Assembly: GCA_019748215.1 (NCBI GenBank)
Contig: JAIEPV010000034.1
Location: forward strand, 1 to 64,000
Length of the DNA: 64,000 nucleotides
Origin: Hyphomicrobium sp.
GTDB lineage: Bacteria; Pseudomonadota; Alphaproteobacteria; Rhizobiales; Hyphomicrobiaceae
Direction: 5' to 3'
Below are positions 1 through 64,000 of this stretch, in pieces. The notes beneath the pieces were generated by a model that ran no database searches, was not told where the DNA came from, and saw nothing but the letters and a program-made list of their open reading frames with translations. The translations under genes were made by a program, and so were the position numbers. How positions within the stretch are numbered: the first letter of the stretch is position 1; every line of letters starts with the position of its first letter.

Positions 1-576
1 GAAGTGTCGGACGTTGCAACCGCCGTGTTCGACGGCGCAGATGCCATCATGCTGTCGGCTGAGAGCGCAGTTGGACAATATCCGACCGAAGCCATCCAAA
101 TGATGGACAAGATCGCGATCGAGGTTGAATCAGACCCAGTCTATGAAGCCATTTTGTACGCCACTAAGACAATGCCGCAGCCGACCGGCGCTGACGCGAT
201 CGCAGCGGCCGCCTCGGCCATTGCTGACACGGTGAAGCTCGGCGCGATCGTTTGCTACACGGCAACGGGGTCAACAGTGCTGCGCGTCACGCGCGAACGG
301 CCGGGCATTCCGGTCATCGGACTGACGCCGGTGGAATCGACGGCAAGGCGTCTGGCGCTGGTGTGGGGCGTGCAGTCGATCCTCACCGGCGACCCCGAAA
401 ATCTGTCGCACATGGTCCGCAAGGCATGTCGCATCGCCTTCGAAGAGGGCTTAGTAAAGCCGCGCGATGGACTGCTGATCACCGCTGGTATCCCGCTCGG
501 CTCGCCCGGCGCCACCAACATGATCCGCATCGCGTTCGTCGATGAGAGTGGCGCGCCAATCGCGGAAGACGTTTGA
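1..576 (+). CDS. pyk: Pyruvate kinase, C-terminal part (5' truncated by window edge)
   Basis: Frame open from base 1; protein contains DVATAVFDGADAIMLSAESAVGQYPTEAI...M, the conserved pyruvate kinase active-site region, and a PK C-terminal domain. Confidence 0.95.
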   Translation, partial: EVSDVATAVFDGADAIMLSAESAVGQYPTEAIQMMDKIAIEVESDPVYEAILYATKTMPQPTGADAIAAAASAIADTVKLGAIVCYTATGSTVLRVTRERPGIPVIGLTPVESTARRLALVWGVQSILTGDPENLSHMVRKACRIAFEEGLVKPRDGLLITAGIPLGSPGATNMIRIAFVDESGAPIAEDV

Positions 577-685
577 GACTTCACTGGTGCAGCAATCACA
601 CCCCACCGTCGTTGCTTGGGAACATTACCGAGCCTAACGCGTTCTCTGTCGACACACACCAACTCAGACAACGAGATCCCAACCC

Positions 686-1045
686 ATGAGACTTCGCGCT
701 ATTTTCGTAGCGGGCTGTATGCTGAGCGCATTCGCCAGCGTACCTGTTTCCGCTGCTCCGCAAGCGACACAGATGACGATCATTCAACCCGACACCGGAG
801 TTGCATTAGCGCAAATTCGGGACAAGAGCCGTGGCATTCGGCTCGACAGCGGTAATCCGTATCCAAACCGCTACCGCGGCAATCGAGGATATCGCGGCGA
901 TCGTGGCTTCCGCAGTGATCGTGGGTTTCGCCGCGATCGCGGCTATCGCAGCGGTCCACGTGGCTGGAATCGGTATTCGTCACGGCCGTATAATTATCGC
1001 TCACGCGGTTGCATCATCATCGGGCCGGTTTGGTACTGTCCGTGA
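686..1045 (+). CDS. Small secreted Arg/Gly/Tyr-rich repeat protein
   Basis: ORF with signal peptide MRLRAIFVAGCMLSAFASVPVSAA, then RGNRGYRGDRGFRSDRGFRRDRGYR repeats; hairpin terminator downstream. Confidence 0.6.
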   Translation: MRLRAIFVAGCMLSAFASVPVSAAPQATQMTIIQPDTGVALAQIRDKSRGIRLDSGNPYPNRYRGNRGYRGDRGFRSDRGFRRDRGYRSGPRGWNRYSSRPYNYRSRGCIIIGPVWYCP

Positions 1046-1089
1046 GTGAGGCGCTGATCGCAGGTAGCCAATCTTAGCAGTCAAAGTAA

Positions 1090-1119
1090 CGGGTGCGCAT
1101 TGTAGAGCGCACCCGTTTC
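1090..1119 (+). terminator. Rho-independent-like terminator
   Basis: GGGTGCGC-ATTGTAGA-GCGCACCC followed by GTTTCG, about 45 nt after the 686-1045 stop. Confidence 0.5.
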
Positions 1120-1136
1120 GTATTGTGCATGCCATT

Positions 1137-1817
1137 TTAAATGCCGCGATCGCCCACTGCTTTGCGAAGCTCTGTAGCGGCTTCCTCCGCGCCTTCGATA
1201 TTGGGATGCACGATGAGCAGCTGCTCGTAAGCTTTGAGCGCGGCTTTTTTCTCACCACTGAGATCGAGAATTTTCGCCATGCCGTCGAGCGCGCGGAAAT
1301 GATTTGGTTCCAGAGCCAGCGCCCGGCGCAAATCGCCTAGAGCCGCCTGATAATTTTCCATCCGGTAATGGATATAGGCCCGATGGCTCCAAGCCTCGGC
1401 ATAGTCGGGAGCGAGGTCGACGGCAGCATCGAGAAATGTCAGCGCTTTGTCCTGCTGCATTTTCGATGAAAAATCCTCGCCACGATCGATCAAAAGATTG
1501 ACCGTGTCGCCGCCGAAGATGCGCCACAGTTTCTCGATCGCCGCGCCGATTTCGCCGCCGCGCCGCTTATCTCCCTCGGTCGCGAGATGCGCGTAAAGGG
1601 TTTCAAGAGTCTTTGACGCCTCTTCGGGCGACTTCGGCCAAGGCTGACCCATCATCCCAGGATCGCCTTTGATCGGCTTTGCGCCGGGCGGTGCGGCAGC
1701 TTGGGGCGACGACTGACCAGCCGGCGGCGACTGAGCAGCAGCAATCGAGACGCTCGCTGAAAAGGCGAAGGCGAAGGCCGCAGCAGCAATCGAAGAATTT
1801 CGGATAAAAATGTTCAT
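1137..1817 (-). CDS. Tetratricopeptide repeat protein, secreted
   Basis: N-terminal signal-like segment; TPR pattern ALTFLDAAVDLAPDYAEAWSHRAYIHYRMENYQAALGDLRRALALEPNHFRAL. Confidence 0.75.
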   Translation of the reverse strand: MNIFIRNSSIAAAAFAFAFSASVSIAAAQSPPAGQSSPQAAAPPGAKPIKGDPGMMGQPWPKSPEEASKTLETLYAHLATEGDKRRGGEIGAAIEKLWRIFGGDTVNLLIDRGEDFSSKMQQDKALTFLDAAVDLAPDYAEAWSHRAYIHYRMENYQAALGDLRRALALEPNHFRALDGMAKILDLSGEKKAALKAYEQLLIVHPNIEGAEEAATELRKAVGDRGI

Positions 1818-1910
1818 GCCCCGACGCTATGTCAGCGCTGGACGCTCGTCAAAATCAAAGTTGTGAAATCGCGGTAAGGAATCACCGCTGGCGCGCAGCG
1901 AAGTGAACGC

Positions 1911-2036
1911 TTAGCCCTGGCGTGCCTTGAACCGGCGGTGCGTCTTGTTGATGACGTACACGCGGCCTTTGCGACGGACCACGCGGTTGTCGCGATGGCG
2001 CGAGCGCAAGGACTTTAGAGAATTTCTGACTTTCAT
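1911..2036 (-). CDS. rpmJ: 50S ribosomal protein L36 (bL36, cysteine-free form)
   Basis: [41 protein letters not shown], internal Met of the longer ORF 1911-2294. Confidence 0.95.
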
Positions 2037-2250
2037 AACGACACCGGTTGAACACGGGACAATGCGCTGGTCATCAAGAGGAGATGTTGAGCGGACCCCG
2101 AGAAGAAGGAAGTGGCGTCGATACCGGACTGGTCGAGAAAAGACAAGCTCAAAACAAATCGACGATGCAACCGCTGGAAAAGGAACAAAAAATGAACGAA
2201 TAGTCGCGAAGCTAGCGCGATCCGCGCACTCTCTGTGCGCGGAACTCGCG

Positions 2251-2913
2251 TCATTCGGCAAGCCAAGCATATCCCTGCTTGCGGCAGGCCGCATCGATCA
2301 TCGTTTGACGTCGACGCAGTAGGTGCTTGACGCGACGCTTGGCGAACCTCCGCACCAGTGACGCGAAGAAATTTCGCGGCAAGTGGCGCGGAGCACGGAC
2401 GGCTTCGCGCGCCTTTTCCCATCGCGAACTCAAGTAGGATTTATCAGCCGTCACCTCGTCGGGGTGCGGAAATTCCGCCCAGTGCGCGTCCGAACCAATT
2501 TCAACCGTGACGTTTTCCGGATGGACCACATCGTCCAGTCCGCAACTTGTGAGATCGAGTTCTGCGAAACCGCGGCACCACCAGGCGACAGATGCATCGT
2601 GGGTCTGCCCGCTCGGCCAGTACAGACGGACGGTCTGCCCCGGCACAAGCAACTTGTCGATGCGCAACCCGACTGTTGCACTCGAACTGTTGACGACTTC
2701 AACCTGCGAAAATTTGACCCCATCAAACAATAGGAGTTGCACAAGTCCTTGAACGGGCTTCTCGGGCAAAGCTTTGCAAAATTTAAAAATAGCTCCGGCA
2801 CCGGCTACTAACGGCAGTCTTGCTGCTCTCGCCAAGTTGGCCTCCTCATGCGACTGGGCGATCGCGCGCAGAGGTGACATTTCCAAAAAGTCACCACACG
2901 CATTCAAGCCCAA
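2251..2913 (-). CDS. Hypothetical protein, possible degenerate PilZ-like domain
   Basis: 220 aa [31 protein letters not shown]...[14 protein letters not shown] resembles the PilZ beta-barrel pattern. Confidence 0.45.
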
Positions 2914-3139
2914 GCAGGACGACTTTCGTCGATCCTATCTGGTTCAGTCTTGGATGACCCGACTGTGCATGATGCTTGGGAAACTCCCACGGAACGACGT
3001 GAGATGCAGCTACATTGCCTGCTTCGCTAGATGAAATGATCGCAACGAAATCCCGCAGAGGTTATTTTAAATGCCTAGCACAGGACTGGCTAACCAATGA
3101 TTACGAGGTGGGACGAAGGTACTAACCGCCGATAGCGGC

Positions 3140-3988
3140 GTGACAGCATTCAGCGCCAACTCGCACCTTCAGCCTGCCGCAAGGCACATCGGCTTAGCTC
3201 GTCGTATGATCGACAAAAACTATGCTGATGCCATCAAATCATTCGAGGGTTTCACCGCCCGCAGCGTATGGGACTACGCGCAAGCCTCGAATGGCTACGG
3301 CACGAAGGCGAAGTATCTCGGCGAGGTCATCGACCAAGCAGAGGCTGAAAAACGCTTCAAATCAGAAATCGCTGGGGCCCAGGCCCTCGTCGAACAATTC
3401 GCGCCTCATCTCGACGATGGATCGAAAGCGGCTTTGACGTCGCTAACATACAACGCCGGCACCGCTTGGATGAAGAGCGGATTGGGGCAAGCTGTCGGCG
3501 CCGGAGATCTCGACAGCGCTCAAAAAATATTCCTGACGTACAACAAGGCGGGCGGCGAGGTGCTGCCGGGGTTGGTCAAGCGACGCCTTGCAGAAGTCAC
3601 GTGGTTTGGCCAAAGCAGCGGCTCCTTATCTGCCTGCGGGCTTGTCGATCACGTCTCCGTAGCAGCAGCAGCCCATGCTTCGCCAGCATTATTGCAGGCA
3701 AACAATGTATCGCCATCACGTCATCACGCGGATGCCGCGACCGCTTTTGCGGGCGAACAGGCGGGCGGCGGTGAACTGATGACGGCCGTCCAATCCTCCC
3801 GATTGGAGTCGGCAGACGCCGCGCAAGATATTCTTGTATCGAGCGCTACCGCCTCTTGCCAAGCGGGACGATCGACAGCGACCGTTCTGACGCTGCTTGA
3901 CCTTCTCACGTCATTTGCACTTGATCCGCGGACCAATGAGCGTCGATCCGAAGAAAGCCACTCCGACCGGCGCGGCGCGTCGGCCTGA
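3140..3988 (+). CDS. Phage-type lysozyme (glycoside hydrolase family 24-like) with Ala-rich C-terminal extension
   Basis: IKSFEGFTARSVWDYAQASNGYGTKAKYLG: E...D...T arrangement of T4-lysozyme-type enzymes; downstream ALTSLTYNAGT and LPGLVKRRLAEVTWFGQ. Confidence 0.75.
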   Translation: MTAFSANSHLQPAARHIGLARRMIDKNYADAIKSFEGFTARSVWDYAQASNGYGTKAKYLGEVIDQAEAEKRFKSEIAGAQALVEQFAPHLDDGSKAALTSLTYNAGTAWMKSGLGQAVGAGDLDSAQKIFLTYNKAGGEVLPGLVKRRLAEVTWFGQSSGSLSACGLVDHVSVAAAAHASPALLQANNVSPSRHHADAATAFAGEQAGGGELMTAVQSSRLESADAAQDILVSSATASCQAGRSTATVLTLLDLLTSFALDPRTNERRSEESHSDRRGASA

Positions 3989-4088
3989 GGCTGCGATGAG
4001 ATCAAGCGCGCCGTCGCATAGTGCTGACACGCGCCCATCCAGTGCCGATACCTTAACGATTTTTCGGCGACGTCGATGTTCGGCAATT

Positions 4089-4646
4089 TCACCCGCCGAC
4101 GAACTCGCGGGCGGCATCGATCGATGTAAAGAGTCGACGGCCGAGCAGCGTATCTAACTCAACCGAGCCATCTGGATACGTCACGTATTCGCGACCCGCT
4201 ATGAATGCCCTTGGTAAATCCGTCGGCGTACCGATAACGGCCACTGGCGACGGGACCATGACCGGCGATCGGGCTGGCGCATGGGCAAGCCGACGCCGGG
4301 CACCGGTCTGAGCTTTTGCGACCGATGAGCGATTTCGCTGAAGCAGTCGGTACATTTTAAAAGAGATGCCGCCGAGAATTCCGATTTGACCAATGCTGAG
4401 AGCCATTAGGCCATGGCTCCAGGTGACTGGCGCTTCAGCCGACAAGGCGTCATAGCCCGCGACGAAGGTGACGGCGGACATCAGGCTCAATCCTGTGAAG
4501 GCTGCAATGGCCGCCCACCTTTCCTGATCAGAATGCGGCGCTATCGCCTCCACCTCGAACTGCGAATTTTGCACCATCGACACAGCCTCCATTTCGCGCG
4601 CAAGCTCTCTGGCGATCAACATGCTTTGGAACTCATTTGCCTGCAT
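4089..4646 (-). CDS. Hypothetical membrane protein at the flagellar locus
   Basis: Two hydrophobic segments (WAAIAAFTGLSLMSAVTFVAGY; HGLMALSIGQIGILGGISFKMY); gene order continues the minus-strand operon. Confidence 0.5.
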   Translation of the reverse strand: MQANEFQSMLIARELAREMEAVSMVQNSQFEVEAIAPHSDQERWAAIAAFTGLSLMSAVTFVAGYDALSAEAPVTWSHGLMALSIGQIGILGGISFKMYRLLQRNRSSVAKAQTGARRRLAHAPARSPVMVPSPVAVIGTPTDLPRAFIAGREYVTYPDGSVELDTLLGRRLFTSIDAAREFVGG

Positions 4647-5103
4647 TGCTATTTATCTTCATCATATCGTCCATGGTTATGAAGACCCAACTTTCGATCA
4701 GGACGTCGTGCAGTATTTTACTACCGACGCGCTCGTTGACACGCTGCACCAATCCTTCGGTCAACTGTTTAAGGTCATGCTTTGGGACGCGCCGCAGGTC
4801 TTTGGCCGACTCGTTGTAGATCGCCTTGAAAGCTTCATCAGCGAGAAATGCGGCGGGGTTGATCGTAGCTTTCTTCATTGCGGCGGCATCAGCCGTATAT
4901 TCGAATTTCGCAATGATGTAGCCGTCGACGCGGTCTTCACGCGTCATGGGTACGCTGATCATGCGCGAGCGAAACGACTGAAGTTTTGCCTCGTGTTCTC
5001 CCTCGGGACCAGCCGCCTTCGCCGTCCGATAGGCCATGACGCCATACGACGAACCCAATGTGACGAGACACACCCAGAACGCGAGAACGATGTGCTTGAT
5101 CAC
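4633..5103 (-). CDS. Hypothetical inner-membrane anchored protein at the flagellar locus (FliL-like topology)
   Basis: Single N-terminal TM followed by periplasmic-type domain; start overlaps the preceding stop (5100-5103), typical of operon coupling. Confidence 0.5.
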   Translation of the reverse strand: MIKHIVLAFWVCLVTLGSSYGVMAYRTAKAAGPEGEHEAKLQSFRSRMISVPMTREDRVDGYIIAKFEYTADAAAMKKATINPAAFLADEAFKAIYNESAKDLRRVPKHDLKQLTEGLVQRVNERVGSKILHDVLIESWVFITMDDMMKINSNAGK

Positions 5104-5585
5104 CGCCGCGCTCCAGCCGAACGCGCCAAAGGAGAATATGTACCGTCTGAATCGGCGTTCTGAATCGCTTCCGAAACGAGAGTCGACACCTCGGTGACGG
5201 CTAGCAGATGCCGGCGGATGAGGGTCAAATTCCGGTCGAGCTTTGCGCGCAGCACCGCTAGACGGAGACGAAGCGAGTCATCAGCTTGGCCCTCGGCGAT
5301 GGAGCGCAGGACGCTGTTCAACTCCATCAAGCCATGGCTCTTTTGATTATTGAGCGCGGACAGATCGACATCAATTGCCGAGTTTAATGCTTTTGTCTCT
5401 TCGTCGAGGCAATCCTTCAACCGATCGATGACGGCGTGGGCGCGCGATAACGCCGAGGCGCGATCTGGCATTCCTCGCTTCGTATCAAGTGCGCCTGGGG
5501 TTCGGCGCTGAGGCAGTGCAGCGACCGTGCCATGCGCCCCCTGCCGCTGGCCGGAATTATGATCGAACATAGTCGTTGTGGTCAT
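5100..5585 (-). CDS. FlgN-like flagellar export chaperone candidate
   Basis: Helical protein RAHAVIDRLKDCLDEETKALNSAIDVDLSALNNQKSHGLMELNSVLRSIAE, typical of alphaproteobacterial FlgN-like proteins; position next to flgJ. Confidence 0.55.
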   Translation of the reverse strand: MTTTTMFDHNSGQRQGAHGTVAALPQRRTPGALDTKRGMPDRASALSRAHAVIDRLKDCLDEETKALNSAIDVDLSALNNQKSHGLMELNSVLRSIAEGQADDSLRLRLAVLRAKLDRNLTLIRRHLLAVTEVSTLVSEAIQNADSDGTYSPLARSAGARR

Positions 5586-5941
5586 TTAGCGAGATCCTCC
5601 AGCGCTGGTGTCATAGATCGATCTATGGCTGCGGCCACTCCGAGCACGTTGCGGCCGGCGAACGTGTTGGCGAGGTTCTCTGCAAGCATCGAGCGCCAGA
5701 AGCCACCCGCCTTGCCACCGCCGTAGATGCTATTCGTATCCTCGGGAAGCATCTCTTCGAAGGCCTGGCGCAAAAACATCGATTCGAATTGCGTGCCGAG
5801 CGATTGGGCGTCCAATTTCTGCGCTCTGGATGCAAAGCGATTGCCGGTCGTATGGGCGGATAGCACCTGCTCAATTCCGGAACGCGGCTCAATTGTCGGT
5901 CGATCAATCATTGTCATCTCGCCATTGGCGCCGCGTTGCAA
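5582..5941 (-). CDS. flgJ: Rod-binding protein FlgJ N-terminal type (CheL)
   Basis: LGTQFESMFLRQAFEEMLPEDTNSIYGGGKAGGFWRSMLAENLANTFA matches the rod-binding domain; no muramidase domain. Confidence 0.8.
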   Translation of the reverse strand: MQRGANGEMTMIDRPTIEPRSGIEQVLSAHTTGNRFASRAQKLDAQSLGTQFESMFLRQAFEEMLPEDTNSIYGGGKAGGFWRSMLAENLANTFAGRNVLGVAAAIDRSMTPALEDLAK

Positions 5942-5957
5942 TTCTCAACACGAAAGA

Positions 5958-6371
5958 CTATGCGCGCGGTGACTTACTCCGACCTTGCGTCTTATAGGCC
6001 GTCGCTGCATCGAGAAGCGACGTAAGCTCTTTTTGTTGATCTCTGCGGTCTTTTTCCTGGGCGGTAGATGCTAGAAAGTCTTCGGCGCGGCGGGCGCGAA
6101 CGACAGCGTCCCGGACCTCGAGGCGCAGGTTCTCGCGCTCAACTTCTACCGTGCCAATGCTTTTGCAAAGATTGCGCAATCGCGTCGCCAGGATATCAAT
6201 GAACAGCCCAGCTAGTTTCGACTCGTCACCGAAGCTGACGGTGATCTGGCGTTCAGCGAGCCTCAGCTCATCTAATTTTTGATCAATCGTGGCGAGCCGC
6301 GCGCGCTCCTGCTGCTCCTTATCCTTAAGCAACCGGCTGAGCGCCTTTGCCGACTTCAGAGTTCTAGCCAT
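5958..6371 (-). CDS. FliJ-like coiled-coil flagellar protein candidate
   Basis: 137 aa, highly helical and charged, KSAKALSRLLKDKEQQERARLATIDQKLDELRLAERQ; between flgJ and fliR. Confidence 0.5.
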   Translation of the reverse strand: MARTLKSAKALSRLLKDKEQQERARLATIDQKLDELRLAERQITVSFGDESKLAGLFIDILATRLRNLCKSIGTVEVERENLRLEVRDAVVRARRAEDFLASTAQEKDRRDQQKELTSLLDAATAYKTQGRSKSPRA

Positions 6372-7128
6372 TCAATCCAAGTGCCCTGATGGATATTTCG
6401 AGAACTTCGGAAAACTCCGAAAGCATAGGGACGATCAGAAGATAGAGCAGGGCCAAGCCACCAAAAATGACGAATGGTGCCGAGATAAAGTACGCTGGCA
6501 CCTGTGGCACCATCTTGTTCAGAACCCCGAAAAGGACGTTGATTGCCAGCGAATAAACAAGCAGTGGCGCGCAAATCTGTAGCGCAATTCGGAACGCTGA
6601 ATCCAGCGTCATTAGTAACGTCTTTAACGAAGCTTCAGCGTCGACAAGCGTGCCAAGCGGAACGCTCGCATAGGAATTCTGTAGAAGGTAGATGACCTTC
6701 AGATGCTGATCGAGAATGAAGAACAGCGCCATTGCCGGCAAAGTCATGATTGCACCGATCGGCGAGGCCGCATCATGGCCTTCTATCGACATGCTGAAGA
6801 CCGAGCCGTAACCGATGAAATTTCCGACTGCGAGGGCTGCGAAGTCCAGCGCCAGAAAAAACAGGCGAATGAGAAAGCCAATCAGCAGTCCCATGGCAGT
6901 CTCGGTCATGATGACGGCAAAAGGATTGGCGGCGGCCGCAGTTAACGTCTGGCGCAGATCGTCGGTGAACAGCGGCGTGAGGGCGATGGCCAAAGCGAGC
7001 GCTAAAAGCAGGCGGGCGTTTTGCGGTATGCGCCCGCCGCCAATGCCCGGAAGCAACATGATGCAGGCGCCGATGCGGCAGAACACAAGGAATGCGAGAA
7101 GAATTTGGTCGGGCGTGACGAGGGTCAC
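6364..7128 (-). CDS. fliR: Flagellar export protein FliR
   Basis: Multi-TM protein, [38 protein letters not shown]. Confidence 0.93.
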
Positions 7129-9224
7129 GACAACGTTCCGACGGCCTGCACCTGCGTGCCGCGGCTGATTTCCAAATGCGATAGAATCGGCAGCGTCGGA
7201 AACAACCGTTCGGTGACCATGCGGACATAGGGGCGGGTATCCGCAGCAGCAACGATTACGAACTGATGACCTTCATCCATCAACGGCTTCACGACGGAGG
7301 TAACATCGTTGCCGAATTGCTCGATTAAGCGCGGATCTATATCGAATTCGTATATCTCCCCCTTGGCATCGCGCTTCAACGCCTGATGGAAAGCGACCTC
7401 CCATCGATTGCCGAGCCGGACAATGCGCAGCACGCCGTTGTCGGTGAGATCGCCGCAGATTTGTGGCGCAAGCCGCATGCGCACGTGCTCGGCAATCTGC
7501 TCTGCCTTGCGGCTGAACGGGGCAATTTCGGCAACGGCCTCGAGAATTAGATGCAAATTTCGGATCGATATGCGCTCAGCGAGCAAGACTTTCAATACGC
7601 CTTGCAGACCGGAGTAGGAGATCTGGCTGGGACAAATTTCATCGAGAAGACGGCGATATTCGGGATCCAGCCGATCAAGCAATAGGCGAAGATCGCGATA
7701 TGACAATAACTGGGCGAGGCTGTTGCGGATGATTTCAGCCAAGTGTGTGAGAAGGACAGAAGTATTGTCGATCGGCACAAAGCCATCGCGCCTCAAGGTC
7801 GTTGCAAAGATATCCGGCACCCAGACGGCCTTCATGCCAAATGACGGCTCGCGCGTCTCATCGCAGGGAGCGTTCGGCAGCGGACCGTCGCCAACCACAA
7901 CCAGCACATCGCCGAGGCGCAAATCGGCAGCGGCGACAACGGTTCCGTGAATTTTGATCTGATAAGCCTTGGTCGGGATCGCGAGATCTTCGGTCAGCTT
8001 GATATCGGGAACGACGAAGCCATACTGCTTTGCAAACTTGCGACGCATTTTGGCGACGCGAGAGCCAAGCTCGCCGTTCGACTTCATCAGAATACTGGAA
8101 ATCTGCTTACCAAAGCACAGTTCAATTTCCGTCGTCTTGAGCTGCTCCTTGATCGATTGCTTGGATTGTTCCTCGGGGCTGAGCGCCTCGCCAGACGACT
8201 GCTGCAGCGCGACCAGTCGCTCGGCTTCAGCGTTCTGGCGTGGAATAGCAAGGCCGACAAAGGCAAGACCGCCAGCGATCACAGCGAACGGTGTGAACGG
8301 CAGCCCCGGCGCCAGCGCGAGAATTCCCATGACAGAGGCGGCAAGAAGCAATGCTCTCGGATAGTAGCTAAACTGACTGATGATCACCTTTTCAGCAGAT
8401 CCGCGCGTGCCGCCCTTGGAAACGAGCAAGCCGGCGGCGAGGGCGACAATCAGGGCCGGGATCTGCGTCACGATGCCGTCGCCAACGGACAGCTTGGTGT
8501 AAATATCGACGGCTTGACCCAATTCCAAACCATGGCGCGTGACGCCAATAATGATACCGCCGAAGACATTAATGGCGGTAATGATGAGTCCTGCGATTGC
8601 ATCGCCGCGGACAAATTTCGAAGCACCGTCCATAGCGCCGAAGAACTGGCTCTCTTCCTCTAAATCGCGACGACGGCGACGCGCTTCGCGCTCGTCGATC
8701 ACGCCGGCGGAAAGGTCGGCATCGACGGCCATCTGCTTGCCCGGCATCGAATCGAGCGTGAAGCGGGCGCCGACTTCTGCGATGCGAGTCGCACCCTTCG
8801 TGATGACCATGAAGTTGACAGTGAGCAGTATAAAAAACACGATGACGCCGATTACAAAATCACCGCCCATAACAAATTCGGAAAATCCGGCGATAACGTT
8901 GCCAGCCGCGTGAGGACCATCCGCCCCATGCGATAGGATAAGGCGGGTCGTCGCTACGTTCAAAGCCAAGCGCAGCAATGTCGCGATGAGCAAAATCGTC
9001 GGAAACGATGAGAATTCAAGCGGTTTGTTGATCCACAACGCCACCATCAGGATGAGCACCGAAAACGCGATCGAAATCGCCAGCCCGATATCGATGAATA
9101 TTGCCGGAAGCGGTAGAAACAAGACGGCGAGAATAAATATAACAGCTATAGCAAGACTTATATCTTGGCGGATCGCCGCTGGCTCGATCGCAGCGTCGGT
9201 TACTTTCGGAGCGGCCATCCACAA
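7125..9224 (-). CDS. flhA: Flagellar export gate protein FlhA
   Basis: [61 protein letters not shown] and FHIPEP-type sequence. Confidence 0.97.
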
Positions 9225-9308
9225 ACCTCACTTGAGAGTTGACCTCAGTGTGCAATGCGAAACTTGCGCGAAGTTCGCTCGCAAGGCTTGGGTCGGCGCT
9301 TTTTGCCG

Positions 9309-9578
9309 TTACTGGATCGGCGTGCCGATCAGCGCGTAGACTTGTTCGGTAAAACCAAACAGCACGTTGCCCACGTAAGACCCAGTCAATGCTGCAACAC
9401 CAAAACCAACCAGCATTTTAGGGATGAACGTCAACGTCATTTCCTGCACCTGCGTCAATGCCTGTAGAACGGCGATAATGACGCCGACCACCATGGCCGA
9501 AATGACAATCGGACCCGATGCAATCATCGTGACCCAGATCGCCTGTTGCAAAAGATCAAGCGCGCTGCCCTGTGTCAT
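9309..9578 (-). CDS. fliQ: Flagellar export protein FliQ
   Basis: 89 aa, two TMs, VISAMVVGVIIAVLQALTQVQEMTLTFIPKM. Confidence 0.95.
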   Translation of the reverse strand: MTQGSALDLLQQAIWVTMIASGPIVISAMVVGVIIAVLQALTQVQEMTLTFIPKMLVGFGVAALTGSYVGNVLFGFTEQVYALIGTPIQ

Positions 9579-9991
9579 CAGCTTCCGATCGACACGCCGG
9601 CGCCGATTTCCACGGTTCGACCGTCTCGCAGCGTGGCCGTTGCACCGGCGGAATCGATCTTTACCGACACAACTTGACCGGTCACGGCTCCATCGGCAGA
9701 TGTTATGGAATGCCCAACGATGGCATTGGCCTGTGAAATATTCGAGATAACCAGTAACTGATCGAGCTTTGCGTTCTGCTTCAATGCCTGCTCGACATTC
9801 GAGAACGTCGCAAGCTGCGAAACGTACTCGGTCGAGTCAATCGGGTTGAGAGGATCCTGATTATTCATCTGAGCGAGAAGAAGTTGCAGGAAGGCGTCAT
9901 AGTCGAGCGTCGCGCCTGAAATAGACGCGTTGGCTTTAGTGTCGCTTGCGGTGCCTCCGGCAGACGCAGCTGTCACCGCTAGTGAGTTCAT
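9578..9991 (-). CDS. flgD: Hook cap / hook assembly protein FlgD
   Basis: DYDAFLQLLLAQMNNQDPLNPIDSTEYVSQLATFSNVEQ. Confidence 0.95.
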   Translation of the reverse strand: MNSLAVTAASAGGTASDTKANASISGATLDYDAFLQLLLAQMNNQDPLNPIDSTEYVSQLATFSNVEQALKQNAKLDQLLVISNISQANAIVGHSITSADGAVTGQVVSVKIDSAGATATLRDGRTVEIGAGVSIGS

Positions 9992-10416
9992 GCGACCTCC
10001 TTGGTATCGGCCAACCGTGATGTGCCGGCATTTAAAATTTGGTCTTCAAGCGGGAACAACTGGCGGATTTTCTTCAAGGCGTCCAACGGCCGCCCGTTTT
10101 CGAGCAACTGCGATGCGTCGGACAGTCCAGTCAGCAATTTCTCATCCGAGAGCGTCACCAGCATCGTAGACAGCGATGCATTCGCTAGATCGCGGGCCTG
10201 CATAAACAACGTCGGCTCAATCAGCATCGTCTGCACCATGAAATACAGCTGACGGAGCGGCGTGTAGGTTTCCTCAGGCTTGATCACGTGCTGCTCAAGT
10301 AAAAACGTCACGTCGTTGAGAACCTCAAGCCCCACCTTGCGATCAACGCGAAGCACGGCACCGTTGACAAATATGCGCTCGCCGGCGCGCACGGTGATGC
10401 GTAGACCGCCGCTCAT
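9988..10416 (-). CDS. flbT: Flagellin mRNA translation repressor FlbT
   Basis: RITVRAGERIFVNGAVLRVDRKVGLEVLNDVTFLLEQHVI; located between flaF and flgD. Confidence 0.9.
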   Translation of the reverse strand: MSGGLRITVRAGERIFVNGAVLRVDRKVGLEVLNDVTFLLEQHVIKPEETYTPLRQLYFMVQTMLIEPTLFMQARDLANASLSTMLVTLSDEKLLTGLSDASQLLENGRPLDALKKIRQLFPLEDQILNAGTSRLADTKEVA

Positions 10417-10775
10417 TGTTCCAATCCCTCCAAAATGGTCTGCGTGACATCAATCATTCCCTTGAAGCTCTGCGCCTCGCCGTTCGAGATCTGCTCTGCC
10501 TCTTTCAAAAGCCAAAGACCGACAGAGATCAAACTCGCGCGGACCTCGGGGGGGAGGCCGTTCTCGGCTTTCATCAAATCCTCAATGAAGAAGCTCCATA
10601 GGCGATTGACGAAGAATATGGCGTCGATCGCTTCTCGCGTGTGCTTGCCCTTATGCTCTGCCAGGGCGAGAAGTTTAATCGAGTGAGCGAGTGCCATCTG
10701 TTCGTCGCTGCGCAGTGACTGGCTGCTATCAGAAATGACGTCATCATATTGGAATTTGTACATAGCGTCGCTCAC
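10413..10775 (-). CDS. flaF: Flagellar biosynthesis regulator FlaF
   Basis: FaF-type sequence AIDAIFFVNRLWSFFIEDLMKAENGLPPEVRASLISVGLW; next to flbT. Confidence 0.9.
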   Translation of the reverse strand: MSDAMYKFQYDDVISDSSQSLRSDEQMALAHSIKLLALAEHKGKHTREAIDAIFFVNRLWSFFIEDLMKAENGLPPEVRASLISVGLWLLKEAEQISNGEAQSFKGMIDVTQTILEGLEQ

Positions 10776-10808
10776 ACCCTCGTATTTTTCCGCAATGCGG
10801 CTGGTATT

Positions 10809-11861
10809 TTAGAGAAAATTAAGAAGGCTTAATTGCTGGATACGACTCGTCAACGCATAAGACGTTTCTATTTGCCGCAATAGAGCCGAAAGACGCGTTT
10901 GAACTTCGGTCGGATCGACATCCTCCAATTCACCTACGGCAAGTGTCAGGAAAGATTTCTGAAGTTCAATCTGATCGTTCGAAGCCGATATCCGTTGTTG
11001 CGTGACGCCAAGCTGCGACTGAAGCCGGCTCACGCCCTGCAGCGCTTCGCTAACCTGCAAAATAGCTTTGTCGAGAACGACGTTCTGCGTTGCCTCATTA
11101 AGATTTGAAAAGCCGGAGTCTGCCACCAGCGCCAATGCCGAAGTCAACTTGCGAAAGGCGTCGTCATTAGCGTTGGTCGAGGTTTCGATCAGCTCCGTGC
11201 GCGAAACCCTGTTGCGAATATTCTTGTCGGACGCCTCTGACCATGCGCCCGTCCAACTGGCCGGGGAAAATTGCGCTGCATATTCGTTATCGAGATAATT
11301 CTGCATGTCGGCGGCCGAAATCGACGAGGCGGCGGGGTCGGTTGGTAGAAAACCGAATTTCGACTGATAGGCCGCCGTGACAGCCTGACGGCTCGCGGGC
11401 GGAACGTCGGCAAAATAATTCTGAAGCGGTCGCGCGTCCGAATTCAAGCCGGAAAATATGTATTGACCATCGACCGATGTATTGAGCGTATCGATCAGTG
11501 AACCCAGCGTCGACCGCGCCTCTTGCACAATCGTTTCAGGGGATGATGAATTCGACCGGGCGCGAACGAGCGCTGCGTTGATCAACTGAGCTGAGTCAGA
11601 AATCGACTGAAGACCAGCCTGCGACACCTTGAGTCGTGTCGACGCAATACCATTGGAGTCGAGAATCGATTGATATTGCTGCGTCTCGTTGCGCAATTGC
11701 ACAACTCGACCGGTCTTGGCGCCGAGCGCCACGCCAATGTCAGCGTGCCGGCCGCTCGTCAGCTCTTTTTGAGCATCGACGACCTGATTTTGAATGCGGG
11801 TAATAGAGCGGCGCACTTCGTCAGAAAGTGACGGCGTGGATATGAAGGTCGGCCCGATCAT
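10809..11861 (-). CDS. flgL: Hook-filament junction protein FlgL
   Basis: Flagellin-like N/C termini, IQNQVVDAQKELTSGRHADIGVALGAKTGRVVQLRNE; follows flgK. Confidence 0.88.
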   Translation of the reverse strand: MIGPTFISTPSLSDEVRRSITRIQNQVVDAQKELTSGRHADIGVALGAKTGRVVQLRNETQQYQSILDSNGIASTRLKVSQAGLQSISDSAQLINAALVRARSNSSSPETIVQEARSTLGSLIDTLNTSVDGQYIFSGLNSDARPLQNYFADVPPASRQAVTAAYQSKFGFLPTDPAASSISAADMQNYLDNEYAAQFSPASWTGAWSEASDKNIRNRVSRTELIETSTNANDDAFRKLTSALALVADSGFSNLNEATQNVVLDKAILQVSEALQGVSRLQSQLGVTQQRISASNDQIELQKSFLTLAVGELEDVDPTEVQTRLSALLRQIETSYALTSRIQQLSLLNFL

Positions 11862-11866
11862 TTGAT

Positions 11867-13345
11867 CTACCTCACCGCATTAATGAGTGTTTCAAGCATC
11901 CCATCGATCGCCGTAACCAGCCGGGATGACGCCTGATAGGTGCGCTCCAACTCCAGCAATCTCGCCATTTCTTCATCTAGACTGACGCCGGTTTCTTTGG
12001 ACAATGCGGCAGTCGCGCGTTCGGCGACGGTTGTTCGATATTCCGCCTCTTCGCGGCTTGTCTGGCGCAGTGTCTGCAGCCAAGAAACGGATGACGACGC
12101 ATAATCAACCAAGCTTGCAGAGGTGCCGATCTCTGCACTGCCATTATACGATCGCACGGCGCTTATCTGATCGACTAGGCCCTGAATGCGCGTCTCGTAA
12201 GAGGCGGCGCCTGTGGAATTATAAAGGTAAGCTGGATTTCCAGGATTCGATATGCCGCCGTCACGCAGGCGCGAGACAAGACCGCCTCGTGCCGGATCAA
12301 CATTCCCGTTGATCGATAATATGCTGGCCAGGCCATTGACGATCGTGCCCGAAGTGGGCACGGTCGGCGCGCCTGGATATGTAAAAAGACCGGCTGCGGC
12401 AGGAAGTGTTGGCACCGACGACTGATCGGTCTCCGCAAACGCTTCGATCAAACCGCGAGCGATCTCGTCGAGTTGATCTTCAAAGCGCGGCGCCAATTCA
12501 TCACGCACAGCCACGAGCCCGGCTATTTTTCCCGTATCGACAGCCATTGCGTGCGGCGTCCCAGCAACCGGGACACCATCGACATAGACCGGAGAACCCA
12601 AAACTCCGCTGGCAATATTTCCCGATGGTTGAAATGTAACTTTGCGCGCGATCTTATCAAACATTGTGACGTTGCTATCGGTGTAGATCGCTAGGTCACC
12701 ATCACCTCTTTCGACTGTGCGAATTCCGATTTCGGTCGACAAGGTCTTTAACAGCCCATCGCGGGCATCGGCGACATCGGTGACGTCGCGACCAGCACGT
12801 GTGCCGGCGACAATTTCCTTATTCAAAACCTCGAATTGCGACAGAATGGAGTTCACGCGATCAACCGAGCTGGCGATATCGGCGTCGGCCTGCGAACGCA
12901 CCGTCGAGACGGTTGCGGCAGCGGCATTCAGCGCGTTCGAAACATCTTTCGCCGCGAGAACGGCAGAATATGCCAGCGATGCATTCGACGGGCTGGCGGA
13001 ATATTGCAGCAAAGCCGAAGATAATTTGCCGATCAGTGAGGCCGGCGAACGCTCAAGACTGGTATCGCCGATCGTTGCATTCAATTGGTCGATCGCATCA
13101 GACACGGCGGAATTTGACTGCGCGGCTGAATTCGACGTTAGAGCCTTGTGCAACAGCAGCGGATCATACGACCTATCGACGCGCGCCACACGAACGCCGG
13201 ATCCCGGCCCAGTGACGACCGACACCGATTTGCGCGTTGCGTCCGCATCGCCGACACGGCCGACATTGCGCGACACGACGGCAATTTGCTCGGCTGTCGC
13301 CGACAAACTAGATCGCGCAACATCCAGGCCGATCGTGAGCGCCAT
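11867..13345 (-). CDS. flgK: Hook-associated protein FlgK
   Basis: N-terminal SLSATAEQIAVVSRNVGR and C-terminal GVSLDEEMARLLELERTYQASSRLVTAIDGMLETLINA. Confidence 0.92.
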   Translation of the reverse strand: MALTIGLDVARSSLSATAEQIAVVSRNVGRVGDADATRKSVSVVTGPGSGVRVARVDRSYDPLLLHKALTSNSAAQSNSAVSDAIDQLNATIGDTSLERSPASLIGKLSSALLQYSASPSNASLAYSAVLAAKDVSNALNAAAATVSTVRSQADADIASSVDRVNSILSQFEVLNKEIVAGTRAGRDVTDVADARDGLLKTLSTEIGIRTVERGDGDLAIYTDSNVTMFDKIARKVTFQPSGNIASGVLGSPVYVDGVPVAGTPHAMAVDTGKIAGLVAVRDELAPRFEDQLDEIARGLIEAFAETDQSSVPTLPAAAGLFTYPGAPTVPTSGTIVNGLASILSINGNVDPARGGLVSRLRDGGISNPGNPAYLYNSTGAASYETRIQGLVDQISAVRSYNGSAEIGTSASLVDYASSSVSWLQTLRQTSREEAEYRTTVAERATAALSKETGVSLDEEMARLLELERTYQASSRLVTAIDGMLETLINAVR

Positions 13346-13376
13346 GAGGCATGCCCTTGGTGATAAACCGCTAGAA

Positions 13377-14633
13377 TTACCGGATCAGATTGACAAGAAC
13401 ATCAAGAAGCTCGGCGCCGGTCTGAAACACCTTTGAGTTCGCAGTATAGCTCCTCTGAGCCTCGACCATCGTTGTCAGCTCCGTTGCAAGATCGACCGTC
13501 GGCCGCTCAAGAGCCCCGGATACAATACTACCGAGTGAGGCGGTGCCGGCGACACCGATCTGCAAATCACCAGATTCACTGCTTGGAGAAAAAACGTTGC
13601 CGCTCAGCAGTGTCAAATTGTTCGGGCTAGCGACGTTGGCGAGCGGAATTTTATAAGCATCGACGCGGATGCCGTTCGCGTAGACGGCAGAGACGATGCC
13701 TTCCTTCGAAATCTCAAGTCTCTCGACTGTGGCGGGGCCATTGCCGTTCACCTCGGCGGCCTGCACAATATAGTCAGCCGCCAACTGCGTCGATCTCTCG
13801 AAATCGATGGTCATCGCCGAACCATTTGGAATATTGACCGACAGACTTGGAGGCGCCGTCGTGAGCTGACCCGTTGCCCCATCGAACGACAGCGACAACG
13901 TGCTCATTGGACCCGAAGAATAAGGAAATCCGCCAGCGGAAGACGCACCGGCATTGTTGTAGACCGAGACTTCCCAAGAATTTGCCGCCGTCTTGGCTGT
14001 GTAGACGTCGACAACGACTTCATTTCCAAGATTGTCATATCCCACCATTGACGTCTTACCGACGTATTCGGCAGACGCGGAATTCGTAGACGGCAATTGA
14101 ACCGCCGGCGTTGCCGTCGCATTTGACGGCAAGTTAACTTGAAGTTTTGCCTGCGTTGAAGGAGCCGATTTTAAGCCGAGGTTTGCAGTACCGACGACCT
14201 CAAGGCCGGCCGCACTATTGACGATCGACGTAAGGTTCCCAGACAAGAGATTATAGCCAAGAAGCTTGAAGCCACCCGCATTGACCAATTCACCATCAGC
14301 ATTTGGAACGAAACCGCCAGCGCGCGTCAGATAGGGCGTCTCAGAATTACCACGCACCAGAAGGAAGCCATTGCCTTTGATCCCCAGATCTGTCGCCGAC
14401 CGCGTATAGCCCAGCTCGCCCTGCTCTTCTATGTTGCGCCGGACGTGAGTTTCCACAGATCCCGGCTGGTACTGCACGGTGCGCGCTTCAGGAACCAACG
14501 TCGAGAACTCCGTCGTCGCCCGTCGATAGCCTGTCGTATTGATGTTGGAGATGTTGTCGGCCACCGTCCCCATACGATCAGCCTGTGCAGACATACCCGA
14601 CACGCTCGTCGTCATAATTCCGTACAGACCCAT
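13377..14633 (-). CDS. flgE: Flagellar hook protein FlgE
   Basis: MGLYGIMTTSVSGMSAQADRMGTVADNISNINTTGYRRATTEFSTLV; start at 14633 preferred over 14648 because of GAGGAAG upstream. Confidence 0.93.
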   Translation of the reverse strand: MGLYGIMTTSVSGMSAQADRMGTVADNISNINTTGYRRATTEFSTLVPEARTVQYQPGSVETHVRRNIEEQGELGYTRSATDLGIKGNGFLLVRGNSETPYLTRAGGFVPNADGELVNAGGFKLLGYNLLSGNLTSIVNSAAGLEVVGTANLGLKSAPSTQAKLQVNLPSNATATPAVQLPSTNSASAEYVGKTSMVGYDNLGNEVVVDVYTAKTAANSWEVSVYNNAGASSAGGFPYSSGPMSTLSLSFDGATGQLTTAPPSLSVNIPNGSAMTIDFERSTQLAADYIVQAAEVNGNGPATVERLEISKEGIVSAVYANGIRVDAYKIPLANVASPNNLTLLSGNVFSPSSESGDLQIGVAGTASLGSIVSGALERPTVDLATELTTMVEAQRSYTANSKVFQTGAELLDVLVNLIR

Positions 14634-15402
14634 TGCCGGCTTCCTCAATCAAATTAGCTTCCTCAAGAAGGAAACCATCACGGCCTTGCGTGAAGCTGGT
14701 TTTCGACCCAGAATCGGACACGCGGGGAGCGGCCTGGTCGACAATCCGGTAGCCAAGGTACCGCTGCGATTCGATCGGGTCGTAGCCTAGGCGAAGACGC
14801 AACCGCTTTCTCAGCCTGCTGATATGGCTTTCAATGACGTTTTCGTGGATGTCGTCGTTAAAAATTCCATAAACGCGATTGAATATCTGGGTTTTTGTCA
14901 CGCGAACGCAGCGGCCTGACACAAGATATTCAAGAATTCTGCGCTCACGACGGGGCAACGACAGAACTTCACCGGCAACAACGGGGTCACGACCATCAAA
15001 AAATACTCGAATACCATTCACCTCAACAGATTCATCGACGTGACGTTGGCGTCGCGCTATGGCGCTCATTCGGGCGAGTATTTCGCGAACATGAAATGGC
15101 TTGGCAACAACATCGTCGACGCCAGCGGAAAACAGCTCCAGCATTTCTGGCAATGCGCGGCCGTCGATGATGCCGATTAGCGGCGCCTTAGAGCGGGCAC
15201 GGATGCGGGTGGGCAGCACCCGTCGGTTCTCGCCACTCCCCACCAAGAAGCCTTCGATAGCCGCCACGTCGGTATCGCATGCGCCGTCGAGCCAATCCGG
15301 CAATTCCGCCATCGTCATGCCGGCCGCGGCGACTCCCTCGCGATCGAAACACCTGACATAGGCGTCCGATACCGTTTGCCGCTCATCAAGAATCAAAAAC
15401 AT
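14578..15402 (-). CDS. ftcR: FtcR/Rem-type flagellar transcriptional regulator (degenerate receiver plus winged-helix DNA-binding domain)
   Basis: MFLILDERQTVSDAYVRCFDREG... and OmpR-type C-terminus LPRRERRILEYLVSGRCVRVTKTQIFNRVYGIFNDDIHENVIESHISRLRKRLR; directly upstream of flgE as in Rhizobiales. Confidence 0.85.
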   Translation of the reverse strand: MFLILDERQTVSDAYVRCFDREGVAAAGMTMAELPDWLDGACDTDVAAIEGFLVGSGENRRVLPTRIRARSKAPLIGIIDGRALPEMLELFSAGVDDVVAKPFHVREILARMSAIARRQRHVDESVEVNGIRVFFDGRDPVVAGEVLSLPRRERRILEYLVSGRCVRVTKTQIFNRVYGIFNDDIHENVIESHISRLRKRLRLRLGYDPIESQRYLGYRIVDQAAPRVSDSGSKTSFTQGRDGFLLEEANLIEEAGNGSVRNYDDERVGYVCTG

Positions 15403-15714
15403 GGCTGCCCCCGCAGAATCAATCTGCCAATAGGCGTACATTGATTCACATCGGATATTAACGCCTTTTTTACGAAAATAATGAGTGTGACCAATATCTT
15501 ACATGGTTACTTCTGTATTCTTTACATGACTTTGGGTGGCTACGGATTGGCAGTGCGCACCTCGAGTCAAGCGTCATCTCGCGCCTGTTGTGACGTTGCC
15601 TAAAATTCTTGGAGCAGAAGTGAGGAATGGTTCTCCAAGCGAATATTTTTTCGATTGGCTTCAATCGCCTTAAGTGATTTGAAGTGCGTATGGACCATAT
15701 TCCACTGATCAGCG

Positions 15715-16203
15715 GTGTTGATCAACGTAGCTCGTCGCAATTGTTGCGATGGTTATTTTTCGATGCCCCGTCAATCAAGCATCAATTGTGTTGCTATGGC
15801 TCGCCCGCGGCGCTCAGGAACGAAAATTCTAGATGACGTTGTTGATCTCGTCCCGGACGCTCTCAGCGATGTTGAGAGGCGCAAGGTCCAGCGCATTCGA
15901 TCGTGCCACATGGTTGCAGTTAAGACGACCGATGAACGGCGGCTTACGATCGTCGCCGATCTTTCGACGGATGGCGCAAAATTGAATTGGTTCGGCTCGA
16001 AATGGCCAAAAGTCAACGATCGGTTGACGGTTTGCCTGTTTGGCGCGAGTGAAGTTGAAGCCATTGTTCGCCGCATTGATCGATCGAATATCGCCGTACA
16101 GTTTGTTTATCGATTGCACGATCTGGAAGATGTCACCGCTCCCGATCATCTGGGCAGGCATTACTTTTCAACAGCACTGCGCCTTCAGGAGTTCATCCGC
16201 TGA
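15715..16203 (+). CDS. PilZ-like domain protein
   Basis: ERRKVQRIRSCHMVAVKTTDERRLTIVADLSTDGAKLNWFG pattern; true start may be 15763 or 15796. Confidence 0.55.
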   Translation: MLINVARRNCCDGYFSMPRQSSINCVAMARPRRSGTKILDDVVDLVPDALSDVERRKVQRIRSCHMVAVKTTDERRLTIVADLSTDGAKLNWFGSKWPKVNDRLTVCLFGASEVEAIVRRIDRSNIAVQFVYRLHDLEDVTAPDHLGRHYFSTALRLQEFIR

Positions 16204-16287
16204 TTTAGGGCGACCGATTGATGCGTCTTTCAGGCTGCAGCAAGTTTAATGTGTTGAAATAAGTCGGCCAGAATAGCGCATCTCCAA

Positions 16288-16824
16288 TTGTATGACCATA
16301 TGATCGATTTTTTTCGAAAAAGTCTGAAGCCCGTTTTTGAAGCACTCTACGATTCGCTTGATGAGCAGGCCGCGAACGATCATGCAAGCGCGCGCCGCAA
16401 TCACTACCGCCCGGCACTCGGATTAGGCCTCGAAATTGCTCTGCCTATAGCAAACACTGCCGCCGCGTCGGCAAATGCGTTGTATCAGGCCGATGAGGGC
16501 GACGATCCGGCTGCGGCGCACAAAGTCGATCCGCTCAATCCAGCGTTGATCGCAGCGGCAATTGGAATTAGTTCGGGATTATCTCTGGACGAGGTCAGTG
16601 CGCTGCGCCGCATATTCTCGGCCCAAAACCATCCTGACAAAATGCCCGCGCATATGCGCGAGATTGCCAATCAGCGCATGATAATCGCCAATCGGTTGTT
16701 CGACGACTATAGAAAATTAAAAAAAAAGAAATTCGTCCTGCAGACGATTTCTGCCGTTTCGATAAAATTGAATAGATCTCGTTCAGCAGCGTTAGAGTTT
16801 TCTAAGGTAGCTTCATGGGACTAA
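16288..16824 (+). CDS. Hypothetical protein with C-terminal J-domain-like HPD motif
   Basis: LRRIFSAQNHPDKMPAHMREIANQRMIIANRLFDDYRK. Confidence 0.55.
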   Translation: MYDHMIDFFRKSLKPVFEALYDSLDEQAANDHASARRNHYRPALGLGLEIALPIANTAAASANALYQADEGDDPAAAHKVDPLNPALIAAAIGISSGLSLDEVSALRRIFSAQNHPDKMPAHMREIANQRMIIANRLFDDYRKLKKKKFVLQTISAVSIKLNRSRSAALEFSKVASWD

Positions 16825-16858
16825 GCGATAACGCCCCCATAAGTCCCAGGATACTTCG

Positions 16859-17083
16859 ATGACTGCAGATCTGACGTTTGATGATCTCTCGGCTCGCGCT
16901 GCCACTATAAATTCGTGGCTTAGCGCGCAGAAAACCTCTGAGATTTCGCAGCAACGGCATCTGGACCGTTCAACACCCGAATGCGCGTATTGGCATCTTG
17001 GCTATCAGCAAGCTTTGACCGATGCGATCGCATTGCTTAAGCACGCCTCGCCTGCAGCTGGCAGTGCGGGCAAGACCAATTAG
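16859..17083 (+). CDS. Small hypothetical protein
   Basis: 74 aa ORF with GATGACTG start context; 3' end overlaps the convergent 17037-17405 gene. Confidence 0.4.
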   Translation: MTADLTFDDLSARAATINSWLSAQKTSEISQQRHLDRSTPECAYWHLGYQQALTDAIALLKHASPAAGSAGKTN

Positions 17084-17405
17084 ACATTTTCGGGCGCTCG
17101 GGATGGAGGAAATTCCCAACAGGCAAGAAACGATGGAATAATTCGCATTCTTTTTCGAACGCCGCTTGATCCGTAGCGTAGTGACGGAATTTAAACTGTC
17201 GCGCTGTGCCGATATGCTGTTTCAGCTTTGATTTCAGGTCTGCCATGGCGCTGCCGACATAGGTGACCAGGAAGCGCCCCCGATTGTCTGTGTAGCCAAG
17301 CGCGTAAGCGCCGGGTCTTTGATTGACAACCTCGTCGTTAATGACATCGAAGACGAGTGTGTGGGGTCCAAGCAATCCGGTGGTGGACGTGTCTGATTTG
17401 ATCAT
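17037..17405 (-). CDS. GIY-YIG-like domain protein with C-terminal CxxC
   Basis: GAYALGYTDNRGRFLVTYVGSAMADLKSKLKQHIG ... FEKECELFHRF ... HPERPKMSNWSCPHC. Confidence 0.65.
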   Translation of the reverse strand: MIKSDTSTTGLLGPHTLVFDVINDEVVNQRPGAYALGYTDNRGRFLVTYVGSAMADLKSKLKQHIGTARQFKFRHYATDQAAFEKECELFHRFLPVGNFLHPERPKMSNWSCPHCQLQARRA

Positions 17406-17419
17406 GGCTCAACTCCACG

Positions 17420-18991
17420 TCAGATATAGAGATTGCTGGTGCGTGACGGCGCGGTCGTATCGAGCGCCGTCATGGTCGCGTGACTTTCATCATCAGAGAT
17501 CGTTGCGTTGGACGACTTGCCGCGTGCCGGCGCACCCGACTGATCCGATGAGCTATTGAAACGACCAGATAACGACGACTGATTTTGCGACGGCTGATTC
17601 ATCGAGTCCTGGTTGGTCGACGGATCGAGGGTAGCGGTGGTGACCGTCATTTTCGCTTGATCGTATCCAGCATCTGTCAGCCTCTGGGTCAGCGGCTCCT
17701 GATCGACCAAAAGCATCCGCGCTGTTTCGGGCTTGTCAGCAATGACGTCAAGGCTCAGGCTATTGCCACTCAGCACAAGCTGCACGCGCAATGTTCCGAG
17801 ATTTTGCGGCTCCATCGTTAGATTTAGAACTTTCAGTATCGGTGCGTGAGGCGTGAGTGTTGCAGGCAATGACTCGCGTAATCCCGTCGCCTTGTCGGCA
17901 ACGATCTCTTGCAATGCGGTCATGACGCTCTGTCCGAGCTGCTGTCCCGGAGTGCCCGGCAATGGTTCCGGCACGTCTATGATCTTGGTCACTGCAGCGG
18001 CGACGTCGCGTCCCGCTGCGAGAAGCGGGCTTGTTGGTGTCCCTCTGCCGATTGCGTCGGCAGCGTCGCGATGCTCTCCTGCTCCACCTTGGTTCGAGCC
18101 GGCGCTGGACCTGTCACCACCGCGCGCCGGATTGTCAGTGCCATCGGCCGCCGTCACACCCGTCAGTGCGTTGGCCGCCAACTTACTGATCGGCCCGGGC
18201 TTGTCATCCACCGGACTCTCAACTGCTCCGGACGCCCGGCGCGCAGTGCTATTATCACCGCCAAAATATGACGCGCCTGCGAGAGCCGATTGCAATTGCT
18301 GCAAGGGCATCCGGTGCGTAGCGCTCGCTGTAACGACTATTTCGGTCGTGGCGATCTCTGCATGATCACCTGTCGTCGGTGGCGTGAACAAAATCGCTTT
18401 GGGCGTTGCCGCTTCAGATCCGTCGGTCATCTCCGACAACTGCAGTGCGAACAGTTGACGGACGTCTAACGATTGCTGGGCAACTGGTATCTCAAAGTCG
18501 GGCAGCAATCCCTCCAGTTCCGGACTTAGTGCCGATTGTGCTTGGAGCAGATCAGATGACGTGCCGCCAGAGTTTGCCGCATTGACGGCAAACAGCATTT
18601 TGGAATCGGCCAAAATCATACCGATCATAGCGGCCGGTATGTTGGCGTCTAAGCGCGTGCTTGCTCCTGATGCTGTCGACTGTCGTTCAGCCGAAACGGT
18701 GAGGAAATCTTCGAACAACCGTTCTGTGTCGTTGGTCGCCGCTTTCGAACGAGGCGTTGGTGCGGCGGAATTTACGGCGTCGGTCTCAGCGACAACGCCT
18801 CTGTCGTCGGCAATTCTGGAGTTCGCAGAAAATTTGTCAGCGCTCCGCGGATCGATATCCGACGAGCCATTTTTCAGCGATTTTACAGCGTCGTTGGATG
18901 CTGAGAGGCTAGCTTGCCCGGCCGCTCGGGGCGCCAAACGCGCCGTCACACTTTTGGATCCCGCATCAATCGGGAGATTTGGGATCGTCAT
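17420..18991 (-). CDS. fliK: Flagellar hook-length control protein FliK (MotD)
   Basis: C-terminal LNLTMEPQNLGTLRVQLVLSGNSLSLDVIADKPETARMLLVDQEPLTQRLTDAGY (Flg_hook domain); follows motC. Confidence 0.88.
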   Translation of the reverse strand: MTIPNLPIDAGSKSVTARLAPRAAGQASLSASNDAVKSLKNGSSDIDPRSADKFSANSRIADDRGVVAETDAVNSAAPTPRSKAATNDTERLFEDFLTVSAERQSTASGASTRLDANIPAAMIGMILADSKMLFAVNAANSGGTSSDLLQAQSALSPELEGLLPDFEIPVAQQSLDVRQLFALQLSEMTDGSEAATPKAILFTPPTTGDHAEIATTEIVVTASATHRMPLQQLQSALAGASYFGGDNSTARRASGAVESPVDDKPGPISKLAANALTGVTAADGTDNPARGGDRSSAGSNQGGAGEHRDAADAIGRGTPTSPLLAAGRDVAAAVTKIIDVPEPLPGTPGQQLGQSVMTALQEIVADKATGLRESLPATLTPHAPILKVLNLTMEPQNLGTLRVQLVLSGNSLSLDVIADKPETARMLLVDQEPLTQRLTDAGYDQAKMTVTTATLDPSTNQDSMNQPSQNQSSLSGRFNSSSDQSGAPARGKSSNATISDDESHATMTALDTTAPSRTSNLYI

Positions 18992-20292
18992 TCTTGTTTT
19001 CCTGTCATTAAGCGATCGGCATCCGATACCGCTTTAGTCACGCGCGCGACCGTATCGGCCAAATCGCCATGCAATTTTAATGACCTATCATTGGTCGCTT
19101 CCAGTTCGGCTATCTGTGCTTCTGTTTCCGATTTTTCAGATTCTAACTTTTTGCCATCAACGAATGCGGCTACGGCTTTCGCGGCGTTCAAGATGTCGAG
19201 GTCGGCGGGCTCAAACGCCACATCTGAGATCTGCCGAAGCTCTTTCAGCGCTGCGGCTGCGGCTTGCGTCGGAGCATTGGCGGCGGCACTATAAAGTCTT
19301 GCTTGTTGCGCCAGAATGCTTGTGTCGCCGGATAGCGTTTGGATCTCGCGCGCCGCCACTGCCGCAACGGACATATTGCCCTTCGTGAGCGCGCCCCTGG
19401 CCAGTGCAACAAACAGCACCTGACGGCTCGAGACATCAGTATGGTGCAGCGTGTCAGCAAACTCAGACAGTTGAGCGGCTATACCAGCTGACCTATCGTT
19501 GGCGATCGCTGTCGCAAGTTTTTCGATTGCAGACTTGGCATAAATGGAGCGGGGAAAATATCGCAAATAGCGCGAGGCAATCTGCAATCCGCGCGACGCG
19601 TCGCCTTTGGAGAACAGAATGGATATTTGCCAACGCGACGCGGCTTCATCAACCGCCGTCCGGGGCGATTGCAATCGCGCCTCATCGAGATAAAGCAATG
19701 CCTGCGTTTGGTCCGATCGCATATGGAGCGAGGCATTCGCGAGCGCGAACTGACCCGCGAGAAACGGCGGCAATTTTTCCTGTTGGACATTGGCGAATGC
19801 AAGCAATGCTTCCTCGCTCTGGCGCTTGCCATAAGCTTTGAGGCCATTCATCAACGCGCTCGATTCGATAACCTCAGCTGCTTTCGAGAGCTGGTCGTCG
19901 ATGACGACCGCATTGCCACCGGATAAAACGTAGCCAACAAGAATGGCGATATTATAAGGGGCGGCTAGGTCACTGGCGGGCATGGACCTGATATCGCGCG
20001 CTAACTCAGTCAGAATGCGCTTTTGATCCGCCAGTGAATTTCTGTCACCTTCAATCGCCCTATCCTGCGCACGATAAAGCTGCCGCAGTTTGTCTAGCGT
20101 ACCAACGGCGTTTTTCGGCGCCGATTTTTGTTCAGCGACGGCGCCGTCTGATTTTTGTGTTTCGATCTGCCCCAACCGCTTGGCGAGTGGCGCGACCCAT
20201 TCGGGCTTTAGCTGCCACAGGCCGTACCCGCCACCCGCTGCCGAGGCGCTCGAAAGCAGAAAAATTGCGGACCATTTGGCAATTCGCGTCAC
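18988..20292 (-). CDS. motC: Periplasmic motility protein MotC
   Basis: Long secreted helical protein encoded between motB and fliK as in rhizobial motBCD; YNIAILVGYVLSGGNAVVIDDQL. Confidence 0.82.
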   Translation of the reverse strand: MTRIAKWSAIFLLSSASAAGGGYGLWQLKPEWVAPLAKRLGQIETQKSDGAVAEQKSAPKNAVGTLDKLRQLYRAQDRAIEGDRNSLADQKRILTELARDIRSMPASDLAAPYNIAILVGYVLSGGNAVVIDDQLSKAAEVIESSALMNGLKAYGKRQSEEALLAFANVQQEKLPPFLAGQFALANASLHMRSDQTQALLYLDEARLQSPRTAVDEAASRWQISILFSKGDASRGLQIASRYLRYFPRSIYAKSAIEKLATAIANDRSAGIAAQLSEFADTLHHTDVSSRQVLFVALARGALTKGNMSVAAVAAREIQTLSGDTSILAQQARLYSAAANAPTQAAAAALKELRQISDVAFEPADLDILNAAKAVAAFVDGKKLESEKSETEAQIAELEATNDRSLKLHGDLADTVARVTKAVSDADRLMTGKQE

Positions 20293-21419
20293 TGCCTATC
20301 CCCTTTGACGAGGATCTCTATCCGGCGATTTTTTTCAGACAGAATGTTTCCCGCATCTTTTAGATCGCGGTCGGCGCGACCCTCAACAGCAACGATGCGC
20401 TTATCGTCTATGCCGCCGCGCGTCAGCATGTATTGGGCCATTTGCGCCCGTGCAGAGGACAGGCGCCAATTGTCGTAAAGCCCGTTACGATAGGGGCGGC
20501 CATCGGTGTGACCTCGCATGATGATGCGGCCTGGCACCGTCTTGAGGACATTTGCAATTCGCTCCATCACGAGCACCAATTCGGGATGCGGCCTTGCTGA
20601 GCCAACCGCGAACATTGTGAAGTCTTTGTTGTCGAGAACGCTGATGAGCAATCCCTCAGGTGTGACCTTGGCTTCGACGTCGGGGAGCGCGCTTACCAGA
20701 TCGTGGAGCCGGGCCTTGATATCATCTTCGACCATCGTCCAGTCGGCTTGCGGCTTTTTCAATTCGCCGACTGGCGCCGCAACTGTTTCCGGCTTTTCTG
20801 GCTCTGTTTTAGTTTTGATTTCGGCAGTTACAGACGGCGCGGCAGGTACCAGTTCTTTGTCGGCCTCAATCGTTGCCGCCGGATCGAACGGGTCGTGAGG
20901 GGGGCTCGCATCGCTGGCGCCGATGGCAAACTGCGTCGAGCGGGCGCTTGCGCTTTTTGCGAGCTTGTCTAACTCAGACACCGGATTGGCAAACAGTGCA
21001 GCTTCGGCTTCAGGCGTTCCGGCATCTCCAAAAGTCTCGTCGCCAACCGGCGACGTTGCCGCCGGTTGCTCGGCGTGAACTTCAGTACCGTCAGACTTTG
21101 CCGGCTCCGCCGGTTTTTTCTTTTTTCCCTTTTGATTTGGGATCGTACTCAGCGCTTCATCGATATCTTCGATCCCATTGACGGTCGCACTGCGATCGGT
21201 CAAACGGATCGGATTGAAATAAGCCGCAACTTTGACGATTGTCTGCTTGTCTGCTGCGTTGACCAGCCACATGACGAGGAAAAACGCCATCATGGCCGTC
21301 ATGAAGTCGGCGTAGGCAATCTTCCAGACTCCGCCATGATGCTCTTCATCGCCGCCACCGCGACGGCGCCGGACAATCACCAGCGGTTGGCTCGAAATAT
21401 CTTCTTGTCCATTACTCAT
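20289..21419 (-). CDS. motB: Flagellar stator protein MotB
   Basis: WKIAYADFMTAMMAFFLVMWLVNAADKQT and OmpA-like IIMRGHTDGRPYRNGLYDNWRLSSARAQMAQYML. Confidence 0.96.
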   Translation of the reverse strand: MSNGQEDISSQPLVIVRRRRGGGDEEHHGGVWKIAYADFMTAMMAFFLVMWLVNAADKQTIVKVAAYFNPIRLTDRSATVNGIEDIDEALSTIPNQKGKKKKPAEPAKSDGTEVHAEQPAATSPVGDETFGDAGTPEAEAALFANPVSELDKLAKSASARSTQFAIGASDASPPHDPFDPAATIEADKELVPAAPSVTAEIKTKTEPEKPETVAAPVGELKKPQADWTMVEDDIKARLHDLVSALPDVEAKVTPEGLLISVLDNKDFTMFAVGSARPHPELVLVMERIANVLKTVPGRIIMRGHTDGRPYRNGLYDNWRLSSARAQMAQYMLTRGGIDDKRIVAVEGRADRDLKDAGNILSEKNRRIEILVKGDRQ

Positions 21420-22027
21420 TCGCAGTGACCTTCCAAGCGCAACAACCATTCGGCAAAATGAAAATCGATAGTCGTGCGATCAACGATGACCCTTACGCTC
21501 GGGGCAGGCGTTATCGAAGCCGTGACCGCCGCGCTGCCGTCAGCGAGTGCAGCCGATAGTTTTGCGACGATCGCCTCGGACCCTTCGATGTGAACGGTGA
21601 CGGCCTCGGTCGCGACTTTCTCGACGGTTGCGACGAAGTCAGCGACCGCGCGTTGATGGAGTTGAGCAACCAGCCAGGGCTTCAACAAAGCCGAGGCCGA
21701 GCTTTCAAACGCGGCAACCAGATCGGCCAAGCCTGATGAAATCTGTTCGGCGAGACCCTGAGATAGCGTGCTTTCCCAAATCTGCCGGTGCTCTTCGAGC
21801 TGAACATCGAATGCAGCCCGCAATGCACGTTCGGATGCGGAAGCTTCGACCTCCGCTTGAGCTTGCCCTTCGACGAAGCCGCGCTGATAGCCTTGATCCG
21901 CCGCCTGCTCCAAGGAGGCTTGAAAGCGACGCTCGCGCTCGATATCCGTCTCAATCTCAATGGAGTGCTGACCTGCCGCACCGAAGTCAGAGAGCGCGTG
22001 AAACGCCGATCGAGACAGGGCACTCAT
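21416..22027 (-). CDS. fliH: Flagellar assembly protein FliH-like
   Basis: GYQRGFVEGQAQAEVEASASERALRAAFD helical segment and export-regulator C-terminus; next to fliF. Confidence 0.75.
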   Translation of the reverse strand: MSALSRSAFHALSDFGAAGQHSIEIETDIERERRFQASLEQAADQGYQRGFVEGQAQAEVEASASERALRAAFDVQLEEHRQIWESTLSQGLAEQISSGLADLVAAFESSASALLKPWLVAQLHQRAVADFVATVEKVATEAVTVHIEGSEAIVAKLSAALADGSAAVTASITPAPSVRVIVDRTTIDFHFAEWLLRLEGHCE

Positions 22028-23697
22028 CAGCCGTTCCTGACCCAGTCTCGCAGGATTGCCGTCGCCTGATCTTCGTCCTGGGAAATGATCTGATCGAGAC
22101 GATCTCGTGGGCCGCTGACCGCGCGGCGCGTAAAATCAGCGACGCCAAATTGTGCTGGGTCGTCCGCGAACGGATTTGCACCCGGCGCGGAAAGAGGTGA
22201 CGCCATCAACGGCATATCGAGCGGCAAGGCACCGGCGCTTAGAGCCGGAACCGGAGCTTGCAACGCGGCCAATGGAGTGCTGGCGATCGATCGATCAAGC
22301 ACCGCACGAAACGCGGGCTTGACGCCCGCGAAGATGATGAGTGCCGCCAAACCAAGGACCGTCAGCGACTTTATCAAGACCCCTGACAGCGACATCGCCG
22401 CCATCACCCAGCCGCCTTCGCTACTGTTCGACGGCATCGCATCAGCAACGAAGTTGACGGCTGTCACACTGAGACGATCGCCACGTTTTGCGTCGAAGCC
22501 GATGGCTGACTGGGCCAACTTCTCGATGTCTGCGATCTGCGCGGCCAAATCGACATCGCTCAACTCCTTGCCAAGCGATTCCGCCAGCCGCCGCTTATTG
22601 ACGACGATGGCTACTGAGATGCTTTCGACACGATAGCTGTCACTCGTAACCGATGTCGACTTCGAGCCTATTTCGTAATTCGTCGTCTCTTCCTTGCGAT
22701 CCTGGGCTTTCTTATTCTGGTCCTTGCCGGTCTGCTCGCCTTGTTCGCCGGGAATGTTTTGCGTAACGCTAACGGCGTTACTGCCGCCGTCTTGCGAACT
22801 TTGCGTTTCCTTGACGACCTTTGTCGAGCGTTCGACACGCTTTTCCGGATCAAAGATCATTTCGTTAGTCTGCCGCTTGTCGGCATTCAATCGCACGGTG
22901 GCGCTGGCCTGGAAGTGGTCGGAGCCGAGATACGGCGTCAGCGTGCGCTGAATGTTTTCCTGAAGCTGGCGCGCCATGCTGCGTTCGAGTTCAATCAGCT
23001 TGGTCGGCACCTCGCGACTGCCGTCAGAGCCGGCAGCTAATACAGTTCCGTCGGTACCAATGACCGTCACCTGATCGGCATTCATTTCTGGAATGGCGGC
23101 GGCGACCAGGTGCTTGATGGCGCTGGCCGCGGTGGCGTCGCCCGACAGCTCAGTGCGAATAACGACCGATGCCGCCGGCGTTTGGTTGCGCGACCGCAAT
23201 GCGCCTGCGTTGGGAAGGGCGAGATGGACCCGCGCCGCCTTGACCCCCCGGAGATTTTGTATCGTGCGCGCCAATTCACCTTCCAGCGCTCGAACCTTCG
23301 TCACTTCCTGCATGAACGAGGTGAGGCCGAGGGCTCCGAGTTTGTCGAACAGTTCGTAGCCGGCGCTCGGGCTACCAGGTAGGCCCTTCTCGGCAAGCAG
23401 TGCACGAGCCTGTGGTGCGGACCCAATGCCGACGCTGAGCTTGGTGCCGTCGGAGCTCGACTCGAACGGGATCTCGGCCTCAGCCAAAACGGCGCTCATC
23501 CGGCTGACGTCCTGCTGCGTCAGACCGACATATAAAACTTCAAATGCCGAGCGGGTCGCGAAAAAGCTGCCGACCGAGATGACAGCGAACACAAAGATCC
23601 CGATCGCGCCGAGGGCGGCCAATCGAGGCGCACCCAACGCTTTAATATTGTTTAGCAGATCTTCCAACTGACGGCTGTTCACGCGCCCTCCCTTCAC
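22027..23697 (-). CDS. fliF: Flagellar MS-ring protein FliF
   Basis: FEVLYVGLTQQDVSRMSAVLAEAEIPFE and KVRALEGELARTIQNLRGVKAARVHLALPN. Confidence 0.97.
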   Translation of the reverse strand: MKGGRVNSRQLEDLLNNIKALGAPRLAALGAIGIFVFAVISVGSFFATRSAFEVLYVGLTQQDVSRMSAVLAEAEIPFESSSDGTKLSVGIGSAPQARALLAEKGLPGSPSAGYELFDKLGALGLTSFMQEVTKVRALEGELARTIQNLRGVKAARVHLALPNAGALRSRNQTPAASVVIRTELSGDATAASAIKHLVAAAIPEMNADQVTVIGTDGTVLAAGSDGSREVPTKLIELERSMARQLQENIQRTLTPYLGSDHFQASATVRLNADKRQTNEMIFDPEKRVERSTKVVKETQSSQDGGSNAVSVTQNIPGEQGEQTGKDQNKKAQDRKEETTNYEIGSKSTSVTSDSYRVESISVAIVVNKRRLAESLGKELSDVDLAAQIADIEKLAQSAIGFDAKRGDRLSVTAVNFVADAMPSNSSEGGWVMAAMSLSGVLIKSLTVLGLAALIIFAGVKPAFRAVLDRSIASTPLAALQAPVPALSAGALPLDMPLMASPLSAPGANPFADDPAQFGVADFTRRAVSGPRDRLDQIISQDEDQATAILRDWVRNG

Positions 23698-23828
23698 CGA
23701 CTTAAACTGAGGTTGAACCTATGGCCGCAACCTTGTGCAAGGGTGACCGGGCGACGCCTTGGCATCGTTTCGGGATGTCGGTGCGATATGAGACGCGTCG
23801 GACATTGGTGCGCCGCTGACCGCAACGG

Positions 23829-23857
23829 AAAAGCCCGGCATCGTGGATGCCGGGCTT
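23829..23857 (-). terminator. Rho-independent terminator downstream of flagellin
   Basis: Minus strand AGCCCGGCATC-CAC-GATGCCGGGCTTTTCC, 40 nt past the flagellin stop. Confidence 0.8.
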
Positions 23858-23897
23858 ACGCGGTCGAAGAGAATCAGCGGTGATTGGTCGGGAGAGT

Positions 23898-24839
23898 TTA
23901 GCGGAAGAGCGAGAGAATGTTCTGGCTGGACTGGTTGGCAATGCTCAGCGACTGGACGCCGAGTTGCTGCTTCACCTGCAAGGCCTGGAGCTTCGTCGAT
24001 TCTTCGTTCATGTCGGCGTCGACAAGCGTGCCGATGCCCGAGTCAATCGCACCCTTCAGCGCGGACACGAAGTCGCTCTGCAAGCTGATGCGCTTCTTCT
24101 GCGAGCCGAGGCTGGTTGCCGCCGATGTCATCTCGCTGATCGCCTTGTCAGCGCCCTTGATATAACCATCAAGAGTTGCTGTATCAGCCGCGCTGTCGGT
24201 CAAAGCGCTGATATCCAGCGACGCGATCGACGCGCCCGTCGCGGCAATGGCACCGGTGGCGTCGCGGTTGGCGTCGAGAATACCGGTTGCCGTCGTTGAA
24301 GAGTCATACAGCTTTGTCTGCGAAGTATCGACGCTGATCGTGCCGACGCTTACGGCGCCAGCAGAGTCACGCGTGAACGATGAAACGATGGATTTCGTCG
24401 CGCTGTAGCCTGCCGCCGACGAATCGACCGACAGCCAGTTCTGGCCGGAGAAGCTTGCTGAATCTGACACGCTCTTCAACTGGTTCTGCAGCTCTTTCAC
24501 TTCGGTTTGGATCTTCGCGCGATCAAGGCCCGGTTCGCGTGCTGCGAGGAGCTTCGCCTTGATTTCGGAGACAACGTCGATGCTGCTTTCAACCGCCGTG
24601 TAGGCAACGTTGATCGTTGCGCTGCCAAGGCCGAGCGCGTCCTGCACCGTCGAGAGCGCCTTGTTATCAGACCGCATGGTGGTGGCGATCGACCAATAGG
24701 CGGCGTTGTCTTCGGCCGAAGCAACCTTGAAACCCGTCGAGATGCGGTTCTGGACCTGCAACATCTGCTTGCTGGTCTGCTGTAGATTCTGCAGGGCCGA
24801 CATCGCGGCCGAGTTCGTATTGATGCTATTCATTCCCAT
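23898..24839 (-). CDS. fliC: Flagellin
   Basis: MGMNSINTNSAAMSALQNLQQTSKQMLQVQNRISTGFKVASAEDNAAYWSIATTMRSDNKAL; C-terminal LGVQSLSIANQSSQNILSLFR. Confidence 0.97.
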   Translation of the reverse strand: MGMNSINTNSAAMSALQNLQQTSKQMLQVQNRISTGFKVASAEDNAAYWSIATTMRSDNKALSTVQDALGLGSATINVAYTAVESSIDVVSEIKAKLLAAREPGLDRAKIQTEVKELQNQLKSVSDSASFSGQNWLSVDSSAAGYSATKSIVSSFTRDSAGAVSVGTISVDTSQTKLYDSSTTATGILDANRDATGAIAATGASIASLDISALTDSAADTATLDGYIKGADKAISEMTSAATSLGSQKKRISLQSDFVSALKGAIDSGIGTLVDADMNEESTKLQALQVKQQLGVQSLSIANQSSQNILSLFR

Positions 24840-25028
24840 GTCCCTTGTCCTTCTAATCAAGCACAAAACGCTATACGGAGGACATGCCGGATCTACCGGC
24901 GCGACAGGGCGGCGTCATGCCTGTGCGACCGCTTTGCGGCCCACTCTGTCGACGCCGTCAAGCTAGGTGAAAATCGTTAATATTCATTTAAAATGGGCAA
25001 CTGCGTCGATGACGTGCAGCGGCTAGCG

Positions 25029-25769
25029 CTACACAAACGAGCGTACCAGCGTACCGATGAGCATATTCCAACCATCGATCAGAACAAAAAACAGTATCTT
25101 CAATGGCAATGAAATCACCGTCGGCGGCAGCATCATCATACCCATCGACATAACGATCGTGGCGACGACCAGATCGATGACGAGAAATGGCAGGGCAATC
25201 AAAAAACCAATTTCGAAGCCACGGCGCAATTCTGAAATCATGAACGCTGGGATTAATATCCTGAAATCGTCGGATGAAAGCTTGGGCTGGTTGTGCAATT
25301 TTTCCGCCGCTATCGCCTCGAACATGGCGAGATCTTTTTCGCGGACATTGGCCTGCATGAAGATACGGAACGGCGTTGTCGTATTCTTGTATCCCTCTTC
25401 CTGGTTTATTTTATTCTCAATCAGTGGTTTTACGCCGTTTTGCCATGATTGCTCGAACGTAGGGCTCATGACGAACAAGGTCATGAACATGGACAGGCTT
25501 ACCAAAATAAGATTGCTCGGTGTCGTCTGAAGGCCGAGGCCGGCACGCAAGAACGAAAATGCGATCAAGAACCGCGTGAAGCACGTCACCATCATCAGCA
25601 GGCCGGGTGCAACTGACAGCACTGTCAAAACGACGACGAGTTGCACGATCCGGCCAGATGCAGTCGGATCGCCGGAGCCGAGAATGTTGTCTAGGTTGAT
25701 GACTTGGGCGTCAGCCGGCGACACGAAAAAAACGACCAGCGCCAAGATGAGTAGCAAACGGATCATCAT
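25029..25769 (-). CDS. fliP: Flagellar export protein FliP
   Basis: VLSVAPGLLMMVTCFTRFLIAFSFLRAGLGLQTTPSNLILVSLSMFMTLFVMSP. Confidence 0.97.
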   Translation of the reverse strand: MMIRLLLILALVVFFVSPADAQVINLDNILGSGDPTASGRIVQLVVVLTVLSVAPGLLMMVTCFTRFLIAFSFLRAGLGLQTTPSNLILVSLSMFMTLFVMSPTFEQSWQNGVKPLIENKINQEEGYKNTTTPFRIFMQANVREKDLAMFEAIAAEKLHNQPKLSSDDFRILIPAFMISELRRGFEIGFLIALPFLVIDLVVATIVMSMGMMMLPPTVISLPLKILFFVLIDGWNMLIGTLVRSFV

Positions 25770-26272
25770 TCGAACGCCAAACCGGTAATCAAGAGGCCAA
25801 GTACTATGCCCTGGCCGCGCGTTTTGATAAGGTCATCGAGATCGTCGCGCAGGTTTTTGAGGCCACGCGCGTCGCTCAAATCGTTGAAAGCAACGCCGCT
25901 GACAAATGCGAAAATGTCCTGCTCAATTTCGGCTCGCAGTGCCGGAGGCAAAGCCGTCGAGGGCATGACGATGAGGGAACTTTCGACGCGGATTTTCTTA
26001 ACGTTCGAATGGGCAAGCGGCGCAATGATCGGCTTTAGAATCACTTCGGTGGAATGCAGTGGAAAGCGCGAGATCGGTCTTGCCGGTGCTGCACTTTCAG
26101 CGATCGGATGATCGGCACCGATCACGGTTGTCGGTTGCGGCCCCAGCACGAGAAAGCCGAATCCGGCGCCGAACGTCCCGGCAATGACGGTCAACACCGC
26201 CAACGTGACGATCATTGATGGTGATTGTTTGCCAGCCGTGGATTTTGCGGCAATGTCGTTTGCCGTCGCCAT
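25766..26272 (-). CDS. fliL: Flagellar basal body-associated protein FliL
   Basis: One TM, C-terminal LRAEIEQDIFAFVSGVAFNDLSDARGLKNLRDDLDDLIKTRGQG; adjacent to fliP. Confidence 0.85.
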   Translation of the reverse strand: MATANDIAAKSTAGKQSPSMIVTLAVLTVIAGTFGAGFGFLVLGPQPTTVIGADHPIAESAAPARPISRFPLHSTEVILKPIIAPLAHSNVKKIRVESSLIVMPSTALPPALRAEIEQDIFAFVSGVAFNDLSDARGLKNLRDDLDDLIKTRGQGIVLGLLITGLAFE

Positions 26273-26299
26273 GAGCGCGCCCTCGCGTGGAAGTGTAAA

Positions 26300-27019
26300 T
26301 TAGAACGGAGAAACATTGTCCAGGATTTGATGTCCCCATCCCGGTTGCTGCACTTCCATTACGCGTCCTCGGCCGCCATACGATACGCGGGCCTCGGCAA
26401 TTTTTTCATACGAGATCAAGTTATCGGTCGAAATATCGCGCGGCCGAATCACCCCTGCGACGGTCAGTACGCGTACCTCGTAATTGACGCGCACTTCCTG
26501 CGTTCCGCTGATCACGAGATTGCCGTTCGGCAAGACTTCGCTGACAATGGCCGCAACGAGCAGATTGATATTTTCCGAACGGGCGATGGCGCCCTTGCTG
26601 TCAGTCGAAGTCGTGCGGCCGATGCTGCCGGTGGCGCTGCCGCTGCCGTCGGCTTGGGCAACACCGACGTCAAAGGCATAGCCGAGGATCGCATTCATAC
26701 CGGCTTTCGAATCGCGTGACCGGGCCAGCGTATTATCGAGAGAGGCCTTGTCCTTGATTTCTATTTTTACAGTGACGACGTCACCGACCGTGGTCGCGCG
26801 CGGATCACGGAAAAAATCCGCAGCCGAATCCCGCCACGAAGAGTTATTGGCTATCGGCTGATCATGGGCGTCAGGTAAATCGAGGCGTGCAACACGGACG
26901 GGGACAAGGCCACTGCCGACGGGCGACAACTCTGGCTCGCGATTGACCTCTCGCAGCGGAACAGCGCATGCCGTCTGAGCCAGAGCGAGCGCGACGATCG
27001 TATGCCGGAGGTACGTCAT
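26300..27019 (-). CDS. flgH: Flagellar L-ring protein FlgH
   Basis: LFRDPRATTVGDVVTVKIEIKDKASLDN-type sequence; VLPNGNLVISGTQEVRVNYEVRVLTVAGVIRPRDISTDNLI. Confidence 0.96.
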   Translation of the reverse strand: MTYLRHTIVALALAQTACAVPLREVNREPELSPVGSGLVPVRVARLDLPDAHDQPIANNSSWRDSAADFFRDPRATTVGDVVTVKIEIKDKASLDNTLARSRDSKAGMNAILGYAFDVGVAQADGSGSATGSIGRTTSTDSKGAIARSENINLLVAAIVSEVLPNGNLVISGTQEVRVNYEVRVLTVAGVIRPRDISTDNLISYEKIAEARVSYGGRGRVMEVQQPGWGHQILDNVSPF

Positions 27020-27020
27020 G

Positions 27021-27737
27021 CTAGGGGGTGACCTTGTCACGATGCGGCCGATTCCCCGTGGTCTGAGCCATCATTGCCAAAGCCGATGTCAATCGTGCAG
27101 CACGCGACGCGTCCATCGACGCGAGAATGGCACTTGCAATCTTCGGCGACAGCTTAGATACGATCGCGGTTGCAAGAGACTCGCTCATGTTTGCCATTTG
27201 AGCAGCAGCCGTTTGCGGTTCCATTTGCGCGTAAATCGACACCAGCCCATCATTGGCCCGCTTGAGGAAATCTTCACGTCGCTGTAGCCATTGGCGATAC
27301 TCGTCGGACTTTTGCGCCAGCAGCTTCATCCGTTGCTCAATATCTTCACGAGCTTGCATCAGGCTTTTTTGTTGCAACAAGGCTTGCGCCGTCGCCGCAG
27401 CAGCCTCGGCATTCGTGCAATACTGTTCAGCAGCGCTGAGCGATTTTCCAATCGACGCCGGCGGCAACGCTGGTTCAGTCTCACCTTTTTTTGCCGGCCG
27501 CTCGACGGGCGCATGACTGGTGTTCTCGTGACCTTTTTGCTCGCCGGCACCAGCTTCAGCGACCAGGACCCTGCGCATTGACAATCTTGCAGCATTCGTC
27601 GCCGGCGCGATGGCATCGCTGGCCTTTGTCGAGCCGGCAGCAGATGAGGTATCGGAAAACACCGCAATCAGAACGCATGCCGCTGTGGAGTAGGCGACGC
27701 CAAGACTAAGTCTGCGTTTCTTTAGATCTCCGGTCAT
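27021..27737 (-). CDS. motE: MotE-like flagellar protein
   Basis: Coiled coil plus C-terminal YAQMEPQTAAAQMANMSESLATAIVSKLSPKIASAILASMDASRAARLTSALA; between flgI and flgH as in rhizobia. Confidence 0.8.
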   Translation of the reverse strand: MTGDLKKRRLSLGVAYSTAACVLIAVFSDTSSAAGSTKASDAIAPATNAARLSMRRVLVAEAGAGEQKGHENTSHAPVERPAKKGETEPALPPASIGKSLSAAEQYCTNAEAAAATAQALLQQKSLMQAREDIEQRMKLLAQKSDEYRQWLQRREDFLKRANDGLVSIYAQMEPQTAAAQMANMSESLATAIVSKLSPKIASAILASMDASRAARLTSALAMMAQTTGNRPHRDKVTP

Positions 27738-28834
27738 TGAACGACCAATTCAGCTTGTAGCGCCCCCGCCGATTTAATTGTCTGCAGGATCGCGATGATA
27801 CCTTGAGGTTTGAGCCCCATGCGGTTGAGTGCTGTGACGAGTTCCTGAAGGCTGGCGCCTTTGACGGTCGATACACTGCCGCCACTTTCGGTCACCTGGA
27901 TCTGCGTGTCTGGCACGACGACGGTTTCGCCCTCAGAGAATGGCAGCGGTTGCGAGACCTGCGGCGTTTCCGTGACCTGAACGTTGATATTGCCATGAGC
28001 GACTGCGACGGTTGAAACGCGCACGTCGCGGCCGATGACGATGGTTCCGGTCCGCTCGTCGATAACAACGCGCGCGATCTGATCGGGCTCGACAGACAGG
28101 TCACCGATCTCCGCAAACACTCGTGCCAGCGGAACGGTGCGCGGAATTCTCAATCGGATACTGCGAAAATCCTTTTCGTTGGCAATCGGTTGGCCGAAAC
28201 GCGATGTGGCATACGTATTAATGGCATCGACGATGCGGACTGCGGTGCGAAAATCGGGGTTACGTAACAGCAGTTCCGGCGGCGCGCCTTCGCCGAACGC
28301 CCCTGGAGCATCGCGTTCGATCACTGCGCCGTTGGCGATGCGCCCACTCGTCGGCACGCCCTGTGTCACAGATTGTGCTGCGCCCGTGGCAGAGTAACCG
28401 GAGATGATGACCGGGCCTTGCGCGGCGCCATAAACCACTTCGTCGGCGCCAGAGAGTGCCGTCAACACAAGTGTGCCGCCGTAAAGCGACTTCGCGTCTC
28501 CTAGAGATGCGACGGAAACGTCAATGCGCGAGCCCCGTTGCGAAAATGCCGGTAGATCGGCCGTTACCATGACGGCCGCAACGTTGCGCGTCCGCGCTTG
28601 ATTGCCGCGAATATTGATGCCCATACGATCAAGCATCGACTGGATCGATTGTTGAGTAAACGGTGCGCTCTTCAACGTGTCGCCGGTGCCGCTGAGGCCG
28701 ACAACGAGGCCGTAGCCAACCAACTGATTGCTGCGCGTGCCTTTGAAATCAACGATGTCCTTGATTCGCGTCTCGGCTAGAGCGGCCGGCACCAGAAAAA
28801 CCGCGGCGATCAAGACGAAAAAAAAGTGTTTCAT
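27734..28834 (-). CDS. flgI: Flagellar P-ring protein FlgI
   Basis: RIKDIVDFKGTRSNQLVGYGLVVGLSGTGDTLKSAPFTQQSIQSMLDRMGINI. Confidence 0.97.
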   Translation of the reverse strand: MKHFFFVLIAAVFLVPAALAETRIKDIVDFKGTRSNQLVGYGLVVGLSGTGDTLKSAPFTQQSIQSMLDRMGINIRGNQARTRNVAAVMVTADLPAFSQRGSRIDVSVASLGDAKSLYGGTLVLTALSGADEVVYGAAQGPVIISGYSATGAAQSVTQGVPTSGRIANGAVIERDAPGAFGEGAPPELLLRNPDFRTAVRIVDAINTYATSRFGQPIANEKDFRSIRLRIPRTVPLARVFAEIGDLSVEPDQIARVVIDERTGTIVIGRDVRVSTVAVAHGNINVQVTETPQVSQPLPFSEGETVVVPDTQIQVTESGGSVSTVKGASLQELVTALNRMGLKPQGIIAILQTIKSAGALQAELVVQ

Positions 28835-29307
28835 GGCCCCTCGACGACAAGCGTTCCATCGGCTTTGGCGCGAGCGACGATGATGTTACCGGTGTCTGGG
28901 TTGCGCACGCGTACCATCTCACCGGCGCCAACGGATTGCAGCGGCACGCCCGTGCCGCGCACGGTCAAACCGAGCGTCTGATAGATCAGCGTATAAGTGC
29001 GCCCTTGCATCACCGCATCTTTTTCGCGCAATGACGCCGTTGTAATTGGCTGTCCGCGCATCAGCGTACGGCGCGAGATTTTGCCAACGATGTCGTTGCG
29101 GCCGGGGTACGCGTCCGCAGCCCTACCGGGCAACACGCGGATCTTCTGATCCACGATGGCGCTTTCGGCAATCACGTCGCCGGGGTAAATGACCGTTCGC
29201 GGAAAAAATGCAACGACGCTGTCGTCGGCGGCAACCGCCGACACGCCAAAACCGCAGACCCACACGGAGACGGCGATGAAGGCACCGCACACAGACTGCG
29301 TGCTCAT
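28831..29307 (-). CDS. flgA: P-ring assembly chaperone FlgA
   Basis: VGKISRRTLMRGQPITTASLREKDAVMQGRTYTLIYQTLGLTVRGTG. Confidence 0.92.
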   Translation of the reverse strand: MSTQSVCGAFIAVSVWVCGFGVSAVAADDSVVAFFPRTVIYPGDVIAESAIVDQKIRVLPGRAADAYPGRNDIVGKISRRTLMRGQPITTASLREKDAVMQGRTYTLIYQTLGLTVRGTGVPLQSVGAGEMVRVRNPDTGNIIVARAKADGTLVVEGP

Positions 29308-30095
29308 TACCTTATACCCTTGGCGATGACACCATACATATCGTCGGCGGCCTGGATAACCTTTGAGTTCATCTCGTAGGCTCGCTGGGCGGCTATCAGC
29401 TCCGTGATTTCCTTGACCGGGTCGACGTTGGAATTTTCCAGATAACCCTGCTGGATGTTCGCAAATCCCGCTTCGCCCGGGACGCCCGTGATGGGAGCCC
29501 CCGACGCCGTCGTCTCGCGATACAAATTGCCGCCGAGCGGATCGAGGCCCGCTTCATTGGCGAAGTTCGCCAATGTCAACTGACCGACAACCTGGAGGTT
29601 TGGATTGGTATCGACACGGACCAGAACCTGCCCAGCATTGTTGATGACGACATCGCTGGCGTTATCGGGAATGGCAATCTCTGGAATAACGACATTTCCA
29701 TCGACAGTGACCAACTGACCGGTGGCGCTTTTGTTGAATGCGCCAGCTCGCGTGTACAGCGTCTCACCAGAGTCGCCCGCGACTTGAAACCAGCCCCTAC
29801 CGTTCAGTGCCAAATCGAATTTATTGGCGGTGCGCGCCAGCGTCCCCTGCATGTGCAGATTTCGGATCGCAGCGGGCCTAACACCCAAACCAACAGCGAG
29901 ACTTTCTGGAACCTGCTCTTCGCCACCGCGCGTCGGCGTGCCGGCCGCCCGCTCAGTCTGATAAAGTAGATCGGTGAATTCGGCCCTGGCACGCTTGAAG
30001 CCGGTCGTATTGATGTTCGCAACGTTGTTGGCGATCACCTCGACGTTTGTCTGCTGTGCCGACATACCGGTCGCCGCGATCGAAAGTGCTCTCAT
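29307..30095 (-). CDS. flgG: Distal rod protein FlgG
   Basis: [47 protein letters not shown]. Confidence 0.97.
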
Positions 30096-30105
30096 TTCGA
30101 ATTCC

Positions 30106-30426
30106 TCAAATGGACATTCTACTTATCTCGAGATAAGCGCCAACGACCTTGTCGCGAATTGCAACGGCCGCATGCAGCGACTGCTCGGCCTGCATTACAG
30201 CTTCGACGACTTGCTGCGTCGTCGCCTTGCCTTGAATTCCGGCGATCGACATGGCTTCGCCCGCCTGAAGAGAATTGACGGTATTCGATGCCATTTCCTT
30301 CAAGAACGAGGCGAAATCGACGCCGCCCGATGGCGCGGCGCCAGCAACGCCGGGCGCGCCCCCGGCCGAACCAACGCCGCCAACCGAAGGCAACGTCAGC
30401 GAGGAAATCGGAAGATTGATGCTCAT
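30106..30426 (-). CDS. fliE: Flagellar hook-basal body protein FliE
   Basis: [60 protein letters not shown]. Confidence 0.93.
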
Positions 30427-30842
30427 CCTGCCCTCAAGAGATCGACGGTCATTGAGACCATTTCACGCGCCTGCTTGATGATCAGCGTGTTGGCGGAGTA
30501 GGAGCGCATCGCCTCTCGCATGTCAGCCAACTCAACCATCATGTCGACGTTTGGTAATTTCACCATGCCCTTCGCGTCAGCGGCCACATGGCCGGGATCA
30601 TATTCGGTACGGAATGGAGCTTTGTCAGCCGAAACGCGGCCAACCTGCACGACATCGATACCGAGCGCATCATCCATGACGCTTTCGAAATTGACGGTCT
30701 TGCGTTGATAGGGGTCGGCGCCCGGCGCCTTACCTGTTGATTCGGCGTTGGCGAGGTTTTCAGACACAACGCGCATGCGCGTGGATTGCGCACTCAAGGC
30801 GTACGACGCGGTCTTCATAGCTGCCTGAAGGGGGTCAAACAT
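30423..30842 (-). CDS. flgC: Proximal rod protein FlgC
   Basis: [61 protein letters not shown]. Confidence 0.96.
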   Translation of the reverse strand: MFDPLQAAMKTASYALSAQSTRMRVVSENLANAESTGKAPGADPYQRKTVNFESVMDDALGIDVVQVGRVSADKAPFRTEYDPGHVAADAKGMVKLPNVDMMVELADMREAMRSYSANTLIIKQAREMVSMTVDLLRAG

Positions 30843-30847
30843 TGTGC

Positions 30848-31234
30848 CTAGACCTTTGCCGAGAGCAACAGCATGCGATTGAATGCCTTCACGATCTGCG
30901 TGTTCATTGTGTAGGACCGCATGACTTCCCCAGCCTTCAGGAATTCGTTATCAAGCTTGACATCGTTGCCAGAGTGTAAAACTTCGGCAGGATTCACATT
31001 CCGCGTTGCCATTCCCGGGCCTGAAACGCCCGCCGGAACCATATGCGAGGCGTTGGTCGCGGCCATTGGCATCTCAGTCGACATCAAAGTCGCCTCGAAG
31101 CTGGCAATATCCTTGGATTTGTAGCCGGGTGTATTGGCGTTCGCGATGTTCGTCGAAATCACCGACTGGCGCTGCGACAGCCACTCGTTTTGCTTAAACG
31201 CCCAATCGAAGACCGCCAGCGGCTGCATGTTCAT
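30848..31234 (-). CDS. flgB: Proximal rod protein FlgB
   Basis: WLSQRQSVISTNIANANTPGYKSKDIASFEATL; internal Met preferred as start. Confidence 0.93.
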   Translation of the reverse strand: MNMQPLAVFDWAFKQNEWLSQRQSVISTNIANANTPGYKSKDIASFEATLMSTEMPMAATNASHMVPAGVSGPGMATRNVNPAEVLHSGNDVKLDNEFLKAGEVMRSYTMNTQIVKAFNRMLLLSAKV

Positions 31235-31386
31235 CCCCACAGTCAGCAGTGGCTTTGAACAATCGAGTGCGTCGCTTGCGTCGAGCTTGCCAATGCGGCT
31301 AATGACACCGCTCACTCGGATTGAACGGGCTCAAACGGCACACCGATAGCGCGATACAGCAGTACAATTATGCAGCGCTGCGCCAA

Positions 31387-31809
31387 TCAGGACGAAAACT
31401 GGGCATCGTTCAGCGCATCCAACAGGCGGACTGTATTCGCCGCCGGTTCGGAGGATGCACCATCAAACGAAATATAGTTGATTTCGACGCCCGCCTCATC
31501 CGCATCCAGCAGGAGGCGGAAATAGACATGCACCGTGTGATGATGGAATTCGAGATCGAAGCTAACTTGTGGCGGCTGGCCCCAGCACATACTCACATTG
31601 CCGGAAGAGCCAAAAAACATCGTATCTGGCTTGAATGAAATTTCGATTGAGGCCTGAACGAGCGTGCCGACGCTGGCGATCTCTCCGGTCTTCAAATAGG
31701 CAACGATATCGGCTAGATCAAGCAGGCGGAGATCAGCTGCGACTTTGCGCACGCTTCTGCCGAGAGCCGCTTCGCGCTGGTAGACATGATCGACACGGCT
31801 TGGCACCAT
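31387..31809 (-). CDS. Uncharacterised protein between flgB and flhB
   Basis: 140 aa ORF in line with the flagellar operon, 12 nt after the flhB stop. Confidence 0.6.
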   Translation of the reverse strand: MVPSRVDHVYQREAALGRSVRKVAADLRLLDLADIVAYLKTGEIASVGTLVQASIEISFKPDTMFFGSSGNVSMCWGQPPQVSFDLEFHHHTVHVYFRLLLDADEAGVEINYISFDGASSEPAANTVRLLDALNDAQFSS

Positions 31810-31821
31810 CAGCTTCTCTCT

Positions 31822-32904
31822 TTACCTCTGGCGACTGCGTAGCTTCGTCTTGGCGTTCAGGCTGATCATAATTTCGGCTATCGCCTTGTAGAACTCGTGC
31901 GGAATCATCTGATCGACCTCTACTTTTGCGTATAAAGACCTTGCGAGAGCCTTGTCTTCGATGATCGGGATGTTTTTTTCTTCGGCAAGACGGCGGATCG
32001 ACAGGGCGATCAGATCCTTGCCTTTGGCGACGACTTTCGGTGCACCGCCCTCGCTGCGGACGTAACGCAGGGCGACGGCAAAGTGCGTCGGGTTGGCGAC
32101 AACCAGCGTGGCCTGAGATACGCCGAGCATCATACGCGTGCGCGCTCGCTGCCGGCCGAGCGCCTTGCGCCGGGACTTGAATAGAGGATCGCCTTCCGAC
32201 TGTTTGTGCTCGTCCTTTATTTCCTGCGGCGCCATACGCAGCTCTTTGCGCCAAAGGCCATGCGCCATAGGCAGATCGATGATCAGCAGCGCGGCCGACG
32301 CAAGGGCTAGCATGCCGAAAATCTCAAGAATAGACGACTGCACCCGTGCAAGGATCAGCGATGGCTCGGAGAACAGCGAGCTCTGGAATTGATTCCAGAC
32401 AAAGTAGGTTGTCGCCAGTGCCGTGACGACAATGGCAAAGAAACGAAACAGCGTTTTACCGAATTCAAGCAGGCTCGATGCGCCGAACAGCCGCTTGAAC
32501 CCTTTCAAGGGTGAGATACGCGACAAATCTGGCATGATGCGTTTAAGAACCGGAAGCGGCGCATTTTGAATGACTGACGCGCCGACGCTCGCCATAGCGA
32601 TGGCAAGGACGACAGGTCCGACAACGCCAATCGATTCACGCGTCAGCCAGCCAAGGAGCTCGGTGGCATCAGCTTCGTTGCCGAGCCGCACCAACCCTGC
32701 GTGTTCAAGGACACTGGCGAGCCGATTAGCGAGCTTTGTAAACGACGAGCCAGCCAGCACGGCAAATACAAAAAGACCAGCCAACAAGTAGGCCAGATTG
32801 GCCATTTCCTTGGAGATGGGGACGTTGCCGTCTTCCCGGGCGTCGGTGAGCTTCTTTTCGGTTGCCTGTTCAGTTTTACTGTCTTTATCGTGTGTATCGC
32901 TCAC
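31822..32904 (-). CDS. flhB: Flagellar export switch protein FlhB
   Basis: KTEQATEKKLTDAREDGNVPISKEM and autocleavage region VVANPTHFAVALRY. Confidence 0.97.
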   Translation of the reverse strand: MSDTHDKDSKTEQATEKKLTDAREDGNVPISKEMANLAYLLAGLFVFAVLAGSSFTKLANRLASVLEHAGLVRLGNEADATELLGWLTRESIGVVGPVVLAIAMASVGASVIQNAPLPVLKRIMPDLSRISPLKGFKRLFGASSLLEFGKTLFRFFAIVVTALATTYFVWNQFQSSLFSEPSLILARVQSSILEIFGMLALASAALLIIDLPMAHGLWRKELRMAPQEIKDEHKQSEGDPLFKSRRKALGRQRARTRMMLGVSQATLVVANPTHFAVALRYVRSEGGAPKVVAKGKDLIALSIRRLAEEKNIPIIEDKALARSLYAKVEVDQMIPHEFYKAIAEIMISLNAKTKLRSRQR

Positions 32905-32928
32905 AGCGTTGTTCCAACTATTGCCGAC

Positions 32929-33936
32929 TTACGCGGTTGGCAATTCAATGGCACCCTCGGCGGCCAGACGAAGAACGGCATCGACAATCGCACGGCGCGA
33001 CTCTGCCAGGTTGCGCGGCGACGCAGCCGTACCGCTTTGCAGCTCAGCTTCGGCCATGCGCCGGGCGCGCGGAGAGAGCGTGCCGAGAACGACGTTTTGA
33101 AATTCCGCATCCATACCCTGCAGCGCAATAACGGTGCGCTCCACTGGCACGCCGTCCATCAGCACCGTCAGAGCTTTTGAACTGAGCGTCACCAAATCCT
33201 CAAATTTGAAAAGCAGCTTGCGGATCATCGCCGCGTCTTTGGGCTGAAACTGCGCCAAATGATGGAGCGCGTCGTCTGACTGGCTGCGATCGAGACTGTT
33301 CAAGATGCTGGCCATCGCCATGTGCTGGGAGGCGCGACCCTTGTCAGCTTCGAAAAGCTCCTGATGCAAGGTTTCTTCGAGCGCATCGATGACCATGAAC
33401 GACACGTCGCGCAAACCAAAGATTCGCGCCAGCAGCTGATTCCGCACGTCAGCTGGGAACGAGCGCAGCAAATCGGTGCTTTTTTCACTTCCAAGCCGGT
33501 GTAGGATAAAGGCTGCGACCTGCGGATGCTGACGCTCGATATAGGGCAGCAGAACGTCGTCTTTGAGGCCTATCAGGCGCTCCCAAACTGCTTCTTTCGA
33601 CTGGTTTCCGTCGGCGGCGTCGGCGGCGGCTTTATTTTCGTTGATCACCGCCGCAACGAGGCTTTTGACGTCATCGCCGTTGCCGGCGAAAGGTTTGCCC
33701 TGCCCGAACCGTTCTTCGAACTCTTCGACGAGAAGCTCAAGATCGGGAGCTGAAATAACCGGCATGCCGTCGGTCGAGCGCATGATGATATTAAGTTCTT
33801 CAGAATTGAACTTTTTCAGCAGCTCGACAGCCCGCTCTTGACCAAGCGAGAGCAGTAGTAGGCCGACCTTTTCAGCACCCGTCATGGGCTTTTTGGCGCT
33901 CGGCCGCTGCATCGTTGCCTTGTCCAGGCTGGGCAT
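32929..33936 (-). CDS. fliG: Flagellar motor switch protein FliG
   Basis: MTGAEKVGLLLLSLGQERAVELLKKFNSEELNIIMRSTDGM; HPQVAAFILHRLGSEKSTDLLRSFPADVRNQLLARI. Confidence 0.96.
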   Translation of the reverse strand: MPSLDKATMQRPSAKKPMTGAEKVGLLLLSLGQERAVELLKKFNSEELNIIMRSTDGMPVISAPDLELLVEEFEERFGQGKPFAGNGDDVKSLVAAVINENKAAADAADGNQSKEAVWERLIGLKDDVLLPYIERQHPQVAAFILHRLGSEKSTDLLRSFPADVRNQLLARIFGLRDVSFMVIDALEETLHQELFEADKGRASQHMAMASILNSLDRSQSDDALHHLAQFQPKDAAMIRKLLFKFEDLVTLSSKALTVLMDGVPVERTVIALQGMDAEFQNVVLGTLSPRARRMAEAELQSGTAASPRNLAESRRAIVDAVLRLAAEGAIELPTA

Positions 33937-33946
33937 TTCGCGACGC

Positions 33947-34393
33947 CTATTTCTTCGACGTCAAGTTGTTGCCAATTTCCGTGAGCGTGACACCAAAGCG
34001 AGACGAGGCCTCGTCGACGACGACAACTTCGCCACGCGCGATCAATCGGCCGTTGATCAAAATGTCAACGGCCTCCCCGACCTTCTTGTCGAGCTTCACT
34101 ATCGAGCCTCGCGCCAGCCTTTGCAAGGCAGCGACCGGCATCGTCGCCGACCCGAGCACAACTTTCATGGTCACGGGTATATCCATGATCGAATTGCGCG
34201 CGTCGCCCGCAACGGTCGACTGATGAAGCCCGGCTGGCGTGGCGGGGTCTAGATTGGATCCAATCTCCATAGGCGGCGCAGTCCAGTGCGAGCGGCCCAA
34301 CGCATCGTCGAGCACTTTCGCGGTTGACGAGACACCGCCCGCGAGCTGCTTCATCAAGACATCACTGGACTCGTCGAAAAAATTGTCAGACAT
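33947..34393 (-). CDS. fliN: Flagellar motor switch protein FliN
   Basis: IPVTMKVVLGSATMPVAALQRLARGSIVKLDKKVGEAVDILINGRLIARGEVVVVDEASSRFGVTLTEI. Confidence 0.96.
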   Translation of the reverse strand: MSDNFFDESSDVLMKQLAGGVSSTAKVLDDALGRSHWTAPPMEIGSNLDPATPAGLHQSTVAGDARNSIMDIPVTMKVVLGSATMPVAALQRLARGSIVKLDKKVGEAVDILINGRLIARGEVVVVDEASSRFGVTLTEIGNNLTSKK

Positions 34394-34452
34394 CGTCGGC
34401 TCCCTCGAGGTTCATTCGGCTTGACGTTGAATTTCGCATTGGCGTGGAGCGG

Positions 34453-35406
34453 TTAGTGGCCATCGAGAAACTCAGAATCTGGCTCATCCTGCATATAATT
34501 CTGGTCGATACGAAGCGTCAGGCTTCCATCACGTTTGCCAAGCTCACACCAGAAAATCGGCTCGCTTTCGAACTCGAGTCTTGCACGGCCGGTGGTGGTG
34601 ATCGACAAAGGCAGGAGCGAACCGACCGAAAGCCGCTGCACATCTGCGAGAGATATGGTCTCCTCAGTCAGAACAGCGCTCACACTGACAAATGCGCGCG
34701 CCAATTCAGCTGACAACTGTTGCGACCAATCGCTATCGTCAACTTCATCGGTGGACGCCGCCTCATGCGCGCGGGAAACTCCAAGCACGCCGCGCACCGG
34801 CGTCAGCAGATCTTGCGGTATCGCGATGTATAGCATCCCGTGCTTGCCGCCGATGTCGAGCTTGATGGACGCGACTAGTGTTGCCGCGGATGGGCTACAG
34901 ATCGGCTCAAGCGTACTTGGTTCGATGACGGACGTAATTTCGAAAACAACGTCGGCGACGCGCGAAAACACATGCGAAAGCGATCTTGCCAACCGACGAA
35001 AGAGCACGTGAAGTACATTGTACTCTGCGGCCGTTAGCTCCCGCTTGGTCGCGGTCGAGGGCATGACGAAATCGTAGCCCAGCGCCGCCTCAACAAACAG
35101 AAATGCAGCGTCGAAGTCGCAGGCGAAGAGAACTGAGCCTTTGAGCTGCCGCACTGTCACGACGGTTACCGCAGCGCAGGTCGGCAATGGAACCGCTTCA
35201 CCGAAGCGCCCAGCCTCCAATGGCAACGAGGTGATCTTCATCGGAATGAATGAAATGTTCTTTAGCTCTTCAGCAAGCGCAATCGGTAGCTCGTTGAAAA
35301 TCGACAGTAGCCCCGGCAATTTCTCCGGGCTGTTCTGGCCGGCCGACAGAGCTATCTCAATCGGATTTCGCGGTCGTACAGCCTCACCGTGAGCCAAGAT
35401 GCGCAA
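34453..35406 (-). CDS. fliM: Flagellar motor switch protein FliM
   Basis: LLSIFNELPIALAEELKNISFIPMKITSLPLEAGRFGEAVPLPTC; between fliN and motA. Confidence 0.85.
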   Translation of the reverse strand: MRILAHGEAVRPRNPIEIALSAGQNSPEKLPGLLSIFNELPIALAEELKNISFIPMKITSLPLEAGRFGEAVPLPTCAAVTVVTVRQLKGSVLFACDFDAAFLFVEAALGYDFVMPSTATKRELTAAEYNVLHVLFRRLARSLSHVFSRVADVVFEITSVIEPSTLEPICSPSAATLVASIKLDIGGKHGMLYIAIPQDLLTPVRGVLGVSRAHEAASTDEVDDSDWSQQLSAELARAFVSVSAVLTEETISLADVQRLSVGSLLPLSITTTGRARLEFESEPIFWCELGKRDGSLTLRIDQNYMQDEPDSEFLDGH

Positions 35407-35409
35407 GAC

Positions 35410-36300
35410 TTAAGCCGCCTCTTTGTTGACGGCCGCCAGTGGGCTTTCGCCGCCGCCCATCGTCGCCGCCTCGACCGAATTGATCGACGGACGCTCGTAA
35501 GCCGAGATCGCCTTGCGGCCATGCTCGATGGCGACTTGCGGCATAGCCCCGTTCATGAAGGCCAACAGAGACTGCTTGACTATGATGTACAAACGCAGCT
35601 GCTTCCCCCGAACGGTTTTCACTTTCGTCGCAAGCGGCGCAACTAACGCGTACGACAAAAAGATGCCAAGAAAGGTGCCCACGAGAGCCGACGCGATCAG
35701 TGCACCCAAAACCTCTGGCTCCTGATCGATGGCGCCCATGGCTTTGACGACGCCTAGAACGGCAGCAACAATTCCAAGAGCTGGCAGCCCATCACCCACA
35801 GCCACGAGCGCGTGCTGTGCTTTCATGCGGTCATATCGGATTGTTTCAATCTCTTCATCCATCAGAGCTTCTATTTCGTGGGTTCGCGCATTACCCATTA
35901 TAATCAAGCGGAAATAGTCGCAGATGAATGTCGTCAGCGCCTGATTTTTGAGAACATTTGGAAGACGCTTGAAAACGTCCGACTCGGCCGGGGCGTCAAT
36001 AATCATTTCCATTTCGGCGCGCGACTTGTTGCGCAGTTCGCGCATCAAAAAAAATAGCAACGCCAAAAGCTCGATGTAGTCGCGCTCGGACGGCACCGAA
36101 TGCTTAAAGGCTTCGACGGTAGCAGTGCCACAATCTTTGATGACCTTCATCGGGTTTGCGACAACGAACGTGCCGATCGCAGCGCCACAGATAATTACAT
36201 ATTCCCAAGGCTGCCAAATAACCGCCACATGTCCGCCCATGGCCGCGAAGCCACCAAGCACACAAACCATCGTTATGACCAACCCAGCAATGATCGTCAC
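35410..36300 (-). CDS. motA: Flagellar stator protein MotA (GTG start proposed; track ORF extends to 36423)
   Basis: [62 protein letters not shown] upstream of GTG at 36300. Confidence 0.93.
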
Positions 36301-36450
36301 GGGTAACCTCAGCCGTTCGCGAAGACGTTGTCGATGGTGCGGCGCTTCGGCTTGCGCGAGACTTGCCGGCACATAGAGAGGATGGCCGCTGTCAGCTACG
36401 GTCAAGGAAAAGCTCATAGCCATCAGATGAGGCTTGGGAGACGCATTGAC

Positions 36451-37230
36451 ATGCTGACAGCGGCTCTGACTTACCGAAATATCACGCGCGATTTGGATCG
36501 CTCGCTCTCCACGGTGGCAACGACGCCTCAGGTAGCGAGGGAGACTGCAAACTACCTGGAAAAAATCGGTAAAATTAAATCAGTCGACGATTTCATGGCC
36601 GACAAGCGCGTGCTGCGTTACGCGATGACGGCCTTCGGGCTTGGTGACGTCGCCTACGCGACCGCTCTCGTCCGCCGACTGCTTGACGGTGGCGTCGACA
36701 GTTCGGATGCACTGGCCAACCGATTTAACGATCAGAGATATCGAGACTTTGTGTCGACCTTCAATTTTGCGCGGTATGGCACGGCGACGACGTCATTCGG
36801 CCGAACGCAAGAGGGCACTGTTGATCGGTATCAACGGCAAATCCTTGAGGAGAATGTTGGCGAAAGTAACCCCGGCGCTCGGCTGGCATTGTATTTCCAA
36901 CGTAAGGCGCCCAATTTGACGAGTTCTCTCGGCCTATTGGCCGACGCAGCTTTGCTGAAAGTGACCCAGACCGCTTTGGGGTTAAGTCCAACGACATCGA
37001 ATCTCAGTATCGATGCGCAGAGGGCTTTGATCGACCAGAAGCTCAGTGTCGCAGATTTCAAAGATCCCCAGAAGCTCGGCAAGTTTCTGAACAAATTCAC
37101 GGCGCTCTGGGATCTCAACAATCCGCCGGAAGGGACAACACGCCCTCTCGTGACCTTACTCGATAACTCCAACGTCGCCATTGGCTCTGATCTGCTCAGC
37201 GCCATTCAGCGGCTTCGGTCGAGAGGTTAG
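36451..37230 (+). CDS. DUF1217 family protein
   Basis: [66 protein letters not shown]; between motA and flgF. Confidence 0.75.
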
Positions 37231-37233
37231 GCT

Positions 37234-37956
37234 ATGTCATCGAATGCTTATGTCGCCCTATCTGCACAATTGGCCCTCAGCCGGAGGCTTGATACACTTG
37301 CCAACAACATGGCCAATGCAACGACTGCGGGATTTCGAGCCGAGAAAGTTGACTTCGCGCAATTGATATCGCGATCGGCCGATACGCCGGTCAGCTTCGC
37401 CTCGCGCGGCGAAACTCACCTCTCCACAGCGCCAGGTGAACTGACGGAGACAGGCAATCCGCTCGATGTCGCAATTCGCGGTTCGTCCTGGTTCTCGGTG
37501 CAAACACCGTCGGGCTTTGCTTATTCGCGTGATGGTCGGATGCAAATGACGGAAACCGGCGAACTGAAATCGCTGAGTGGCCACCCCATTTTGGACGCGG
37601 GCGGAGCGCCGCTGCAGATTAATCCAAGTGCTGGACCGCCGACGATCGCCAAGGATGGGACGATCACGCAAGGAAATCAGCAGGTCGGCGCTATTGGTCT
37701 GTACTCCATGGACCCATCGACTAAATTCACTCGAGCCGACGGCGCAACGGTGGTCCCCGATATTACGCCGGTTCCCGAATTGGACTTTAATTCGAACGGC
37801 ATCGCTCAAGGCTTTGTCGAAAAATCGAATGTCAATCCGGTTTCCGAATTAACGAAGCTGATCGCCGTGCAGCGGGCCTTCGACGCTGTCAGCAACATGC
37901 TTAAAGACACCGAAAACTCCATGCAAGACGCCATTAAGGTTTTGTCTGGCGCCTAA
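37234..37956 (+). CDS. flgF: Flagellar rod protein FlgF
   Basis: LSRRLDTLANNMANATTAGFRAEKVDFAQL; C-terminal EKSNVNPVSELTKLIAVQRAFDAVSNML. Confidence 0.93.
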   Translation: MSSNAYVALSAQLALSRRLDTLANNMANATTAGFRAEKVDFAQLISRSADTPVSFASRGETHLSTAPGELTETGNPLDVAIRGSSWFSVQTPSGFAYSRDGRMQMTETGELKSLSGHPILDAGGAPLQINPSAGPPTIAKDGTITQGNQQVGAIGLYSMDPSTKFTRADGATVVPDITPVPELDFNSNGIAQGFVEKSNVNPVSELTKLIAVQRAFDAVSNMLKDTENSMQDAIKVLSGA

Positions 37957-38076
37957 TGTCGAAGTCGAGCGGCACGACGGAGACGAGCAACTCCGCGTGC
38001 ATTTAAGGGAGGCAAATTCCTGCCACGGCATCCACAACGTCTGCCGCTAAAAACGCCTCTCGGTAATCTTGGGCAC

Positions 38077-39378
38077 ATGTTGCAGCGCGCACTTTCAGCC
38101 ATGCCCGCCCACGAGATTAGCGGGCGAATTTGCTGCATTTCGCCCGCGATTGTTAGCGTCACCGGCCTATCGAAAGTCGTTAGCATCGGTGATCTGGTCA
38201 CTGTCGCGTCAACCAGCGGGCGTACGTTGGCGCAGGTTGCGAGCATTGATCAGGATCTCGTCAACATCAATTTGGTTTCGTCGCACCAACGTATCGAGCT
38301 TGGCCATACAGTGACGGTGCGCGGTGGCGCCTTTACGATATCGCCTGATACTTCGTGGAAGGGTCGCGTGCTCAACGCGCTCGGTCAGCCCATCGACAAT
38401 GCCGGCTCGATCGTGGCTGGCACTGACAAAATTTTTATTGATCGTCGGTCACCGCCAGCGCTCGGCCGCCAGCGGCTCGGCCGCCAGATGACGACGGGTG
38501 TAAAGGCCGTCGATCTTTTCACGCCGATTTGCGCCGGACAGCGCATGGGTATTTTTGCAGGTTCTGGCGTCGGTAAATCGACGCTGTTGTCGATGCTCAG
38601 CCGTAGTCCATCGTTCGATGTCGTCATTCTCGCGCTTGTCGGCGAACGCAGCCGCGAGGTCAGGGAATTCCTCGACGACACGCTGGGGGCCCGGCGGTCG
38701 AGCGTCATCGCCGTCGTGGCAACGGCGGATGAAACGCCAATGATGCGCAAAATGGCGCCGTTCACGGCCATGTCGATCGCCGAATATTTTCGCGGGCAGG
38801 GCGGGCAAGTACTACTCATCGTCGACTCGCTCACCCGCTTCGCGCATGCGACCCGCGAGTTGGCGCTTGCGGCGCAAGAGCCACCCGTGGCTCGCGGTTA
38901 CCCGCCGAGCGTCTTCAGCGACCTGCCACGGCTGCTCGAGCGTGCAGGCACCGGCGAAGGCGACGATGGCGCGATCACGGCGATGATCTCGGTCCTGGTC
39001 GATGGCGACGACCACAATGACCCGATTGCCGACGCCGTGCGCGGTATTCTGGACGGCCATATCGTCCTTGATCGCGCGATTGCAGCGCAGGGCCGTTTCC
39101 CCGCGATTGATCCACTCATCTCGATTTCGCGACTGGCCAGCAAACTACGCACCGCTGAGCAAAGCCAACTGGTCGGGCAATTCGTGAACCTCATTTCACG
39201 CTTCGAAGATAGCAAGGATTTGCGCGCACTTGGAGGCTATAAGCCCGGCGCCGACGCAACGCTCGATCGTGCCGTTTCGCTTGTACCGCGCATTTATGAA
39301 GCGATGAAGCAATCGTCCGGAGATCCGCCGGTAACGAATATCTTCGAAACGCTGCTGACAACCCTTTCCGGAACTTAG
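38077..39378 (+). CDS. fliI: Flagellar export ATPase FliI
   Basis: Walker A GIFAGSGVGKSTLLSML; Walker B region GGQVLLIVDSLTRFAHATRELALAAQEPPVARGYPPSVFSDLPRLLERAG. Confidence 0.97.
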   Translation: MLQRALSAMPAHEISGRICCISPAIVSVTGLSKVVSIGDLVTVASTSGRTLAQVASIDQDLVNINLVSSHQRIELGHTVTVRGGAFTISPDTSWKGRVLNALGQPIDNAGSIVAGTDKIFIDRRSPPALGRQRLGRQMTTGVKAVDLFTPICAGQRMGIFAGSGVGKSTLLSMLSRSPSFDVVILALVGERSREVREFLDDTLGARRSSVIAVVATADETPMMRKMAPFTAMSIAEYFRGQGGQVLLIVDSLTRFAHATRELALAAQEPPVARGYPPSVFSDLPRLLERAGTGEGDDGAITAMISVLVDGDDHNDPIADAVRGILDGHIVLDRAIAAQGRFPAIDPLISISRLASKLRTAEQSQLVGQFVNLISRFEDSKDLRALGGYKPGADATLDRAVSLVPRIYEAMKQSSGDPPVTNIFETLLTTLSGT

Positions 39379-39436
39379 ACATGGGACGTGACAGGGCACT
39401 GGAAACCGCCGGACACGTTGTCGGCGACTCCCGACC

Positions 39437-40051
39437 ATGAAAATCGGCAGCGGCGTTCCGCTGGACCTTCTGTTGAAGGTGCTACCGGCGACGTCCACAG
39501 TCGACGATCTAATAATACATCTTAAACCGAGCGAGATTTCTCAAACGCTTAGGCAATCGTCGGCGCCATTGGACGCTAGCTCAACGCCGCGTCTGCCCGC
39601 GCGCTCACCGTCTCCGTCGCTCGCACTTAATGCGCAATTATCGGCTGTGATTAGCGATGTCACCGCACCGCAATTGCAGATTCTGGACGAGGCTGTTGAT
39701 CGCGAAATCGCAGCGAGGCGCGTGGTCGGGCGATACGACATTCAGCAGCCTGGCGGCGCCGAATACAGCGAAGAACGCGTGTTGGCTCCTACCGGCTTTA
39801 ATCCAACCTACCCAACGGTTTCAAATCCCGCCGCACTCGCTTACGTTTCGTCCAGCTTTATGAAACCGTCTAGGCGTTCGAGCTATACTGCCGTGGTGCC
39901 GGCGCAAGCCCCGCCATTGGAACGGCGTGACGCCACCAAGGCGTCAGAGCAGGATAACACCCGGAGTGCCGGCCACATCGCAGGCAAGCTCTTACTTCTG
40001 GCCATCGCAGGGCTCACCATGCTCATTTGCGTCGGACTGTATGGATTTTGA
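39437..40051 (+). CDS. Hypothetical tail-anchored-like protein downstream of fliI
   Basis: 204 aa, Pro/Ser-rich middle, single C-terminal hydrophobic segment IAGKLLLLAIAGLTMLICVGLYGF. Confidence 0.5.
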   Translation: MKIGSGVPLDLLLKVLPATSTVDDLIIHLKPSEISQTLRQSSAPLDASSTPRLPARSPSPSLALNAQLSAVISDVTAPQLQILDEAVDREIAARRVVGRYDIQQPGGAEYSEERVLAPTGFNPTYPTVSNPAALAYVSSSFMKPSRRSSYTAVVPAQAPPLERRDATKASEQDNTRSAGHIAGKLLLLAIAGLTMLICVGLYGF

Positions 40052-40079
40052 CGACATGACAGCGTAGCAACTGGCCGCG

Positions 40080-40484
40080 TTAGAAAAGCTCAAGATCGTT
40101 ATGGATAGATCGGTCAACGAGGTGATTAATCGGCGACGACACTAATCGCCGTGACAAGTCCACCAGCGTGAGATTTTGGACGGCATGTCGCGCATTTATC
40201 TTCCAGTCCACCGGCATTATGGCGCTCATGGAGTTACTGAAGTCCGAAAGTCCGGACAGTTCCTGGCGCAGCAAATCGAGCTGCTGTAGTTGAACGACGC
40301 TTGATGAACTCGAAAAGCCTCCCGCTACCACCAGATTGCCAATCAACGTCTGCAAGTCTTCGACGACCGCTGCTAGGCGCCGCATTTCCTGGCTCATGAC
40401 AGCCACGATTTGCGCGGCGGACTTTTCCTCGTGCCGATCATCCAAAAATACGGACTGTGATACCGTGCTCATCTCATGCTCCAT
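40080..40484 (-). CDS. CheT/CheZ-like phosphatase candidate
   Basis: Helical 130-134 aa protein immediately after cheD (4 nt gap); SVVQLQQLDLLRQELSGLSDF contains D-x-x-x-Q; C-terminal NDLELF. Confidence 0.55.
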   Translation of the reverse strand: MEHEMSTVSQSVFLDDRHEEKSAAQIVAVMSQEMRRLAAVVEDLQTLIGNLVVAGGFSSSSSVVQLQQLDLLRQELSGLSDFSNSMSAIMPVDWKINARHAVQNLTLVDLSRRLVSSPINHLVDRSIHNDLELF

Positions 40485-40487
40485 CGA

Positions 40488-41051
40488 CTAAAACAGTTCT
40501 AGATCGCCAGCGCTGACGACGGCCGGCGCACTAATTTTGTTTGGAGCATGCTGGAAAACGTCTTGCTGCTGCAAATAAACTTGCCGCGCTCGTCCTGAAA
40601 CGGGCCAGTATTCAATGCGCCGTCCGGTTTTTCCCCCAGTGCTTCCACCGACGTAACGTATGCCCTCGTTGCAAAGAAACCGTTCAGCAAAGCCGACATT
40701 TCTCAAGCCTATGTCAGACAGCCCCCTGACTGGTTTGGCGCCACCAAAAACCTTAGCTTCGAGACATTCGCGGCGCGCGCCGACCTTCAGCAGGCCGTTG
40801 ACGAGCAGCTCCATCAGGTGCAGGCCGACGCGTTCGGCGGCGCCAGCATCATCGCATTCGGCAGGGCCCGGCAGCAGGAAATGATTCATGCCGCCGACGC
40901 CGGCGAACGGATCGCGCATGCATGCGGCGACGCACGACCCCAACACGGTCGTCACGCAGGCGTCGGGATCGTCGACGACGATAAACTCGCCCTGAATAAT
41001 GTGCGTTCGTTTTTCGAACGTTTCCGCAGCTCCAGAGCGTTGGCCGGTCAT
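40488..41051 (-). CDS. cheD: Chemoreceptor glutamine deamidase CheD
   Basis: [29 protein letters not shown] and [27 protein letters not shown]. Confidence 0.95.
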
Positions 41052-41437
41052 GTCAATTTTCCAACCACCGCTTCAATGCAGGCCTTTAAATTCGGAACTG
41101 TAAATGGCTTTGCCAAAAAGTTATTGAGTCCGTACTTCTTGCCTTCTTCAATGAGCGCGCGATCACCCTTCCCGGTGACTAGGATGAAGCCGACTTTGCT
41201 CGTCGGACCATGCTGGCGCAAAGCACGAAGCAACTGCATGCCATCGACCTTCGGCATATTGAGATCGGAAATGACCAGATGGCAGGGTGTCGCCACCATC
41301 ATTTTCAAGGCCTCTTCGCCATCCTTGGCCACCTTGAAATTAGTGAGGCCTATTTGATCGAGACCGTCGGTTAGGAGTGCGCGACTCACCGTGGTGTCAT
41401 CAACCACCATGACGCTCAACTGCTTCATGTTAGGCAT
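41048..41437 (-). CDS. cheY: CheY-type response regulator
   Basis: [20 protein letters not shown]...[19 protein letters not shown]...ILVTGKG...LAKPF. Confidence 0.93.
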
Positions 41438-42497
41438 TGGTTTTCCGAGTCCACTTATTAGAGTTGAGCGATGTTGCTGAAATTAGTTCTTGGCCTATCA
41501 TCCCAATCGGCAATTGTTTTTCTACGCCACCCATCTCAAATGCGACACGCGGCATACCGTAGACAATACTCGACGATTCATTCTGACCGAATGTATTGGC
41601 CCCCGCACTTCGCATAGCCAGCAATCCTGCCGCACCGTCGCGGCCCATTCCTGTTAGAATGGCTCCAACGGCGCGCGATTTACAGACTTTTGCAACCGAT
41701 TCAAACAGCACATCGACGGATGGGCAGTGACCGTTGATCTTGTCGCCACTTCGCAGTGAGCACCTCAATTGCGAACCTGCAGTAACAGTTAAATGCGACG
41801 CGCCGCCCGGCGCCAGATAGATACGACCTGCAGTGAGTGGGGCGCCGTCCTTAGCCTCTTCGACTTGAGCCGCACAGATGCGGTCCAGGCGATTAGCGAA
41901 GCTGGTTGTGAACATCGCAGGCATATGTTGGGCGATAACTGTCGGCGCGCAGTTGGCAGGAAAGTGCGACAGGACTTCGATCAACGCTTCGACACCGCCG
42001 GTTGACGCGCCGATCGCGATCAGCCGCCCGTCCGGCAGGTAGGACTGCTCGTCGGAGGCAGGTGACATAGGCGTTGCGCGCGCTGGTCGCGAGCCGAGCG
42101 GCCGCAATTTCAATCCAGCGGCAGCCTTCACTTTCGAAGCGAGTTGATCAAAATTATCTTCCGCACCTGGACGCGGCTTCTCGATGCAATCTACGGCACC
42201 GAGTTCGAGTGCCGTGATCGTCTGATCGGCGCCAACCCGCGTCAACGTTGACACCATAATCACCGGCGTCGGCCTCAGCCGCATCAGCTTCTCAAGGAAT
42301 TCGAGGCCGCTCATGCGCGGCATCTCGATATCAAGCGTAACAACTTCGGGATTGAGATCCTTGATGCCCTGGCGCGCTTCAATGGGGTTTTCAAACTGGC
42401 CAACCACTTCGATTTGGGGATCTCGCGACAATGCAGCCGCAATCAGACCGCGCATTGTAGCTGAATCATCGACGATCAAAACACGAACGGGCTTCAT
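41430..42497 (-). CDS. cheB: Protein-glutamate methylesterase CheB
   Basis: [23 protein letters not shown]; catalytic region [47 protein letters not shown]. Confidence 0.97.
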
Positions 42498-43384
42498 GCG
42501 CTGTCGACCTCGATCTTGCGGAATGCGGTGATGCCGTCGGGCGATAATAGCGAACTTGCCGGGCCCGAAATGCGTTCTGAATGACCGATATAGAGCGCGC
42601 CGCCGACCGGCAATAGCGACGCCATGCGCTGCCAAATTTTACACTGCGTCTCGCGATCGAAATAAATTACTACGTTACGGCAGAAGATTGCGTGGAAAAG
42701 TCCGCGCATCGGCCAGCCTTGCATCAAGTTAAGCTCGCGAAAGCTTACCAAAGATCGTGCTTCGTCAGAAATCTGGAAGCTAGGCTCATCGCGCACCGTA
42801 CACGGCGACGTCCATTTGCTTTTCAATGCCGGAGGAATTGCTGAGGCTTCTTGGCGATCATAAACGGCAGCGCGGCCTTTATTGACGACGTCTGCATTAA
42901 GATCGGTCGCTAGAATGCGAACATCCAGGCTCGGCGCCTCTGGCAGAATGGATAGTACGGTAAGCGCAATGGAATAGGGCTCCTGCCCACTTGAGCAGGC
43001 AGCGGACCATATGCGAATTTTTTCGCCGCGGCGCGCCGCCGGCACGATGGGCGCCAAAATTTTGCTTTTTAGGTGTTCGAAGTGGTGTGCCTCTCGAAAA
43101 AAACTTGTGACGTTCGTGGTCAGCATCGAGACCATTTGGTGGCGCTCGTCGACGTCGGTGCGTACAGCCTGGCAGTATTTTTCGAAGCTTGGCAGCGCCA
43201 ACGCGCGAATGCGCTTGGCCAGGCGAGAATAAACGAGCGAAGATTTCGACTCGTGCAGATCGATGCCCGCATATTCCTTGACCATCTGAGCGATGATCTT
43301 GAAATCGTGTTTTGAGAACGGCAGATCGGCGAGGTTCCGTCGCCCTTCAATCTGTAATTCCATCGTGTGTGGAGCCGCTTTCAT
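42494..43384 (-). CDS. cheR: Chemotaxis methyltransferase CheR
   Basis: [55 protein letters not shown]. Confidence 0.97.
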
Positions 43385-43848
43385 TGGGCAACCGGCGCAG
43401 GCGGCGGCAGTACGTTGTCGATCGTTACCAGACTGATCATACGTTCATCGATGGCGTGAACGCCGCGAACGAACGTCTTGGCGACTTCGGAGGCAATTTC
43501 GGGCGTCGCCTGCATTGCATTGGCCGGCGTCGTCAGAATATCGGAGACCGCATCGACAAGTATGCCAATCGTCTGCTTGCCGCATTGCGCAACGATGATG
43601 ACGTGACGCGCAGTCGGATCTGTCAGCGGCAAGCCGAAACGACGCGCAAGATCGACAATCGGCAATACCGAACCTCGCAGGTTAATTACGCCTCGGACGT
43701 AATCCGGCGCGTGCGGCAATGGCGTCGCTGGCGTCCAGCCGCGGATCTCACGCACCGACATGATATCAACACAGAATTCTTGTCCGCCGATGCGGAAAGC
43801 AACGTATTCTCTGCTTGAACTTTCCGCCGTAATTTGTTCGACCTGCAT
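43381..43848 (-). CDS. cheW: Chemotaxis coupling protein CheW
   Basis: FRIGGQEFCVDIMSVREIRGWTPATPLPHAPDYVRGVINLRGSVLPIVDLARRFG. Confidence 0.96.
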   Translation of the reverse strand: MQVEQITAESSSREYVAFRIGGQEFCVDIMSVREIRGWTPATPLPHAPDYVRGVINLRGSVLPIVDLARRFGLPLTDPTARHVIIVAQCGKQTIGILVDAVSDILTTPANAMQATPEIASEVAKTFVRGVHAIDERMISLVTIDNVLPPPAPVAQ

Positions 43849-43850
43849 GG

Positions 43851-46058
43851 CTAGGCGCTCCCCAAGGCTGCTACTTTTTCCATGGCGTACATCGTCAGGT
43901 CGCCTCGCGTACGGCGGACGACGGCATCAACGTCAAGAATAAGCGCGACACGCCCGTCGCCGAGAATCGTCGCAGCCGCGATGCCTGAGACGCCGCCATA
44001 GTTTTCTTCGAGACTTTTGATGACGACCTGCCGCTGATCTTGAATGGCATCGACGACGAGCGCGCTGCGGGCGCCACCTTCGGCTTCGACCAGGATAGTA
44101 ACGCCCGTCTCTGGCGCGATGGGCCGGTCACTGATGCCCAGCTCACAGCCGACATCGATCAGCGGAATAAACGTATTGCGGATCGCAATGACGCGGCCAT
44201 CGACACCAAGTCCATGCAATTCCGATGACTTGGGCCGCAGAGTTTCGACAATGGCCGTCAGCGGTACGACGATCGTTTCGCCGCCGACAGAGACAACCAT
44301 TCCATCCAGCACCGCCAAAGTCAGCGGCAAGCTCATTGAAAACGTCGAACCGTAGCCCGGCCGGGAGGAAATCGAGATGCGGCCACCTAATGCCTGAATC
44401 GACCGTTTGACGACATCCATGCCGACACCGCGGCCCGAGATGTTCGAAACAGTATCGGCCGTGGAGAAGCCAGGCAGAAAAAGCAGATTGTCGATTTCGT
44501 TATCGCTTAGAATCGCGTCGGCCGGGATCAATCCTTTGCGGATCGCCGCAGCGCGGACTTTTGGACGATTGATGCCAGCACCATCGTCAGACACCTCGAT
44601 GACAATTCGGCCCGAGCGATGTGCCGCTGACAACTTGACAACGCCTTCCGCCGGTTTGCCGGCTGCAAGCCGAACGGCGGGCGATTCCAGGCCGTGATCG
44701 ACGGCATTGCGAATCATATGCGTCAGAGGGTCAGCGAGACGCTCAACAACTGTCTTATCGACCTCGGTCGCGTCGCCTTCGGTTTTCAGCTTCACATCTT
44801 TTTGGGTCACATCGGCGATTTCGCGGACAATGCGCGACATGCGTTGAAACAACGGCTTCACCGGCTGGGCACGGATCGCCATCACGCTTTCTTGAATCTC
44901 TCTGGTGAGCTGTTCCAGCTCTTCGAGCCCGAGAAGAACAGCGGACGATCCCTCGAAATCTGCTTCGAGCACGCGCTGTGAGAGCATCGCCTGATTGATG
45001 ACCAGTTCGCCGACGAGATTGATAAGGCGATCGACGCGGTCGAACTCGACGCGAATGGTCGCCGGAGCCTGATTGGCGCTGGCTTTGGCTCGTGATGTGC
45101 CATTGGCGGCGTCATCAGTTGTTGGCGCTGTAACGGGGTTGTCGGCACGCGCGAGCCCGATCGAAGTCGAAAGCGGCACTGCATCCGTGGCCACTTGTAA
45201 CGGTCCGCTGAACGGCAAGGCAGCGGCTTCGTCGTTGTTGTCTTGCACCGAGCGCAGGAGCGCTGCGATATCATAGGCGTCCTCGGTCGGCGTCGCGGGC
45301 GCTTCGGTCTTGATCAACAAATGACAATCGCCGTTGACGAATTCGAAAACGTCATCGACGGACTGACGCGGCTCCGCAGTCGTCAGTTGCAAGTTCCAAG
45401 TTAAATAACCCGCCTGCGGATCCAAAGCATCGAGCAGTGGCAAGCGCGTTGTATCGCACGCGACGGCGACATTGCCGAGGCGTTGAAGCTCGCGGAAGAT
45501 CAATAGGGTTTCATTGGCCCTATCGTACAGCTCGGCATCAGCCGAGAACTCAATCAGAAATACCGCATCGTTGGCGGGATTTGGCGCTGGAAAGACGTCG
45601 TTGCCACCAATGTCGATAAGAGCCGGCTGGAAGTCGATCGAGCCAAATTCCTCATCATCTTCCGGCGCGTCGATCGCGACGGAGAGCGCACTAAGTTCTT
45701 CGCCAGTGGGCAACCAGCAGTCATCGTCAATGGCGTTACCGTCTCGCGACAGCTCGACAAGGTCTGCCAAAACGTCGGCCGAGCGCAATAGTACTTTCAT
45801 AACGTCTGGAGACGGCGCCAGCTTGCCGCCGCGCACGTGATCGAGTGCGGTTTCAAATTTGTGAGCAAATTTGACAAGTGACTCGAGCTTGAAAGCCCCT
45901 GCTCCGCCCTTGATTGAATGAACTGCGCGAAAAACCGAGTTTACGGTTTCGCTGTCCGTCGATCCCTCATTGAGGGCAAGCAGGTCGGCTTCAAGCGCAG
46001 CAAGCTGCTCCTGGCATTCCTGGAAAAACGTTACGCGTATTGCGGCCATCGCATCCAT
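43851..46058 (-). CDS. cheA: Chemotaxis histidine kinase CheA
   Basis: P1 HSIKGGAGAFKLESL; dimer/kinase LINLVGELVINQAMLSQ, DPLTHMIRNAVDHGLESP; CheW-like C-terminus. Confidence 0.97.
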   Translation of the reverse strand: MDAMAAIRVTFFQECQEQLAALEADLLALNEGSTDSETVNSVFRAVHSIKGGAGAFKLESLVKFAHKFETALDHVRGGKLAPSPDVMKVLLRSADVLADLVELSRDGNAIDDDCWLPTGEELSALSVAIDAPEDDEEFGSIDFQPALIDIGGNDVFPAPNPANDAVFLIEFSADAELYDRANETLLIFRELQRLGNVAVACDTTRLPLLDALDPQAGYLTWNLQLTTAEPRQSVDDVFEFVNGDCHLLIKTEAPATPTEDAYDIAALLRSVQDNNDEAAALPFSGPLQVATDAVPLSTSIGLARADNPVTAPTTDDAANGTSRAKASANQAPATIRVEFDRVDRLINLVGELVINQAMLSQRVLEADFEGSSAVLLGLEELEQLTREIQESVMAIRAQPVKPLFQRMSRIVREIADVTQKDVKLKTEGDATEVDKTVVERLADPLTHMIRNAVDHGLESPAVRLAAGKPAEGVVKLSAAHRSGRIVIEVSDDGAGINRPKVRAAAIRKGLIPADAILSDNEIDNLLFLPGFSTADTVSNISGRGVGMDVVKRSIQALGGRISISSRPGYGSTFSMSLPLTLAVLDGMVVSVGGETIVVPLTAIVETLRPKSSELHGLGVDGRVIAIRNTFIPLIDVGCELGISDRPIAPETGVTILVEAEGGARSALVVDAIQDQRQVVIKSLEENYGGVSGIAAATILGDGRVALILDVDAVVRRTRGDLTMYAMEKVAALGSA

Positions 46059-46077
46059 AACTGGATCCCTTCCTGGG

Positions 46078-46443
46078 CTAAGCAGCAACGCGTTTGATCG
46101 CGGCGACAAGCTTAGCGGGATCGAACGGCTTGACGATCCAGCCCGTGGCGCCAGCATCACGAGCTCGCGCCTTTTTGGCGTCGTCGCTTTCCGTCGTCAA
46201 AACCAAGATCGGCAGATTTTTGTACTGTTCGTCGCGACGCACGGCTTCGATAAAGCCGAAGCCATCCATTTTTGGCATATTGATATCGGTGATGACGACG
46301 TCGGGGCGGCGCTCTGCCAGAACCTCAAGCCCATTCACGCCGTCGACAGCTTGCATGACGTCGAAACCGGCATCGATCAGCGCCATGCGGAGCACATCGC
46401 GCATGGTGCGGGAATCGTCGATTGTGAGGATGGTCTTGGTCAT
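46078..46443 (-). CDS. cheY: CheY-type response regulator
   Basis: MTKTILTIDDSRTMRDVLRMALIDAGFDVMQAVDGVNGLEVLAERRPDVVITDINMPKMDGFGFIEAVR. Confidence 0.95.
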   Translation of the reverse strand: MTKTILTIDDSRTMRDVLRMALIDAGFDVMQAVDGVNGLEVLAERRPDVVITDINMPKMDGFGFIEAVRRDEQYKNLPILVLTTESDDAKKARARDAGATGWIVKPFDPAKLVAAIKRVAA

Positions 46444-46793
46444 TGTGCGTGTCCGTCCATGTGGAAATCGGCAGCTGTCAATCCGAGTAAAGCAATCGCG
46501 TCCAGTAGTTCGCTCGAGGCATTTTCGACTTTGAAAAGCACGCCGTCGGCGCTCCACGTACGGGCCGCAGACAACATAACTTGCAGAGACAATGTGCCCA
46601 CGCGGCGCACGTGCGTCGCGTCGATCGTTAAAGCTTTGTCGCGAGCCGCGAGCAATTGCTGATGGATCGTTGACGCCGCCGACGTCTCGAACATCTCGGG
46701 CAAGGTAAAGGTTGCGGTACGGGTTTCCGGCGAGGCTAACGCGACGCGAACTTTGGCCGCTTTGCGCTTTAGTGCTGGTTTTTTGCTCTTCAT
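46440..46793 (-). CDS. STAS-domain protein at head of che operon
   Basis: ALTIDATHVRRVGTLSLQVMLSAARTWSADGVLFKVENASSELLDAIALLGL. Confidence 0.8.
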   Translation of the reverse strand: MKSKKPALKRKAAKVRVALASPETRTATFTLPEMFETSAASTIHQQLLAARDKALTIDATHVRRVGTLSLQVMLSAARTWSADGVLFKVENASSELLDAIALLGLTAADFHMDGHAQ

Positions 46794-46794
46794 C

Positions 46795-49137
46795 TTAAAA
46801 CTCCTCCCAGCCTGTATCGGCGGCAGAGGCGGCACGGCGACCGCCAGCCGCGACTTTCAGCCGGGGTTGCGGTTTGGCGGCGCGCGGAGACGGACGGTTG
46901 TCGCGGGCGGATTGCATCGGCCGGACAGACATCTCTCCCGTATGGAACTTGCTGACGAGTTGGGCGAGTTCTTCGGTTTGCTCTGCCAACTTGCGCGTCG
47001 AGGCGGTAGCTTGTTCGACCATCGCCGCGTTTTGCTGCGTCACCTGATCCATTTCGTTTACGGCGGTATTGACCTGGCTCAGGCCATTGGCTTCTTCTGT
47101 TGCGCTAGCGGCGATTTTCGTAACGACGCTATTGATTTCGGCAACCCGCTCGACAATTCTGCCCAGCGACTGACCGGTCTCTCCGACCAGATTCACGCCT
47201 TGTGCAACTTGCGCGGAGGACGCCGAGATCAAGGACTTGATCTCTTTCGCAGCGCCGGCTGAGCGCTGCGCCAGCGCGCGAACTTCGGACGCGACGACTG
47301 CAAACCCGCGACCCGCATCACCCGCCCGCGCTGCCTCGACGCCGGCATTCAAGGCCAGAAGATTGGTCTGGAACGCGATTTCGTCAATGACACCGATGAT
47401 CTGGCTGATTTGCTTCGATGAACTGTCGATGGCCGTCATTGCTTCGATGGCGCGACGAACAACTTCGCCGCTGCGTTCTGCGTCAGCCTTGGCGGTGAGA
47501 ACGATCTCACGTGCATTATTGGCGCCACTCGCCGTCTTATTGACGCTTGAGGTAATCTCGCTGACGGCTGCTGCCGTCTGCTCCAAGCTTGCCGCCTGAT
47601 TTTCAGTGCGACGCGAGAGATCATCCGACGCGAGCGAAATTTCGTCGGTACCAAGCTTGATGCGCTCGGCGCCCTGCTTGACACTCGCGATGGTGCCTTG
47701 CAGTTCGCTGACCGCTGCGTTGAAATCGTCTTTGAGCTTAACGAATTCCGGCTCGACGTCGATGTCGAAGCGAATTTCAAGATTTCCGTCAGCCAAAGCC
47801 GCGAGAGATGCGCCGAGAACATTCACGATGCGTTGAATCTGGGCGTCGGAGTTGGATTTCTGCGCTTGCAATGCTCCAAGTCGCTCGACCATCTTGTTCA
47901 TTTCAGAGACGATGGCGTCATACTCGGGAATTACTTTCTCAGTTATACGATAGGAGAACTCACCGCCCGCAATCTTGTCGCTGGCACGCAAGAATGCATC
48001 CATAAATTTCTCGTGCTCGTGCGCGTAGTGCTCGCCTTCGACCTCTTTGGCCTTTGCGGCGATCTCGGCTTCTTTTGACAACTGAATGTTATGCAGAAGG
48101 TTTTCTTTAAACCGCTCGAGTGCTCCCGCGATCTGTCCGTTCTCGTTCCGATCGCCGATGAACGGGACAACGACGGAGGCATCATTATGGCTGATGCGGT
48201 CCATCGCGCTGAGTAGGTTAGAGAGACGCGCACTCAGTCCGCGCGCAATAAGCACGACGAAAATCCCTGCGCCGAGGACGAAACACGCCATCAATCCCAG
48301 CCGCCAGAACATGGCGGCATAGCTCTCGTTGATATGGTTCTGTTGCAAGGCGATAAACGCCTCGAATGTCTTATCGCCAAGTATCGTGATTTTACGGCTT
48401 ATTTTTTCGATAAGAACCCGATTTTCTGCAATTTCTTGAATGTTGAGAAGGGAGTCGGCAAGATGCTTGCTTTCAAGCTCGGCCAAATCGGCTTTGAATT
48501 CGGCAAACGACGCGCCGGCGATAGTCCGGCCTATCTGAGTGTCGTCAGAGCGCATCAAACTGTTGCCAGCCTCCACGGCGCGGTGGCTATAGCTCAGCAA
48601 GCGGTCGTAGGAAATAAGCAGATTTGCCCCGTTGTCGCCCACCAACGAACGCGACAACCCGTCAATTACCATGATCGCCGAAGCATAGGCGATCGGCAAT
48701 TCTTGCGTTGCCAATGCCATGGCATAGTAAGTATCGGAGTGTGGATCCAATACCATCCCTGATACGTCCGCCAACTTTTTAATAATATCTCTGACGCGGG
48801 CGGCTTTTTCCAGCTCATTGGAGCTACTCTTTAGCAGTTCAATTTCGTTTGTTGTGCCGAAGGTCACGTTCAACGCCGTCACCAGCTTCTCCAGGCTGTC
48901 AGGGAACGACTTGCTTATCGATTGGCTTGGTGCCTGAATATATTTCCATACTTCTTTTGCGTAACTCGCGCCTTTCACTTCGGTCTCGGCAACGTCTATT
49001 GACGCGAGACTCGCTTGCGCAAAAACTTGCAATTGAACAAGCGACGGAACGACAAACAAGCTGGCGATGAGGGCTAGCCGCTTCGGCGTCGATAGTTTGC
49101 TATTGATATAGGTCACGAGCATGACTTTTTTCCGCAA
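46795..49137 (-). CDS. Methyl-accepting chemotaxis protein with CheR-binding pentapeptide
   Basis: Two TMs, HAMP-like region, EIAFQTNLLALNAGVEAARAGDAGRGFAVVASEVRALAQRSAGAAKEI hairpin tip; C-terminus GWEEF. Confidence 0.97.
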   Translation of the reverse strand: MRKKVMLVTYINSKLSTPKRLALIASLFVVPSLVQLQVFAQASLASIDVAETEVKGASYAKEVWKYIQAPSQSISKSFPDSLEKLVTALNVTFGTTNEIELLKSSSNELEKAARVRDIIKKLADVSGMVLDPHSDTYYAMALATQELPIAYASAIMVIDGLSRSLVGDNGANLLISYDRLLSYSHRAVEAGNSLMRSDDTQIGRTIAGASFAEFKADLAELESKHLADSLLNIQEIAENRVLIEKISRKITILGDKTFEAFIALQQNHINESYAAMFWRLGLMACFVLGAGIFVVLIARGLSARLSNLLSAMDRISHNDASVVVPFIGDRNENGQIAGALERFKENLLHNIQLSKEAEIAAKAKEVEGEHYAHEHEKFMDAFLRASDKIAGGEFSYRITEKVIPEYDAIVSEMNKMVERLGALQAQKSNSDAQIQRIVNVLGASLAALADGNLEIRFDIDVEPEFVKLKDDFNAAVSELQGTIASVKQGAERIKLGTDEISLASDDLSRRTENQAASLEQTAAAVSEITSSVNKTASGANNAREIVLTAKADAERSGEVVRRAIEAMTAIDSSSKQISQIIGVIDEIAFQTNLLALNAGVEAARAGDAGRGFAVVASEVRALAQRSAGAAKEIKSLISASSAQVAQGVNLVGETGQSLGRIVERVAEINSVVTKIAASATEEANGLSQVNTAVNEMDQVTQQNAAMVEQATASTRKLAEQTEELAQLVSKFHTGEMSVRPMQSARDNRPSPRAAKPQPRLKVAAGGRRAASAADTGWEEF

Positions 49138-49750
49138 GTTATGAATGATCGGGGATGATTTTTAGGCCGGATTCTTCAGGTTCGGTGCGCCGGCGCGGTG
49201 CGCACTGCGGTGAATACGGAATTTGCGAATTGGCGCATTTTCAGGTGTTCCTGCGAAATTATCGGCGAGGAACATGTCGGATTGGGACCGACCCGGCTGC
49301 GCGGCTTCATGCCTATGAACGGGACATTCAAGCAGCCGTTGGGGTCGATTTAAATCGAATATGGTAAATAAAAAATGTACATTTCGGTACGCTTTCTCGA
49401 ATTGAACGAAATAGCCAGATTATAACTCTCGCCTTATCCCGGCGCGTGGCATTTGCCGATCGTTACATCGGGCGCAATAGGCATTAACCGGCGCCAATTT
49501 GTTGCTTTTTTAATTGATTCGCGGCGTGCGATCTTGAACGAGCCATTCTGTGGTCGCGCGCGTGCTCGGATCTTTTCCAAGAAAAGACGGGGCTACCAAC
49601 CTAGGTCATCGCCTAGTGGCGCATACGATCAAGGAGTTCGTAGCCTTGTGGAGTCATGTGGTTCGATTCGGCCATCGGACGAACCTGGACGCAAGGCAGA
49701 GGCATCTCGGCAATTTTCGCCGTTTGATTGCAGGACAGCGGGGGAGTCGT

Positions 49751-50512
49751 TTGTCATTTTCTGAAGTGGGGAGTTCAGGGCCGCCGCGTCCCCATTTAGC
49801 CGGCCCACTTTACAATCAAATTTATTCGCTGATGCGTCAGCGGCTTGCCTCGGGTGAATGGAAAAGCGGGCAGCCCATGCCGACTGAGAATGTGCTTGCT
49901 AAAGAGTATGGCGTCAGTGTCGGCACCGTTCGTAAGGCACTCGACCAGCTCGCGCGCGCTAAACTCATCGTCAGGCAGCAGGGGCGCGGAACCTACGTCG
50001 GCAAGAGCAGCGGCCCGGGCCAGATCGGTCGCCGCGCTTGGCATCTCCAGTGCGAAACAACCGACGAAAGTGATCTGTGCGGTGTTCTCATTCCAGGCCA
50101 GTGCGAATTGGCAACCGCCACCCAAGTTGAAGCGCTAGCGCTGCAGATTGCGACATCGCAAAAGGTTTTGCGAATTCGTTGCACCACGCGACTCGAGCAA
50201 GGGACGATCAGCATCGATACGTTCGTGCTGCCTGTCGTGACGTCCGGCCTATCGGAAGCGCTCCTGCGCTCCGAAAGCGGCGCGATCCACGATTTCGTGG
50301 CGAGCTTGGAAGCAAACGCAACAGAATACATCGATAAGATTTCCGCAATCGCGGCCGTGGGAGACATCGCTGTTCTGCTTAAAACGCCGGTAGGAAGCCC
50401 TGTTTTGCGCATCAGCCGAGCCGGGTTTTCCAATGCCAACCGGCCGGTTTTTTTGCTGGATCGCGTTGTAAAACTCTCTGACTCGGCTGAATATATTGCG
50501 TCGGTCCGCTAA
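49751..50512 (+). CDS. GntR family transcriptional regulator with UTRA-type ligand domain
   Basis: LYNQIYSLMRQRLASGEWKSGQPMPTENVLAKEYGVSVGTVRKALDQLARAKLIVRQQGRGTYV; proposed TTG start with GGGGAG SD (track ORF starts at 49550). Confidence 0.88.
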   Translation: MSFSEVGSSGPPRPHLAGPLYNQIYSLMRQRLASGEWKSGQPMPTENVLAKEYGVSVGTVRKALDQLARAKLIVRQQGRGTYVGKSSGPGQIGRRAWHLQCETTDESDLCGVLIPGQCELATATQVEALALQIATSQKVLRIRCTTRLEQGTISIDTFVLPVVTSGLSEALLRSESGAIHDFVASLEANATEYIDKISAIAAVGDIAVLLKTPVGSPVLRISRAGFSNANRPVFLLDRVVKLSDSAEYIASVR

Positions 50513-51025
50513 CTGCGTCGGAGCACGTTGGTTCAGACGGAATTTTCATTTCGCGACCATTCTCGCGCGCGCTCTTAATTGAGCGCGCGTCGGCTTGATA
50601 TCCATTTGTGCTCCCGAGATTATCGATCGCGGCCCTGCTGGGGAACTTGATTATAGATTTCGGCTTTTCGGGCAAAAATTGCAGTGCATAAATCCAAATT
50701 GAATGTAGTTCAATCGGCATTAACCGACAGGCATCGCTGCGGCAGTTAGCCGATTTTGCCTTAATAAAAAGCGCAATTAACAGTCACAGCAGCATCCACT
50801 GGTGCTGACGCGGCCCTCGGCGTATGTAACGCAAAGACTTCTCAATGAGCAGTGCCTATTTAAAGTCGCGCGTGGTGCGCACAATTCTATATTGGTCGAG
50901 TTCGTGTACGCACCATTGCCACGCGTGCTGACCAGAAGCGACGTCAACTACGTTCGATAAGCAGCTGCCAATCATGTGTCGTTATTGCATCGCCCCGCCA
51001 TGGCCCTCCGGCGGTTAGAAACTTT

Positions 51026-52057
51026 TTGGTGTTCTTCACCGTATGGGGCTTGCACAGCTATATCATGGGCCTTGGTTTGACACCTTATTTTCATCCGACC
51101 GTTTGCCTTGTTGCCGGCAGCGACCCGGCGCTTTTGTGCGACGTTGCATCAGCTGTTTCGAAAAAATTCGTGGTCGAAGTTGCGAGCGATTGGTCGACCT
51201 CCAAGTCGAGGCTGCATCGTTCTAATGAAACGTTCGATTCTGTTGTTTCGCGCCTCTTGTCGAATGACGCACCGGGTCTCGATGACCAGACCCATAATCG
51301 AACGCTGCGTGGATTCAAGACAGAAGGATCGCTTGCCCGGGCTCACATGCTCGATCCCAATAGATTGCAGAAGGTTTCGGTCGTTATGATCGTCGGGTCA
51401 CCTGACGATAGCGAGGTCCGGGAGTTCGCCTCCGAAACCGCGCTGTTTCCTGTCCGCAGACTTCTTATCGCGGATCGGTCCGAAACCAACAGCGCGATTG
51501 CAGCCGTCAATCAGCGCCGTGTTGATTCCGTTTTATTCAGCGATCAGCTTTCGTCCGGAGACTCACTTCATTCCGAAATTGTCCGCCTTCAGTCTGAATT
51601 CTTCAAGTGTTCGATGAAGTTTCTTGGTGCTGCGTTTTCGACTGGCGACACGGCGTTCGTGCGAAACGAGCAATTTCAGGTTTTTTTTAATCAGGTGGTC
51701 GCTGAACAAGACGTGATCGAATACTACGTCTCATCGACTCCTGCCGGCGTGCTGCTCGTCAAAGGCAATGGAGAGCAAGCATTCCTCATGTCCTGCAACG
51801 ACGAGAACCGCAGAGCGCACATGGAGATCGCGGCATCGGAACAAGCGCCTCGTGAATTGCTTTCGATGCTCGCTTCCGATGGCGTGGTCGCCTATTTTCC
51901 GACCGAGCACGGATTCTACACGCGCGACGAAATCCCGAAATGGCGCGATTACGTATGGAGCAACATGACGTCGTTTGCGACCGACGGCTGGCTTCACTAC
52001 CTCTTGCCTCAATCACGCCAGACACAGCACCTTTTCGATCGCGTTAGCGGCGGCTGA
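51026..52057 (+). CDS. Orphan receiver-like (pseudo-response-regulator) protein
   Basis: HPTVCLVAGSDPALLCDVASAV... VVMIVGSPDDSEVREFA...VRRLLIADRSE... VDSVLFSDQL: receiver-like secondary structure but acidic residues missing; C-terminal EQDVIEYYVSSTPAGVLLV domain. Confidence 0.55.
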   Translation: MVFFTVWGLHSYIMGLGLTPYFHPTVCLVAGSDPALLCDVASAVSKKFVVEVASDWSTSKSRLHRSNETFDSVVSRLLSNDAPGLDDQTHNRTLRGFKTEGSLARAHMLDPNRLQKVSVVMIVGSPDDSEVREFASETALFPVRRLLIADRSETNSAIAAVNQRRVDSVLFSDQLSSGDSLHSEIVRLQSEFFKCSMKFLGAAFSTGDTAFVRNEQFQVFFNQVVAEQDVIEYYVSSTPAGVLLVKGNGEQAFLMSCNDENRRAHMEIAASEQAPRELLSMLASDGVVAYFPTEHGFYTRDEIPKWRDYVWSNMTSFATDGWLHYLLPQSRQTQHLFDRVSGG

Positions 52058-52101
52058 CACTGAACAGGCGAAAAGCTGTCAACGACGACGCCAGATCGAC
52101 G

Positions 52102-53049
52102 CTATAAATCAAAAAATCCATGCTTTGAACACGCGATGATCGCTGAGATTCGATTTGTCACGCCAAGCTTGCGCAGCGCGTTGGCACTATGAAACTCAAC
52201 GGTCTTGCTCGAAATAGTCATGATCTGACCTATTTCCGCATACGACTTCCCGTCTTTAATCCACCTTAAGACGTCAATCTCGCGCGCAGACAGGTTCGGC
52301 CGCTTTACGTTAACAAGGCTTTCAGCTTGTTCGATCCGACGCAACCGTTGGGACATGACAAGGCACTTCGTGACGAGGCGCCAAACTGCGCTGCGGTCGT
52401 CGATTCCCAGGTTGGGGCTACTCCGGCTCAGGTGAAAAACATGCTGGGCATCGTCCGAAGCTACAATCGGAATGCTTAGTCCATTGTGAAGGCCTAAGGC
52501 CGATGCTGTTGCAGCATAATTTTGGACGTCAGAGTCGGCTTGCTCGTCACTTCGCGCATCGATCCAGGTGATCGGCTGGCCTCTGGTGACGGCATAGGAC
52601 GCCATGACATCGCGATGTCCGCCGCGAACCTCTGGCGGCCATTGCCCAGTGGGCGACGGCTGATACCTCGCCATAATGCGTTGCTCGCCGAAACCATCCG
52701 ACCGAATGACCAGAAATTGATCAAAATGTTCGTCGGTCAAAATTTGCTGAAATGTTTTGGCCAGTTCGTCTACGGTCCTTGCGGCCGCGATCCTACTGAA
52801 CATTTCCCCGATAGTTGCAATCTGCAATCGCAAACTCCGATCGACATCCAGCGGTTGGCGGTGGTCGTCTCCAACTGCGTGTTCGACGCCAGGTTCCAAA
52901 AAATCGAATTGATCAACATCGCGACACATTTTGAAACTTGTCTCCGCTGCACCAGTCGTCCGTGCTGCAAATTTTCTCAAATTTCCGCGCGTCTTGAGCG
53001 CAGAACGGTTCTGTGGTTTCGCAATCCAACGCAGCTTTTGTGCCGCCAA
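52102..53049 (-). CDS. LuxR family transcriptional regulator (solo)
   Basis: C-terminal HTH LSAREIDVLRWIKDGKSYAEIGQIMTISSKTVEFHSANALRKLGVTNRISAIIACSKHG; N-terminal autoinducer-binding-like domain. Confidence 0.88.
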   Translation of the reverse strand: MAAQKLRWIAKPQNRSALKTRGNLRKFAARTTGAAETSFKMCRDVDQFDFLEPGVEHAVGDDHRQPLDVDRSLRLQIATIGEMFSRIAAARTVDELAKTFQQILTDEHFDQFLVIRSDGFGEQRIMARYQPSPTGQWPPEVRGGHRDVMASYAVTRGQPITWIDARSDEQADSDVQNYAATASALGLHNGLSIPIVASDDAQHVFHLSRSSPNLGIDDRSAVWRLVTKCLVMSQRLRRIEQAESLVNVKRPNLSAREIDVLRWIKDGKSYAEIGQIMTISSKTVEFHSANALRKLGVTNRISAIIACSKHGFFDL

Positions 53050-53871
53050 TATCGTTCAAAACTTAAACTGCAAAGGGCTTCGGCGAGAACGCGGTGAGTT
53101 TTCACTTATGCGAAACGGTCCGGCAGTCCGTCATCGAATTGAGTAATCGTGAGCAGGCTCGAGGTCGAAAAATGTACCAACTAAAGCGAAACATTCTACA
53201 AAATTTGTCTGACAGGCCCGACATCTTGTCGTTGACGACCGGCGAACGCAAATTGAATTAAACGTGACACCGATGAGCGCACATTTTCGATTTGTCGCCA
53301 AGCGTGCAAATGCATGTCGGTTGTGCGCGCGATGCACAGCCGAACTTTCGACCTTCGATCATTGTCAGCGTTCGGATTTGTCGAGCTCTTCGCTGTAGAC
53401 GTCGGCGACCATCAAACACGCGATCGTTTTTTTTGTGGGTATGGAATTCCTGAAGTCGGATTTTTCGCGCCTCGTTCAGCTGTCTAGTGACGTCATGGAC
53501 CTTTTGCGACAGCGAGCGCGGAACCGGTTTTTGGTTTGGAACCAATCGTCAACGATCGAACGCTGCCGCTTGCGCGGCGAACGTCAGACGTCAATCATGC
53601 TGAGTGGTCGTCTCGCAAATAAGCTGCACCAGATCACGAGCGCACGACTCAACCCTTGCGATTTGCGCTGCGTCGAGCTGCTGAAACACCATGGCGCCAA
53701 TTCATAAATAGCGGGGGCTTCAACCGCGGTCGACGGTCGGACGCGAGAACCGTTATCTCGAATTGTTGCCGACGAAAATCGGCAGGGAAGGGTCTGCCTC
53801 GCCGACGAGCGACCTTGTGGTGACCGGTAACTTTAGCGAGATGATTTAATTCAACCGGGCTGGTGTCCTGG

Positions 53872-53943
53872 TGGGCACTACAGGGATCGAACCTGTGACC
53901 CCTACCATGTCAAGGTAGTGCTCTACCGCTGAGCTAAGTGCCC
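53872..53943 (-). tRNA. tRNA-Val (anticodon GAC)
   Basis: Minus strand GGGCACTTAGCTCAGCGGTAGAGCACTACCTTGACATGGTAGGGGTCACAGGTTCGATCCCTGTAGTGCCCA folds as a cloverleaf; loop TTGACAT. Confidence 0.97.
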
Positions 53944-54032
53944 GAAGGAAGCGCGTGTTTAGTCGGACATGAGGCCTGAGGTCAAGTCCCGCGATGTGAC
54001 TGGCCGACACTTAAATGAGTGTCGACGCCAAT

Positions 54033-54419
54033 TCAGGTTTCGAGCAGTCGGTCGACTTCGCGCACGAGATCTTTCAAGTGAAAGGGTTTGGACAGCACGC
54101 GCGCATCTTTGGGCGGCGCGTTGTCGCTATTCAACACCACGGCGGCGAAGCCGGTGATGAACATGATTTTTAAAGCGGGATCGATCTCGCTGGCACGGCG
54201 CGCCAACTCGATGCCGTCCATCTTGGGCATGACGATATCGGTTAGCAAAAGCGTGAACGGTTCGCGCTTCAGGCGTTCGAAGGCTTCCTCGCCATTTTCG
54301 AACGCGACCACATCGTAGTTGGCTTTTTCAAGAGCTTTTACGAGAAATCCTCGCATGGACTGATCGTCTTCCGCCAAAAGGATTCGACGAAGCGGCACGC
54401 TGGAGGGTTTCGCAGTCAT
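54033..54419 (-). CDS. cpdR: Response regulator CpdR
   Basis: RRILLAEDDQSMRGFLVKALEKANYDVVAFENGEEAFERLKREPFTLLLTDIVMPKMDGIELARRASEIDPALKIMFITGFAAVVLN. Confidence 0.92.
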   Translation of the reverse strand: MTAKPSSVPLRRILLAEDDQSMRGFLVKALEKANYDVVAFENGEEAFERLKREPFTLLLTDIVMPKMDGIELARRASEIDPALKIMFITGFAAVVLNSDNAPPKDARVLSKPFHLKDLVREVDRLLET

Positions 54420-54729
54420 TTGAACTCGCTTGGCTTTGGCCGCTACGACTGACAGTCGCCGTTATGATCGTACTTCGATAGCGTAATTCGTGTTCCAAGA
54501 AAAGTTGGCGCGAAGTTGGTAAATAGACGATGAAGCTGTGGACAGAGCATCTTCGCGTCGCGTCGGCGCTGTGCCGGATGATGCGATCGCCCCATCCTCT
54601 CCGGCGAAATGTTGAAAAGGCTATCCGTGCCCTCGCGCGGCGTAGACAAACGCACGGGTTGCCGCCACAGTGACCGCATGGGTTTTCCGCGCTGAAACCA
54701 CCCGCGACCTTTGAAACGATTGAACCCGA

Positions 54730-55629
54730 ATGCCCCACCAGGCCACCGACAGCGTTCCCAGCGCTTTTTTTCCGTCATTCGACGTCTTGAGCCCGCGCTT
54801 ACAGGGTGCGCCGTTCGTGTTTTCATCGCCGCATTCAGGTCGCATCTATCCACCTGAATTTGTTGAACTGTCACGGCTCGATCCGGTGACGCTGCGGCGC
54901 TCGGAAGATTGCTTCGTCGACCAATTGTTTCAAAGCGTTGCGACGCTCGGCGCCCCGCTGATCAGCGCTCGCTTTCCTCGCGCCTACCTCGATCTCAATC
55001 GCGAACCCTACGAACTCGATCCAGAACTCGTCTCAGAACAGCCGCCAGCCCATGCCAATACTGCGTCGATCCGCGTTGCCGGTGGGCTTGGCACGGTGGC
55101 GCGAATTGTCGCCGATGGCGAAAACATTTATCGCGGCCGGCTGCCGCTCAGCCATGTCATGGCGCGTATCGACCAGCTGTACTTTCCCTTCCACAGTGAA
55201 TTGGCGCGATTGATTTCAGCGACACGAGAAAGTTTCGGCTACGCGATTTTGGTTGATTGCCACTCGATGCCGTCTGCCGCCATGACGCCGAGCGGTGGCA
55301 CGAGGCCCGACATCGTCATCGGCGACCGATTTGGCGCCTCCGCCGACCCTCGCCTTTCACTCATGGTCCGCGACGTTTTCCAGGGCCGGGGCTTCAAGGT
55401 GCAAATGAACCGACCTTATGCGGGCGGCTACATCACCGAACACTATGGCCAGCCGGCACGTGCGATCCATGCGCTGCAACTTGAGATCAACCGCGGCCTT
55501 TATCTCGATGAAGCGACCTTGAGTGAAAACAGTGGGTATGGAGTGTTGCGGCAAGCGTTGCGCGGCATCGCCGCCGAACTGTTCATGACCGTGCCGAGCT
55601 TGTTTGAGAAGCGCGCCGCCGCCGAATGA
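54730..55629 (+). CDS. N-formylglutamate amidohydrolase family protein
   Basis: FVFSSPHSGRIYPPEF, SARFPRAYLDLNREPYELDP, ILVDCHSMPS, ALQLEINRGLYLDE. Confidence 0.92.
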   Translation: MPHQATDSVPSAFFPSFDVLSPRLQGAPFVFSSPHSGRIYPPEFVELSRLDPVTLRRSEDCFVDQLFQSVATLGAPLISARFPRAYLDLNREPYELDPELVSEQPPAHANTASIRVAGGLGTVARIVADGENIYRGRLPLSHVMARIDQLYFPFHSELARLISATRESFGYAILVDCHSMPSAAMTPSGGTRPDIVIGDRFGASADPRLSLMVRDVFQGRGFKVQMNRPYAGGYITEHYGQPARAIHALQLEINRGLYLDEATLSENSGYGVLRQALRGIAAELFMTVPSLFEKRAAAE

Positions 55630-55685
55630 GATGGCTGGCGGGTGGCCGCGCGCGCCAAAAGGCTGATCAAAACCGCATAAAAAAA

Positions 55686-55741
55686 GGGCCGTTCGACGAG
55701 CGAACGGCCCAAGTCTAGGGAGGAAACGCCCAAGGAGGGCT
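55686..55741 (-). ncRNA. Candidate sRNA copy 1 (3' hairpin plus U-tract, CCUCCC core)
   Basis: Minus strand GCCCTCCTTGGGCGTTTCCTCCCTAGACTTGGGCCGTTCGCTCGTCGAACGGCCCTTTTTTT: short stem-loop, unpaired CCUCCC, strong terminator hairpin. Confidence 0.55.
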
Positions 55742-55953
55742 ACGGCGCGCGAGCAACGCCCGCGAGTGCCGCACTGCAATAATTATCATGCAGCGCAATG
55801 ACGGCAACTGCGTTTTACGCAGGGCTGGGCCGTTAAAAACGCGCGGCTAGGCGTATTCGGTCTGAATTGATCAAAACATCGGCAATGCTGATGACTTATA
55901 GCAGTTTTGATCGATGACTACGGGGATTTGGGCGCGTAGCGCGCGGCCTATAA

Positions 55954-56012
55954 AGAAAGGCCGTCCGACATGCGAACGGCCCAAGTCTAGGGAGGAAACG
56001 CCCAAAGTGGGC
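55954..56012 (-). ncRNA. Candidate sRNA copy 2 (duplicate of 55686-55741)
   Basis: Minus strand GCCCACTTTGGGCGTTTCCTCCCTAGACTTGGGCCGTTCGCATGTCGGACGGCCTTTCTTT; identical central core, substitutions in stems keep pairing. Confidence 0.55.
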
Positions 56013-56239
56013 AAAGACTGCGAAGAAGCGTGTCAACACAATCTCAGCGTTGAGAGTGCGCTGCTTCGCTTACCACCGCAATCTAGCCGACAGTGGCACA
56101 GGTGCATTACTAAATTGCTGTATCGCACGCGCCACAACTGGCGTTACACTTTTACAATAAGGCGGAAATGCTCGGCTCGGCAGTATTCGGCCTGCATCGT
56201 GAAATACAGTTCAAGCAGTTGAAATGACGGGGGTTATGT

Positions 56240-57052
56240 GTGGGGCAATTGACGAGGGCGGCCGAATTCAAGGCGATCCTGGAAACGGCGCACGACCTGG
56301 CGGATCAATCGGCTGCGATCACTTTACGCCACTTTCGTAAACGTCCGGCTGTGGAAAACAAAGCTGCGGCTGGCGCCTTTGACCCCGTTACGCAAGCCGA
56401 TCGTGGCGCCGAGCGAGTCATGGCGCGCGTTCTCAAGCAGCGGTTTCCCGATCATGCCCTACTCGGCGAAGAATATGGCGCGCGCCCTGGCGCCGGCCGA
56501 TTTCAATGGGTGATCGACCCGATTGACGGTACGCGAGCCTACATCATGGGGAGTCCGCTGTGGGGCACCCTCATTGGCGTCCTCGAGCAGGGCGAACCCT
56601 ACCTCGGACTGATGGATCAGCCGTTCACGGGCGAGCGCTTCTGGTCGGCGCAGACGGCAAGCTTCATGCGAACCGGCACAGGTCCCGAAAAAAAACTGAG
56701 GACCAGGCCCTGCCCCGGCCTGGAGCACGCGATCCTAACAACGACGCACCCAGATCTGTTTGAAAGCCGCGCGCAGCAGGCCGTCCTCAACCGCCTCAAG
56801 TCGGGCGTTCGCATGACGCGCTATGGCGGCGATTGCTACAACGTTGCGCTTCTGGCGGCCGGATACGTCGATATCGTCATCGAATGCGGGCTGAAGCCCT
56901 ACGATATCGTCGCACTGATTCCGCTGGTTGAAAATGCCGGCGGGCGCGTCACGACCTGGACCGGACAACCGGCCATGGCTGGCGGTGATGTGCTGGTTTC
57001 GGGAGACAAGAAGCTGCACGATGCAGCCCTTGAAATGATTGCAGGCGCCTGA
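56240..57052 (+). CDS. hisN: Inositol monophosphatase family / histidinol-phosphatase-like protein
   Basis: PVTQADRGAERVMARVLKQRFPDHALLGEEYG...WVIDPIDGTRAYIMGSPLWGTLIG...TRYGGDCYNVALLAAGYVDIVIE. Confidence 0.88.
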   Translation: MGQLTRAAEFKAILETAHDLADQSAAITLRHFRKRPAVENKAAAGAFDPVTQADRGAERVMARVLKQRFPDHALLGEEYGARPGAGRFQWVIDPIDGTRAYIMGSPLWGTLIGVLEQGEPYLGLMDQPFTGERFWSAQTASFMRTGTGPEKKLRTRPCPGLEHAILTTTHPDLFESRAQQAVLNRLKSGVRMTRYGGDCYNVALLAAGYVDIVIECGLKPYDIVALIPLVENAGGRVTTWTGQPAMAGGDVLVSGDKKLHDAALEMIAGA

Positions 57053-57067
57053 CCCACGCGACGATGG

Positions 57068-58045
57068 TTAGGCCACCTCATCCGCGGCGGCTAACGGAAT
57101 ATCGACGCCCATGTAGGCGTCAAACGCGGCCCAGAACCGCTGGCGAATCGTGTCGTTTTCCTGCAGCACTTCGTGCCGCGAACCGGGCATGAGGATATGC
57201 CCGCCAATTTTCAGCTCGACGGCGAAATCCTCGATGGCGCGCGCCGATACGATTTTGTCGGCACCGGCGGCAAACATCAGCATCGGCACCACCACATATT
57301 TTGGATAGCCCGGACGCTGCAGCATCGCGCAACTGCGCAGCGCCGATTTGAGCCAGCCGATGGTGGGCGACCCCAGTGCCAACTCTGGCGCCTGTTCGAG
57401 AATGGCGCGATTGCGGGCGAAACGCACCGCGTCCGACGTCAAATCGTTGCTTTCAAAATCAAGGAACTCCTCCGGGACGTCATCGCCACCGCGCACGAAG
57501 GCGGTCGAGAAGCCCGCAAGACAAGCGCTTTCGGCGTACGTTCGCGCCAACTTTGGCGTTGTGCCGAGCATGTCGTGATGGATTTCGATCATCGGCGACA
57601 CCAGAATCATCCGCGCGAACGGGCTGGCCTCGTCCTGGGCGTTGCGCAACAAGATGTTGCCGCCGAGCGAGCACCCCAGCGCGACGTAAGGACCCGGTAA
57701 AGCCGGCTGCACGACATCGGCCATGAAGCGCGCGAGATCTCGATCGTATTCGGTAAAGGCGACGACGTGGCCTTTGCGGGCATTCGCGAGCCGGCGTTGT
57801 GATCCGCCCTGCCCACGCCAATCCATGATCGCGACGCCGAAGCCGCGACGGCGCAAATCGGCGATGACCTCGAAATATTTTTCAATGTATTCGCCCCGGC
57901 CCGTAAAAATGCAGATCGTCCCGCGCGCCGGACCGCGAGTCGGCTGCCACAGCGCTGCTCTGAGCTTCGTGCCGTCGTAACCGTCGAACGATTTGATCAG
58001 AGCGCCATTGGGTGCCGGATTGATCGACAGGGAAATCAATTTCAT
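57068..58045 (-). CDS. Alpha/beta hydrolase, lysophospholipase-like
   Basis: GRGEYIEKYFEVIADLRRRGFGVAIMDWRGQGGSQR...YVALGCSLGGNILLR. Confidence 0.88.
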   Translation of the reverse strand: MKLISLSINPAPNGALIKSFDGYDGTKLRAALWQPTRGPARGTICIFTGRGEYIEKYFEVIADLRRRGFGVAIMDWRGQGGSQRRLANARKGHVVAFTEYDRDLARFMADVVQPALPGPYVALGCSLGGNILLRNAQDEASPFARMILVSPMIEIHHDMLGTTPKLARTYAESACLAGFSTAFVRGGDDVPEEFLDFESNDLTSDAVRFARNRAILEQAPELALGSPTIGWLKSALRSCAMLQRPGYPKYVVVPMLMFAAGADKIVSARAIEDFAVELKIGGHILMPGSRHEVLQENDTIRQRFWAAFDAYMGVDIPLAAADEVA

Positions 58046-58187
58046 GGAGGCACTGTCTCGATAATGGGTGGCGATGCCAGCGCGGTCGGCAGCAACGACA
58101 GGTCGGTCTGGAGATTAGTCTATCTGAACGGACGGCAATGCGGCAGAGGGGTCCATGGAATTGACGTTCAGGCGGAGGTTTGCAGCT

Positions 58188-58215
58188 CTTGAAACGTGCG
58201 AGCCGGATCCCAAAT
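58188..58215 (+). promoter_or_regulatory. Putative RpoH (sigma-32) promoter for hsp20
   Basis: CTTGAAA (58188-58194), 14-nt spacer, CCCAAAT (58209-58215). Confidence 0.6.
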
Positions 58216-58221
58216 GTTGGC

Positions 58222-58310
58222 TGGCCCGCTGCTAAACGCGGGGGTACATCAGCCAAATCCCGGCCACGTCCGGTTTGGGTTTTCATGTCGCTTCTTTTGG
58301 AGGATATGTC
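58222..58310 (+). promoter_or_regulatory. ROSE-like RNA thermometer in hsp20 leader
   Basis: TCGCT (UYGCU, 58288-58292) opposite SD AGGA (58301-58304) with UUUU loop, directly before the ATG at 58311. Confidence 0.6.
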
Positions 58311-58781
58311 ATGCGACACGTTGATTTTTCACCCTTCTATCGCACCGCCATCGGCTTCGATCGGCTTGTGCAGATGCTTGATCAAGCGTCGGGCTTCGAT
58401 GCTGAGGGCGCGTACCCGCCCTACAACATCGAGCGGACAGGCGAAAATGCTTACCGCATCTCGCTGGCCGTCGCTGGCTTCTCGGCGTCCGAGCTCAAGA
58501 TCGACGTCAAGGAACAGACGTTGGTGGTGTCCGGCGCTAAATCCGCCGAAACCACCGACAAAAGCTACCTGCATCGCGGCATCGCCGCACGCGCGTTCGA
58601 GCGCCGCTACCAGCTCGCTGACTATGTCGATGTCACTGGAGCGGCCTTCGAGAATGGCCTGCTGCACGTCGATCTGGTGCGCAATCTCCCTGAGCGCATG
58701 AAGCCTCGCAGCATTGCCATCGGTCATTCGAGCGGGCATCAACGCATTGAAGCGACCGGTACGGTCGAGGCAGCTGCTTAA
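58311..58781 (+). CDS. Small heat shock protein, Hsp20/alpha-crystallin family
   Basis: MRHVDFSPFYRTAIGFDRLVQMLD...YPPYNIERTGENAYRISLAVAGFSASELKIDVKEQTLVVSG...FERRYQLADYVDVTGAAFENGLLHVDLVRNLPE. Confidence 0.95.
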   Translation: MRHVDFSPFYRTAIGFDRLVQMLDQASGFDAEGAYPPYNIERTGENAYRISLAVAGFSASELKIDVKEQTLVVSGAKSAETTDKSYLHRGIAARAFERRYQLADYVDVTGAAFENGLLHVDLVRNLPERMKPRSIAIGHSSGHQRIEATGTVEAAA

Positions 58782-58826
58782 AGTGACGGGCCGTTAGCGG
58801 CGCGAGCTTGATCGCTGCACGACAGG

Positions 58827-58854
58827 AGCGGGCCAGCATCTGGCCCGCTTTTTT
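58827..58854 (+). terminator. Rho-independent terminator of hsp20
   Basis: AGCGGGCCAGCATCTGGCCCGCTTTTTT. Confidence 0.85.
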
Positions 58855-59420
58855 GTGCGGCCGTCCGGCAGCATTCCTGGTGTTATCGAAACTTTATTGC
58901 GCGCCGACCTCGTCAGACATTCCCAACGAGGTGCCGACGCAATTCTTCGCTTACCGCTTGTACCTCAACTCGAAATCTGTAAAATTCGCGATAGGTCAGC
59001 AGCACTGACCTTTATCACCGCGATCGTGTCGCGACCATTATGCGAGGCCGCGACGCCATGGGCATGTTTGGATTTGCAGGAAGGCCATTCGTGTTGAGTT
59101 TAGCGGTTCGATCTGGAAATTTTTCGCGGCCGCGAGATGCGATGTCCGCACGTCGATCGTCGCAAACAACAGGCTTCGCGCATGCCCGGTGCCATGCAAA
59201 ATTCTCGCTGCGGTCACAGGCCCGGCCGCCACATTTTGCCGTAACGACTTGAGGACTATGATTTGGGACGTGCGGCGCAGCGGCTCACCATAAAGGCGAG
59301 CAACTGACCGGAGCCGCCGACCCAAGAGACGACGACCAGCAGACCACGACCGAGCGACGACGAACCGCCCAGCCGGCGCAACATCACGACAGCGCAACGA
59401 AGCGCAGCCCGAGGACCGAA

Positions 59421-62400
59421 ATGAGTGAAGGTTATCTTCCGCCGCCCGACGACGTTGCAATCGATGCTTCCGGCCGCCCTGCGCCGCAGGGCCTGTTCAA
59501 TCCGGCCCAAGAGCGCGACGCGTGCGGCGTCGGATTCATCGCGGACATGAAAGGGCGGAAGTCTCATAAAATCGTCGAAGATGCGTTGAGCATTCTTGAA
59601 AATTTAGAACATCGCGGTGCCGTCGGGGCCGATCCGCTTTCGGGCGACGGCGCGGGCATCCTCATTCAAATTCCACACGAGTTTCTGGCAACAGAAGCCA
59701 ACGCCGCCGGGTTTTCGCTGCCGAAGCCGGGCGAATTTGCCGTTGGTCATATATTCATGCCGATGGATGACCGGCTGCGGGCGCATTGCGAACGCGTTTG
59801 GGCGCGCTGCCTGAAAGAAGAAGGCCTGCCGCTGATCGGTTGGCGTTCCGTGCCAGTGAACAACGCCTGCCTCTCCGACCTCGTGCGCGGCGTCGAGCCG
59901 GTGCACCGCCAAGTGTTCATCGGCCGGCCCGCCGACGTGACATCGCAGGATGAGTTTGAGCGCCGCCTGTTCCTCGTCCGCAAGGTCGTCTCGAATGCCA
60001 TTCACGAGGCTTATAAGGGCCGCGACATCGGCCACTACACCGTGTGTCTGTCGACGCGGACGCTGGTCTACAAAGGCATGTTCCTGTCGTATCAGGTGAA
60101 GGCGTATTACACCGATCTCTCTGACCCACGCCTGACCTCGGCGCTGGCCCTGGTCCACCAGCGCTTCTCGACCAACACGTTTCCGTCCTGGAAGCTCGCG
60201 CATCCCTATCGGATGGTTGCGCACAACGGCGAAATCAACACGCTGCGCGGCAACGTCAACTGGATGGCGGCGCGCCAGGCTTCGGTCTCTTCTCCGTTTT
60301 TTGGCAATAACATTTCGAAGCTTTGGCCGATCTCGTACGAAGGCCAATCCGATACGGCTTGCTTCGACAACGCGCTCGAATTTCTGACCATGGGCGGCTA
60401 CAGCCTTGCTCATGCTGCCATGATGCTGATCCCCGAAGCCTGGGCCGGCAATCCGTCGATGGATGGCCAGCGGCGCGCGTTCTACGAATACCACGCCTGT
60501 TTGATGGAGCCGTGGGACGGACCTGCCGCCATGGCGTTCACCGACGGCCGGCAGATCGGCGCAACGCTCGATCGTAACGGGCTCAGACCGGCGCGCTACT
60601 TAGTGACGAAAGACGACGTGGTCATCATGTCATCCGAATCCGGCGTGTTGCCGGTGCCGGAAGATCAAATCGTCAAGAAGTGGCGATTGCAGCCGGGCAA
60701 AATGCTGCTCATCGACCTCGAAAAAGGCTGCATCATTTCGGATGAGGAATTGAAATCCGAAATTTCGTCGAGCCACCCCTACGAATCGTGGCTGCAGCGG
60801 ACGCAGATCATGGTGTCGGATCTTCCGCTGCCGACCAAACAAGTTGCGGCGAAGTCGAACATCGCGCTGTTGGATTTGCAGCAGGCGTTCGGATACACGC
60901 AGGAAAGCGTCAAATTCCTGATGGCGCCGATGGCTGAAAGCGGCCAGGAAGCCATTGGCTCAATGGGCACCGACACGCCGATATCGGCGCTGTCGTCGAA
61001 ATCGAAATTGCTGCACACCTACTTCAAGCAAAATTTCGCGCAGGTGACGAACCCGCCGATCGACAGCATCCGCGAAGAGCTGGTGATGAGCCTCGTCTCA
61101 TTCATCGGTCCGCGCCCGAACATTCTCGATCTCGAAGGCACCTCGCGCGAGAAGCGGCTGGAAGTCTCTCAGCCGATCCTCACCAACGAAGATCTCGAGC
61201 GCATTCGTGGCATTGGCGCCGTGAAGGACAACAACTTCTCGTCGATCACAATTGACATCACCTATCCGGCGGAAAATGGCGAAGCCGGCATGGGTCCGGC
61301 GCTCGATTGCGTTTGCGCCGAAGCGGAAGAGTATGTCCGCGAAGGTGAGTTCAATATTATCATCTTGTCGGACCGCGCCACAGGACCGGACCGGATTGCG
61401 ATCCCGTCGCTTCTGGCGACGTCGGCCGTCCACCATCATTTGATCAAGCAGGGCTTGCGCACATCGGTCGGTCTCGTCGTCGAAACCGGCGAAGCCAACG
61501 AAGTGCACCAGTTCTGCACCCTCGCTGGCTACGGCGCCGAGGCGATCAATCCGTATCTGGCGTTTGAAACGCTGACCACGATGCTGGATGATTTGCCCGA
61601 GGGCACGACGGCCGAGGACGTCAAGAAACGCTTCATCAAAGCGATCGGCAAGGCGATCCTGAAGGTCATGGCCAAGATGGGCATCTCGACCTATCAGTCA
61701 TATTGCGGCGCGCAGATATTCGACGCGGTCGGCCTGCGCTCGGCGTTCGTGCAGAAATATTTCACCGGAACGCACACCCAGGTCGAAGGCGTCGGCTTGC
61801 GCGAGATCGCGCGCGAAACCGTCGAACGCCACCAGGCGGCATTCGGTGACGTGCCAATCCTTGCAAACACGCTTGAAGTCGGCGGCGAATATGCGTTCCG
61901 CATTCGCGGCGAAGCGCACATGTGGCGGCCAGGAACGGTAGCCGATCTGCAGCACGCCGTGCGCAGTACCGACAACAAAGACTCGATGAGCGGTAAAATC
62001 CCGCAAAAGTACCGCGACTATGCGCGCGGCATCGATGATCAATCCGAACAACTTATGACGCTGCGCGGCATGTTCCGCATTCGCTCGGCCGCACAACTCG
62101 GCCGCACGCCGGTTCCGATCGACGAGGTCGAACCGGCAGCAACGATCGTCAAACGGTTCGCCACCGGTGCAATGAGTTTCGGCTCGATCAGTCGCGAGGC
62201 ACATACGACGCTGGCGGTTGCGATGAACCGCATCGGCGGACGCTCGAACACTGGCGAGGGCGGCGAAGAATCCGATCGCTTCAAACCCTTGCCGAATGGC
62301 GACAGCATGCGCTCGGCGATCAAGCAGGTGGCCTCGGGCCGCTTTGGTGTGACGACCGAGTACCTCGCCAACGCCGACATGATGCAAATTAAGATGGCGC

Positions 62401-64000
62401 AGGGCGCCAAGCCCGGTGAAGGCGGGCAATTGCCGGGCCACAAGGTCGATGCCGTGATCGCCAAGGTCCGCCATTCGACGCCCGGCGTGGGCCTCATATC
62501 GCCGCCGCCGCATCACGATATTTACTCGATCGAAGATCTGGCGCAGCTCATTTACGACTTGAAGAACGTCAATCCGGCGGCCGATGTTTCGGTGAAGCTG
62601 GTGTCTGAAGTGGGCGTCGGCACGGTCGCCGCCGGTGTCGCCAAGGCGCGTGCCGATCACGTTACGATCTCAGGCTTCGAAGGCGGAACGGGCGCTTCGC
62701 CTTTGACGTCGATCAAACACGCTGGAAGCCCTTGGGAAATCGGGCTCGCTGAAACCCACCAGACCCTGGTCGCCAATCGTCTGCGCGGACGCATCGCGGT
62801 GCAGGTTGATGGCGGCGTGCGCACTGGCCGCGATGTCGTCATCGGCGCGCTGCTGGGGGCCGATGAGTTCGGCTTCGCGACGGCTCCGCTCATTGCGGCC
62901 GGATGCATCATGATGCGCAAGTGCCATCTCAACACCTGCCCCGTCGGTGTCGCGACGCAAGACCCGGCGCTGCGAGCGAAATTCTCCGGCAAACCGGAAC
63001 ACGTCATCAACTACTTCTTCTTCGTCGCCGAAGAAGTGCGCGAGATCATGGCATCGTTGGGGTTCCGGTCGTTCGCAGAGATGATCGGGCAAACCGATAT
63101 TCTCGACAAGGATCGCGCCATTGAGCACTGGAAGGCGCGCGGCCTCGACTTCACGAAGCTGTTTCACAAGCCAGTCGTGCCAAAGGATGTGGCGATCTAC
63201 CATTGTGAATCGCAGAACCACGGCTTGGACAAAGTCCTCGACCGGACGCTGATCGAACATGCCAAACCTGCGATCGACAGCAAGAAGCCAGTGAAGGCTG
63301 AATTCGCGATCAAGAACGTCAACCGTTCGACGGGCGCCATGCTGTCCGGCGTCATCGCCAAAAAGTATGGCCATGCGGGTCTTCCCGAAGATACGATCTG
63401 GTTCTCGCTGCGCGGCACCGCCGGCCAAGCCTTTGGCGCATGGGTGGCGCGCGGCGTTACGCTCGATCTTGTCGGCGAAGGTAACGACTACGTCGGCAAG
63501 GGGTTGTCGGGCGGAAAGCTAATCGTTCGCCCCGATCCGGCGTCCGGCATCACGCCGTCAGAAAGCATCATCGTTGGCAATACGGTGCTGTACGGCGCCA
63601 TTGGCGGCGAATGCTATTTCCATGGTGTGGCCGGCGAACGCTTCGCGGTTCGCAATTCGGGAGCCTATGCCGTCGTCGAAGGCACCGGCGATCATGGCTG
63701 CGAATATATGACGGGTGGTGTCGTTGTCGTGCTCGGCGCGACGGGCCGAAATTTCGCGGCTGGCATGTCGGGCGGCATCGCCTACGTCCTTGACGAGCAC
63801 GGCGATTTTGAAAGCCGCTTAAACAAGGAGATGGTGCAGCTCGAAGCCATCACCGGCGACAGCGGATCGATGGGTAAGCTCGCGGCACAATCGGGCGATG
63901 TGGCCGTTGCGCTTGAGAACGTCATGGCCGACATGCGCGAGCAGGATGCGGAGCGCCTTCATGCTCTCATTGAGCGCCATGCCCACTACACCAACTCGCC
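59421..64000 (+). CDS. gltB: Glutamate synthase large subunit (3' truncated by window edge)
   Basis: Translated by hand: [88 protein letters not shown]...; not in the ORF track because no stop occurs before the window end. Confidence 0.97.

Follow-up and report, generated by a model that had tools for sequence, protein, structure and literature searches.

A divergent CheT homologue directly after cheD in a Hyphomicrobium chemotaxis operon, a candidate CheY phosphatase

The small gene that directly follows cheD in a chemotaxis operon of Hyphomicrobium sp., here called X, is a real gene and, by sequence, a divergent homologue of the CheT protein of Sinorhizobium meliloti. We base this assignment on a match to the CheT family NF047973, on an operon common to X and known cheT genes, and on strict conservation of a D-x-x-x-Q motif in an alignment of 27 family members (A3); together these support the suggestion of CheT made in an initial annotation of this DNA. 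We consider it likely that X is a CheT built on a helical hairpin that speeds the hydrolysis of aspartyl-phosphate on one of the CheY proteins of the operon, and X is therefore presented as a good phosphatase candidate of the CheT kind. CheT itself has already been described; X is a divergent new member, for which this interpretation is sound as a candidate assignment, and the additional value is moderate, lying in a wider family, three invariant residues and a C-terminal tail.

X was found in a window of 64,000 nucleotides, the whole stretch of DNA that was analysed (contig JAIEPV010000034.1, positions 1 to 64,000). Its open reading frame exists as initially annotated and encodes 134 amino acids on the minus strand, which had been left unsaid; it does lie directly after cheD, although 3 nt, and not 4, separate it from the cheD stop. 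The gene order given there, MCP-STAS-cheY-cheA-cheW-cheR-cheB-cheY-cheD-X, matches ours, with every gene from MCP through cheD identified by Pfam or NCBIfam. The features, all on the minus strand, are listed in operon order:

46795..49137, minus strand: chemoreceptor (MCP), C-terminal pentapeptide GWEEF (PF00015, PF00672; sequence)
46440..46835, minus strand: STAS-domain protein in the CheS slot (PF13466, E=5.9e-10; position)
46078..46557, minus strand: cheY, first copy, at the position of S. meliloti cheY1 (PF00072 at residues 43-155)
43851..46160, minus strand: cheA (Hpt, H-kinase_dim, HATPase_c and CheW domains)
43381..43848, minus strand: cheW (PF01584)
42494..43384, minus strand: cheR (PF01739, PF03705)
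41430..42635, minus strand: cheB (PF01339 and PF00072)
41048..41437, minus strand: cheY, second copy, at the position of S. meliloti cheY2 (PF00072; conserved position)
40488..41051, minus strand: cheD, receptor deamidase, tail GDLELF (PF03975, E=2.3e-18; NF010019, E=6.8e-68)
40080..40484, minus strand: cheT-like gene X (NF047973 match, invariant columns of A3, AlphaFold2 hairpin)

The second in-frame ATG of X encodes M5, at 40472. Because a GGAG lies six bases upstream of this codon and most relatives align from about the same residue, M5 is probably the true start, which would give a protein of 130 amino acids.

The sole NCBIfam match of X was to NF047973, 'chemotaxis protein CheT' (E=3.2e-8, 33.7 bits), with residues 17-120 aligned to positions 10-113 of 130 (104 positions). 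This score lies far under the 200-bit cut-off at which the family assigns its name to equivalogs, and for this reason we call X a divergent CheT homologue and not an NF047973 equivalog. Current annotation would leave such a gene unnamed, in agreement with the earlier expectation that it would be called hypothetical. X reached the cut-off of no Pfam family, and only chance-level Pfam matches were obtained with X and 17 relatives. All 18 members of an alignment of X with relatives in its own genus and family (A1) matched NF047973; the named near relatives are mostly Hyphomicrobium, and our literature search returned no report of CheT in this genus. A CheT homologue is also present in H. facile (L032). 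Of 249 genomes sampled from the order, only G057 and G504 encode proteins above the 200-bit cut-off, and in both the operon consists of the same ten genes, ordered as in the window. This order also recurs in the Hyphomicrobium relatives, bar a few rearranged or incomplete loci. Further CheT-like genes, again directly after cheD, were located in other families of the order, at L101 (1041-1385, minus strand), L112 (1865-2212, plus strand), L114 (1980-2312, plus strand) and L115 (1854-2210, plus strand). All four are detected by a profile built from 25 CheT sequences (E=7e-10 to 2e-18), and NF047973 misses them at E<=0.001. CheT-like proteins are thereby placed in Hyphomicrobium and several further families, below the NCBIfam cut-off.

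The resemblance of X to the CheT proteins of S. meliloti and Agrobacterium fabrum (NF047973; Agbekudzi et al. 2024) extends from its slot after cheD, within an operon that also holds two cheY genes and the gene of a STAS protein (CheS), to a length of about 130 amino acids, a D-x-x-x-Q on a helix and an aromatic C-terminus. It differs from them in sequence, being only 17-19% identical to the two sequences in A3 that pass the CheT cut-off (L021 and L022), and in its tail, which ends in LELF rather than FDFF.

As initially annotated, X contains QLQQLDLLRQELSGL, in which D70 and Q74 form the D-x-x-x-Q pair that is characteristic of CheZ. By itself this motif is weak evidence, because at least one copy occurs in 46% of composition-preserving shuffles of X, and we rejected it as a sole argument. 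It is conservation, rather than presence, of the motif that carries the case. Among the 27 sequences of A3, the others are 17-38% identical to X and mean column identity is 42%, yet Q67, D70 and Q74 (Q-x-x-D-x-x-x-Q) are kept in 27/27 members and are the sole invariant columns. Judged from this alignment, the invariance of D-x-x-x-Q is far beyond chance, and the likely active site is narrowed to three residues. The initial annotation had let its reading of the pair as a functional sign stand or fall with conservation in orthologues, and there the reading holds.

AlphaFold2, given alignment A3, models X as a helical hairpin with helices at residues 23-53 and 60-89, consistent with its earlier description as small and helical. 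D70 and Q74 lie on the second helix, where mean local confidence around the motif is 90-96, on a face directed away from the hydrophobic core: Q67, D70 and Q74 are 166, 134 and 174 degrees, respectively, from the hydrophobic face of this helix. Such a placement is what one would anticipate for a surface used in docking and catalysis, and not for a core. The initial annotation had also named as refuting a model with the two residues outside a helix that faces the CheY active site; as far as the model of X alone shows, with the pair on a helix and turned from the core, the reading stands here too. Searches of PDB sequences with profiles from A1 and A3 returned nothing beyond coiled-coil or keratin-type proteins and others unrelated to X, and these matches were dismissed as effects of composition.

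In alphaproteobacteria with two CheY proteins and no CheZ, the signal has been described as ending through a phosphate sink, a picture that CheT extends by a dedicated phosphatase. The target of CheT is reportedly CheY1, the phosphate sink. In CheZ, D143 contacts CheY and Q147 positions the attacking water. By analogy, D70 of X would contact CheY and Q74 would position the attacking water; a CheY~P phosphatase activity is inferred. By comparison with S. meliloti, the target would probably be the first CheY of the operon, as the phosphate sink, and X would also partner CheR; its variable linker and its C-terminal tail may serve as a docking peptide. Because of their orthology, X most likely functions as S. 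meliloti CheT does. According to the account in PMC12654446, which cites Agbekudzi et al. 2024 (Mol. Microbiol. 122:429), that protein has a D-x-x-x-Q motif, is predicted to have a structure like that of CheZ, acts as a phosphatase on just one of the two CheY proteins, and has CheR as a binding partner, with which it is found in complex.

The complex with CheR, as reported in PMC12654446, would also suit a CheT homologue that acts mainly as a non-catalytic adaptor, its phosphatase activity weak or lost, and that couples the ending of the signal to adaptation by binding CheY~P, CheR or both. A hydrophobic-acidic-x-aromatic C-terminal tail, common to CheT, the receptor and CheD, likewise suggests docking. 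We nevertheless regard such a role as unlikely, given that D70 and Q74 are strictly invariant amid drift in the remaining sequence and that a pure adaptor has no obvious need of the pair.

X is like E. coli CheZ (PF04344) in carrying D-x-x-x-Q on one of the helices of a hairpin, and the two presumably use the same hydrolysis chemistry. They differ in length (134 amino acids in X, 214 in CheZ), in the DLLDSLGF-type tail of CheZ, which X lacks, and in sequence, where no homology is detectable. PF04344 matched none of the 18 A1 members. The HMM-HMM comparison with CheZ, proposed as a check in the initial annotation, did not favour a relationship: hhalign of the CheT alignment against a CheZ alignment that included alphaproteobacterial CheZ gave a probability of 0.3%, and the motifs were not in register. 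Foldseek searches of the PDB with two models of X gave no match at E<=0.001, with CheZ absent from the best 50 of each; a bare hairpin is too common a shape to tell such folds apart. CheZ forms a dimer of long hairpins, a four-helix bundle, whereas the hairpin predicted for X is short, with no significant fold match. What survives of the earlier label 'CheZ-like' is therefore a possible common chemistry, and not a homology, which was found neither by Pfam, nor by profile-profile comparison, nor by fold search. On the same results it is very improbable that X belongs to the CheZ family proper and was shortened by evolution, even though its motif likewise falls on the second helix of the predicted hairpin. 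Least credible of all is an unrelated small helical protein with a chance D-x-x-x-Q after cheD: shuffled copies often carry the motif and helical hairpins are common folds, but the NF047973 matches of X and its relatives, the same slot across families and, strongly, the invariance of the motif count against it.

CheT and CheZ avoid each other in the genomes checked, which counts in favour of the function proposed for X. CheZ was above its cut-off in 0/29 CheT-bearing genomes, compared with 11/24 that have CheD but no identified CheT (Fisher p=3e-5, which overstates the evidence because related genomes are treated as independent and because G525, G490 and G456, three of the 24, were counted without inspection for CheT after cheD). 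The exclusion is also weakened by some CheD-bearing genomes that have neither protein. The genome of the window (92% complete) has no CheZ or CheC match. CheC, CheX and FliY also dephosphorylate CheY, as proposed for X, with another fold and motif (E-x-x-N), and CheC partners CheD in Bacillus; X differs from these proteins in having no CheC family match. Five genomes of the same genus that lack a CheT match (G002, G005, G006, G019 and G021) likewise have no match to CheD; they may have lost the entire che operon.

The C-terminal tails of three proteins in the operon are similar. On the minus strand, NDLELF of CheT is encoded at 40083-40100, GDLELF of CheD at 40491-40508 and GWEEF of the receptor at 46798-46812, and the hydrophobic-acidic-x-aromatic motif common to them is kept in relatives. 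CheT tails include NDLELF, GEFDDF..., GDFDFF and SGEFELF. CheD tails in the order are acidic-hydrophobic with Phe at or nearly at the C-terminus (GELELF, DDIELF, DVELFD, SIEFF), and this holds even at loci without a CheT after cheD. Of 29 CheT proteins, 25 have the pattern hydrophobic-[DE]-x-aromatic within their final 14 residues, compared with 11.5% of shuffled tails. When 181 long ORFs from the window and from regions of eight relatives were screened, 16 carried the pattern; nine of these encode receptors, five CheT, one CheD and the last another protein. Because the pattern was chosen after the tails had been seen, it is a lead and not a test.

GWEEF is of the type that tethers CheR or CheB, in which Trp/Phe predominate at positions 2/5 and acidic residues elsewhere (PMC7390727). 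The tails of CheT and CheD (DLELF, ELELF, EFDDF, DFDFF) in these alphaproteobacteria may mimic this receptor tether and dock on CheR or CheB at the same site, a tentative reading that we think rather unlikely. If it is correct, a single docking code would apply to the phosphatase, the deamidase and the enzymes of methylation. The common tail suggests a simple possible reason for the reported binding of CheT to CheR, which would be explained if CheT uses the docking site of the receptor. Alternatively, the CheT tail may dock on CheY, as the CheZ tail does; CheZ tails in the order (e.g., SQDDIDALFD) also combine acidic and hydrophobic residues, with a spacing different from that of the CheT tail.

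Two further observations concern the neighbouring genes. The first cheY (46078-46557, minus strand) appears over-extended in the ORF list: its receiver domain begins only near residue 39, and the gene therefore probably starts near 46443, next to where the STAS gene ends. A hypothetical ORF of 204 amino acids (39437-40051, plus strand), with a hydrophobic C-terminal stretch, lies between fliI and the convergent cheT. Pfam and NCBIfam gave no match for this ORF, and an ORF of like size and C-terminus occupies its place in a relative (L002, 829-1425).
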